Assembly (NCBI RefSeq): GCF_902788255.1
Contig: NZ_CADAJR010000018.1
Location: 1-46,353 of the forward strand
Source: an uncultured Methanobrevibacter sp.
Lineage (GTDB): Archaea > Methanobacteriota > Methanobacteria > Methanobacteriales > Methanobacteriaceae
Reading direction: 5' to 3'
Length of the DNA stretch: 46,353 nucleotides
The notes beneath the pieces are model-generated. The model worked only from the letters and a program-made list of their open reading frames with translations. It was not told where the DNA came from and did not search any database. The position numbers and the translations under genes are program-made. Below, in pieces: positions 1 to 46,353 of this stretch (positions are counted from its first letter, which is position 1; every line of letters starts with the position of its first letter).

Positions 1-99
1 GAACTTTCGGATAAAGTTCTGCTTGAGCCGTATGTTTGGAAACGGACACGTACGGTTCTTAAGAGGGTGCGGACGAGCAATCGTCCAATCCTATCTAAC
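1..99 (+). mobile_element. 3' end of a group II intron (domains V and VI)
   Basis: Positions 25-58 fold as a textbook 34-nt domain V: GAGCCGTA (25-32) pairs with TACGGTTC (51-58), a two-base bulge CG lies at 49-50, and TGTTTG (33-38) pairs with CGGACA (43-48) around a GAAA tetraloop. The catalytic triad AGC is at 26-28. Domain VI follows, with GGACGA (71-76), a GCAA loop and TCGTCC (81-86). The 3' splice site is probably near 94-99; A93 is a plausible branch point about seven bases before it. A perfect hairpin GAACTTT/AAAGTTC at 1-19 may be the base of domain IV. The maturase gene, if present, lies to the left of the window. The exact 3' boundary is inferred. Confidence 0.85.
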
Positions 100-128
100 T
101 TTCTTGCCATCTCCTTGTGCAATTCATC

Positions 129-149
129 CTCGACTTAAGAAGTCAAGGT
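129..149 (-). terminator. hairpin after the DUF2225-like gene
   Basis: On the minus strand CCTTGACTT, a three-base loop and AAGTCGAGG form a 9-bp stem with one G-U pair, starting 8 bases after the stop codon of the leftward gene. There is no clear T-run after it, so a role in termination or RNA stability is only plausible. Confidence 0.35.
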
Positions 150-157
150 ATTCTTGC

Positions 158-955
158 CTACTTTAGATAATAATTTTCCCTAAGCTCATTCATATCAGTT
201 TCATCAGCCTTTTCACTAAGCATTTCCTCGATAACCTCACCCAATGAAACACATTTAAGATCTGCAATGAGATTCAATTTCTTATGCAATTCCCCATTGA
301 GTGTGACGGTTACTTTTTTTGGAATATCTTCTATAGCATAGCAGCCACTGTCCTTTTTTGCTGCAAGTTCAAGCTGAAAATTAATGACCTCATTTTTAAT
401 TTTATCCTCAAAGAAAACATCTTTGAACTCCCCAATCAGCTCATCAAACTGCAGAGATCTTCTAAGCAAATCAGCTTTAATAAGCTTCAGGTTGTCCCTT
501 TCATCATCATTTTTGGCATCGACTTTATCAAGTGATTTCAAAGCCAATTTTCGAGTATCAACTGCAAGATTGTCGTCATTATCATCACAAACCCATGCAC
601 AATGCAAAAGAGAATAGAATTCTAAGTCGTGAATATCATTAGCCTTTGATATTAAATGATGCCTATAAAATCTTTTGGCCAAATCTGATTTGAAATCATG
701 GCCCCCACAGGTGAGATACTCATCGCTTTTAAGAAAATCAGGAGCCACTTTAACATGAGTTTGTTCAATGTCTCTTGCAACGAATCCGCAGTGAGGACAT
801 TCCTGAAGCCATGCAAACATACTGCTTCTTTGCATTTCAGAAGGTCTTAAGTCCAAATCAGGATATCCCCAAGTACTTGTACTTGTCAGAATAGACTGTG
901 GTGATGTTTCAGTGCAAATTGCACATTTTTTATCTAAATCTATAACAGTGGTCAT
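158..955 (-). CDS. DUF2225-like zinc-binding protein with ribbon-helix-helix-like tail
   Basis: A 265-residue protein of unknown function. Two cysteine pairs, C11-x2-C14 and CPHC near residue 53, bracket a YPDLDLRP stretch. This arrangement resembles DUF2225-type zinc proteins. The middle is helical and charged, as in TPR-like regions. Residues about 212-250 (KKVTVTLNGELHKKL onward) look like a ribbon-helix-helix DNA-binding fold, which is unusual for this family. There is no Shine-Dalgarno before the ATG. A TATA-like TTTAAATAC lies 23 bases upstream, so the transcript is probably leaderless. The gene ends 58 bases from the group II intron end, which is on the opposite strand. Function is not known; the domain names are by eye. 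Confidence 0.7.
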   Translation of the reverse strand: MTTVIDLDKKCAICTETSPQSILTSTSTWGYPDLDLRPSEMQRSSMFAWLQECPHCGFVARDIEQTHVKVAPDFLKSDEYLTCGGHDFKSDLAKRFYRHHLISKANDIHDLEFYSLLHCAWVCDDNDDNLAVDTRKLALKSLDKVDAKNDDERDNLKLIKADLLRRSLQFDELIGEFKDVFFEDKIKNEVINFQLELAAKKDSGCYAIEDIPKKVTVTLNGELHKKLNLIADLKCVSLGEVIEEMLSEKADETDMNELRENYYLK

Positions 956-978
956 ACCATTACAATGTATCTATGATG

Positions 979-987
979 TATTTAAAC
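979..987 (-). promoter_or_regulatory. TATA box for the DUF2225-like gene
   Basis: On the minus strand TTTAAATAC ends 23 bases before the ATG at 955. This matches the archaeal spacing from TATA box to transcription start, so the start codon should be at or near the 5' end of the mRNA. Confidence 0.5.
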
Positions 988-1039
988 CTTTTGAAGGAAA
1001 GCAAAATATGCACATGAAAAATAGCAGATTCTGATCAAC

Positions 1040-1083
1040 ATCAAAATTAAAAAAAAGTAAAGTAAATGCCAAGGCAGTTACTT
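1040..1083 (-). terminator. terminator of the carAB operon
   Basis: On the minus strand AGTAACTGCC and GGCATTTACT form a near-perfect stem (one mismatch) at 1061-1082, followed by a T-rich run at 1060-1050. A second, weaker 6-bp hairpin (GGAGAA/TTCTCC, 1153-1170) overlaps the carB stop codon and is followed by a pyrimidine-rich stretch. Confidence 0.6.
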
Positions 1084-1161
1084 TTAAGTTGTGGTATTAA
1101 TTGAGACAGTTAAGTGCCTCCGGTCAAATCTTCGTTAACTTAAAAAGAAAGGGGAGAAATA

Positions 1162-4100
1162 TTATTCTCCATCAGCATATCTGTTTAAAGATTTAACATT
1201 GATTGTGCTGTTTTGAACAGCTTCAATAGCATTTAAAACAGCTCTTGCACCGGCCAAAGTGGTAACATATGGTATACCTAACTCAATAGCCAAACGTCTG
1301 ATAATGTAACCGTCTTTTGCAGACTGTTTACCTTCAGAGGTGTTGATAATCAAGTCAATTTCCTTGTTCAGGATTGCATCCTTGATGTTTGGTGAACCCT
1401 GTGACACTTTTAGGACTTTTTCAACACTGTCCAATCCGGTTGCTTCACCAGTACCTGCTGTAGCCACCAAATCAAATCCTAGGTTAGCTGCCTTTTCAGC
1501 AATTGGTCTGATTTTTTTCTTATCGGTTTCTTTTACACTGATAAATATTTTACCTTCTTTAGGCAGTTCCATACCCGCTGAAAGCTGTGATTTGTAAAAT
1601 GCCATTCCGAAAGTTTCATCTATACCAATACTTTCACCTGTGGATTTCATTTCAGGTCCAAGAACAGTATCGGATTCAGGCAGTTTCAGGAATGGGAATA
1701 CAGATTCTTTTACAGCCACATGATCTATTTTAATTTCTTTGGTTAAATCAAAGTCTCTGAGTTTGGCACCATTCATAATCCATGTTGCAACCTTAGCTAA
1801 TGGAACGCCGATAGCCTTACTTACAAACGGAACTGTCCTACTTGCACGAGGGTTAGCTTCGATAATGTAGACCATTTCCTCATCAAGTTTTACAGCATAT
1901 TGTATGTTCATTAAACCTTTAACATCCAATTCCAATGCAAGTTTTCTTGAATTTTCACGGATGGTATTCAATATATGTTCAGGTATTGTTTGAGGAGGTA
2001 TTACACATGCGGAGTCTCCAGAGTGCACACCTGCTTCTTCAATGTGTTCCATGATACCTGCAATGAATACGTCTTCACCGTCACATAACAGGTCGACATC
2101 CAATTCAATAGCATCTTCCAGGAACTTGTCCACAAGAATTGGATGGTCAGGAGATACCTTTACAGCTTCCTTCATATATTCCTCAAGTTCTGTGACATCA
2201 TAAACGATTTCCATTGCCCTTCCACCGATAACGTATGAAGGACGTACAAGTACCGGGAATGTGATTCTTTCAGCAATTTCTTTTGCTTCTTCAAATGAAT
2301 TAGCTGTTCCGTATGGTGCCTGGTGAATGTGTAATTTTTCAAGAAGTTCTGCAAACAATTCACGGTCTTCAACACGGTCGATACTTTCGTATGGTGTTCC
2401 CCATATTTTAACACCTGCGTTAGCCAGAGGCACAGCAAGGTTGATGGAGGTCTGACCACCGAACTGTACGATTACACCGTCAGGTTTTTCCTGTTCAATA
2501 ACTCCCATTACATCCTCAAATGTTAATGGTTCAAAGAACAGCTTATCTGAAATGTCATAATCTGTACTTACAGTTTCAGGGTTGTTGTTAATCAGAATAG
2601 TTTCAATTCCTTCATCTTTTAAAGCCAAGGATGAATGTACACAACAGTAATCGAATTCGATTCCCTGACCAATTCTGATTGGTCCTGCACCAAGAATTAC
2701 AACTTTCTTCTTGTTGGTTGAAGTCAATTCGTTTCCTTTGTCATAACTGCTGTAGTAGTACGGCGTTTTTGCTTCAAATTCAGCAGCACAGGTATCTACC
2801 ATCTTGTATGATTGTTTGATGTTGTATTTTGAAAGTCTGTTTCTGATGTACTCTTCAGTTTGGCCTGAAAGTTCTGCAAGACGTTTGTTTGAACAGCCAA
2901 TTTGTTTTGCTTTTCTGAGATAATCCTCATCATCCAGTTTATCGGCAGTTACACCGTTTTCGAAGTTTACGATGTTTCTGATTTTATAAAGGAAGAAATT
3001 GTCGATTTTTGTAAGTTCCCTTATTCTATCAATGTCCATTCCGTCCTTAATGGCTGAATAGATTTGGAAATAAATTAAGTCAGTCGGATGAGATAAATCT
3101 TCTTCTGTGTATTCGACATATTCAAATCCGTCAAAACCCATGTCAAGTGATCTTAATGCCTTTTGGAACGCCTCTTCAAAGGTTCTTCCGATAGCCATTA
3201 CTTCACCTGTTGCCTTCATTTGAACACCAACCTCACGGCTGATTCCTTTGAACTTGTCAAATGGCCATCTTGGGATTTTGATAACCACATAATCGATTGC
3301 AGGCTCAAATGATGCAGGGGTTTCTTTGGTAATGTCGTTTTTAATTTCATCCAAAGTCATTCCGAGAGCGATTTTGGATGATATTTTTGCAATTGGATAA
3401 CCGGTTGCTTTTGATGCAAGTGCACTACTCCTTGATACACGAGGGTTTACCTCAATAACCTTGTATTCATCGGTTTCAGGGTTTAGTGCAAATTGAATGT
3501 TACATCCTCCACGGATTCCTAATGCTCTGATGATTTTAATGGATGCGTCACGCATTTTCTGGATGGTTTCGTCACAAAGGTTTTGGATTGGAGCGACAAC
3601 CACACTGTCTCCTGTGTGTATACCCATAGGGTCGATGTTTTCCATGGTACATACGATGATACAGGTATCTTCCTTATCCCTCATTACCTCGAATTCTATT
3701 TCTTTCCAACCGAGAACTGATTCGTCGATTAGCACCTGGTTGATGAAACTCATGTCCAATCCGTGATTTGCAATTTCTATCAATTCTTCCTGGTTGTGGG
3801 CAATTCCTCCACCGGTTCCACCTAATGTGAATGCAGGCCTGACAATAACAGGGTATCCTATATCCTTAACGGCTTCAAGTGCAGCGTCCACACTTTCAAC
3901 AGCATGACATTTAGGAATTTCTTCCCCGATTTCTTCCATAAGGTTTGCGAACAGATCACGATCTTCCACATCCTTGATGGTTTGAACATCAGAACCTAAT
4001 ACTTTAATTCCTTCAAGTAATCCTAAATCTCCAAGACCTGTTGCAATGTTTAATCCGGTTTGTCCACCCATTGTTGGTAAAATAGCATCAATATCCTCTT

Positions 4101-4338
4101 CCTCTATGATTTTTGCAACAACTTCAGGAGTTAATGGTTCAGTATAAACAGTGTCTGCCATATCAATATCAGTTTGTATGGTAGCAGGATTACTGTTAAC
4201 AAGTACGGTTTCTATACCTTCTTCTCTTAATGATTTACATGCTTGTGAACCTGAATAATCGAACTCTGCAGCTTGTCCAATTTGAATAGGTCCAGATCCA
4301 ATAATTAAAACTTTTTTAATATCCTTATCAACTGGCAT
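1162..4338 (-). CDS. carB: carbamoyl-phosphate synthase large subunit
   Basis: CarB makes carbamoyl phosphate from bicarbonate, ammonia and two ATP for pyrimidine and arginine synthesis. The 1058-residue protein has the usual duplicated layout: an N-terminal half with an ATP-grasp domain for carboxy phosphate, an oligomerisation segment around 400-550, a second half with the carbamate-kinase ATP-grasp domain, and an allosteric MGS-like domain from about 930. Length is near the family norm of about 1070. It is one undivided gene, unlike the split carB genes of Methanocaldococcus. It begins 15 bases after carA, with AGGAAGGGG before the ATG. The two genes form one leftward operon. Confidence 0.97.
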
Positions 4339-4353
4339 ATGTAATCCCCTTCC

Positions 4354-5436
4354 TTAATAATCATCCATCATTTGGCTAAACTCATCAAAAGTATTTCTTG
4401 TATCATTTGGACCAGGTCCCGCTTCAGGGTGGTACTGTATACAACGCATTGGGAGTTCTTTGTGAGAAATACCCTCAGGAGTTCCATCATTTAAGTTAAC
4501 ATGAGTTAAAACTAAATCGGTTTCTTTCAAGGATTCCTTATCAATGGTAAATCCGTGGTTTTGTGATGTGATATAGACTTTACCAGTGTTTAAATCTTTA
4601 ACCGGCTGGTTTTCACCACGGTGACCAAATTTCATTTTATAGGATCTTGCACCGAAAGATTTAGCAATCAATTGTTGACCCATACAGATTCCGAAGATTG
4701 GAAGTCTGTTGGCTAATTTTTTCAGGGTTTCAATAGTTTCAGTTACTCTGTCAGGATTTCCAGGTCCTGAAGTAATCATCAAACCATTAGGAGAGTAATC
4801 CAAAACAGTTTTATAATCAGTATCATAAGGGAAAAGTATTACTCCAATATCCCTCTCTAAAAATGAGTTAATAATGTTCTTTTTAACACCACAGTCAATC
4901 AAAGCAACTTTTTTATCGGCATCCTCATTGAATACCTTGATTTCTTTTGTGGATACCAATGGCACAACATCAATATCCTCAATGCTTGGCTGAGATTTTG
5001 CCATTTCAATCAATTTGTCATCGGCAATGTCTTCAGTTGTAATTGCTGCTTTAAGGGAACCCCTTTCACGAATCTTGAGTGTTAAGTCACGTGTATCAAT
5101 TCCACTTATACCAGGGGTTTTAAATTCTTTTAAAAATTCATCCAATGTTTTTTGAGGTCCAAAATTAGAGACTTCACGGCAGACCTCACGACAAACAAAT
5201 CCTTCAACCTGAATCTTATCAGATTGATACCACTTCTCACTTACCCCATGATTACCTTCTAAAGGATAAGTAGACATCAATATCTCTCCTTTAAAAGACG
5301 GATCAGTTAGTGATTCGGTGTAACCACCCATACCGGTAGAAAAAACAAGTTCTCCTAATTTAGTGGTTTCATGACCGAATGCTTCACCTTTTAAAACAGT
5401 TCCATCTTCCAAAGCTAATTTAGCTATTTTTACCAT
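4354..5436 (-). CDS. carA: carbamoyl-phosphate synthase small subunit (glutaminase)
   Basis: CarA hydrolyses glutamine and passes ammonia to CarB. The protein has 360 residues, the normal family length. Residues 1-130 form the CPSase small-chain domain. Residues about 175-355 are a class I glutamine amidotransferase, with nucleophile Cys251 in FGICMGQQ and the His336/Glu338 pair in QYHPE. GGTGA lies five to six bases before the ATG, a good Shine-Dalgarno. A TATA-like element lies upstream at 5471-5484. carA is the first gene of the leftward carAB operon and is divergent from the SNF2 helicase gene. Confidence 0.97.
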
Positions 5437-5470
5437 TAAATCACCATTTTAAGAAAATATAATTCTCTAT

Positions 5471-5484
5471 CTTTTATATATTTT
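5471..5484 (-). promoter_or_regulatory. TATA-like element of carAB
   Basis: The minus strand reads AAAATATATAAAAG about 35-48 bases before the carA ATG. The stretch 5437-5729 (293 bases) between carA and the helicase gene is AT-rich and holds the two divergent promoters; no other gene is convincing there. Confidence 0.45.
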
Positions 5485-5729
5485 ATTTTACTATATTATT
5501 AAACTTTGTTTTTTTGAAGTTTTGATTAAGATTTTAGAAATTAAATTAAAATTATTGAATATTATTCTACAAAAATGACCTTATCAATCAACAACAATAA
5601 TGTCAACAGCGCCACAACATATCCAACAAATAATAGTGGGAGATAACAAATAGTCAATTCAGCTTTCAACACTTACTTTTAATTATCAGTAAGGACAAAA
5701 TTAATTCAGAAATTAAAAAGGGAAAATCA

Positions 5730-7247
5730 ATGACCAATACGGAAAAATTAGCCAAAAAACATCTGAAAAATCCTAATGACTACAACAGGTTTAAAAAGCT
5801 AATCAAAGAAACCAAAATCTATAATGCTCCGGATTCACTGACCGGAGAGCTGAGGCCCTACCAAAAGATAGGCTATTCCTGGCTGATTCAAAACATAAGA
5901 TACAAGTTCGGAAGCATATTGGCCGATGACATGGGGCTCGGTAAAACAATACAGGTGCTGTCCGCAATACTATTTTACAAGGAACATGAGATGCTGGAGG
6001 ACAAGTCATCACTGATCATTGTCCCTCCAACACTGATATCCAATTGGGAAAACGAGATAAAGAAATTCACACCTGAACTGACCTATTATATCTATCACGG
6101 GTCAAACAGAACATTTCCCCTGGAAAGTTATGACATCATTCTGACTTCCTACGGCGTTGTCCGCCTTGATTTGGACATGTTCGTAGATGAAAAATGGTTC
6201 TTATGCGTCATTGATGAAGCCCAAAACATCAAAAATCCCAATACAGAACAGACAAAGGCAATAAAGGAAATCCGGGCAAGAACAAAAATTGCATTGACAG
6301 GTACTCCAATCGAAAACAAGCTGATGGACTACTGGTCAATATTTGATTTTGTAAACAAGGGATATCTATCCACAAAGGATGACTTCAAAAGAAACTATGT
6401 CGTTCCTATTGAAAAACTGGAAGATGAAGAGACTTTGGAAAATTTAAGAACAATAGCCAAACCATTTGTCATGAGACGCCTCAAAACCGATGAGGACATC
6501 AAAAAGGAACTGCCGGAGAAATTCATTAATGACATTTACTGCAGCCTATCCAAAAAGCAGATCAAGTTGTATAATGCCATTCTGGACGAGATATTCTTCG
6601 ATATTGAAAACTCCAAGGGAATCCAGAGAAAAGGAATTATTTTAAAAATATTGACTGCTCTTAAACAGACCTGCAACCATCCTGCACAGTTTCTGGACAT
6701 CAAAAAACCTACAATCAAGGAATCCGGAAAAATGGAACTGCTTGTGAATATTTTAGAAAACATTCTGGACAATGATGAAAAGGTCATAATATTTACCCAA
6801 TACGTCGAGATGGGCAAGCTGATACAGGAACTTATATCCAAAAAGTTCAAACAGGAGGTGCTGTTCCTGCACGGTTCACAAACCCTTAAAGAAAAGACAA
6901 GAATCATCGACACATTCCAGGAAGACCCGGACTACAAGATTTTTGTCGCCACACTCAAGACTGGAGGAACAGGTCTCAACCTGACCGCCGCACAGAATGT
7001 GATCCATTATGACCTGTGGTGGAATCCTGCAGTTGAAAATCAGGCAACGGACAGGGTTCACCGTATAGGACAGGATAAGGATGTGATGGTTTACCGGTTC
7101 ATCACCAAGGGAACACTTGAAGAGACCATTGATGCCATAAGCAAGCACAAAACAGATCTTGCAAGCAAATCCATCAGCAATGACGAGACATTCATTACCG
7201 AAATGAACAATGAAGAGTTGAAAGAGGTATTGTCCCTGAGATTATGA
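5730..7247 (+). CDS. minimal SNF2-family ATPase/helicase
   Basis: A 505-residue superfamily 2 ATPase of the SWI2/SNF2 type, expected to translocate on double-stranded DNA and remodel protein-DNA complexes. RecA lobe 1 carries Walker A DMGLGKT (Lys72) and motif II DEAQ (162-165), then TGTPIEN (190-196). Lobe 2 ends with TDRVHRIGQ (motif VI) near 450. The core starts at about residue 38 and stops soon after motif VI. It therefore lacks the long N-terminal helicase-associated region and SWIM zinc finger common in bacterial and archaeal relatives, which are often 900 residues or more. The Shine-Dalgarno is weak (AAGGG, nine bases before ATG). Its last six bases overlap the end of nadC on the other strand. 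Confidence 0.9.
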   Translation: MTNTEKLAKKHLKNPNDYNRFKKLIKETKIYNAPDSLTGELRPYQKIGYSWLIQNIRYKFGSILADDMGLGKTIQVLSAILFYKEHEMLEDKSSLIIVPPTLISNWENEIKKFTPELTYYIYHGSNRTFPLESYDIILTSYGVVRLDLDMFVDEKWFLCVIDEAQNIKNPNTEQTKAIKEIRARTKIALTGTPIENKLMDYWSIFDFVNKGYLSTKDDFKRNYVVPIEKLEDEETLENLRTIAKPFVMRRLKTDEDIKKELPEKFINDIYCSLSKKQIKLYNAILDEIFFDIENSKGIQRKGIILKILTALKQTCNHPAQFLDIKKPTIKESGKMELLVNILENILDNDEKVIIFTQYVEMGKLIQELISKKFKQEVLFLHGSQTLKEKTRIIDTFQEDPDYKIFVATLKTGGTGLNLTAAQNVIHYDLWWNPAVENQATDRVHRIGQDKDVMVYRFITKGTLEETIDAISKHKTDLASKSISNDETFITEMNNEELKEVLSLRL

Positions 7248-8072
7248 TTCATCAAATCCCAAGGAGAAGTTCAGGCTCCTTGATGAATGGGTAAGGGCCC
7301 CTATTGAGATTATGTCCACGCCCAGATTGGCATAATCCAAAATTGTTTCATCAGTTATTCCACCGGAAACTTCAATCAATGAATTTTGACGAATATTTAA
7401 ATTTTCAAGGTTGTCTATGACTTCTTTTACCTCCTTTGGACCCATATTGTCAAGCATGACGATATCGGCACCATTTTTTACACAGTCAATGGCATCGCCC
7501 AGGGTTTCCACCTCAATTTCTATTTTTTTAGAAAAGCTTACATGTTTCTTTGCCCTTAAAAGCGCATCAAGAGGACCATCACAGGTTGCTATATGATTGT
7601 CCTTGATTAAGACCATATCATCCAGACTGAAACGGTGAGTATCCGCACCACCAACTTTCAATGCATATTTATCGAATTTGGCTAATGCCGGAGAGGTTTT
7701 GCGTGTTCCGGCAACCCGAACGTCACAGTCTCCAACCAACTCAACATAATGGTTGGCGGCTGTTGCGACACCACTCATCCTCATGACCAGATTAAGTGCA
7801 GTTCTCTCCAAAAGAAGGATTGTCCTTGCATCCCCTCTCAGTGATATCAAAACGTCCCCTTTTGAGATTTTACTGCCTTCCTTTATCCAGAATAAAACCT
7901 TGACACCATATTCCTCAAACAACTCACGGACGATATCAATTCCTGCAAGAATACCCTCATCTTTTGATTTGATGGCTGCATCAACAACCTTACCTTCTTC
8001 CACAACCGCATCAGATGTGATATCTCCAAATCCCTCATCTTCAGCCAACATATACTCAATAATCTTATCCAA
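7242..8072 (-). CDS. nadC: quinolinate phosphoribosyltransferase (carboxylating)
   Basis: NadC converts quinolinate and PRPP to nicotinate mononucleotide, the step after NadA in de novo NAD synthesis. The 276-residue protein is of normal length. It has the N-terminal mixed domain and the barrel with the conserved VAGTRKTSPALAKFDKYAL, LIKDNHI, DIVMLDNMGP and EVSGGI segments. The start codon is TTG at 8072, with AGGTGAT a few bases upstream. It is divergent from the RNase Z gene across a 70-base gap, and its 3' end overlaps the helicase gene by six bases. nadA lies 1.7 kb away on the other strand, so the pathway genes are near but not co-transcribed. Confidence 0.95.
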   Translation of the reverse strand: MDKIIEYMLAEDEGFGDITSDAVVEEGKVVDAAIKSKDEGILAGIDIVRELFEEYGVKVLFWIKEGSKISKGDVLISLRGDARTILLLERTALNLVMRMSGVATAANHYVELVGDCDVRVAGTRKTSPALAKFDKYALKVGGADTHRFSLDDMVLIKDNHIATCDGPLDALLRAKKHVSFSKKIEIEVETLGDAIDCVKNGADIVMLDNMGPKEVKEVIDNLENLNIRQNSLIEVSGGITDETILDYANLGVDIISIGALTHSSRSLNFSLGFDES

Positions 8073-8142
8073 AAAATCACCTAAAAATTTAATATAATTA
8101 TGAATATATATTAGTTTAAGAACTATAAAAAGTGATTATATA

Positions 8143-9042
8143 ATGGAAATAATATTTTTAGGAACTTCCTCAGCAGTTCATTCAAAAGATAGAAATCATC
8201 CCTCAATTGCCATTAAGGCATTCGGAGAGATATTTTTATTTGATTGCGGTGAAGCAACACAAAGACAACTACTTTACACCAACGTAAGCCCTATGAAAAT
8301 TTCTAAAATATTCATCACACACTATCACGGAGACCATATACTCGGTCTTCCGGGACTTCTGCAATCAATGAGCCTGAATGGCAGGGAAACAAAGCTGACA
8401 ATTTACGGCCCTAAAGGGTTGAATAAAATAAAAGATGCAATATACTCCTTAGGTTATTGTGCAATCGAATATCCTGTTGAATTCGTTGAAATAGATTCCG
8501 GAATAATTATAGAAAACGAAACCTATTTTATCGAAGCCCAAAGGGTCAAGCACAATGTCCCAGCATTAGCATACTCTATTGAAGAGAAGAAAAAACCTAG
8601 ATTCTTAAGGGAAAAGGCCATAGAGTTGGGCGTGCCGGTTGGTCCCGCTTTTGGAAAACTGCACAATGGTGAAGAAGTAGAAATTGACGGAAAAATTATC
8701 AAACCAGAACAGGTACTGGGAGAGCCTAGAAAAGGAACCAAAGTTACATATTCAGGAGATACAAGGCCTTGCGAGGAGATGATTATGCTGGCACGTGATT
8801 CAACACTGCTCATACATGAATCAACATTCATTCAAAAGCAGAAACTGAATGCAGAAGAATATGGGCATTCAACATCTGTTGATGCGGCATACATAGCAAA
8901 AGATTCCAACAGTAAAGAACTGATTCTGACACATATAAGTACACGTTACGGCGATGATTATGCAGACATTATGCTAAAAGAAGCACAGGAGATCTTTGAA
9001 AATACCAAATTAGCCAAAGATTTCCTAGAAATTGAATTGTGA
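8143..9042 (+). CDS. rnz: ribonuclease Z (tRNA 3' endonuclease)
   Basis: RNase Z cuts the 3' trailer from pre-tRNAs so that CCA can be added. This 299-residue short-form enzyme is a metallo-beta-lactamase fold protein. The zinc motif HxHxDH is at His60, His62, Asp64 and His65. Further ligand segments are HNVPALAY, YSGDTRP and the C-terminal LTHIS. GTGAT lies six bases before the ATG. The next gene (mscS) starts eight bases after the stop, so the two are probably co-transcribed with nadA. Confidence 0.95.
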   Translation: MEIIFLGTSSAVHSKDRNHPSIAIKAFGEIFLFDCGEATQRQLLYTNVSPMKISKIFITHYHGDHILGLPGLLQSMSLNGRETKLTIYGPKGLNKIKDAIYSLGYCAIEYPVEFVEIDSGIIIENETYFIEAQRVKHNVPALAYSIEEKKKPRFLREKAIELGVPVGPAFGKLHNGEEVEIDGKIIKPEQVLGEPRKGTKVTYSGDTRPCEEMIMLARDSTLLIHESTFIQKQKLNAEEYGHSTSVDAAYIAKDSNSKELILTHISTRYGDDYADIMLKEAQEIFENTKLAKDFLEIEL

Positions 9043-9049
9043 TGATACC

Positions 9050-9802
9050 ATGAATTTACCAAATATAGACGAAGCGACAATGAAATTACTGACCATTATG
9101 GTCATTATCGCCATAACATTTATACTGACAAGGTTGATTGCCTTTTCAATGAAACACATGAAAAGGTTCAAAAAGGATATGACTGCAGTATATCTTATCA
9201 GAGACATTATCAGTTTCATCATTTATTTTGTTGCAGTCATGACCATTCTGCAAATATTCGGAATCAATCTTACAGGAACCCTCTTGAGTTTAGGTATTGT
9301 GGGTATTGCTCTGAGTTTTGCTGCAAAAGACCTCATATCCAATTTGTTTTCAGGAATCCTGTTAATTTTGAGCAGAAGTGTTAAGGTAGGTGATACGCTT
9401 GAGGTTGATGGTGAAAAAGGTTATGTTGAAAGAATTTCACTCCGATCAACAATAATAACCAATGATTACGGCGTTAAAAATCACATTCCAAATTCAATCT
9501 TAACAAACAATGAATATCTGCAGTATAAAGCTCCTGAAAAGTATAGGGTCGACATTTTTGGAGGATTGCCTTTAAATATTGACCTCGAAGAATTTAAAGA
9601 TTATATCATAAATAAAATGGAAAGCTATCCTGCAATAAGTGACACACCCCATCCGGATGTTTATGCAAAAGACATCAGTTTTAAACAAACTAAGTTTAAA
9701 GTGTCATTTTGGGTAAAAGACTTTAATAATAAAGACAAATATAAAATAATAATCACTAATGACATTAGAAAATATGTACAACAAGGTGAAAATAATGAGT
9801 AG
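9050..9802 (+). CDS. mscS: MscS-family mechanosensitive ion channel
   Basis: A 250-residue small-conductance mechanosensitive channel that should open under hypo-osmotic stress. Two N-terminal membrane segments (about 10-30 and 50-72) are followed by the pore-lining helix with the Gly/Ala-rich run LSLGIVGIALSFAAKD. The beta domain motif (VKVGDTLEVDGEKGYVERI) and an alpha/beta tail follow. The ATG at 9050 was chosen over an in-frame ATG at 9032 because GTGATG lies just upstream and the longer form would overlap rnz by 11 bases. Its stop codon overlaps the nadA start by eight bases, indicating translational coupling. Confidence 0.92.
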   Translation: MNLPNIDEATMKLLTIMVIIAITFILTRLIAFSMKHMKRFKKDMTAVYLIRDIISFIIYFVAVMTILQIFGINLTGTLLSLGIVGIALSFAAKDLISNLFSGILLILSRSVKVGDTLEVDGEKGYVERISLRSTIITNDYGVKNHIPNSILTNNEYLQYKAPEKYRVDIFGGLPLNIDLEEFKDYIINKMESYPAISDTPHPDVYAKDISFKQTKFKVSFWVKDFNNKDKYKIIITNDIRKYVQQGENNE

Positions 9803-10712
9803 CGCCCTTCAAGAGGAAATTTTAAGATTAAAAGAAGAAAAAAATGCAATAATCCTTGCTCACAATTATCAGCCAAAAGAAGTTCAGGAAATAGCCGATT
9901 TCCTTGGAGATTCATTGGAATTATGTATCAAAGCATCACAAATTGATGATAAAGACCTGGTAATCTTTTGTGGTGTTGACTTTATGGCAGAAACTGCATT
10001 TATCCTAAATCCGGATAAAAAAATTGTAATTCCAACCATGGAGGCCGAATGTCCTATGGCACATATGCTTCCTGAAGAGGAACTGTTAAAGGCAAAAGAG
10101 GAACATCCTGATGCAGGAGTCATATTATACGTAAACAGTATTGCTGAGGCAAAACAGCACGCAGACACATTATGTACTTCAGCTAATGCAGTTAAAGTTA
10201 CTGAAAGCCTGCCTCATGATAAAATTCTATTCGGACCAGACAAAAACCTGGGAACACATGTGGCTGAAAAAACAGATAAGGAAATAATCCCAGTTCCTAG
10301 TGATGGACACTGTTATGTTCACAGACTGTTCCATGTAGAAGATGTTGAGCTCAAAAGACAGGAATATCCTAATGCTGAGATAATATGCCATCCCGAATGT
10401 GATTTGAAAGTTCAAAAGGCATGTGACGTTGTAATGTCCACCGGAGGAATGCTAAAACATATCGCTGAAAGTGAAAAAGAAGAATTCGTTATCGGAACTG
10501 AAGTCGATATGATCACCAGAATCAATTCAGAGGTTCCTGGAAAAAAACTTTATCCATTACTTGAAGGGGCAATCTGTAAAACAATGAAACTACACACCCT
10601 TGAACTGATTAGAGATTCACTTGTAAATGAAGCTCCGGAAGTAACATTACCCAAAGATGTTGCTGAAAAATCAAGAAAAGCAGTCCAACACATGTTGGAC
10701 GTATCCAAATAG
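9795..10712 (+). CDS. nadA: quinolinate synthase A (4Fe-4S)
   Basis: NadA condenses iminoaspartate with dihydroxyacetone phosphate to give quinolinate. The protein from this start has 305 residues and begins MSSALQEEILRLKEEKNAII. Its three pseudo-repeat domains each bring one cysteine for the [4Fe-4S] cluster: VIFCGVDFMAE, CHPECDL and GAICKT. The ATG at 9795 is preferred to one 36 bases earlier because GGTGA lies six bases upstream, and the earlier start would lie deep in mscS. It ends at a hairpin terminator that contains the stop codon. Confidence 0.95.
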   Translation: MSSALQEEILRLKEEKNAIILAHNYQPKEVQEIADFLGDSLELCIKASQIDDKDLVIFCGVDFMAETAFILNPDKKIVIPTMEAECPMAHMLPEEELLKAKEEHPDAGVILYVNSIAEAKQHADTLCTSANAVKVTESLPHDKILFGPDKNLGTHVAEKTDKEIIPVPSDGHCYVHRLFHVEDVELKRQEYPNAEIICHPECDLKVQKACDVVMSTGGMLKHIAESEKEEFVIGTEVDMITRINSEVPGKKLYPLLEGAICKTMKLHTLELIRDSLVNEAPEVTLPKDVAEKSRKAVQHMLDVSK

Positions 10713-10738
10713 CTAGTCTAACTAGCTACTTTACTTAT
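10710..10738. terminator. hairpin terminator at the nadA 3' end
   Basis: TAGCTAGT, loop CTA and ACTAGCTA form a perfect 8-bp stem at 10710-10728. The stem begins with the nadA stop codon and is followed by a T-rich run. It also lies just past the stop of the converging gene at 10731, so it could serve both strands. A second perfect hairpin, GTCCAACA/TGTTGGAC, lies just before it inside nadA (10683-10700). Confidence 0.6.
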
Positions 10739-11726
10739 TTTTTACATTATCTAAAAAATTGTTCAACTCATCCTCGATCAGAGGATAGTCTTCATAGGTT
10801 GCATAATCCGCACTTGGCTCAAGCAAAATTATTTTAGAGTTTTCAATCAATTCTTCAATTGGCATTACATCAAATTTTGGAGAATAATACATATCATTTT
10901 TTGAACTGATAATTAAAGCTTTAGCCTTTATGTTTTTTAACTTATCTTCAACATCATACTCCAAAACTGCATCATTACGTAGTTTAAAATCATAAATATC
11001 TACAAACAGCCCATCATCAACAAAATCATCCATCAAAACATCGATTTCATCATTTGTCATATTGTGAAATACCTGTTTGGAAAAATAATTGGAATATAAC
11101 AATTTATTTATGGAAACCATCATACGGGATAGTGAATCACTGTATATGTCTGAATAAAAATCATCTGAAGATTCAATTATGCTTTCCATACATTTGGAAA
11201 CAACATACCTGTACCCATTTGTTTTAAATGCAGTGCTTGAACAAATAATGAAGTCCAGTTCATCTGGGTAATCGCAAGCCCATGTATATGCTTCATATCC
11301 ACCAACTCCTCGGCTGATTATTCCATGAACATTTTCTATATTGAACCTTTCCTTTAAAAATTGTCTTTTGAAATTTACCCTATCTTTTATGGTATATTTT
11401 GGAAAGTTATGTTTTAAATCGGTTGTTGATGGACAGCAGGAATTTGGAAAACCAAGTGAAGTGATTGAGATAAAATAGTATTTTTCAAAATCGAATGGTT
11501 TGCCTTTAGCAGTGAGTCTGAATATATCATCCAGTGAAGAATAAGAACCGTTAAATCTGTGGCAGTACAAAATGACATTTGTCATGTTCCCCTCATCATC
11601 AAACTTGGGAGTTCCCTTTGCCATGTACTCAACATCAACATTCTCAAGAACACTTCCTGATTCGAATTCAAAACTATCCATAGTGTACTTATCATACCCT
11701 ATAAAAATTTCCTCACTGTTTGTCAA
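10731..11726 (-). CDS. MetX-like alpha/beta hydrolase paralogue, catalytic triad lost
   Basis: A 331-residue alpha/beta hydrolase of the homoserine acetyltransferase (MetX)-like group. It aligns without gaps, over its whole length, to the protein at 12121-13116. In that paralogue the nucleophile elbow reads GNSMGG (Ser140). Here the same positions read SRGVGG, so residue 140 is Gly. The catalytic His308 is replaced by Tyr. The acid Asp278 is kept. It is therefore probably a pseudoenzyme with a binding or regulatory role. The start codon is TTG, with TGTGAT a few bases upstream. The reading frame is intact, so it is not simple decay. Substrate and function are unknown. Confidence 0.85.
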   Translation of the reverse strand: MTNSEEIFIGYDKYTMDSFEFESGSVLENVDVEYMAKGTPKFDDEGNMTNVILYCHRFNGSYSSLDDIFRLTAKGKPFDFEKYYFISITSLGFPNSCCPSTTDLKHNFPKYTIKDRVNFKRQFLKERFNIENVHGIISRGVGGYEAYTWACDYPDELDFIICSSTAFKTNGYRYVVSKCMESIIESSDDFYSDIYSDSLSRMMVSINKLLYSNYFSKQVFHNMTNDEIDVLMDDFVDDGLFVDIYDFKLRNDAVLEYDVEDKLKNIKAKALIISSKNDMYYSPKFDVMPIEELIENSKIILLEPSADYATYEDYPLIEDELNNFLDNVKNK

Positions 11727-11858
11727 GATATCACAACCAACTATTTGAAGTAGATAAATAATTATAAATTAAACAAACTATATAAAATTACCTAAAAAAA
11801 TACTATAAAACAATAATACATTTTAATAATAGTTTACAGTACAGTATTAAAAACTATA

Positions 11859-12131
11859 TTACATATCTTCAAGAAAACTGCTTAAAAAAACCATCATTTC
11901 AATTTCTTCACGGGAAATGAAATCCTCCAATCTGAATTTGGCAACTTCACTTTGAAACGGATACAGCTCATCATCAAAATCCATAGTTATTATAAGATTA
12001 TCCCCCGCAATTTCAGTATTTTCAGTCAGGTTTTCATTTAAAAATTCCAATTGATTGACAGCCAGGCCTGAAACTGTGTATTCTACAAAATTTCTTTCAC
12101 CCTGACCATAATCTGTTATATTAACATCCAT
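11859..12131 (-). CDS. 90-residue acidic protein coupled to the MetX-like hydrolase
   Basis: A small acidic protein that I do not recognise. Residues 1-60 look like alternating beta strands (VEYTVSGLAV, NLIITMDFDDELY). The C-terminus is helical (REEIEMMVFLSSFLEDM). There are no cysteines, signal peptide or membrane segment. Its ATG lies inside the end of the upstream hydrolase gene (11-base overlap), which points to translational coupling and a related role. A gap of 132 bases separates it from the catalytically dead paralogue downstream. Confidence 0.6.
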   Translation of the reverse strand: MDVNITDYGQGERNFVEYTVSGLAVNQLEFLNENLTENTEIAGDNLIITMDFDDELYPFQSEVAKFRLEDFISREEIEMMVFLSSFLEDM

Positions 12132-13116
12132 ACAAATTCTCCATGAAATCTTTTAATTGATCAGAAATTGTTTCAAGTTCATTAAAACACAAATGTCCCA
12201 ATTCAGAATCCATGACAATAAGTCTTGCACCGTCAATCATTTCAGACATAGGAATTCCGTCAAATTCCGGAGGAAAATGAGGATCCTGTTTGCATGATAT
12301 GATTAAAACATTTGAGGTTACCCTGTCCAGCTCATCTTCAACATTGAAATTCATGCATGCCTCGTTGCAGTATTTCAAATCATAGATGTCTGTTTCAAGC
12401 ATTTCATTTCCAAAGTTTTCAAATTCAATTGCCAGTTCATCATTGGACATGTCCCTTAGTGATTTGTGGGAAAGTCCGAAATTAAATTCAGCAAGATTGG
12501 CCAACCTTAATGTTCTGATTAGTGAATAGGTCATTTCGCCTTTTGCATAATCGGGATCAGAAGTTATTATCTCGTCAACAAATTTTGAAAGAATGAAGTC
12601 ATGGCCCGCAACCTTATAGCTGCTTACTCCGGTGATGATGAAATCAGCATAATCAGGATAATTAATGGCCAAAGTCAATGCAACAAAACCTCCCATGGAA
12701 TTGCCTATAATTCCTAAAACATGGGAAATATTGAATTTTTCCTTAAGAAACTGCATTTGAAATTTTGCAACATCCAAAATGGAATATTTGGGAAATTTGT
12801 TTTTTAAATCTGTAAGTGATGGGGAACATGAACCTGAAGAGCCCAATGGAGTTAAACAAACAAAAAAATATTTGTTTTCATCAAAAACATTGCCCTCATC
12901 AACCAATGGAGCCAATTTTTTCACACTGGAATAGTTGCCCAATGAACCTGGACAATAAATGATTGCATTTTTAATTGAACCTTCATCATCACGGATGGGA
13001 GTTCCAAAAGTCATATATTCAACTTTAACATCATTTAATAAATCGCCATTCTCAAACTCAAATGAATCCATCGTATAGTATTCATTTTTACTTTCAAAAA
13101 ATTCATCATCGTAAAT
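12121..13116 (-). CDS. MetX-like alpha/beta hydrolase, apparently with an ATT start
   Basis: An alpha/beta hydrolase of the homoserine acetyltransferase-like group with an intact triad: Ser140 in GNSMGG, Asp278 and His308 (numbering from the ATT start). The only in-frame ATG (13069-13071) has no Shine-Dalgarno. Fifteen codons upstream, the ATT at 13114-13116 sits seven bases after GGTGGAGG. From there the protein is 331 residues, exactly the length of its paralogue, and the added residues match it (EFF...YYT against EIF...KYT before MDSFEFE). No ATG, GTG or TTG exists in the open frame above. Real acyl acceptor unknown; no other methionine gene is nearby. Confidence 0.8.
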   Translation of the reverse strand: MYDDEFFESKNEYYTMDSFEFENGDLLNDVKVEYMTFGTPIRDDEGSIKNAIIYCPGSLGNYSSVKKLAPLVDEGNVFDENKYFFVCLTPLGSSGSCSPSLTDLKNKFPKYSILDVAKFQMQFLKEKFNISHVLGIIGNSMGGFVALTLAINYPDYADFIITGVSSYKVAGHDFILSKFVDEIITSDPDYAKGEMTYSLIRTLRLANLAEFNFGLSHKSLRDMSNDELAIEFENFGNEMLETDIYDLKYCNEACMNFNVEDELDRVTSNVLIISCKQDPHFPPEFDGIPMSEMIDGARLIVMDSELGHLCFNELETISDQLKDFMENLYGC

Positions 13117-13123
13117 GTAAATT

Positions 13124-13131
13124 CCTCCACC
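13124..13131 (-). promoter_or_regulatory. strong ribosome binding site deciding an ATT start
   Basis: The minus strand reads GGTGGAGG, the best Shine-Dalgarno of this neighbourhood. It is seven bases before an in-frame ATT (13116) and about 50 bases before the first in-frame ATG, so it supports initiation at ATT. An ATG pair 12-15 bases downstream is out of frame. Confidence 0.55.
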
Positions 13132-13161
13132 AATCTTATGTTAAACTGTTTTAAAAACAAA

Positions 13162-13171
13162 ATATTTAAAT
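13162..13171 (+). promoter_or_regulatory. TATA box of nucS
   Basis: ATATTTAAAT lies 22 bases before the nucS ATG at 13194, the spacing expected between an archaeal TATA box and a transcription start. With no Shine-Dalgarno present, nucS is probably leaderless. Confidence 0.5.
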
Positions 13172-13193
13172 CAATCTAAACAATGTTATTGTG

Positions 13194-13976
13194 ATGAAAT
13201 ATAAAATTTTAGAAAAACCAAATTGCGAAGATGCATACGATTTAATCCAAGATGCGCTTAGAAAAAGAGCTACAATACTGATTTTTGCATGCTGTAAGGT
13301 AAGTTATGAGGGAAGAGCGCTAAGTGAGCTGAATTGGGGAGAACGCATAATCATGATTAAGCCTGATGGGGCATTTCTAATCCATCAAGAAAAAAAGGTG
13401 GAGCCTGTAAACTGGCAGCCTCCAAAATCAAGAACCCGTGCATATATCAAAAATGACAATTTATTCCTTGAAAGCCACAGGAGAACACCAAAAGAGCTGT
13501 TAACTGCTGAGATTAGACAGATTCAATTCATTACCTATGCAAACATTGAAGACTTTGAAGAGCTTGAACAGGCAGGATATGAAAAGGATATGAGCGACAT
13601 GATAATGGAAAAGCCTCATCTGATAGAGGAAGGCTTTACTCCAACCACAAGGGAATATAGTGTAGAGCATGGATTTATAGACATTTTGGGAAAAGACAGC
13701 GACAATAACCTAATGATTTTAGAACTCAAAGCCCGTAAAGCAGGAGTGACTGCAGTAAAACAGCTTAGAAGATACATTCAGGATATGGAAAATACGGACA
13801 ACGATTATCTAAGAGAAGTTGAAGCTGAAAAGAAAAAAATAAGGGGAATTCTGGTTGCACCCGATATCATGAACGACGCATTGGAAATGATTGAAGAGGA
13901 AGGCATAGAATTTGTAGCTGTCGAACCTCCTCGTGAGTTAAAAAGAGATAAAAAAGTAACATTAGATTTCTTCTAA
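13194..13976 (+). CDS. nucS: endonuclease NucS/EndoMS
   Basis: NucS (EndoMS) cuts both strands at mismatched base pairs and replaces MutS/MutL mismatch repair in many archaea. From the ATG at 13194 the protein has 260 residues. Residues 1-120 form the DNA-binding and dimerisation domain (KRATILIFACCKVSYEGRA, then the WGERIIMIKPDGAFLIH strand pair). The C-terminal RecB-like nuclease shows the catalytic set: Glu and Asp in VEHGFIDILGKD, then ELKARK (E-x-K). A short C-terminal tail VTLDFF could bind PCNA but is only PIP-like. An in-frame GTG directly precedes the ATG. Its last four bases overlap the converging gene. Confidence 0.95.
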   Translation: MKYKILEKPNCEDAYDLIQDALRKRATILIFACCKVSYEGRALSELNWGERIIMIKPDGAFLIHQEKKVEPVNWQPPKSRTRAYIKNDNLFLESHRRTPKELLTAEIRQIQFITYANIEDFEELEQAGYEKDMSDMIMEKPHLIEEGFTPTTREYSVEHGFIDILGKDSDNNLMILELKARKAGVTAVKQLRRYIQDMENTDNDYLREVEAEKKKIRGILVAPDIMNDALEMIEEEGIEFVAVEPPRELKRDKKVTLDFF

Positions 13977-14452
13977 TCTAATGCATCTTCTATTTTTTTC
14001 AGTTCATCCTGATAGAATTTTTTGGTAAATTCATTGGCAGGTGTGGAAGTTGTCACATGACAGTCCTTTTCCAATTTATAAATGAGATATTCCTCATTTT
14101 CAAGAGGGATGCTGTCCTCTTCATCCAAAACGTCAAGATCTTCCAATTCGGAGAGGATATTCTGATATTCCTCCTCTTCAAGAGCAACCACATCTTTTAA
14201 TTTAATGTCTTGGATATTAGGATTCAATTGCAATGCGATTGCAACAAATCCGTTAACAGTCAAATCCCCAATGGAAAATTGGGATGCTCTGATTTCATCC
14301 ATGGAAAATTTAACATGCATTATAGTATTTTTAGTAACTGGAATTTCACGGGACATGCCTATCTGATTGATTTCATAATTGTTCTTCCACTCACCAATTT
14401 TATAAACTGCATAATTTATATCATTAACATTAATCATTTTTTCATCGACCAT
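13973..14452 (-). CDS. acidic protein of unknown function
   Basis: A 159-residue acidic protein with no family I recognise. Residues 1-110 look like a mixed alpha/beta domain. Residues 88-120 are Glu/Asp-rich (EEEEYQNILSELEDLDVLDEED), then a short C-terminal part ends in a helix (EFTKKFYQDELKKIEDALD). It has no signal peptide and no metal motif beyond one lone cysteine. GTGAT lies four bases before the ATG. The stop codon overlaps the nucS stop on the other strand (CTAA shared). Confidence 0.6.
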   Translation of the reverse strand: MVDEKMINVNDINYAVYKIGEWKNNYEINQIGMSREIPVTKNTIMHVKFSMDEIRASQFSIGDLTVNGFVAIALQLNPNIQDIKLKDVVALEEEEYQNILSELEDLDVLDEEDSIPLENEEYLIYKLEKDCHVTTSTPANEFTKKFYQDELKKIEDALD

Positions 14453-14522
14453 TATATCACATTAATTAAATATATTTTTATATTATAAGTAATATATGTA
14501 ATTTTTAATGGAGGTTTAAACA

Positions 14523-15236
14523 GTGAAAAAATGTCCTGAATGTGGAAATCCTAGTTATGATGGTGCTCCTATTTGTGGAAATTGCGGGTATAAATTCCCA
14601 AAACCAAAAGTTGAAGCCCCAAAAAAGGAAGATATTTTCAAAGAAAAACCAAGACTTGAAAAACAACCTTCAAATGACGAGGATACACTTACAATTATCA
14701 AAAATAACAAACTTGTTATTGGAGCAATATTAATTATAACTTTAATCGTTATTGGCGGAATATTATTAATGGGATCAAATAATCCTAATAATCCTAATTC
14801 TAATTCCGTACTTCAATCCGGCGATATGAAAGAATACAAAGATGCATCCTTTAGTTTCAAATATCCAAGTTCCTGGAAAGAAGTAAACGGCAGTGATGCA
14901 GAACATCCTGGAGCAGTATTTTTCCAAAATGAAGAAAATGTTACCATAGAATACTATAACATTTCCAATGATGCTAGCTCCATCAAGGAAATTACTCAAG
15001 ACAGAATTAGTGTTGCTCAAACCCAAAACGATTATGTTGAACTTGTAGAGACAATAACTTTAGATGGTAGAAATTCATCAAATATGATATTAGAAAACGC
15101 TGATGGAGATTACACCAGATACGTTTCAATGTTTAGTGAAGGAGAACTCTATGTCTTTAAGATAACAGGAAGTTCTGAAAATTCACTTACTTCTGAAGCT
15201 ATTGAAAATACAATACATTCAGCAGATATTGCTTAA
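14523..15236 (+). CDS. zinc-ribbon, single-pass membrane protein with PsbP-like outer domain
   Basis: A 237-residue protein. Residues 4-24 form a zinc ribbon (CPECG ... CGNCG). A basic, proline-rich linker follows, then one membrane helix at about 63-85 (VIGAILIITLIVIGGILLMG). The outer domain from about 100 begins FSFKYPSSWKEV, typical of PsbP/MOG1-like domains. It is likely anchored with the zinc ribbon in the cytoplasm and the rest outside. The start codon is GTG at 14523, seven bases after a strong GGAGGT. It ends in a 22-base palindromic terminator. Function unknown; such proteins are common in Methanobrevibacter. Confidence 0.8.
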   Translation: MKKCPECGNPSYDGAPICGNCGYKFPKPKVEAPKKEDIFKEKPRLEKQPSNDEDTLTIIKNNKLVIGAILIITLIVIGGILLMGSNNPNNPNSNSVLQSGDMKEYKDASFSFKYPSSWKEVNGSDAEHPGAVFFQNEENVTIEYYNISNDASSIKEITQDRISVAQTQNDYVELVETITLDGRNSSNMILENADGDYTRYVSMFSEGELYVFKITGSSENSLTSEAIENTIHSADIA

Positions 15237-15274
15237 GTATGATTTAAATCATACTTCTTTTTTTATTTTTTAGT
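15235..15274 (+). terminator. palindromic terminator with T-run
   Basis: A perfect 22-base palindrome (AAGTATGATTT/AAATCATACTT, 15235-15256) begins inside the TAA stop of the zinc-ribbon gene and is followed by a long T-rich stretch at 15258-15271. The amidase gene begins seven bases later, so this could also attenuate read-through. Confidence 0.8.
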
Positions 15275-15280
15275 GTTAAT

Positions 15281-16108
15281 ATGACAAAAATAAGACTTGC
15301 ACTTTGTCAAATGAATGTTATTGACAATAAAAAGGCCAATATTGAAAAGGCAGAATCAATGATATGTCAAAGTGTTGACAGGAATGCCGATTTTATAGTT
15401 TTACCAGAAATGTTCAATTGTCCATATTCCAATGACAAGTTTATCGAATATGGAGAAAAGGAATCCGAAAGCATTACTCTGAAATACATATCAAAATTGG
15501 CAAAACAGCATAATGTTTATATTCTTGCAGGATCAATTCCTGAAAGGGAAAATGACAAATTATACAACACCAGTTACCTTTTTGACAAGACAGGTTCAGT
15601 TATAGCCAAGCATAGAAAAATGCATCTTTTTGATATCGACGTTACCGGAAAAATCACATTTAAGGAATCTGACGTTTTAACAGCTGGCGATGACTTTACA
15701 GTAGCCGATACGGAATTTGGAAGAATCGGTATGGGAATATGCTATGATGTTCGTTTTGTTGAACTTGCAAGAATAATGGTTGAAAACGGTGCGGAAATAT
15801 TATTTTATCCCGGCGCATTCAATCAAACTACCGGACCTGCCCATTGGGAGCTGTTGTTTCGCTCAAGAGCTCTGGACAATCAGGTTTTCTGTGTTGGTGT
15901 TGCACCTGCACTGAATATGGATGCATCCTACCACAGCTATGGCCATTCTATCGTGACCAATCCATGGGGAGAGGTTGTTTGCCAAGCAGATGAAAAAGAA
16001 GATTTGATAATCTGCGAAATTGATTTGGATGAAATAAAAAAAGTAAGACAAGAACTTCCTGTTTTAAAGAACAAACGGGAAGATCTCTATGAAGTGAAAT
16101 TCAAATAG
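15281..16108 (+). CDS. carbon-nitrogen hydrolase (omega-amidase-like)
   Basis: A 275-residue nitrilase-superfamily enzyme, probably an amidase acting on small carboxamides. The catalytic triad is visible: Glu43 (LPEMFNCPYS), Lys113 (HRKMHLFDID) and Cys154 (GICYDVRF). The YSNDKF and HLFDIDVTGKI segments resemble the Nit2/omega-amidase branch, which handles alpha-ketoglutaramate, but substrate cannot be fixed from sequence. No good Shine-Dalgarno is seen. The gene starts directly after the terminator of the preceding gene and abuts the end of the HEAT-repeat gene with no gap. Confidence 0.9.
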   Translation: MTKIRLALCQMNVIDNKKANIEKAESMICQSVDRNADFIVLPEMFNCPYSNDKFIEYGEKESESITLKYISKLAKQHNVYILAGSIPERENDKLYNTSYLFDKTGSVIAKHRKMHLFDIDVTGKITFKESDVLTAGDDFTVADTEFGRIGMGICYDVRFVELARIMVENGAEILFYPGAFNQTTGPAHWELLFRSRALDNQVFCVGVAPALNMDASYHSYGHSIVTNPWGEVVCQADEKEDLIICEIDLDEIKKVRQELPVLKNKREDLYEVKFK

Positions 16109-16957
16109 TTATTCCAATTTTGCCAATCTCTTTTCAAAATAGGAGAGTTTTTTGTCATTGTCGGCAAAGACTTCAATTGCAGTCTTAATCACTCTGACTT
16201 CATTGTCATAATCATTGGCTTTCCTATATAGGACACATAATCTTTTGTATGGGGCATCCTTAGGTTGTTTTGCTTCAACATAACGTTCATATTCTTTAAT
16301 AGCCTTTTGAACATTAGTCTTTTCCATTTCCTTTATTGTACTCATTGGAATGACTTTAACTATTGTTTCACCGGATTTCTTTGCCTTTTGTCTTTTTTGT
16401 GCCTTTTTGATAGCCTTATTACATGACTTTTTAAAGTCCTTATCATCTTCACCTTTTCTTGCATCCTTGATTAACTTGATGGACTCATCTGTAGCCAAAT
16501 CTCCTAATGCCTGAATGGCTGCAAGTTTTACACCCCAATCCTCATCTTCAAGACATTTGGCAATTGATTCAAGTTCTTCATTGGCCTGGAGTTCACCAAG
16601 TGCACGTACCGCAACTTTTCTAACTCCAAAGTCCTCATCATCAGTGGCGTCCACAAAGTATGGAATGACTTTTTTGTCTTCGGTCTCCTTAAGAGCAAAT
16701 GCGAGAAAACGTTTATCCTTTCCTTCAGCGTTTTCAAACTCTTCGATTAACTTGTCAACTGCAACATCACCCATACTGCCTAAAATTTCTGCAGCCTTGA
16801 ATCTGACTTGAGCATTTTCATCAGTGGTTGCTTTAATTAACGGTTCAATAGCTTCCTCATCAGTAATGCCTACCAATGATTCGATTGCTTCCTTTCTAAC
16901 TTTAACATCATCACTTGATAAATTGTTAATAGCATCATTAAAATTTAAATTAGACAT
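16109..16957 (-). CDS. HEAT-repeat protein
   Basis: A 282-residue protein with about five HEAT repeats (PBS-lyase type) in residues 1-165. Each has the pattern of a proline- or isoleucine-led helix followed by D-x-x-VR/VK-x-x-A (for example ENAQVRFKAAEILGSMG and DEDWGVKLAAIQALGDL). A lysine-rich linker at about 175-197 and a C-terminal TPR-like helical region follow. It is likely a protein-protein scaffold of unknown partner. A TATA box TTTATATA lies 22 bases before the ATG and there is no Shine-Dalgarno, so it is probably leaderless. Confidence 0.85.
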   Translation of the reverse strand: MSNLNFNDAINNLSSDDVKVRKEAIESLVGITDEEAIEPLIKATTDENAQVRFKAAEILGSMGDVAVDKLIEEFENAEGKDKRFLAFALKETEDKKVIPYFVDATDDEDFGVRKVAVRALGELQANEELESIAKCLEDEDWGVKLAAIQALGDLATDESIKLIKDARKGEDDKDFKKSCNKAIKKAQKRQKAKKSGETIVKVIPMSTIKEMEKTNVQKAIKEYERYVEAKQPKDAPYKRLCVLYRKANDYDNEVRVIKTAIEVFADNDKKLSYFEKRLAKLE

Positions 16958-16979
16958 GATTATAATTAGATTTTAAGAA

Positions 16980-16987
16980 TATATAAA
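16980..16987 (-). promoter_or_regulatory. TATA box of the HEAT-repeat gene
   Basis: The minus strand reads TTTATATA, the archaeal consensus, ending 22 bases before the ATG at 16957. Transcription would start at about the start codon. Confidence 0.6.
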
Positions 16988-17083
16988 CATTTGAATTGCA
17001 TTTTAAAGTCAATGCAATTATTGAAAAAAAAATTGTAAAATCACTAAAAAAAGAAAAATAAAATTGAAAATAAAATTTTCAAT

Positions 17084-17854
17084 TTAAATACAGGTATATC
17101 CACCGTCTACAGCAATTGCTTGACCAGTTACGTAACTGGATTTAGGGGATGCTAAGTATACAACAGTGGAATCTAATTCTCCGTCAACACCAGATCTTCC
17201 AACAGGTACAACGGTTTTTGTGTATGCTTTGTATTCATCGTTGTCAATGGTTGAACGAGTTAATTCAGTTGGGAAGGTACCTGGACAGATTGCATTTACG
17301 GTAATGTTGTATTTTGCCCATTCAGCTGCTAATTGTCTTGTGAGGTTTACTACTCCACCTTTTGCTGCTGCGTATGGGGATGTTGGTGTTGCCATGGTTC
17401 CAACTAAACCGAACATGGATGCAGTGTTGATGATTCTTCCGTATTTTTGTGGAATCATTGCTTCACGTGCTACAGCTCTGGACATTTTGAATGTACCGGT
17501 TAAGTCTACATCAACGGTTTTGTTCCATTCGTCATCAGTTAATAATTCTGCTTCTTTTGTAGCTCCGTATCCTGCGTTGTTGTGGAGAATGTCTATTCTT
17601 CCAAAGTGGTCCATAACTTCTTTAACACATGCTTCTACACTTTCAGTGTCGGTTACATCACATACTACACCGATGCAGTCTACACCAAGTTCTTTGATTT
17701 CTTCTGCTACTTGGTCTAATCTTTCTTTCCTTCTTCCGGTGACGACGATGTTTGCGCCGTATCTTGCGTATGCTTTTGCCATGTCTACTCCGATACCGGA
17801 GGATGCTCCACTGACAAGTGCTACTTGTCCTGATAAATTAAATAAATCATTCAT
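17084..17854 (-). CDS. short-chain dehydrogenase/reductase (SDR)
   Basis: A 256-residue classical SDR using NAD(P)H. The cofactor motif GASSGIG is at 16-22, with NNAG at about 92-95. The catalytic Ser146, Tyr161 and Lys165 are in place, and the C-terminus has the usual GQAIAVDGGY. VTGRRKERL after the second strand suggests NADPH preference. It resembles gluconate 5-dehydrogenase and 3-oxoacyl-ACP reductase homologues, but methanogens make no fatty acids by that route, so the substrate is unknown. AAGGTGGT six to seven bases before the ATG is a strong Shine-Dalgarno. Its codons are uniform, suggesting good expression. Confidence 0.88.
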   Translation of the reverse strand: MNDLFNLSGQVALVSGASSGIGVDMAKAYARYGANIVVTGRRKERLDQVAEEIKELGVDCIGVVCDVTDTESVEACVKEVMDHFGRIDILHNNAGYGATKEAELLTDDEWNKTVDVDLTGTFKMSRAVAREAMIPQKYGRIINTASMFGLVGTMATPTSPYAAAKGGVVNLTRQLAAEWAKYNITVNAICPGTFPTELTRSTIDNDEYKAYTKTVVPVGRSGVDGELDSTVVYLASPKSSYVTGQAIAVDGGYTCI

Positions 17855-18154
17855 TTTATTACCACCTTAGGCATATAGCCTATGTATAATATATATTATA
17901 AACCAAGTATATAATAATTTTTATTTACCTAAATTATAAAAAAATTAAATGAAATGCAGAATTTGGTAATAAATAATAGACAATCATAATAAATTGATTA
18001 ATATAAAATTTAAACATTATCCCAACTTAATAAAAAAAAATATCAAAATTAATACAAATCGAATTAATACATCAAACACACCATTAAATATAAAGAAAAT
18101 TAAACAGTTAATCATAACTTCAAAAATAAATTACATTATGTTGAGGAAAAAAAT
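17855..18154. other. AT-rich intergenic region between divergent genes
   Basis: Three hundred bases separate the SDR gene and lhr. On the SDR side, a 16-base palindrome TATAATATATATTATA at 17885-17900 probably includes the TATA box, and GGCATATAGCC lies between it and the Shine-Dalgarno. The remainder is nearly pure A/T, with no convincing ORF or RNA gene. Confidence 0.5.
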
Positions 18155-20752
18155 ATGATTGAAGAGCAAACTAAAAACTACACCAAAAAGCAAATTTTTA
18201 AAACATTGCACCCATGGGTTAGAAAATGGTTTGACTCACAGTTCGATGATTTCACACCTGCCCAAAAAAGATCAATCATAGACATCCACAAGAAAAACAA
18301 CATACTGATATCCTCACCTACCGGTTCGGGTAAGACACTGACCGCATTTTTATCAGTGATAAGCGAACTGACAACACTTGCCGAAAAGGACCAACTGGAG
18401 GACAAGGTTTATTGCATCTACATCTCACCGCTGAAGGCACTTGACAACGATATTGAAAAGAATCTTGACGAACCTCTGGACGGTATCGAAAAGATAGCCG
18501 GAAAAAAATTGGGAATAAGAAAAGCGGTCAGAACAGGTGACACAACACAATACCAAAGGCAAAAGATGCTTAAAAAACCACCACACATACTGATTACCAC
18601 CCCAGAAACATTATCCATCCTTCTGGTGGCTCCAAAGTTCAGGAAAAAACTAAGTCATGTCAGATATCTGATTATTGATGAGATACATTCACTGGCCGAA
18701 AACAAACGGGGAGTTCATTTAAGCCTATCCCTGGAAAGACTACAGCATCTTATCGGACAATACACAAGAATCGGATTATCCGCAACTGTCAGCCCCATTG
18801 AAGAGGTCGCAAAATTCCTTGTAGGCTATGAATATGGCGTTGAAAGGAACTGTAAAATCGTCAATGTAAACTATCTGAAAGAACTTGACATGGAGGTAAT
18901 GTGTCCTGTAAGCGATATTGTGCTTGCAGATGAGGAGGACACCCGGCTTGGAATGTATGACCTTTTGGACGACCTCATTCAGGAAAACAAAACCACACTG
19001 ATTTTTACAAACACACGTAGCGGTACTGAAAGGTTTGTCTATAACCTGAAGAAGATGTATCCGATGAACTACAATGATTCAAACATCATGGCCCACCACT
19101 CCTCACTTTCAAAGGAAGTCAGACTGGAAACAGAAAACAAACTGAAGGAAGGAAAACTGAAGGCAGTTATTTCATCAACCTCCCTTGAACTTGGAATCGA
19201 TATCGGTTATATTGATTTGGTGGTTTTGATAAACTCCCCGAAATCGGTGGCAAGAGCCCTTCAAAGAATAGGCAGAAGCGGACACAGACTGCATGAAAAG
19301 TCAAAGGGACGAATCATCGTAACCGACAGGGACGACCTTGTTGAATGTTCAGTCCTGCTTAAAAATGCCAAGGAGGGAAAAATCGACAAGATCACCATCC
19401 CGACCAACTGTCTGGATGTCCTGGCACAGCACATATACGGAATGAGTATTGAAAATCCCTGGGATATCGATTACGCTTATGACGTTATCCGCAAAAGCTA
19501 CTGCTACAAAGACCTCACCCGTGACGATTATGAGGATGTCTTAAGTTATATGGCCGGAGAGTATCCCGAACTTGAAGAGCGTTACGTTTATGCAAAAATC
19601 TGGATTGACTATAAGGAAAACACATTCGGAAAACGTGGAAAACTGGCAAGAATGCTTTATTCCACAAACATCGGAACAATACCGGATTCATCAGGAGTGC
19701 TTGTAAAATGTGACGGCGAAACTGTGGGTAAAATTGAAGAGTCATTCATGGAAAGGTTAAAAAAGGGAGACACCTTCGTTTTGGGCGGAAGGACATTTAG
19801 GTTCAATTACGGAAAGGGAATGACAATAAACGTTACACCCGCAAGCGGTCCTCCAACAATCCCCTCATGGTTTTCACAGCAGCTCCCACTGTCATTTGAC
19901 CTTGCAATGGACATTCAGAAATTCAGATCACACATGGAAACACGCTTTGAATACAGAAGAAGCAAGGAAGAGATAATGGAATTCATTTACGATTATTTAT
20001 ATGTTGATGATTTTGCGGCCAATTCCATCTACGAATACTTTGTCGAACAGTACAAATATGCCAAAATCCCCTCAAACAGATGCCTTTTAATTGAATATTA
20101 CAAGGGATTCGGAGGAAGAAAGTTCGTGATTTTCCATTCACTCTTTGGCCGTAAGGTAAATGATGCACTCTCCCGTGCCGTTGCTTATGTTGTAGCCCAA
20201 AGATACAATACAAATGTCACAATATCAATTTCAGACAACGGATTTTATCTGAGCTCAGACGGAGTAATCGGAGGTTTGGAATCATTCAAGCAGTTAAATC
20301 CTGAGAATTTCGAAAGGATATTGACAAACTCCCTCAATAAAACCGAAACCCTGGCCTCACGTTTCAGACATTGTGCAGGAAGATCACTCATGACCCTCAG
20401 AAGATACAAGGGAGAGTCAAAATCCGTCGGACGCCAGCAGGTGAGGGGAAAGATACTGCTTAAGTTCGTTCAGGACATGGATGACAACTTCTCCATTTTA
20501 AAGGAAGCAAGAAGGGAAGCCATGGAAGATTACATGGACATTAAAAACGCTTTAAAAATAATAAGCATGGTCGACTCCGGAGAAATGGAGATAAAAACCA
20601 TTGATACAGTCATTCCAAGTCCGTTTGCTTTCAATCTGGTTTCACAGGGATATCTTGATGTGTTGAATCAGAATGATAGAGGAGAGTTTACAAAAAGGAT
20701 GCATCAGGCAATACTTGAACAGATTAAAGACAAATTGAAAGACATCTATTGA
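18155..20752 (+). CDS. lhr: Lhr-type ATP-dependent helicase
   Basis: An 865-residue superfamily 2 helicase of the archaeal Lhr (aLhr) group, implicated in DNA repair, replication-coupled processes or RNA handling. RecA lobe 1 has Walker A SPTGSGKT (Lys60), motif II DEIH and motif III SAT. Lobe 2 carries [10 protein letters not shown] and QRIGRSGHR (motif VI). The winged helix and the Lhr-specific beta-barrel and helical domains fill residues 420-865. Length fits the core Lhr family. GAGG lies nine bases before the ATG. Downstream small membrane protein genes have their own Shine-Dalgarno sites and may have their own promoter. Confidence 0.93.
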
Positions 20753-20804
20753 ATGACAAAAAATTTTATTTATTAAGTTCAAATATATAATAAAAGGTGA
20801 TATT

Positions 20805-21173
20805 ATGGCTAAATGGGGCGCAGTATTTATTGGTTTCATACTAGCAATTATGGTAAAAGCATTCTTTGCACCTTATGAATTTATAGGATTATTGATTGTA
20901 GGATTCATTACCGGTTATATTGCTCATTCAGGAGCATTGGGCGGTTTGTGGAATGCGGCACTTGCCGGAGCATTTGGTACAATTGTTGGTGCAATACTAT
21001 TTATTTTAATTGCCACATTTGGAGGTGCATTTGCTGGAATCTTTGGAGGATTGACAGGATTTGCAAGCATAATAACAATAATAGAATCCTTAATTTATTA
21101 TGCAATTGTAATGGGAATTACAGGAGCATTTGGAGGAGCAATAGCTTCAAAAAATAATGGAGATAGAAAATGA
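20805..21173 (+). CDS. small membrane protein, DUF5518-like
   Basis: A 122-residue, Gly/Ala-rich integral membrane protein with about four hydrophobic helices (5-22, 25-42, 50-75, 88-112). The style matches DUF5518 proteins, which are frequent in Methanobacteriales. No catalytic motif is visible. GGTGAT lies three bases before the ATG. Its last four bases (ATGA) overlap the next gene, so the two are translated together. Function unknown. Confidence 0.75.
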   Translation: MAKWGAVFIGFILAIMVKAFFAPYEFIGLLIVGFITGYIAHSGALGGLWNAALAGAFGTIVGAILFILIATFGGAFAGIFGGLTGFASIITIIESLIYYAIVMGITGAFGGAIASKNNGDRK

Positions 21174-21586
21174 ACAAATTTGTAGACATAAACTTTAAAG
21201 CATTGATATTTGGAGCTGCGATAGCTGCTGCATGTATATTATTCGGATATCAAATCAACGATTGGCTTTATCCATTCTCAGCAATCGGACTTTTATATGC
21301 AGGATATGGTCAAAGCAACGTTAAAATGGGAACTCTGATGGGTGCAATAGCAGCAACCCCTATTGTTGTTTTAACATTCCAAGGATATATGGGACAGTTC
21401 AGCGGATTTTTCCTGACTGAAAACGGAATGATGGGTTTAACAGTATTGATTATTGTAGTAGGTGCATTTGTAGGTCTTGTCGGTGCATGGACAAAAAGAA
21501 GTCGTGAAAACGCCCGTGAACAATATGAGAAACAGCAAAAAATAGGTAAAAATAAAAATAAAAAGAAAAATAAAAATGAAAAATAA
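21170..21586 (+). CDS. small membrane protein with lysine-rich tail
   Basis: A 138-residue membrane protein with four predicted helices (about 10-26, 30-46, 53-72 and 87-108) and a charged C-terminal tail. The tail ends in alternating Lys/Asn (KIGKNKNKKKNKNEK) and should be cytoplasmic. It overlaps the preceding membrane gene by four bases and is related to it in style. Its stop codon lies in a hairpin shared with the purP stop codon on the other strand. Function unknown. Confidence 0.7.
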   Translation: MNKFVDINFKALIFGAAIAAACILFGYQINDWLYPFSAIGLLYAGYGQSNVKMGTLMGAIAATPIVVLTFQGYMGQFSGFFLTENGMMGLTVLIIVVGAFVGLVGAWTKRSRENAREQYEKQQKIGKNKNKKKNKNEK

Positions 21587-21605
21587 TAACTCTATGTTAT
21601 TATTT
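21581..21605. terminator. bidirectional terminator holding both stop codons
   Basis: AAATAATAAC (21581-21590), loop TCTAT and GTTATTATTT (21596-21605) form a perfect 10-bp stem. The stop codon of the rightward gene (21584-21586) and that of purP (21592-21594) both lie in it, and T-rich sequence follows on the plus strand. The upstream A-rich codons of the rightward gene give a U-rich tail on the minus strand. Confidence 0.75.
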
Positions 21606-22683
21606 TTTCTAATTCATCTCTTTCTATACCACGTTTAATTTCTAAAGCAATTCTTCTACCCATACTCATTGGTTTACCATAGGTCAGGTAGGAGTAAGGA
21701 GAACCATCCATGAAAGTGTTTGTTCCACCGTCGGTTCTTGCACTGATTTCAAAACAGATTACTTCAAGATTATCATTTACTAATGTTTGCATACAGAATG
21801 GTCCGTTTAATCCTGGAGCAACCAATTTTTTAGCACTTTCTGTTAATTTATCAGCAATATCAAATACCTGTGGAAGTAATGATTCACGAATTACTGCAGG
21901 GTGGTTACCGGTTACAACATAAGAAGGACTTAAATCAATGTCCAATTGATCTTTTGCAGGCATTCTTACAAATCCGTCAATACTTGATTCATATCTTGTG
22001 TCCATACCCATCAATTCTACAGTGTCGTCAAGTGCTGAGTAGAAATAGTGGATACAGTAGTTACAACCTGAAACATATTCCTCAATGTGTGCAGCTTCAA
22101 CATCACTGTCTTCTAACCATCCACGTGCTTTCATTGCTTCGATTTTTGCATCGAATTCTTCGGTTGATGATGCAACGAAGTATCCTCTTCCCCCTCTTGC
22201 ACCAGGGAATTTAACCATTACAGGACGGTCGATTTCAGCAGGACTGTTGTATTTGAATGGAATTCTTACATCCCCTTCTACAAGCAATGCTCTTTCCTTG
22301 TCCCTTTCAGCTTCCCATCTGAGCACATCTCTGTTTCCAAACATTGGGACATTGAATTTGTCTTCAACATTGTCAAGACCTGCATATGCAACAAAAGATC
22401 CGTGCGGAACAACAATAGCATTCATATCTCTGAGTTTCTGTTGGACATCCTCATTGACTATGTCTTTGAATTCGTCAACAATAATATATTCATCTGCCAC
22501 ATTAAATCTTTGATAAGGAATTTCTCTTCCTTTTTGACAAACGATAGCGGTCCTAAATCCTTCTTCTTTTGCACCTTGCAAAATATGTAAAGAAGTGTGA
22601 CTTCCGAGAGTAGCTATAGTGATTTCACTTTTGTCATATTTAGCCAAAATATCTAAAATATCTTCCTTTTTAACTTTGCCCAT
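21592..22683 (-). CDS. purP: 5-formaminoimidazole-4-carboxamide ribonucleotide synthetase
   Basis: PurP formylates AICAR with free formate and ATP, the archaeal replacement for the folate-dependent PurH step in IMP synthesis. The 363-residue protein matches family length. An N-terminal domain (IATLGSHTSLHILQGAKEEGF) is followed by an ATP-grasp fold with MVKFPGARGGRGYF (glycine-rich loop) and the metal-binding ICFEISARTDGGTN near the C-terminus. GGAGA lies seven bases before the ATG. It is divergent from the phosphodiesterase gene across 123 bases. Confidence 0.96.
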   Translation of the reverse strand: MGKVKKEDILDILAKYDKSEITIATLGSHTSLHILQGAKEEGFRTAIVCQKGREIPYQRFNVADEYIIVDEFKDIVNEDVQQKLRDMNAIVVPHGSFVAYAGLDNVEDKFNVPMFGNRDVLRWEAERDKERALLVEGDVRIPFKYNSPAEIDRPVMVKFPGARGGRGYFVASSTEEFDAKIEAMKARGWLEDSDVEAAHIEEYVSGCNYCIHYFYSALDDTVELMGMDTRYESSIDGFVRMPAKDQLDIDLSPSYVVTGNHPAVIRESLLPQVFDIADKLTESAKKLVAPGLNGPFCMQTLVNDNLEVICFEISARTDGGTNTFMDGSPYSYLTYGKPMSMGRRIALEIKRGIERDELEKIIT

Positions 22684-22806
22684 TATATCTTCTCCTAAAA
22701 GAATGATGTATAAAAATATGTTTTTTGGAATTTATAATGTTTATTATTAAAAAATTTAAAAACCAGATAAAACAAACATTATTGTAATAATTAAGGAATG
22801 AAAAAA

Positions 22807-23337
22807 ATGTTAATTGGTTTGATTTCAGATACACACATACCAGATAGAGCAAGGGTGTTGCCCCAAAATGTTATTGATGCATTTAGTGATGTTGAATTAA
22901 TCATACATGCCGGAGATTTGACTTCAATGAGCGTTATTGAAGAGTTGGAACGTATCGCTCCAGTCATGGCAGTTCAGGGAAACATGGACAGGGCCAACAG
23001 ACTTGATTTACCAAAGGCAAAGGTCATTGAAGCGGAAGGCTTGAGAATTGGAGTCATACACGGAGAAGTCTATCCAAGAGCGGACAGTGACCAGTTACTG
23101 TACCTTGCAAAGGAACTGGACGTGGACATTCTTGTGTCAGGACATTCCCACCAGCCGAAAATAGAGCAAAAAGAGGGAAAACTTCTTTTAAATCCGGGCA
23201 GCCCAATCGTGCCAAGACTTGCAGACAGGACTGTGATGCTGCTTGAAATCAACAACAAGGAAGTGGACGTCGAAATAGTAAAAACCGGCTCACCAGTATG
23301 CAGTGCACTTGATTTTGACCAATACAAGAGGGATTGA
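22807..23337 (+). CDS. MJ0936/YfcE-like metallophosphodiesterase
   Basis: A small calcineurin-like phosphodiesterase of 176 residues. The metal-binding motifs are complete: D-x-H in ISDTHIPD, GDxx in HAGDLTS, GNMD in place of GNHD, and the paired histidines in VIHG and SGHSHQP. The Met replacing the His of GNHD is typical of the MJ0936 group. The ATG at 22807 is preferred to one three codons earlier because AAGGA then sits at proper spacing and the protein begins [10 protein letters not shown] as in relatives. It is one base away from the rlmE start and is probably co-transcribed with it. Confidence 0.88.
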
Positions 23338-23338
23338 A

Positions 23339-23971
23339 ATGGGAAGCAAATGGCAAATGGAAAAACACAATGACCCATACTATAAAAAAGCTAAAAAGGA
23401 AGATTACCGCTCAAGAGCATCATATAAACTCAAACAGTTGGATAAAAAATACAAACTCATAAAAGAGGGAAATACCGTAGTGGACCTTGGAGCAGCACCT
23501 GGAGGATGGTCACAGGTTGCCCTTGAAAAGGTCGGAGAGACAGGAATTGTCGTTGGTGTTGATTTAAACAGATTCAAAAGGTTTCCCGAAGAAAACTATT
23601 ACGGAATAAGAGGAGACTTTACAACTCAGGAAGTCCAGCAAAAGATAATGGAACTCATCGGAGGAAAGGCAAAGGTCGTAATGTCTGATGCATCACCTTC
23701 ACTTTCCGGAATCAAAAGCATAGACCAGCTCAGGTCAATTGATTTGACATATACAGTAATCGGAATAGCAGAAAACATACTTGAACCCAAGGGAAATCTT
23801 GTCATGAAGGTATTTCAGGGTCCCGAATATAAAGAGATGCTTGATTCACTAAAAGGCAAATTTAGACATGTGAGAACAACAAAACCAGCATCATCACGTA
23901 AAAAAAGTTCTGAAATGTATGTGGTGGGCCTTGACTATATGCCTAACAAAAAAAAGAGAAAAAGAAAATAG
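23339..23971 (+). CDS. rlmE: 23S rRNA 2'-O-ribose methyltransferase (FtsJ/RlmE)
   Basis: A 210-residue FtsJ-family enzyme that methylates the 2'-O position of a ribose in 23S rRNA using S-adenosylmethionine. The K-D-K-E tetrad is present: Lys in [10 protein letters not shown], Asp in [10 protein letters not shown], Lys in [10 protein letters not shown] and Glu in SSEMYVVG. The SAM motif is [13 protein letters not shown]. An in-frame codon 36 bases earlier lies inside the preceding gene; the ATG at 23339, just after that gene's TGA, gives the family N-terminus ([18 protein letters not shown]). The basic tail KKKRKRK should bind rRNA. Confidence 0.94.
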
Positions 23972-23972
23972 T

Positions 23973-24392
23973 TTAAAGATTATTGTATGCTTCATTAGCT
24001 GTTTTGAGTTTTTCTTTGGCAAACTCGATTCTGCTGTCAACTTCATTGGATGGCTTACTTGCATCCAATGCACTTTGAACATTCTGAATCGCTGAATCCG
24101 CCCTTGTCAACTCTAATTTAGCATCATTATAAACTTTTACATCATCCGGACCGCCAGCATAAAATGTTGATTTGACACTGTCGAACTTAACAGACAAATT
24201 ATTATATTCTGATTTTAACGCTGCAAGTTCGTCATATTGGGTTCCAGATGAGATTTCATTAGTAATTCCTGATGAAACCATACTATAACCTACATAAGCC
24301 ACAACAATGATAGTTGATATAATCATGATGATTCCAACAACGGAAATTAGCATTGAAGTGGATTTAAATAAGCCTAATCTTGATTTTCTCAT
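23973..24392 (-). CDS. membrane-anchored coiled-coil protein
   Basis: A 139-residue protein with an N-terminal basic segment (MRKSRLGLFK), one membrane helix (about 14-37, LISVVGIIMIISTIIVVAYVGY) and an extracytoplasmic helical domain. The helices have regular heptad-like spacing (ALKSEYNNLSVKFDSVKSTF and LELTRADSAIQNVQSAL). The ATG at 24392 was chosen because GAGGTTA lies just upstream; an in-frame start 69 bases earlier lacks a Shine-Dalgarno and would add an odd second hydrophobic stretch. Function unknown. The gene is divergent from mcm, and the two share a 117-base promoter region. Confidence 0.65.
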   Translation of the reverse strand: MRKSRLGLFKSTSMLISVVGIIMIISTIIVVAYVGYSMVSSGITNEISSGTQYDELAALKSEYNNLSVKFDSVKSTFYAGGPDDVKVYNDAKLELTRADSAIQNVQSALDASKPSNEVDSRIEFAKEKLKTANEAYNNL

Positions 24393-24454
24393 ATTAACCT
24401 CAATTAAATAGTTTATCAATATAGAGTATATAGATATTACTATATTAATGTTAC

Positions 24455-24478
24455 TTACCAAATGCTCTTGGGTAAATT
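24455..24478 (+). promoter_or_regulatory. upstream element before mcm, shared with the MutS-like gene
   Basis: TTACCAAATGCTCTTGGGTAAA is an imperfect palindrome (TTACCAA ... TTGGGTAA). Its first 14 bases recur exactly at 36425 before the MutS-like gene. In both cases the element starts 26 bases before the TATA-like sequence (here TTTAAGTATA at 24481-24490). It is a candidate operator or activator site. In mcm the TATA to ATG gap is only 19 bases, so the mRNA is probably leaderless. Confidence 0.5.
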
Positions 24479-24509
24479 TTTTTAAGTATAAGAAATTAAT
24501 ATTATTTCA

Positions 24510-26510
24510 ATGAACTCTACTGCAAAAACACAAACATCAACTGCAAAATTTGAAGAATTTTTTGCTACATCCTATAAGGACGATGTATTCAGAATACTTG
24601 AAAAATATCCCGATGAGCGATCACTTACCGTAAACTATCAATCATTGGAAATATTCGATCCTGAATTAGCTGATTTATTAATTGAGAAACCTGAAGAAGT
24701 TATTCAGGCAGCTCAAATAGCTATTAAAAACATCGACCCATTGGTAAAGGATGCAGACATCAACATTCGTTTTGAAAATCTAACCAATATCATTCCACTT
24801 AAGGATCTTTTAAGTAAATATATTGGTACCTTTGTCGCAGCAGATGGAATTGTGAGAAAAACTGATGAAATAAGACCCCGTATTGAAACCGGTGTTTTTG
24901 AATGTAGAGGATGTATGAGATTGCACGAGGTCGAACAGACATCAGGAAACCACATCATAGAACCGTCTCTTTGTAGCGAATGTGGAGGAAGGTCATTCAG
25001 ACTGCTCCAGGAGGAATCCAAATACATCGATACACAAACCGCAAGGATGCAGGAACCTCTGGAGAATTTGTCTGGAGGAACCGAACCTAAACAGATGTTG
25101 ATGATTCTTGAAGACGATTTGGTTGATGAATTAAATCCGGGTGACAAGGTAAGGATAACCGGTACTCTAAAAACCTTCAGGGAAGAGAGAAGCGGCAAAT
25201 TCAAAAACTACATTTATGTTAACCACATCGAACCGTTAGAACAGGAATTTGAGGAACTTCATCTTTCAGAAGAGGACGAGGAAAAGATTATCGAACTGTC
25301 ACAGGACCCTCACATTTATGACAAGATTATCAAATCAACAGCACCGTCCATCAGAGGATACCGTGATGTTAAAGAGGCTATTGCGCTTCAATTGTTTGGA
25401 GGAGCTGCCAAACAGCTTGAAGATGAGACCAAACTGAGAGGAGACATTCACATTCTCATTGTCGGGGACCCTGGTATCGGTAAGTCCCAGATATTGAAAT
25501 ACGTTTCAAGACTGGCGCCAAGAAGTATCTATACAAGTGGTAAGGGTACAAGTGGTGCAGGTTTGACCGCAGCGGCAGTCAGGGACGAGCTTGGAGGATG
25601 GTCTCTTGAAGCAGGTGCATTGGTACTTGGGGACCAAGGTAACGTATGTGTTGACGAATTGGACAAAATGCGTTCCGAAGACCGTTCAGCGCTTCACGAA
25701 GCATTGGAACAACAGACTGTAAGTATTGCAAAGGCAGGAATCATGGCGACATTGAACTCAAGGTGTTCCGTTCTTGCAGCAGCAAACCCTAAATTCGGAA
25801 GGTTTGACAGATACAAGGTACTTGCAGAACAGATTGATTTACCTGCCCCTATTATTTCTCGTTTCGATTTGATTTTCGTTATTGAAGATAAACCAAGCAG
25901 AGAAGGAGACTCAAAGTTAGCAGAGCACATCCTAAAGATACATAAGGAAAATACTGTGGATTATGAAATCGAGCCTGAACTGCTTAGAAAATACATTGCA
26001 TATGCCCGTAGAAACGTCAACCCTCAACTGACCGATGAGGCAAACGAAGTTCTAAAAGAGTTTTATGTAAGTACAAGAAACAGCAATCCCGAAGAACAGG
26101 GCGCTGTTCCTATTACTGCAAGGCAATTAGAAGCTATCATTCGTCTATCAGAAGCCAGTGCCAAAATCAAGCTTAAGGAATTTGTTGAAAAAGAGGACGC
26201 TGAAAAGGCTGTAAGGCTTCAGATGGCATGTCTTAAGGAAGTGGGTGTTGATCCTGAAACCGGTGAAATCGATGTAGAGATTCTCGAAGGTGGAACCCCT
26301 AAATCCGACAGAGACAAAATCCAAAGGGTAACTGAAGAGATTAAACTTCTTGAAGAGGAATTTGCAGGAGATGCACCATTAAATGTTTTACTTTCAAACA
26401 TGAGCGAAAAATATGGTGTAAGTGAAGATAAAACCGAGCAAATTGTCAGAAACCTCAAGCAAAAAGGAGTAATCTTCGAACCTAATACAGGATACTTTAG
26501 ACGAGTATAG
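24510..26510 (+). CDS. mcm: replicative helicase MCM
   Basis: MCM is the hexameric 3'-5' helicase that unwinds DNA at archaeal replication forks. The 666-residue protein has an N-terminal domain with a zinc motif (CRGC about 132-135, then CSEC about 155-158) and an OB fold. The AAA+ core has Walker [11 protein letters not shown], Walker B CVDELDKM, sensor 1 [11 protein letters not shown] and the arginine finger SRFDLIF. A C-terminal winged helix ends NTGYFRRV. No Shine-Dalgarno precedes the ATG. A regulatory element shared with the MutS-like gene lies 55 bases upstream. The stop codon is inside a hairpin terminator. Confidence 0.98.
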
Positions 26511-26546
26511 TCTAAATTCCTATTTTTTATTATTTTTTACAAATTT
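26496..26546 (+). terminator. mcm terminator
   Basis: TTTAGAC (26496-26502), loop GAGTATA and GTCTAAA (26510-26516) form a perfect 7-bp stem that spans the mcm stop codon (26508-26510). Two T-runs follow within 25 bases. Confidence 0.65.
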
Positions 26547-26641
26547 TTCATTGAATCTTCCACATTAACAATACATTAATATAACATTAAAACTAAATTT
26601 AATATATTATACTTATACTAATTTTATAAGGAGAGATAATT

Positions 26642-27049
26642 ATGGATAAATACGAAGATTTATTAGAAAGAGCAATAGACCAATTACCTCCTGAAGTATT
26701 TGAACATAAAAGATTCAAAATTCCTAAAGCTTATTCAGATATCCAAGGTAATAGAACATTCATTAAAAACTTTAAAGATGTTGCAGAAGGTTTAAACAGA
26801 GACCCTCAACACTTATTAAAATTCTTGATGAGAGAATTAGGTACTGCAGGAAATATTGAAGGTCAAAGAGCAATCTTACAAGGTAAATTTACCCATTACC
26901 TAATCAATGAAAGAATTGAAGATTATGTAGACAAATACGTAATCTGCCACGAATGTAACAGACCAGATACTAGAATTATCAGAGAAGGTAGAATATTCTT
27001 ACTTAAATGTGCTGCATGCGGTGCAACAGCACCTTTAAAATCATTATAA
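26642..27049 (+). CDS. translation initiation factor aIF2 subunit beta
   Basis: aIF2-beta is part of the aIF2 heterotrimer that delivers initiator Met-tRNA to the small ribosomal subunit. The 135-residue protein shows the N-terminal helix, the central alpha/beta domain ([30 protein letters not shown]) and a C-terminal zinc ribbon with four cysteines (CHEC ... CAAC). AAGGAGA lies eight bases before the ATG, and an AT-rich TATA region (about 26595-26611) sits upstream. It begins a rightward translation cluster with nmd3 and tyrS. Confidence 0.97.
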
Positions 27050-27080
27050 TTCTACTTTTTTTACTTATTTTTTTGATACA

Positions 27081-28124
27081 ATGTTTTGTCCAGAGTGCGG
27101 AAGTACAGATAAGGAAATGGTTGGCGACGTCTGCATAGACTGTTTTTTAAAAGAATTTCAGATGATTGAAATACCGGAACGCATTGAAGTTCAAATATGC
27201 AGCCATTGTAACAGTAAACTTGAAGAGGGGAAATGGAGCGATGAATTCATTCCCGAAGAAGAAATCATATACCGTGCACTTGAGAGAAACATTAAAATAG
27301 CTGATGAAGTTGAAAACGAAGCCATCAACCTTGAGATTGACCAGGTCAAAGGTACAATAAGCTCCTGCATTGTTGAAGCCATAGGAGAAGTTCATGGCAC
27401 TGAAATCGCAGAAAGTCATGACACAGAAGTTAAAATCCTAAAGACCGTTTGTCCTACCTGCAGCAAGATGCAGTCCGGATATTATGAAACCGTAATCCAG
27501 TTCAGAGCAGACAACAGGGAAATAAAAAGTGAAGAGTATGCAAAAGCCGATGAGATTGTTGAGAGAACATTGACAAAACAGTCCAAAAGCGACAAGCTGG
27601 CGTATTGTCCTCAAATTGCAAAGCTAAAGGAAGGATATGATTACTATATCGGATCATTTAAATCAGGTCATAAGGTGGCCGAGGCATTGAAGGAAGAGTT
27701 CGGAGGAATCATAAAAGAGTCACCAAGACTCATAAGTGAGGACAAATCAACTGGAAAAGGGCTTTACCGTGTTTGGATTTCAGTGAGAATTCCCGAGTTT
27801 GAAATCAGTGACTTCATCAAATTCGAGGACAAAACCATACAGGTTCAAAGCATCAGCAAAAACAGCATTGTTGGAGCAGACATTTCAACAGGTAAAAAGC
27901 ACAACATTCCAATGAAGAATATGGAAGAGATTGAACTTGTTAAAAAGTCAGATGAAATAGAAACCACAACAATTATCTCAAAATCCCCAAGCATTATACA
28001 GATACTGGATCCAAGCGACTATTCCGCTGTGGATTTGGAAATGAAAGATGAATTCAAAGATTATAATATTGGCGATGAAATAAAACTCATAAAAATTGAC
28101 AATTACATTTATTTATTGAATTAA
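27081..28124 (+). CDS. NMD3-like ribosome biogenesis protein
   Basis: A 347-residue archaeal homologue of eukaryotic NMD3, the adaptor of the large ribosomal subunit. Archaea have no nuclear export, so a role in 50S maturation is likely. The N-terminus is rich in zinc motifs: CPECG and CIDC within the first 22 residues, then CSHC near 40 and CPTC near 127. The remainder has the NMD3 core and an OB-like C-terminal domain (DEFKDYNIGDEIKLIKIDN). It lacks the eukaryotic C-terminal export signals. Thirty-one bases of T-rich sequence separate it from aIF2-beta. Confidence 0.88.
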   Translation: MFCPECGSTDKEMVGDVCIDCFLKEFQMIEIPERIEVQICSHCNSKLEEGKWSDEFIPEEEIIYRALERNIKIADEVENEAINLEIDQVKGTISSCIVEAIGEVHGTEIAESHDTEVKILKTVCPTCSKMQSGYYETVIQFRADNREIKSEEYAKADEIVERTLTKQSKSDKLAYCPQIAKLKEGYDYYIGSFKSGHKVAEALKEEFGGIIKESPRLISEDKSTGKGLYRVWISVRIPEFEISDFIKFEDKTIQVQSISKNSIVGADISTGKKHNIPMKNMEEIELVKKSDEIETTTIISKSPSIIQILDPSDYSAVDLEMKDEFKDYNIGDEIKLIKIDNYIYLLN

Positions 28125-28133
28125 AGTGATAGA

Positions 28134-29096
28134 ATGAACATTGATGAAAAAATTCAATTGATTAAAGAAGGTACATTAGAAGTTATTGACGAAGAGGAAT
28201 TAAAAGACGTTCTTGAAAAAGAACAACCTATAGCTTATACTGGTTATGAACCTTCTGGTAAAATCCATTTGGGCCATGCCGTAACTGTACAGAAACTAAA
28301 ACAATTGCAGAAATTAGGTTTTAAAATTAAAATCTTATTAGCAGATTACCATGCATTCTTAAATGGAAAAGGAACCATTGAAGAAATAGCTGAAACCGCA
28401 GAATACAATAAGAGATGTTTCCAGGCTTTAGGTCTTGATGAAACAACCGAATATATATTAGGCTCATCTTTCCAGCTTGAAGGCGATTATACTAATAAAG
28501 TTTATCAATTAGCAACAATGACCACTCTAAAAAGGGCAAGAAGAAGTATGGATCAGGTCAGTCGTGCAGATGACAATCCTAAAGTTGCAAGCGTAGTCTA
28601 TCCTATTATGCAGACCGTCGACATGGCCGCTTTGGAAGTCGATATTGCTCTTGGTGGAATGGAACAGAGAAAAATCCAAATGTTGGCACGTGAAAACCTT
28701 GAAAAAATTGGCGAAAACGTTCCAGTATGTATCCATACCCCATTATTGCACGGTCTTGACGGGGACGCTAAAATGAGCTCCAGTAAAGGAAACTATATCG
28801 CTGTTGACGACAGTGCCGAAGAGATATCCAAAAAGATCAACAAGAGCTACTGCCCACAGGGAGAAATCGAAGGCAACCCAATGATTGAAATTGCTGAAAC
28901 ATTCGTTTACCCTAATCAGGAAAAATTATTAATCAAAAGACCTGAAAAGTTCGGCGGAGACATTGAACTTACCCATGACGAACTGATTAAGGACTTCAGT
29001 GAAGGCAACCTTCACCCAATGGATTTGAAAAACGGAATCAAAGATTTCTTAATTGAATTCTTTGCTCCTGTAAGAGAATTTATGGAGGAAAACTGA
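28134..29096 (+). CDS. tyrS: tyrosyl-tRNA synthetase
   Basis: TyrRS attaches tyrosine to tRNA-Tyr. The 320-residue protein is of compact archaeal length and lacks the bacterial S4-like tail. The class I signatures are HLGH (in [15 protein letters not shown]) and KMSSSKG (in [14 protein letters not shown]). Tyrosine-binding residues appear in the [20 protein letters not shown] region. GTGAT lies three bases before the ATG, nine bases after nmd3. Its stop codon TGA overlaps the start of the next gene by one base. Confidence 0.96.
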
Positions 29097-29308
29097 TGGT
29101 AGAAGAAAAACAAGAATACGAAATGGGCATACCTAATGGTGTTGGAGAACAGATGCTTGCTCATGCTTTTGAAAAGTTCGATATTCAATTGGAACACGGT
29201 GAATTCGGTCCAAAAATAATCGGAGAATATGAAGAGCTTGTAAAAGTAAGAGAATTTTTAGAAAACGCCATTCGTGACAGATTAAAGGAATTAGAAGGCA
29301 ACAAATAA
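29096..29308 (+). CDS. 70-residue protein coupled to TyrRS
   Basis: A 70-residue, acidic and mainly helical protein with no family I recognise. Its ATG shares one base with the tyrS stop codon (TGATG), so translation is coupled. Residues 1-30 contain IPNGVGEQMLAHAFEKFDI and residues 45-66 form a charged helix (YEELVKVREFLENAIRDRL). Its position at the end of a translation operon suggests a helper role, but nothing in the sequence proves one. Confidence 0.65.
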   Translation: MVEEKQEYEMGIPNGVGEQMLAHAFEKFDIQLEHGEFGPKIIGEYEELVKVREFLENAIRDRLKELEGNK

Positions 29309-29707
29309 TTTTCACAATTTAAACCATTTTTTCAAACCATCATCCCCATTATTTTTTTAAACAAATCATCTTGAATTAATGAAATTTATTTTTTACAAAT
29401 TATTATTAGAATCTGATGTAAATAATAATTTAAAACATTTATTTTTAAAATATCCTCCTAAATTTAGAGATAAGCTAATTATTCATGAATAAATATGATG
29501 AATACAATATTTTACATTTTTAGGCTTGGAATTTAAAGTAAAAAATTGTAGACACTTATTTTCAATTAATATTTATAAAATTTAAGCATTCATTAATTTA
29601 AACAGTAATTAAATTAATAATTATTATTTTAAACAATTAATTAAATTATTTTAAAAAATTTTAAACAGTTTAGATATATTTAAATATAATTAAAAAAAAT
29701 ATAGTTA
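29309..29707. other. long AT-rich non-coding region upstream of mtrH
   Basis: About 400 bases of nearly pure A/T sequence with no ORF of plausible composition and no tRNA-like fold. T-runs just after 29308 probably end the tyrS operon. Several TATA-like stretches occur (for example near 29575 and 29670), so more than one promoter or a long 5' leader for mtrH is possible. Confidence 0.5.
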
Positions 29708-29759
29708 TTAGACTTAACTTTAATTTTTATAAATTAAAAATTAATAAGTTGAGTCTTAA
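29708..29759 (+). promoter_or_regulatory. nested inverted repeat over the mtrH promoter
   Basis: GACTTAACTT (29711-29720) is repeated in inverted form as AAGTTGAGTC (29747-29756, one mismatch). Between them AATTTTTA and TAAAAATT form an inner perfect repeat around TAAAT. The inner part includes a TATA-like TTTTTATAAAT that lies about 50 bases before the ATG. The mtrH Shine-Dalgarno GAGGT is at 29766-29770. This could be an operator around the TATA box or a leader hairpin. Confidence 0.4.
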
Positions 29760-29778
29760 ATTAAAGAGGTTTAATTAA

Positions 29779-30717
29779 ATGTTTAAATTTGACAAAGAAC
29801 AAGAAGTTTTTGACTTCGCTGGAGTCAAAATGGGTGGACAACCAGGAGAATATCCTACAGTTTTAGCAGGAACAATTTTCTATGGCGGACACAATATTCT
29901 TAACGATGAATTAACAGGAGACTTCGACAAAGCAAGGGCCGAACAACTTATCAATGATATGGCATCCATTTCAGATGTAACCGGTAACCCATACATCGTA
30001 CAAGTTTTCGGTCAAACCGTTGAAGCACTACCAAAATATATTGAATATGTTGGTGAAATTTGTGATGCTCCATTCCTTATAGATTCAACATCCGGAGATG
30101 CAAGAGTTGCTGGTGCACAGTACGCTGATGAAACCGGATTAACAGAAAGAGCGATTTACAACTCCATCAACATGGCAGCTGACAAATCTGAATTAGACGC
30201 ATTAGCTGAAACAAACATTTCCGCTTCCATCATCTTAGGATTCAACCCAATGAATGCTACAGTTGAAGGAAAAATGAACATGTGGGAAAACGGTGACGAC
30301 GGTGCATACGAAAAAGGTTTGCTTGAAGTGGCTGCTGAATGTGGTATCGACAAATTCATGATGGATACTGCGGTAACTCCTTTAGGTCAAGGTGCAGGTA
30401 TTGCTGCTAGAACCTCCTTTGCCGAAAAGGCAAAATGGGGATATCCTGTAGGATCAGGTATTCACAACGTACCATCCGCATGGGATTGGTTAAGAGAATA
30501 CAAAAAAGCAGGAAACAAAACAGCATTTACCGTTTGTGATATTGGAGCAAACATCGTGCAAGTTATGTGTGCAGGAGACTTCGTCCTATTTGGACCTATC
30601 GAAAACGCAGACATTGCATTTCCTGCAGTAGCTCAAACTGATATGTTCATATCAGAAGCTGCAAAACCATTAGGTACTGAACCTGTAGAAGTACACCCTA
30701 TGAACAAACTATTATAA
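29779..30717 (+). CDS. mtrH: tetrahydromethanopterin S-methyltransferase subunit H
   Basis: MtrH transfers the methyl group from methyl-tetrahydromethanopterin to the corrinoid on MtrA, the first half of the sodium-pumping step of methanogenesis. The 312-residue protein is full length and close in sequence to the Methanothermobacter protein (GGQPGEYPTVLAGTIFYGGH, then LIDSTSGDARVAGA). The other subunits (MtrA-G) are absent on both sides, although mtrEDCBAFGH is usually one operon in this order. It has its own long upstream region and its own hairpin terminator. Whether this is the sole mtrH or a second copy cannot be told here. Confidence 0.96.
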   Translation: MFKFDKEQEVFDFAGVKMGGQPGEYPTVLAGTIFYGGHNILNDELTGDFDKARAEQLINDMASISDVTGNPYIVQVFGQTVEALPKYIEYVGEICDAPFLIDSTSGDARVAGAQYADETGLTERAIYNSINMAADKSELDALAETNISASIILGFNPMNATVEGKMNMWENGDDGAYEKGLLEVAAECGIDKFMMDTAVTPLGQGAGIAARTSFAEKAKWGYPVGSGIHNVPSAWDWLREYKKAGNKTAFTVCDIGANIVQVMCAGDFVLFGPIENADIAFPAVAQTDMFISEAAKPLGTEPVEVHPMNKLL

Positions 30718-30796
30718 TTTCAATTGTTAAGCACTTAAAACCTCTACAACGATTTGTTCTAAACAAATCTAAACATTAATCCAAAAATACCGAATT

Positions 30797-30824
30797 AACA
30801 TGGGACCCAAACACGTCCCATGTT
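30797..30824 (+). terminator. mtrH terminator
   Basis: AACATGGGAC (30797-30806), an eight-base loop and GTCCCATGTT (30815-30824) form a perfect 10-bp stem, GC-rich for this genome, about 80 bases after the mtrH stop. A short T-run follows. The converging tmk gene ends 31 bases further on. Confidence 0.75.
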
Positions 30825-30854
30825 TTAAAAAAAAAACTTATTTTAAAAAAAGAG

Positions 30855-31433
30855 TCATAAAACACAATCTGGACAGATTCCAAGATATGGTGCAACAGCC
30901 TTTTTAATATCTGAAGACATCTTGTTTATGCCATTGCTTGCATCAATAATTTCACAAGTATAATTTTCAGCCAGTTTGAGATAGTTTTCCCTGACTTTTG
31001 TTAAATATTCCTCATTTTCAAAGGTATCCTTACCGTCAGTTCTTGCAACGGATGTTTTAGAATCCAAATCCAACAACAACAATAAATCCGGCTTTTTAGC
31101 ATACTTGTTTAATTCCTCTATCCATTCGGCAGGTTCCTGATATGCAAGTGATGAGATAAAAGACCTGTCGGAGATTATAATTTTAGATTCATCTTCAAGC
31201 TTATCCATAATCAGCATTCTGTCGGCTGCAAAAAGCAAACCTAAAGTCTTTTGAAGCTTATCTGTTTCTGCATCAGGACGCTGCAACATTTCACGAATTA
31301 ACTTGCCTATTTCAGAATCGGTCGGCTCAACCAATGTTTCAACCCTGAAACCATTAGCCTCAAGCCACTCCTTTAACATTTTAATCTGAGTGGATTTTCC
31401 AGCCCCATCAATTCCTTCAAATACTATGTACAT
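30855..31433 (-). CDS. tmk: thymidylate kinase
   Basis: Thymidylate kinase phosphorylates dTMP to dTDP. The 192-residue protein has the P-loop FEGIDGAGKST at residues 5-15, the DR motif in ISDRSFISSLAYQ and the LID region near 130-145. No Shine-Dalgarno is clear. AT-rich sequence upstream (31440-31470) contains TATA-like runs at a distance fitting a short or absent leader. It is divergent from the U32 gene pair across 81 bases. The short tail ending CPDCVL adds two cysteines, which is not a family hallmark. Confidence 0.94.
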   Translation of the reverse strand: MYIVFEGIDGAGKSTQIKMLKEWLEANGFRVETLVEPTDSEIGKLIREMLQRPDAETDKLQKTLGLLFAADRMLIMDKLEDESKIIISDRSFISSLAYQEPAEWIEELNKYAKKPDLLLLLDLDSKTSVARTDGKDTFENEEYLTKVRENYLKLAENYTCEIIDASNGINKMSSDIKKAVAPYLGICPDCVL

Positions 31434-31514
31434 AAGATAGAATATGTTTTAATTATATTAATAATTAATTACATAAATCAAAATGATTAAATCAAAACAA
31501 GGTGTATTATTAAA

Positions 31515-34016
31515 ATGGTTTTAGAAGAATTATTGGCCCCTGCAGGCTCATATGATGTGCTTATAACGGCAGTAAATGCAGGTGCCGATGCTGTTTATAT
31601 TGCAGGACAACAGTATGGTGCCAGAGCTTATGCCAAAAACTTCACTATGGAAGAGATTGAAAAAGCCGTGAATTATGCTCACATGAACGGTGCCAAGATC
31701 CATGTGACAGTCAACACATTAATTAACAATTTCGAGATTGTAGATGTCTTAAAATACCTCTTCAAATTATATCAGATTGGAGTGGATGCTGTAATCGTAC
31801 AGGATTTTGGACTGATCTGGCTTTTGAAGACATTCATACCGGATTTGGAGGTTCATGCTTCCACACAGATGGGTCTGAATAACTATTCCTCCATAAAATG
31901 GGCCAGCAAGAACAACATAAAAAGAGTGGTGCTTCCAAGGGAGGTCAACCTCGACCAAATCAGGGAAATCAAAACCCAACTTGCAGACGACAACATCAAT
32001 ATGGACATTGAAGTGTTTGGCCACGGAGCACTGTGCTACTGTGTCAGCGGAAAGTGCTACATGTCCTCATACAACAGCGGAAGAAGTGGAAACCGTGGAG
32101 CCTGTGCACAGCCATGCAGACGTGAATACCGTCTGAAATATCGAGGATACAACATAGGCAACGGTTATCTCCTGTCAACACATGACCTTGCAACATACAA
32201 TCATCTGAATGAAATCTCAGATGCTGGAGTAAAATCACTGAAACTGGAAGGAAGAATGAAATCCGGAGACTATATCGGAACCATCGTAAACAGTTACCGC
32301 AACCTAATTGACGGAAATGAAGGGGACTACAAAAAAGACCTGCACCTTGTTTTCAACCGCCAATTCACAGACGGATACATGATGGGAGACAAGCCTGGAG
32401 ACGTAATGGGCAGAGGACATTCAGGCCATGAAGGATTATACATCGGAGACATTGTGGACATTGACGGCACAAAGGTCACAATCGAAATCAAAAACAAGGA
32501 AATACCTGTGATTTTAGAGCCTGGAGACGGTATAGCATTCAAATACAACGGCAAAATCAAGGGAATATACCTTGAAAACATCATCAAACAGGATGAAAAC
32601 GAAATCATAATTGACACCACCCGTCTTGTCAAGGTCGGAACCGAAGTGTTCATCAGCTATTCCAAATCAACACATGAATACCTGAAGCAGTTTGAAAACG
32701 AAACCATAAAAAACAATGTTGGAATCAACCTGTCAATGACATGGGATGAGGACCTGAACCTGTTTACAAAGGTTGAGTTTCATGTGGACGGCGAACTGAT
32801 CAATTTCAGGCACAAAACAATGGACAAGTTTGAAAAGGCCAAAAACAAGCCGGTAACAGAAGAGACTATAGAAAAACAGTTGAGTAAAACCGGAGGAACT
32901 CCATTCTATATTGAAAACATCAGGTTCAACAATATGCCTGCCGACATTTTCATTCCAATCCGTGAAATCAACCAGATCAGGCGTGAAATATTGGACAATG
33001 CAACCGAACTTCTGATGAACCACTACACCCCTACCAAAAAGGCGGTGAAGCAGGTGAGAAAAGACCTCACAAAATTCTTTGAGGAATATGAAAAGGACAA
33101 GGGAAAAACCAAAAAGAAAACACCTAAACTGTCAATATTTATCGATGACATTTTACAAATCAGAGCGGTTTCAGGTTTTGACTTGAAGAGAATCTATTTT
33201 GACGGCAACTGCCATTACAACAATCCTGATGATTATTTTGAAAACATAAAGGAAACCTTAAAGAATGGAAGCCTCATGGCCTCCCCGACAGAATTCGTAT
33301 GGGTTTTATCATCATTCATATCAGAGGATGATGCGGTTAAATGCAGCGAAATAGTCAAGGAACTGGAAAATGAGGGAATCATCATTTCAGTCATGGGCGA
33401 TTTTCCGGGCATGAAGGAGATATTCGACTGTCCGATATATGGAAATCATAACCTGAATGTATGGAACAGCTTTTGTGTGCGTGACTTGAACGAATCAGGA
33501 TTCAAGTCACTGATACTGTCATCTGAACTTTCAGGAGATGAAATCAGGGAGCTGGTTTTGAAAAATCATGACAGAAACATTGATTTGGAAATGATTGTCA
33601 ACGGTAACCTTGAGGTCATTGTCAGCAAGGACGACTTCACCAACCTGAATGACGGTAAGGACTTTATCATTTCAAATGATGCGGATTACGCAACCCTGGA
33701 AGATAAAAAGAGAAAGAAATTCAAATATAAGATATTCTTTGACTACAACAGACAGAGCCATATCATAAACAAGGACTGCCTGTGCCTGATTGAGGAGATG
33801 AATGAAATCAAGGATTTCGGTCTTGACTCACTGATTCTTGACTGCAGGTATTCCAATGAAAAGTACACCTCACAGATTTTATCAATTTACAATCAAAGTC
33901 TTCAAAACAAAAGTCAGGAGGAACTGACAGAGTTCAAATACAAGATCATGGATTTCTCACAGTCCTACATCAACAAAGGCAATTTCATTGAAGGTAGGTT
34001 ACATGAGAATTCCTGA
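31515..34016 (+). CDS. U32-family protein (RlhA/TrhP-like), first of a pair
   Basis: An 833-residue protein of the peptidase U32 family. Its bacterial relatives RlhA and TrhP hydroxylate 23S rRNA or tRNA rather than cut protein. Residues 1-290 are the U32 domain, opening ELLAPAGSYDVLITAVNAGADAVY in relatives' style. Iron-sulphur-type cysteines lie at 174, 181, 197 and 201 (HGALC ... GKC ... GACAQPC), with an extra one at 176. A middle DUF3656-like region and a C-terminal part of unknown role follow. Overlap with the next U32 gene is 14 bases, so both are one operon. Confidence 0.85.
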   Translation: MVLEELLAPAGSYDVLITAVNAGADAVYIAGQQYGARAYAKNFTMEEIEKAVNYAHMNGAKIHVTVNTLINNFEIVDVLKYLFKLYQIGVDAVIVQDFGLIWLLKTFIPDLEVHASTQMGLNNYSSIKWASKNNIKRVVLPREVNLDQIREIKTQLADDNINMDIEVFGHGALCYCVSGKCYMSSYNSGRSGNRGACAQPCRREYRLKYRGYNIGNGYLLSTHDLATYNHLNEISDAGVKSLKLEGRMKSGDYIGTIVNSYRNLIDGNEGDYKKDLHLVFNRQFTDGYMMGDKPGDVMGRGHSGHEGLYIGDIVDIDGTKVTIEIKNKEIPVILEPGDGIAFKYNGKIKGIYLENIIKQDENEIIIDTTRLVKVGTEVFISYSKSTHEYLKQFENETIKNNVGINLSMTWDEDLNLFTKVEFHVDGELINFRHKTMDKFEKAKNKPVTEETIEKQLSKTGGTPFYIENIRFNNMPADIFIPIREINQIRREILDNATELLMNHYTPTKKAVKQVRKDLTKFFEEYEKDKGKTKKKTPKLSIFIDDILQIRAVSGFDLKRIYFDGNCHYNNPDDYFENIKETLKNGSLMASPTEFVWVLSSFISEDDAVKCSEIVKELENEGIIISVMGDFPGMKEIFDCPIYGNHNLNVWNSFCVRDLNESGFKSLILSSELSGDEIRELVLKNHDRNIDLEMIVNGNLEVIVSKDDFTNLNDGKDFIISNDADYATLEDKKRKKFKYKIFFDYNRQSHIINKDCLCLIEEMNEIKDFGLDSLILDCRYSNEKYTSQILSIYNQSLQNKSQEELTEFKYKIMDFSQSYINKGNFIEGRLHENS

Positions 34017-36420
34017 ATTGCTGGCTCCAGTCGGGTCGATGGACCATCTGAAGGTTGCAATCAACGCCGGCGCAAGTTCAGTTTATCTGTCCGGAAAAAA
34101 CTATGGGGCAAGAAAGTTTGCAGAGAACTTCACGATAGATGAAATCCAAGAGGCAGTAGACATCGCCCATCTTCATAACGTCAAGGTTTACATTACCGTG
34201 AACACGTTAATAAAAGAGGACGAACTTGAAAACGTGATGAATTACCTTGCAAAGCTATATTCGATTGGAGTGGATGCCGTACTGATACAGGATTTGGGAC
34301 TGATAGAGCTGATCAACGAGCACCTTCCAAACCTAAATGTCCATGCATCAACACAGCTTACCTGCGAAAACCAGCACAAGATTGATTATCTTGAAGGCAA
34401 GGGAATAAAAAGGGTTGTCCTTCCCCGTGAAATGAGAAAGGAAGAAATAGCCAATTTGAAAACAAATATGGAACTTGAGATATTCGTTCATGGAGCATTA
34501 TGCTATTCATACTCAGGACAATGCCTGATGAGCAGTTTCAAGGGCGGGAGAAGCGGAAACAGAGGTGCATGTGCCCAGCCATGTCGCCAGAAATACTGGA
34601 TTGACGGAATAAAAAAACAGGATTACTACCTTTCACCATGTGACTTGTCACTATACGATCATTTAAAGGAAATAGCTGAGCTTAACATCAGCTGCATTAA
34701 GATTGAAGGTCGCATGAGGTCAAAGGAATACCTTGCAGTTGTTGTAAGCAATTACAGAAAGGCGTTGAACAAGCTCAAAAGCAACAAAAAGGATTCAAGT
34801 GAAGAAATCAGCCTGGTTTTCAACAGAGGTTTTAGCGAAGGGCAATTCATGAACACTTCAAAAAGAAGCATCCGTTCAGGCCATGTCGGATTGAAGATAG
34901 GTCGTGTAATTAAAAGTTCAGACAACAAAATTGCAATACGCTTAAACGACCATATAAAGACTATTCCGGAAAAGGGAGACGGTTTACTGATTGTAAAAAA
35001 TGACAAGGATTACGGATTTGAAATATCCCAGGACCCTTCCATAACAACACTCAACCACTTCAACAAGGGAAAAAACAAGCCAGTGAAGGATTTGTCCCGT
35101 AAAAATAAGGTAATGGTTGTCAAAAAGGTATGGCAGAACAAAAGGTCCAACTTTAATTTAAACGAATCCGAAGTATACCTCACCAAAAGAAACAGCTTAA
35201 CCAGAAAGGCCAAGGAGATAGAAAACAAGGCATCAAGCTACGTCAAGTCAAAATTGATACTGACATTCTCCCTGAAAAAGAAATATCCTCACCTGAAGGG
35301 AAGGCTGACACTGGCCAACCATAAAACCATAGAATGTGAGGTTACAGGAAATAAGGCCTTTGAAAAACCGCTCAAAAAGAGCGTCAGTGCTGAGACCGTT
35401 AAAAAACAAATGTCAAAAATCGACAATTACCCATATGAAATAACACAAATCAACATCGCCTATGACGGCACACTATTCATTCCGATTAGCAAATTGAATG
35501 AACTTAGAAGGGATCTCTTTGAAAAGCTCAGTCAGGAAGTGGCAGAATCATACCAGCATGAATATAAAAAGATAACATTAAAACAAAAGGAATACCCTGC
35601 AGGAAAAACACAGCCAAATATTTCATTTTATACAAATAACCTGAATCATCTTGAAAACCTTGAGAACGTGAAAAGGGTTTATTTGGAAATTCCTCCACAG
35701 AATGACGATTTGGTCTACGCCCATGATGAGTACAACCTCAATTATATGATCAACTTCATTAAAAGGGCCTGTGAAATTGCATATGACAAGGACTATGAGC
35801 TGATTTGGAAATGGCCTGACATCACTCACGACAAGCTTATTAAAGCATTGAACAAGGTTAGGGGAATCTTAAATAAGATGCACTACACACTTCCAGTGAT
35901 GAACAGCAATTTTAATGCGGAGTACGGTTTTTATTCAATGAACGTTACAAACACACAGACCGTTAAATCTCTCAAAGGGTATAAAATTTTAACTGTATCT
36001 CCCGAGCTTAGAAAGCAGGACTATGAAAACATGATAAGGAATTGTGAAACACCAGAAAAACTGGAATTGTTAGTTCAGGGATCTGTCGAGCTTATGAAAA
36101 CAAGATATTCATTGTTATACGGAGCTGAGAAAAAACAGAAATATAAAAACTATCTGATTGATAAAAACCGCAACAGATACCCGATTCACAAAAGCATTTC
36201 AGGTGAAGAGCTGATAATTTATGACGACAGCGAACTTTCACTTTTAGATGAAATCGATTATTTGAAAAATCTTGGTTTCAGCAATTTCTCAATTGACGGA
36301 CGATACAAGGACGATGACTATTACAAAATGGTTAAAATATATAAAGAGGCATTGAACGGCAATCCCAATAAAAAAGAGCTTAAAAAATTAAGTTCAAAAA
36401 ATACGGTTGCCAACTTTTGA
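34003..36420 (+). CDS. U32-family protein (RlhA/TrhP-like), second of a pair
   Basis: An 805-residue U32-family paralogue of the preceding gene, beginning MRIPELLAPVGSMDHLKVA. The four cysteines expected to bind the cluster are conserved; the first protein's extra cysteine is Ser here. The two proteins share order of domains over their full length but are clearly diverged, so this is an old duplication. The ATG at 34003, preceded by GGTAGGT, is preferred to the TTG at 33988. Both genes probably act on RNA hydroxylation, perhaps on different targets or as a heteromer. Confidence 0.85.
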   Translation: MRIPELLAPVGSMDHLKVAINAGASSVYLSGKNYGARKFAENFTIDEIQEAVDIAHLHNVKVYITVNTLIKEDELENVMNYLAKLYSIGVDAVLIQDLGLIELINEHLPNLNVHASTQLTCENQHKIDYLEGKGIKRVVLPREMRKEEIANLKTNMELEIFVHGALCYSYSGQCLMSSFKGGRSGNRGACAQPCRQKYWIDGIKKQDYYLSPCDLSLYDHLKEIAELNISCIKIEGRMRSKEYLAVVVSNYRKALNKLKSNKKDSSEEISLVFNRGFSEGQFMNTSKRSIRSGHVGLKIGRVIKSSDNKIAIRLNDHIKTIPEKGDGLLIVKNDKDYGFEISQDPSITTLNHFNKGKNKPVKDLSRKNKVMVVKKVWQNKRSNFNLNESEVYLTKRNSLTRKAKEIENKASSYVKSKLILTFSLKKKYPHLKGRLTLANHKTIECEVTGNKAFEKPLKKSVSAETVKKQMSKIDNYPYEITQINIAYDGTLFIPISKLNELRRDLFEKLSQEVAESYQHEYKKITLKQKEYPAGKTQPNISFYTNNLNHLENLENVKRVYLEIPPQNDDLVYAHDEYNLNYMINFIKRACEIAYDKDYELIWKWPDITHDKLIKALNKVRGILNKMHYTLPVMNSNFNAEYGFYSMNVTNTQTVKSLKGYKILTVSPELRKQDYENMIRNCETPEKLELLVQGSVELMKTRYSLLYGAEKKQKYKNYLIDKNRNRYPIHKSISGEELIIYDDSELSLLDEIDYLKNLGFSNFSIDGRYKDDDYYKMVKIYKEALNGNPNKKELKKLSSKNTVANF

Positions 36421-36424
36421 GTAG

Positions 36425-36463
36425 TTACCAAATGCTCTCGGCAAATTGCAATATATATTAAAA
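36425..36463 (+). promoter_or_regulatory. upstream element and TATA box of the MutS-like gene
   Basis: TTACCAAATGCTCTCGGCAAATT begins five bases after the preceding stop codon. Its first 14 bases equal the element before mcm. A TATA box (AATATATATTAAAA) follows at 36450-36463, at the same 26-base offset as in mcm. The Shine-Dalgarno AAGGGG lies near 36483. Confidence 0.5.
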
Positions 36464-36498
36464 TTATATAATTATATCTTACAAAGGGGTTTGGCAAA

Positions 36499-38424
36499 AT
36501 GAAAGGAGAAAGAATAACATTGCAAAATATAAAAGGAATAGGGGATAAAATCTCTGAAAAAATACTGAATAGCGTTGGAGGAGAAGAGGAACTCCAGAAA
36601 ATAGTTGATAATGTGGATGTTGAAAAAATATCTGCAGTTGATGGCATAAGCCAAAGAAAGGCAATTGAAATAATGAATCAACTGTTGAACAACCCCGAAT
36701 ATGAGTTCATCAAAAGTGACCGTGCAATGGAACTTTATGAAGACATCATAAATAAGATTTTAGCATATTCAAACACTTCCTACTCCAAAAATAGAATTCT
36801 GCTGCTTTCTCCATCAAAAGACATTGACAAGATTAATTCAAACCTTGATTTTGTAATGAATGCCAAAGAACATGTCTCCCAACTTCCAATCATAAAACTT
36901 AGAGGTTTGATGAAAAATCTGAAAGAAGTTGAAGAGGCCAAACCCGAATATGATCCAAGTAAAGTTATTCTTGTTGAAAGTGCTGAAGACAATTCCTATC
37001 TCACCGATTTGGGACTGAATAAATATTATCCCATAATCACAGCAAGTGATTCACCATTACTTCAGGAAGAAATGATGAATTATGATTTGGTATTTTATGT
37101 ATATTCCCAAGGAATACTTGATTTTGAAGGAATGCCCAATGTCATAATGATAAACATAGATGAAAATGACTATGAAATCGTTCCTGAAAAGATAATTAAC
37201 TTTTTCATACAGAATCAGGAGTTATTCTCCAAAGTCCATGAAATACAAAAGATCAGAAATAAGGAAAGTGTTCTTGGAGAAATCCTGCCGATAATCAGTG
37301 AACTCAATATAATCGACAAAAGGGAAGTCGATATTGAAGAACTTGTGTTGTCACTTAAAGATGAGATGGATGATGAGTTGGAAAAATCCATAAAACAAGT
37401 TGACCTTGAAGGAGATGAAATACTCAACCTATTAAACAATAACTTCCCTCCAAAGATTAGCAAAATATTTGATAAAATTATCAATAAAAGAAAGGAAATT
37501 ATCAAGCAGAAAACAGGAATGAGTTTTGACCCGTACCTCAGGACATATCCCATCCAGATTGATGAAACAGAAATCGAAAGGGTCACACTGGAACAGTCAT
37601 CCAAAAAGGAAAACGACATTTTTGACATTAAAAAAAGCGCCGCAATTGAATTGAATTCAATAAAGAAAAAAGCAATAGCTGAAGTTGAAGATGTAATTCG
37701 ATTCGACTATGAATTCAGTTTAGGCAGTTTTGCATATGAATATGACCTGTGCAGACCCGAATTTGGCGATGAAATAAAGTTGACCGGAGCACTTCATCTG
37801 GAATTAGCACTTAAAAAAGACAAGGAACATGTTCAAAAAGTCGATTACCAACTGACAAAAGACGAAAATGTTGCGTTATTAACCGGAGCAAACAGTGGAG
37901 GTAAAACCACCCTTTTAGAAACCCTGACCCAGATATCAATAATGGCACAGATGGGCCTTCCGGTAAGTGCAACCCAAGCCGAAATAAAATTGTTCGATGA
38001 ACTTTATCACTTCTCAAAGAAAAGATCACTTGATGCAGGAGCATTTGAATCATTCTTAAATGTGTTCATACCAATCGTCACCACCAATAGTGAAAAGTTA
38101 GTATTGTTAGATGAACTTGAAGGAATTACAGAACTTGATGCAGCCGTTAAAATCATATCAACATTTATTGACATGATTAAGGAATCAAATTCTTATGGTG
38201 TTATTGTCACTCATATGGCGAGGGAATTAATGAATTACACCGACATTCGCGTAGACGGTATTGAAGCAAAAGGATTGGATGAAGATTACAATCTTATTGT
38301 GGATAGAACCCCTAAAATGAATTTCCTTGCAAAAAGTACACCCGAATTAATTCTAAAAAGAATTTATGAAAAATCCGATGATGATCTAAAAACCGTATAT
38401 GCTAGAATTTTAGAGAAATTCTAA
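36499..38424 (+). CDS. MutS-like ATPase with N-terminal helix-hairpin-helix
   Basis: A 641-residue protein of the archaeal MutS-related group, distinct from mismatch-repair MutS. Residues 8-65 form a helix-hairpin-helix unit (IKGIGDKISEKIL, VDGISQRKAIEIM) that should bind DNA. A long helical lever region covers about 240-400. The C-terminal ABC-type ATPase has Walker A TGANSGGKTTLLE (about 450) and Walker B LVLLDELEG. There is no mismatch-recognition domain with the Phe-x-Glu motif and no Smr nuclease domain as in MutS2. It sits directly before ubiB. A broken second copy of both genes lies 6 kb downstream. Confidence 0.85.
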   Translation: MKGERITLQNIKGIGDKISEKILNSVGGEEELQKIVDNVDVEKISAVDGISQRKAIEIMNQLLNNPEYEFIKSDRAMELYEDIINKILAYSNTSYSKNRILLLSPSKDIDKINSNLDFVMNAKEHVSQLPIIKLRGLMKNLKEVEEAKPEYDPSKVILVESAEDNSYLTDLGLNKYYPIITASDSPLLQEEMMNYDLVFYVYSQGILDFEGMPNVIMINIDENDYEIVPEKIINFFIQNQELFSKVHEIQKIRNKESVLGEILPIISELNIIDKREVDIEELVLSLKDEMDDELEKSIKQVDLEGDEILNLLNNNFPPKISKIFDKIINKRKEIIKQKTGMSFDPYLRTYPIQIDETEIERVTLEQSSKKENDIFDIKKSAAIELNSIKKKAIAEVEDVIRFDYEFSLGSFAYEYDLCRPEFGDEIKLTGALHLELALKKDKEHVQKVDYQLTKDENVALLTGANSGGKTTLLETLTQISIMAQMGLPVSATQAEIKLFDELYHFSKKRSLDAGAFESFLNVFIPIVTTNSEKLVLLDELEGITELDAAVKIISTFIDMIKESNSYGVIVTHMARELMNYTDIRVDGIEAKGLDEDYNLIVDRTPKMNFLAKSTPELILKRIYEKSDDDLKTVYARILEKF

Positions 38425-38452
38425 AATAGTATATACCACTTTTTACTATTTT
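38407..38452 (+). promoter_or_regulatory. two overlapping hairpins between the MutS-like and UbiB genes
   Basis: ATTTTAGA/TCTAAAAT (38407-38427) and AAAATAGTA/TACTATTTT (38423-38452) are each perfect stems but share bases 38423-38427, so only one can form at a time. The second is followed by only a short AT-rich spacer before the ubiB ATG. They might moderate read-through or ribosome access. Confidence 0.3.
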
Positions 38453-38458
38453 TAATTA

Positions 38459-40111
38459 ATGAAAGTTATACCTAATGCTCAAAACGACCAACTCAAAAGA
38501 TTGAACGAAATATATCGAGTGCTGAAAAAGAACGATTTTGGTTATTTAATTGAAGAAAATACTTTTTTTAAAAAATTTCCGTTTCTTAGAAATCGTAAAG
38601 CAGAAAATGAGGGATTATTCCCAGATACATCAATTCCAATAAGAGTTAGAAAGGTATTTGAAGAATTGGGTCCTGCCTATATCAAACTGGGCCAGATGTT
38701 AAGTACAAGACCCGATCTTGTCGGAGTGGAGATTGCAGAAGAACTTAAAAGTTTAAGGGACAACACTCCAGTCACACCATTCAGTGAAATAAAAACTGTG
38801 ATTGAAAGCGAACTGCAAAAACCCATTGAAGAAGTATTTTCCAAGATTGATGAAACACCAATCGGTTCAGCATCAATAGGTCAAGTATACAAAGCAAGAC
38901 TAAAAGACACAAACGAAGAGGTTGCAATTAAAGTTCAAAAACCAAATTCAAGGGAAATTATAGAATCAGATGTAAAGATAATGAAATTTTTGGCTGACAG
39001 AATCGACAGATATATGTTCACAATGAAGTCATTCAACATGCCCGTGGTGGCACGTGAATTTGAAAGGTCCATATTTAAGGAAATCAATTATATGGAAGAA
39101 GTGATGAATATGGAAAACCTTTCAAAGAACTTCAGGAATGTTTCATACATCAAAATACCAAAGGCATACACAGATTACTGCACAAACAAGATTATAACAA
39201 TGGAACTGATTAAGGGAATTGAAGTTACAAAACTGATTGATGGGAATTATCCGGACATCGACAAGAAAAAGATTGCACAGTATGGCCTGAAATCATACTT
39301 CAAACAGATAATGATAGACGGATTTTTCCATGCTGACCCCCATCCGGGAAACCTGATTGTAACCAAAGACAATAAACTGTGCTATATCGATGAGGGAATG
39401 ATGGGAATCCTGAATGATGACTTTAAAGAAAACCTTGCAGAATTGATATTGCTTTTGATTAGCGGAAATACCAACAATATAATCAAACAGCTGATTTACA
39501 TGAATATCATCACCGCTTCACAAAATACCGATGAGCTAAAGGCAGACCTGGATGACTTGTTAAACAGATACTATGGTGCCGAACTAAAAAATATGGACGG
39601 AGCATTTGAAGATTTGCTTAATGTAATGATTAAACATGAAGTGAACATCCCAAGAGAATTTGTAATGATAGGGCGCGGAATTGCATTGATTGAAGATACC
39701 GGTCGAAAATTGGACCCTGAATTTAATGCGGCATCCGAACTGAAAAAGTTATCCCGTAAGATAGTGATTAACAAATACAAACCCGAAAGGTTGATAAAAG
39801 TGGGTATGAACTACCTGCTTCAACTAGAACATTTGGCAAAGGACTTGCCCGATACAATCAACAATACCATCTCAAAGTTGGAAGAAGGAGACATTGAAGT
39901 AAATATAAAGCTCCAAGATATAAGTGAACTGACAAATCAGCTTTCAGTCTCATTGATTCTTTCAGCATTGATTGTTGGGTCATCACTTGCAATACTTGCA
40001 GACAAAGGACCACAGTTATGGGGAGTGCCTGCAATTGGTTTGATTGGATTCGTATTCAGTGCGGTTCTCGGAGCATATCTGATAATTAAATATATGATTG
40101 AAAACGATTAA
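38459..40111 (+). CDS. UbiB/ABC1/AarF-family kinase-like protein
   Basis: A 550-residue atypical kinase of the UbiB group. Diagnostic motifs are KLGQ (76-79), the Ala/Ser-rich loop GSASIGQVY in place of a glycine loop, the nucleotide-binding lysine in VAIKVQKP, and HADPHPGN. The metal-binding motif reads IDEG rather than the usual IDFG. Two C-terminal membrane helices (LILSALIVGSSLAILA and AIGLIGFVFSAVLGAYLI) anchor it. Methanogens make no ubiquinone, so a role in isoprenoid-lipid handling is only inference. It is 34 bases downstream of the MutS-like gene; the pairing is preserved in the decayed copy downstream. Confidence 0.88.
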   Translation: MKVIPNAQNDQLKRLNEIYRVLKKNDFGYLIEENTFFKKFPFLRNRKAENEGLFPDTSIPIRVRKVFEELGPAYIKLGQMLSTRPDLVGVEIAEELKSLRDNTPVTPFSEIKTVIESELQKPIEEVFSKIDETPIGSASIGQVYKARLKDTNEEVAIKVQKPNSREIIESDVKIMKFLADRIDRYMFTMKSFNMPVVAREFERSIFKEINYMEEVMNMENLSKNFRNVSYIKIPKAYTDYCTNKIITMELIKGIEVTKLIDGNYPDIDKKKIAQYGLKSYFKQIMIDGFFHADPHPGNLIVTKDNKLCYIDEGMMGILNDDFKENLAELILLLISGNTNNIIKQLIYMNIITASQNTDELKADLDDLLNRYYGAELKNMDGAFEDLLNVMIKHEVNIPREFVMIGRGIALIEDTGRKLDPEFNAASELKKLSRKIVINKYKPERLIKVGMNYLLQLEHLAKDLPDTINNTISKLEEGDIEVNIKLQDISELTNQLSVSLILSALIVGSSLAILADKGPQLWGVPAIGLIGFVFSAVLGAYLIIKYMIEND

Positions 40112-40207
40112 AATTAAAGAATCCAAATAATTATTGTACAAAAATGTTAAAAAAAGAGGAGTTAAAAGCAGACCCTGTAAATCCGCTTTAATAATGATTA
40201 ATTAAAT

Positions 40208-40659
40208 TTATCTTCTTTTATAAACGACGTAACCTCCTAAGACTGCAGCCACTACAAGTAAAATCAATATTGGATTACCAGTAGCTAACATTGAGTGGAC
40301 AGATCCAGTTGCATTGGTTGCGTTGGTAGGTTCACCAGCAGCTTGAGCAGTTGCATTTTCTAGAGTTTCATTGTATTGACTTCCAGCCCAACCGCCATCG
40401 TCCTGGTAGTTGCTTCCTGCATAATCACTGTCGTCATCTGCAATTCCATCATCATAATCTTGGTAGTTGCTTCCTACATATCCACTGTCGCTATCTGCAA
40501 TTCCATCATCATAATCTTGGTAGTTGCTTCCTACATATCCACTGTCGTCTGCATAGTTACTTCCTAATTGTCCAAAGTCATCTGCTGCACAAACTGCTCC
40601 TGCAGATACAAGCACGCAGAATATTGCCAATATTGCTATATTTTTTTTGAAAGATCCAT
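40208..40659 (-). CDS. secreted, repeat-bearing surface protein with frameshift at an A8 tract
   Basis: A small cell-surface protein. The best start is the ATG at 40657-40659, four bases after GGTGAT. An A8 tract (T8 on the plus strand, 40641-40648) four codons later puts it out of frame with the rest. With nine A's it would give a clean signal peptide (MDLSKKNIAILAIFC, then VLVSAGAVCA before ADDF). After the signal come acidic 19-residue repeats with GSNYQDYDDGIAD, a stalk with four N-glycosylation sequons (NET, NAT three times) and a C-terminal anchor (GNPILILLVVAAVLGGYVV) ending YKRR. An in-frame start at 40777 would place a promoter inside the gene and is doubtful. The frameshift may be a sequencing error, slippage or phase variation. 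Confidence 0.65.
40404..40560 (-). repeat. 57-bp tandem repeats in the surface-protein gene
   Basis: The plus-strand mark TGGTAGTTGCTTCC occurs at 40404, 40461 and 40518, exactly 57 bases apart, giving two full copies and a partial one. Each encodes the acidic 19-residue unit starting GSNYQDYDDGIAD. In-frame unit length allows expansion and loss without frameshift. Confidence 0.85.
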
Positions 40660-40720
40660 AATAATCACCACAAATTTTTGATTGATATGCGTTTTTCCAA
40701 ACAACACATCCTTGTACAAG

Positions 40721-40749
40721 TAAATATATGAAACAAGCCACATATAAAG
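40721..40749 (-). promoter_or_regulatory. TATA elements of the surface-protein gene
   Basis: On the minus strand CTTTATATG (40741-40749) and CATATATTTA (40721-40730) lie 60-90 bases before the ATG at 40659. They fit a promoter with a short leader and argue against a start at 40777. The rest of 40778-40948 is AT-rich with nothing else seen. Confidence 0.4.
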
Positions 40750-40981
40750 TTATTCGAATGTAAGTGCCCACTTGCATATTATTTTAAGAAAATAAGGATT
40801 TTTAATTGATAAAAAAAGAAATAAAAAAGTTAGATTTAAAATTCAACGTTAAACCCCAATAATATCCCTTATTCATTAATAATCATATTGACCGAATATT
40901 CAGTAATAATCTATAATGAATATATAATGCAAAATAAATTTTAACGAAATTTAAATTTAATTTTGAAAAATAACTAAAATA

Positions 40982-41077
40982 ATGGCAAATTTTTCATACT
41001 CCCCCCGTCAAAATGAAAAACGATTTGAAAAAGATGAAAGATTAGCAAAATATTTTAAATTACATGATACAAATTGA
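40982..41077 (+). CDS. possible 31-residue protein leading the STAS/HATPase operon
   Basis: An ORF starting MANFSYSPRQNEKRF and ending KYFKLHDTN. It is rich in charged and polar residues and does not look like random A/T translation. A TATA-like ATTTAAATTTAA (40949-40960) lies 21 bases before its ATG, the spacing of other leaderless genes in this window. Its stop codon lies five bases before the STAS ATG and overlaps an in-frame TTG. It may be a small regulatory protein or a leader peptide. Support is limited to composition and position. Confidence 0.4.
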   Translation: MANFSYSPRQNEKRFEKDERLAKYFKLHDTN

Positions 41078-41082
41078 ATAAT

Positions 41083-41382
41083 ATGAATATTACAAAAACT
41101 TATAATGGAAAGGAATTGACAATTGAAATTGAAGAGCGTATAGATACCGTAACAGCACCAGAATTCGAAAATGAGATAAATGATGAAATTGGCAATTTCG
41201 ATTCATTAATTCTTGATTTTACCAATTTGGAATACATTTCCAGTGCCGGATTACGTGTTTTGATTGCAACACAAAAAAAATTAAAACCTGAAGACATACC
41301 TATGGTCATCAAAAATGTAAATGACACCATCAGTGAAATATTCAGAATGTCAGGTTTTGATAAAATATTGAAGATAGAATGA
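41083..41382 (+). CDS. STAS-domain anti-sigma-factor-antagonist-like protein
   Basis: A 99-residue single STAS domain like bacterial SpoIIAA and RsbV. The phosphorylatable serine lies in the standard place (LEYISSAGLRVLIATQK). It starts at ATG 41083; a TTG nine bases earlier is possible. The last four bases overlap the next gene (ATGA), a HATPase kinase, as in bacterial partner-switching pairs. Archaea have no sigma factors, so its target is not an anti-sigma factor in the usual sense. No Shine-Dalgarno is clear; coupling to the small ORF upstream is possible. Confidence 0.88.
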   Translation: MNITKTYNGKELTIEIEERIDTVTAPEFENEINDEIGNFDSLILDFTNLEYISSAGLRVLIATQKKLKPEDIPMVIKNVNDTISEIFRMSGFDKILKIE

Positions 41383-41756
41383 GTTCAATTTCATTAAAAC
41401 CCGAATTAAGCGAATTATATCCTTTAAATGAATATATTACAAATATTCTAAAAAAAGAGGACCTCAAAGTCAATCTGATTGTTGAAGAAGTTTTCGTAAA
41501 CATTGTTAACTATTCAAATGCCAAACACGTGACTGTCGCCGCCAGTTTTGAAAATCAGATATTGACCGTGGAGTTCATTGATGACGGCATTGAATTCAAT
41601 CCACTGATTATAGAAAGCCCGAAAATTCCAAATAGCATTGAAGATGCACAAATTGGAGGCCTTGGAATATTTTTAACTAAAGAAATGGCCGACAGTCTGG
41701 ATTATAAATATTTAAATGGTGAAAATCACCTGAAGATAATGAAAAAAGTGGAATGA
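41379..41756 (+). CDS. RsbW/SpoIIAB-like serine kinase (HATPase)
   Basis: A 125-residue GHKL-type ATPase like RsbW and SpoIIAB. The N box reads EEVFVNIVNYS (about 36-46), the G1 box IDDGIEFNP, and the G2 box GGLGIFLTKEMAD. It should phosphorylate the STAS partner encoded just upstream, with which it overlaps by four bases. No PP2C/SpoIIE phosphatase, sensor or transcription factor is adjacent. The output of this switch is therefore unknown. Confidence 0.87.
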   Translation: MSSISLKPELSELYPLNEYITNILKKEDLKVNLIVEEVFVNIVNYSNAKHVTVAASFENQILTVEFIDDGIEFNPLIIESPKIPNSIEDAQIGGLGIFLTKEMADSLDYKYLNGENHLKIMKKVE

Positions 41757-41932
41757 TGAATGAAAAAATAAATATTTTTATATAAAATATTGCAGTTTAT
41801 AAGTTTTTTAATCAATTTGTAATTAAGTTTGACATTTTATTTGAATCCTTCAAAAAAATTGCCTTGATGAAGACATACTGTAAATAAAAAATGTTATAAC
41901 AACAATCTAATCAAAAATATGAAATAGATATT

Positions 41933-43072
41933 ATGAATCCAATCCATTTTTTTACATTAGGTTATTACCCTCAGTATCTGTTAATAGGAATAATTATAGG
42001 AATTGTCATTGGAATATACGCATTTTTTAGAGTCAAATACGCTCTTAATGATTCCAAGTTATCCAAAAACAAGGTAATAATAATTAGTGCCCTAATTTCC
42101 ATATTTGCATTAATATGCTGTATGAATGTATGGTCGAATGCTGCAATATACACATTGTACATCTTTTTATGCTCAGTACTCGCAGACATCATAAGACTAA
42201 TCGTGAAATACCCTCTTAAAGACAAACATTTAAAATTCATGCCAAAACTTCACAAAAAAGGTGGGCTGGCATTAGTATTTTTCATAATCATAATTATAGT
42301 CGGAGCATGGGGAATGAACCATATCGATCAAACTGAATACAATATGACCACACAGAAAATAGGCAATGATTCATATAAAGTGATATTCATCAGTGACACA
42401 CACTATGGAACCGTCCAAAATCCACAATTGCTTAAGGACTCGATTTCAAGAATCAATGATATAAAACCAGATATTGTTATTTTAGGCGGAGATATTGTTG
42501 ATGAAAGAACAAGCAATGCTGAAATGAAAGAGGTTTTTGAAGAGTTAAGCAAGATCAACTCAACATACGGCATATATTACGTATTTGGAAACCACGACAC
42601 ACAACCTTCACAAACAGATTATGAAAATGGAAACAGAACATTTACCGACATTGAATTAAATCAAACAATAAAGAAAAATGGAATAAGGATACTGAATGAT
42701 GAAAAAACAACAATCAATGGAGATATTGTTCTGGTTGGAAGAAGTGACGCTGAATGGGATGGAAATGCAAGAGCAAATGTTAGTGAAATACTGAATGAAG
42801 AGGATTTATCAAAATACGTAATAGTTGTGGACCACCAACCTTTAGAGGCAATAGAAAATTCAAAATTAGGCGTTGATTTACAAGTTTCAGGCCATACCCA
42901 TGCAGGACAGGTATTCCCATATAAGGAACTGATAGAATTTGAAGGAATAAATTCATATGGCAAATACACTATCGGAGATATGGAACAGATAGTGTCCTCA
43001 GGCCTTACAGGATGGGGATGGGGAATCAGGAATGAAGGAAAATGTGAATACGTGTTAATTAACATTAATTAA
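41933..43072 (+). CDS. membrane-anchored metallophosphoesterase
   Basis: A 379-residue calcineurin-like phosphoesterase of the YkuE/YaeI type. Four N-terminal membrane helices (about 14-32, 48-65, 70-88 and 109-128) precede the catalytic domain. Metal motifs are complete: ISDTHYG, LGGDIVDE, FGNHDTQ, VVDHQP and SGHTHAGQ. The C-terminus SSGLTGWGWGIRN is typical for the group. In bacteria, relatives act on cell-envelope lipids such as UDP-diacylglucosamine; here a role on envelope phospholipid or pseudomurein precursors is only possible. It sits between the STAS/HATPase pair and the decayed MutS-like copy. Confidence 0.9.
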   Translation: MNPIHFFTLGYYPQYLLIGIIIGIVIGIYAFFRVKYALNDSKLSKNKVIIISALISIFALICCMNVWSNAAIYTLYIFLCSVLADIIRLIVKYPLKDKHLKFMPKLHKKGGLALVFFIIIIIVGAWGMNHIDQTEYNMTTQKIGNDSYKVIFISDTHYGTVQNPQLLKDSISRINDIKPDIVILGGDIVDERTSNAEMKEVFEELSKINSTYGIYYVFGNHDTQPSQTDYENGNRTFTDIELNQTIKKNGIRILNDEKTTINGDIVLVGRSDAEWDGNARANVSEILNEEDLSKYVIVVDHQPLEAIENSKLGVDLQVSGHTHAGQVFPYKELIEFEGINSYGKYTIGDMEQIVSSGLTGWGWGIRNEGKCEYVLININ

Positions 43073-43141
43073 CACTATTTCATATAATATTTCCAGATAA
43101 CTAAAACTCAAAATCGGTTGTAATTTCAAATATATTCTCAC

Positions 43142-44484
43142 TTGGCATCAGAATTTTTAGAATGGATTTTGCCCGTATATTCACAGGGAATCCTTGATTT
43201 TGAAGGAATGCCAAACCTCATTATGACAAACATTGATGAAAATGATTATGAAATCGTCCCTGAAAAAATAATCAACTTTTTTATCCAAAATAAAGACCTA
43301 TTCTCAAGGGTTCATGAAATACAAAAAATCAGAAACAAGGAAAGCGTTCTGGGAGAAATAATTCCAATAATAAATGAGTTGAATATTATAGATAAAAGAG
43401 AAGTAGATATTGAAGAATTAGTGAATTCTGGATGATGAATTAGAAAAATCCATCAAACAGGTTGACCTTGAAGGAGATGAAATTCTCAACTTATTAAACA
43501 ACAACTTCCCTCCAAAGATTAGTAAAATATTTGATGAAATTATAAATAAAAGAAAGGAAATCATTCGTGAAAAAACCGGATTAAGTTTTGACCCATTCTT
43601 GAGAACATATCCTATACAAATTGATGAAACAGAAATTCAAAGAGTAACTTTAGAGCAATCCTCTAAAAGAAAATGACATTTTTGACATTAAGAAAAGTGC
43701 TGCAATCGAATTGAATTCAATTAAAAGCAAAGCTATCGAAGAAGTTAAAGATACAATCAAATTTGATTATGAATTTAGTTTAGGGAGTTTTGCATATGAA
43801 TATGACTTATGCAGACCCCAATTTAGTGATGAAATCAAATTAAAAGGAGCACTTCATTTGGAATTGGCACTTAAAAAGGACAAGGATTATGTTCAAAAAG
43901 TAGATTACCAATTAACTAAAGATGAAAATATTGCTCTTTTGACTGGAGCAAACAGTGGAGGAAAAACCACACTTCTTGAAACATTAACTCAAATTTCAAT
44001 TATGGCACAAATGGGACTTCCTGTAAGTGCGGATTATGCTGAAATCAAATTATTGGATGAGATTTACCATTTCTCTAAGAAAAGATCCCTTGATGCAGGA
44101 GCATTTGAATCATTCTTAAATATGTTCATACCAATCGTCACCACAAATAGTGAAAAGTTAGTACTATTAGATGAACTTGAGGGAATAACAGAACTTGATG
44201 CGGCAGTTAAAATCATATCCACCTTTATTGATATGATAAAAGAATCTAATTCCTATGGAGTAATTGTCACCCATATGGCTCGTGAATTGATGAATTACAC
44301 TGACATTAGAGTGGATAGTATTGAAGCTAAGGGATTAGACGAAAATTACAATTTAATTGTTGATAGAACACCTAAAATGAATTTCCTTGCAAAAAGTACG
44401 CCTGAATTAATTCTTAAAAGAATATATGAAAAATCAGACGATGATTTAAAAGCAGTATATGCAAGAATTTTAGAAAAATTCTAA
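43142..44484 (+). pseudogene. decayed second copy of the MutS-like gene
   Basis: This is a truncated copy of the gene at 36499-38424. Clear homology starts near 43175, at about codon 202 of the parent, so the helix-hairpin-helix part is gone. A 14-base deletion after VDIEEL (near 43425) and a 2-base deletion near 43672 break the frame. The last 800 bases are intact and keep Walker A (GANSGGKTTLLE) and Walker B. In the aligned 180 bases 38041-38220 against 44101-44280 I count 19 differences, of which 18 are silent. The copy was thus under purifying selection until recently. A truncated ATPase fragment might still be made. Confidence 0.88.
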
Positions 44485-44518
44485 AAAAACATATACTACT
44501 TTTTACTATTTTTATTTA

Positions 44519-46173
44519 ATGAAAGTTATACCTAACACTCGAAATGAAAACATCAAAAGATTAAATCAAATTTATAGCGTTTTAAAAAAGAACGATTTCG
44601 GATATCTAATCGAAGAAAATACTTTTTTTAAAAAATTTCCATTTTTAAGAAACTATAAAGCTGAAAAGGAAAATGAATTTCCAGATGAATCAATTCCATT
44701 AAGAATCAGAAAAGTGTTAGAGGAACTTGGGTCTGCTTATATCAAATTAGGACAGATGTTAAGCACAAGGCCTGACTTAGTTGGAATTGAGATTGCTACA
44801 GAACTGCAACAATTAAGAGACAACACTCCAATTACTCCGTTTGATGAAATTAAAGAGATTATTGAAAGTGAACTTGGCGACCAATAGATGAAGTTTAGGC
44901 AAACATTGATGAAAATCCAATTGGTTCCGCTTCTATTGGCCAGGTTTACAGAGCAGAACTAAAGCGCAATGGAGAAGAAGTGGCCATCAAAGTCCAAAAA
45001 CCTAATTCAAAAGAAATTATAGAATCTGACGTCAAGATAATGAAGTTTTTAGCACCTCAAATTGACAAGTTCGTCTCCAAAAGCAAGATTTATAACTTGC
45101 CAGGAATGGTTAGTGAATTTGAAAGGTCCATCTTTAAAGAGATAAATTACATGGAAGAAGTAATGAATATGCAGAATCTTGCAAACAACTTCAAAAATGT
45201 TTCATATATCAAAATACCTCATGCATACACTGATACTGTTCCGGAAAAGTAATTACAATGGAACTAATTAAAGGAACTGAAGTAAGCGACTTAATTAAAG
45301 GGAGCTATCCTGGAATTGACAAGAAAAAAATTGCCAATTATGGTGTGAAATCCTACTTCAAGCAAATAATGACCGATGGATTTTTCCATGCCGATCCACA
45401 TCCTGGAAATCTGATTGTAACAGAAGACAATAAATTATACTATATTGACATGGGAATGATGGGAATGCTTAATGAAGACTTTAAGGAGAATCTTGCAGAG
45501 CTCATATTGCTTTTGATTAGCAGAAACACAAATAACATCATAAAACAACTTATTTACATGAACATCATCACACCATCACAGAATACACCTGATTTAAAAG
45601 AAGACATTGATGATTTATTGCATCTCTATTATGGTGCCGAATTAAAGAACATGGACGGAGCCATGGAAGACCTGCTTAATGTAATGGTTAAAAACGAAGT
45701 CATTCTTCCAAGAGAGTTTGTAATGATTGGAAGGGGAATAGCATTAATTGAAGATACCGGTAAAAAAAAAATTGGACCCTGAATTTAATGCCGCAACAGA
45801 GCTTAAACAATTATCAAGAAACATCGTGATAAATAAATACAAACCTAAACGATTGACAAATGTAGGAATAAACTATCTGTTGCAATTAGAGCATTTGGCA
45901 AAAGATTTGCCCGATACAATCAACAATACAATCTCAAAGCTTGAAGAAGGAAACATCGAAGTAAATTTAAGCCATAAAGGAATAAGTGAATTAGCAAATC
46001 AACTGTCCGTATCTTTAATTTTATCTGCATTAATTATGGGATCATCACTGGCATTATTAATGGATGTTGGTCCTACATTATTTGATATTCCATTATTAGG
46101 ATTGATAGGATTCGTATTTAGTGCAATATTAGGTGGATTTTTAGTAATTGAATATATGTTAGAAAGAGATTAA
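44519..46173 (+). pseudogene. decayed second copy of the UbiB/ABC1 gene
   Basis: This copy aligns over the full length of the gene at 38459-40111, at an offset of 6060 bases at its start and 6062 at its end. A 1-base deletion near 44882 is followed by an in-phase nonsense codon (TAG where the parent has TTT). Another 1-base deletion lies near 45250, and a run of ten A's at 45772-45781 replaces six bases, adding four. Kinase motifs survive in pieces: KLGQ, GSASIGQV, HADPHPGN, and IDMG where the intact copy has IDEG. It is most likely inactive. Confidence 0.9.
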
Positions 46174-46260
46174 TCATCGAATAATAGTGCACTCGACTTT
46201 TTAAATATTATTTTCATCCAAATATGGATAATCTGATTATCTTTAGAGTTTACCTAAAAA
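46174..46260. other. short AT-rich region after the decayed copy
   Basis: About 90 bases without a gene, between the end of the UbiB remnant and the putative insertion-sequence edge. Nothing of note is seen other than a near-palindrome ATCCAAATATGGAT at 46217-46230. Confidence 0.4.
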
Positions 46261-46353
46261 GAGGCTGACTCATAATTTTTGTGTTTAAATTTTTTTTCTT
46301 ATTTTATTATCCTTTAATTTTATATACTAGGAAGTACAATCTATTATTAGAGT
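46261..46353 (+). mobile_element. possible left edge of an insertion sequence
   Basis: GAGGCTGACTCATAA at 46261-46275 resembles the terminal inverted repeats of IS1182-type elements, which often read GGCTGNCTCA. The sequence after it is a T-rich, non-coding leader of the sort found before a transposase gene. The transposase and the other end would lie to the right of the window. This is recognition by style only. Confidence 0.35.

Follow-up and report, generated by a model that had tools for sequence, protein, structure and literature searches.

Among described systems, those closest to the locus reported here include the chromosomal and plasmid-borne dif/pdif islands of Acinetobacter, short site-bounded modules that lack an integrase of their own, carry toxin-antitoxin and accessory genes and are shared between genomes (PMC12907356, PMC6449649). 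The archaeal XerA/dif system has been reviewed (PMC8371274). A search confined to the open-access literature found no account of arrays of this type from Methanobrevibacter. The locus analyzed here carries a decayed gene pair. A pseudogene pair by itself is ordinary; the left edge of this one reveals sites that recur in an array and bound exchangeable cassettes, within one of the dominant methanogen groups of rumen and gut, whose gene gain is little understood.

The window, i.e., the whole stretch of DNA analyzed (46,353 nucleotides), is the complete contig C18 from a Methanobrevibacter draft assembly of 2.2 Mb in 69 contigs, estimated to be 99.9% complete with 2.2% contamination. Handles beginning with G, L and C denote genomes, loci and contigs, respectively.

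An intact and a decaying MutS-like/UbiB pair

The window contains an intact MutS-like/UbiB gene pair (copy 1) and, downstream of it, a degraded one (copy 2):

31515..36420, + strand: two U32/DUF3656 genes (Pfam), preceding the MutS-like gene in the native surroundings of copy 1
36499..38424, + strand: copy 1 MutS-like gene, intact, 641 aa; MutS-domain-V ATPase with HhH N-terminus (profile searches)
38459..40111, + strand: copy 1 UbiB/ABC1-type atypical kinase gene, intact, 550 aa (profile searches)
43175..44484, + strand: copy 2 MutS-like pseudogene, beginning at about codon 200, with two deletions
44519..46173, + strand: copy 2 UbiB pseudogene, with two deletions, a nonsense codon and an A-tract gain

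The copy 1 MutS-like protein, with relatives in 33 of 41 genomes, matches PF00488 (MutS domain V) at 37.6 bits, above the cut-off of 30.2, and stays below the curated scores of TIGR01069 (MutS2; 84 vs 400 bits) and NF052383 (KamC; 99 vs 300). Similarly, the copy 1 UbiB protein carries an ABC1 domain (PF03109, 251 bits) and scores under the UbiB equivalog cut-off (370 vs 488). The gene order U32-U32-MutS-like is kept across the loci of the genus, as judged by synteny.

Two further observations concern the region between the copies. Positions 41074-41756 encode a STAS-domain protein and an anti-sigma-like HATPase_c_2 partner, here in an archaeal host, and this pair has no match among the 99 relative loci compared. 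On the minus strand, positions 40208-40777 encode a 189-aa secreted-looking protein with tandem DDGIADSDSGYVGSNYQDY-type repeats, relatives of which occur at varying positions in L058, L048 and L102.

By self-BLAST, positions 43175-46173 match 37099-40111 with 78.7% identity over 3,021 columns, the copies being spaced 6.06-6.08 kb apart, in agreement with the figure of about 6.06 kb given in a sequence-only reading of this DNA. That reading placed the start at 43142, where an ORF that is open by chance has its first TTG; homology begins at about 43175. Its list of lesions stands in full. Compared with up to 17 relatives, the changes specific to copy 2 are losses of 14 bases after 43428 and 2 after 43664 in the MutS-like pseudogene and, in the UbiB pseudogene, losses of 1 base after 44877 and 1 after 45233, a premature in-frame stop (TAG, 44896-44898) and a gain of 4 A at about 45762. 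About codons 1-200 of the 641 MutS-like codons are absent as well. Deletions, nonsense codon and A-tract gain bear out the statement that the second copy is breaking down. The variety of lesions had been held to argue against sequencing error, and the 14-base loss, the nonsense codon and the truncation are indeed atypical of such errors. The 4-base A gain is not present in an independent, 99%-identical contig (G086:C95, see below).

Phylogeny and selection

The two genes had been proposed to be duplicated as a unit, a claim that the trees contradict. AU tests reject sisterhood of copies 1 and 2 both for UbiB (p=2.3e-5) and for the MutS-like gene (p=0.034); in first trees of 22-23 rows the corresponding p values were 0.12 and 0.21, and denser sampling gave the resolution. 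Copy 1 UbiB groups with RUG11987 (L103) and L101 (support 100/99) and, more generally, both copy 1 and its U32 neighbors, the latter in a species-like tree, cluster with RUG11987, L101 and M. thaueri-like genomes. Copy 2 falls outside this group in the trees of Methanobrevibacter relatives and, on these sequences, looks like a lineage foreign to the host species' own operon. No second MutS-like copy was seen in any other of the 67 genomes of the genus.

By codon position, the MutS-like part of copy 2 diverges from L104 by 0.083, 0.021 and 0.330. Third-position divergence of the MutS-like part is 0.33-0.37, vs 0.02-0.03 at second positions, resembling that of functional orthologue pairs. As the changes are mainly at third codon positions, purifying selection must have kept copy 2 functional through most of its past, its decay being recent.

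A recent tandem duplication by unequal crossover, the origin favored by the sequence-only reading, would account for the tandem orientation and the identical gene order, but with 78.7% identity, mostly third-position changes and sisterhood rejected under the models used, it is hardly credible. Duplication in situ is rejected by the trees. An old duplication within the lineage, preceding the species split and lost elsewhere, would make copy 2 the last decaying paralogue. The distance of 6 kb, the shared orientation, the conserved spacers and the unsettled placement of copy 2 within the genus are all in keeping with such a history. It is nonetheless unlikely, since the lack of a second MutS-like copy in the other genomes of the 67-genome set would require many independent losses, and since the UbiB tail/ABC segment is near-identical to a contig assigned to the bin of a different species.

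A conserved site at the left edge of copy 2

The sequence preceding copy 2 comprises the following features:

41933..43072, + strand: metallophosphoesterase gene
43080..43153, no strand assigned: relic of the 3' end of a transglutaminase-like gene
43154..43179, + strand: left end and left part of the cassette site, forming the junction with copy 2; TTTTGCCCGTATA at 43167-43179

The 5' edge of copy 2 falls within a conserved site, ATTTTGCCCGTATACTA, which is repeated head-to-tail in sister genomes. Its core, TTTTGCCCGTATA, occurs once in the window and twice in the own genome. Over positions 43154-43179, 25 of 26 bases are the same as in the stretch downstream of the same metallophosphoesterase gene in L103, and similar stretches are found in L058 and L112. 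The transglutaminase-like relic has matches in L058 (19362), L107 and L180; the matching gene follows the site in G051 and lies beside cassette genes in G023. The missing 5' third of the MutS-like gene had been counted among the decay lesions. Its absence is confirmed, but because the breakpoint falls inside a conserved recombination-like site, it is better read as a cassette boundary than as decay.

A draft of this many contigs, a position at a contig end and the estimated contamination could point to an assembly or sequencing artefact, either a chimera or a mis-joined contaminant contig. We consider this very improbable, given that the metallophosphoesterase gene adjoins the site not only in the own contig but also in two other genomes (L103 and L058), and that the IS bridge described below is consistent over three contigs.

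The next intact core after copy 2 is located past the ABC genes at C60:3358, in the same orientation as that at window position 43167. The resulting unit, core-MutS'-UbiB'-(IS)-ABC-core (primes denoting copy 2), measures about 6.3 kb without the IS and is built like a single cassette. An ungapped, junction-registered count, made once the junction was known, compared the core with the corresponding MutS-like stretch of relatives: 8-10 of 17 bases agree, a similarity that ranks (median) among the highest 2% of positions in the gene. Gapped-alignment scoring of the MutS-like gene against the site gave no signal. Given the ungapped resemblance, the 5' boundary of copy 2 may have been fixed by a look-alike site.

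Alternatively, ordinary recombination, homologous or illegitimate, could have brought in a foreign copy, with the site at the breakpoint there by chance or marking only a later deletion. The weakness of the resemblance between the MutS-like stretch and the site is compatible with this, as is an array region that acts as a general hotspot. However, the breakpoint lies inside a site of roughly 17 bp and the next intact site, past the ABC genes, delimits a cassette of ordinary size, which renders this route rather doubtful.

Site arrays in related genomes

Across 61 genomes, the core has 41 exact matches and its reversed control 3. Several copies per contig, in a single orientation and 1.3-7 kb apart, are present in G002, G006, G007, G014, G015 and G023, and arrays are found downstream of U32-U32-MutS-like wherever the contig extends that far. 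Genes between the sites include VapBC- and MNT/HEPN-like toxin-antitoxin pairs, zeta-like kinases, reductases and ABC transporters, named from sequence inspection and only in part profile-tested. Entire cassettes recur across genomes, partly beside other neighbors, and relics of other genes are present in the array region.

On one side the array ends at a conserved RNA-like gene, which is encoded on the opposite strand and terminates in the core. It is not a tRNA, and no tRNA or Rfam family matched at the site; its alignment supports a helix that closes on the core and has base pairs in which both partners differ. The structured RNA candidate of ~165 nt (L155, 3839-4020; L143, 12021-12200, minus strand) ends 3' in the site core and has six predicted pairs with changes on both sides. 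In more distant relatives (L143, L159), the MutS-like gene faces the RNA-like gene directly, without an array. The anchor RNA gene was not found in the own assembly. A 24-base site pattern had no match on viral contigs, and the whole region was not found on plasmids.

As in dif/Xer islands, multiple short sites bound modules that mostly lack an integrase. Compared with the 28-bp, 11-6-11 layout, element-side sites read ATTTTG...CAAAAT, while the anchor site has the left arm only. A PF00589 search of 13 genomes found no integron integrase beside the array. One tyrosine recombinase is located on array contig G002:C121 and is kin to scattered ones elsewhere. A divergent XerA-like tyrosine recombinase (L251:289-1371, 360 aa; NF040815 at 100 bits vs a cut-off of 220) is encoded away from the array in 46 of the 67 genomes and is a candidate enzyme for the site; its gene is absent from the own 99.9%-complete assembly.

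A segment shared with another species and split by an IS

The window ends 180 bp past the stop codon of copy 2 UbiB, where the contig runs into an insertion sequence:

46256..46353, + strand: left terminus of a probable IS1182-family element, closing the contig; the own contig C60 starts with the right terminus

A complete IS on the own contig C48 matches the right end of the window and the left end of C60 at 100%. From the IS ends on C18 and C60 and this full copy we infer a C18-IS-C60 join, which would give the order UbiB'-IS-ABC in the own genome. The own IS was recognized by its ends only, its IS1182 family being tentatively assigned via the transposase of a split relative in L055 (NF033551, 1e-35 and 1e-57, both fragments below cut-off). 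The very start of the contig (window 23-99) matches Rfam RF00029, a group II intron domain, so both contig ends look mobile-element-like.

Contig C95 of G086, which was placed in the bin of a different species, contains the final third of UbiB', unbroken, followed by an FtsX-type permease and an ABC ATPase, and joins UbiB' to ABC without an IS. Its UbiB tail is 99.4% identical to copy 2 apart from the 4-base insertion, with a few substitutions in about 590 bases, and the ABC pair is 99.6% identical between C95 and C60. The remainder of G086 is about 80-84% identical to the own genome over the compared neighborhood, short 90% stretches excepted. A 99% segment against this background suggests that UbiB'-ABC moved recently between species, unless C95 is a mis-binned contig, which it may be. 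The G086 lineage, tried as donor, fits the UbiB part and is rejected by the MutS-like part, for which the AU test excludes the G069/G003 relatives of G086 (p=0.01).

Proposed origin of copy 2

With a probability of roughly 0.6, copy 2 is a horizontally acquired allele from another gut Methanobrevibacter, which together with the ABC permease and ATPase formed one site-bounded cassette and was later hit by the IS. This reading builds on the homology of two copies that are not sisters in the trees, the lesions, the purifying selection that preceded them, the junction site, the arrays of sister species and the IS-free UbiB'-ABC arrangement of C95. From these we infer a circle, site-specific recombination, an enzyme, a donor, a direction and a timing. 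In the donor, a recombinase would have linked the genuine site that lies past UbiB-ABC with a site-like sequence within the MutS-like gene, and the excised circle would have carried UbiB and ABC along with the 3' two thirds of the MutS-like gene. This circle would have entered the site array of the own genome, downstream of the native operon, where an IS1182-type element and small lesions would have broken the cassette later, as is expected of a redundant copy.

More tentatively, a trans-acting recombinase in gut Methanobrevibacter might act on a 17-bp core shared with the 3' end of the conserved RNA gene, gathering and shuffling multi-gene cassettes and able to capture core genes via look-alike sites. 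If true, the MutS-like/UbiB/ABC segment would consist of core chromosomal genes captured by a previously undescribed cassette-capture system.

Linkage of the MutS-like and UbiB genes

The joint presence of both genes in copy 2 had also been taken to suggest that their products work together. A contiguous pair is present in 28/67 genomes of the genus, deep branches included (L133, L135, L136), which lends the idea weak support. Against it, the MutS-like gene lacks an adjoining UbiB in about half of the genomes, UbiB being elsewhere or missing there, and in family f2 the two are not neighbors. With adjacency in only this number of genomes, any functional link would be optional, and co-transfer of neighbors is no demonstration of cooperation. 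The conserved unit is U32-U32-MutS-like, and the U32/DUF3656 paralogues are more promising functional partners of the MutS-like protein than UbiB. The locus exemplifies a truncated, co-acquired gene pair that is prone to misreading as duplication plus functional linkage.

Comparison with known systems

A defined site, an anchor and a candidate enzyme are now available for tests. Like the dif/pdif islands of Acinetobacter, the locus belongs to arrays of short site-bounded modules without an integrase of their own that carry toxin-antitoxin and accessory genes. Unlike them, the array is archaeal, its sites all have one orientation and one of its ends is anchored at a conserved RNA-like gene; moreover, the 11-6-11 inverted arms of the Acinetobacter sites have no clear counterpart in Methanobrevibacter. 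A cassette array beside an anchor site, with recurring cassettes, is also reminiscent of integrons, including archaeal integrons (PMC9668308), from which it differs in having no adjoining integrase, short conserved motifs as sites and multi-gene cassettes in both orientations. Finally, the divergent XerA-like recombinase gene, common in the genus and located away from the array, recalls archaeal XerA/dif (PMC2958812). There, however, dif is normally present once per chromosome, whereas the Methanobrevibacter site is repeated in several genomes.
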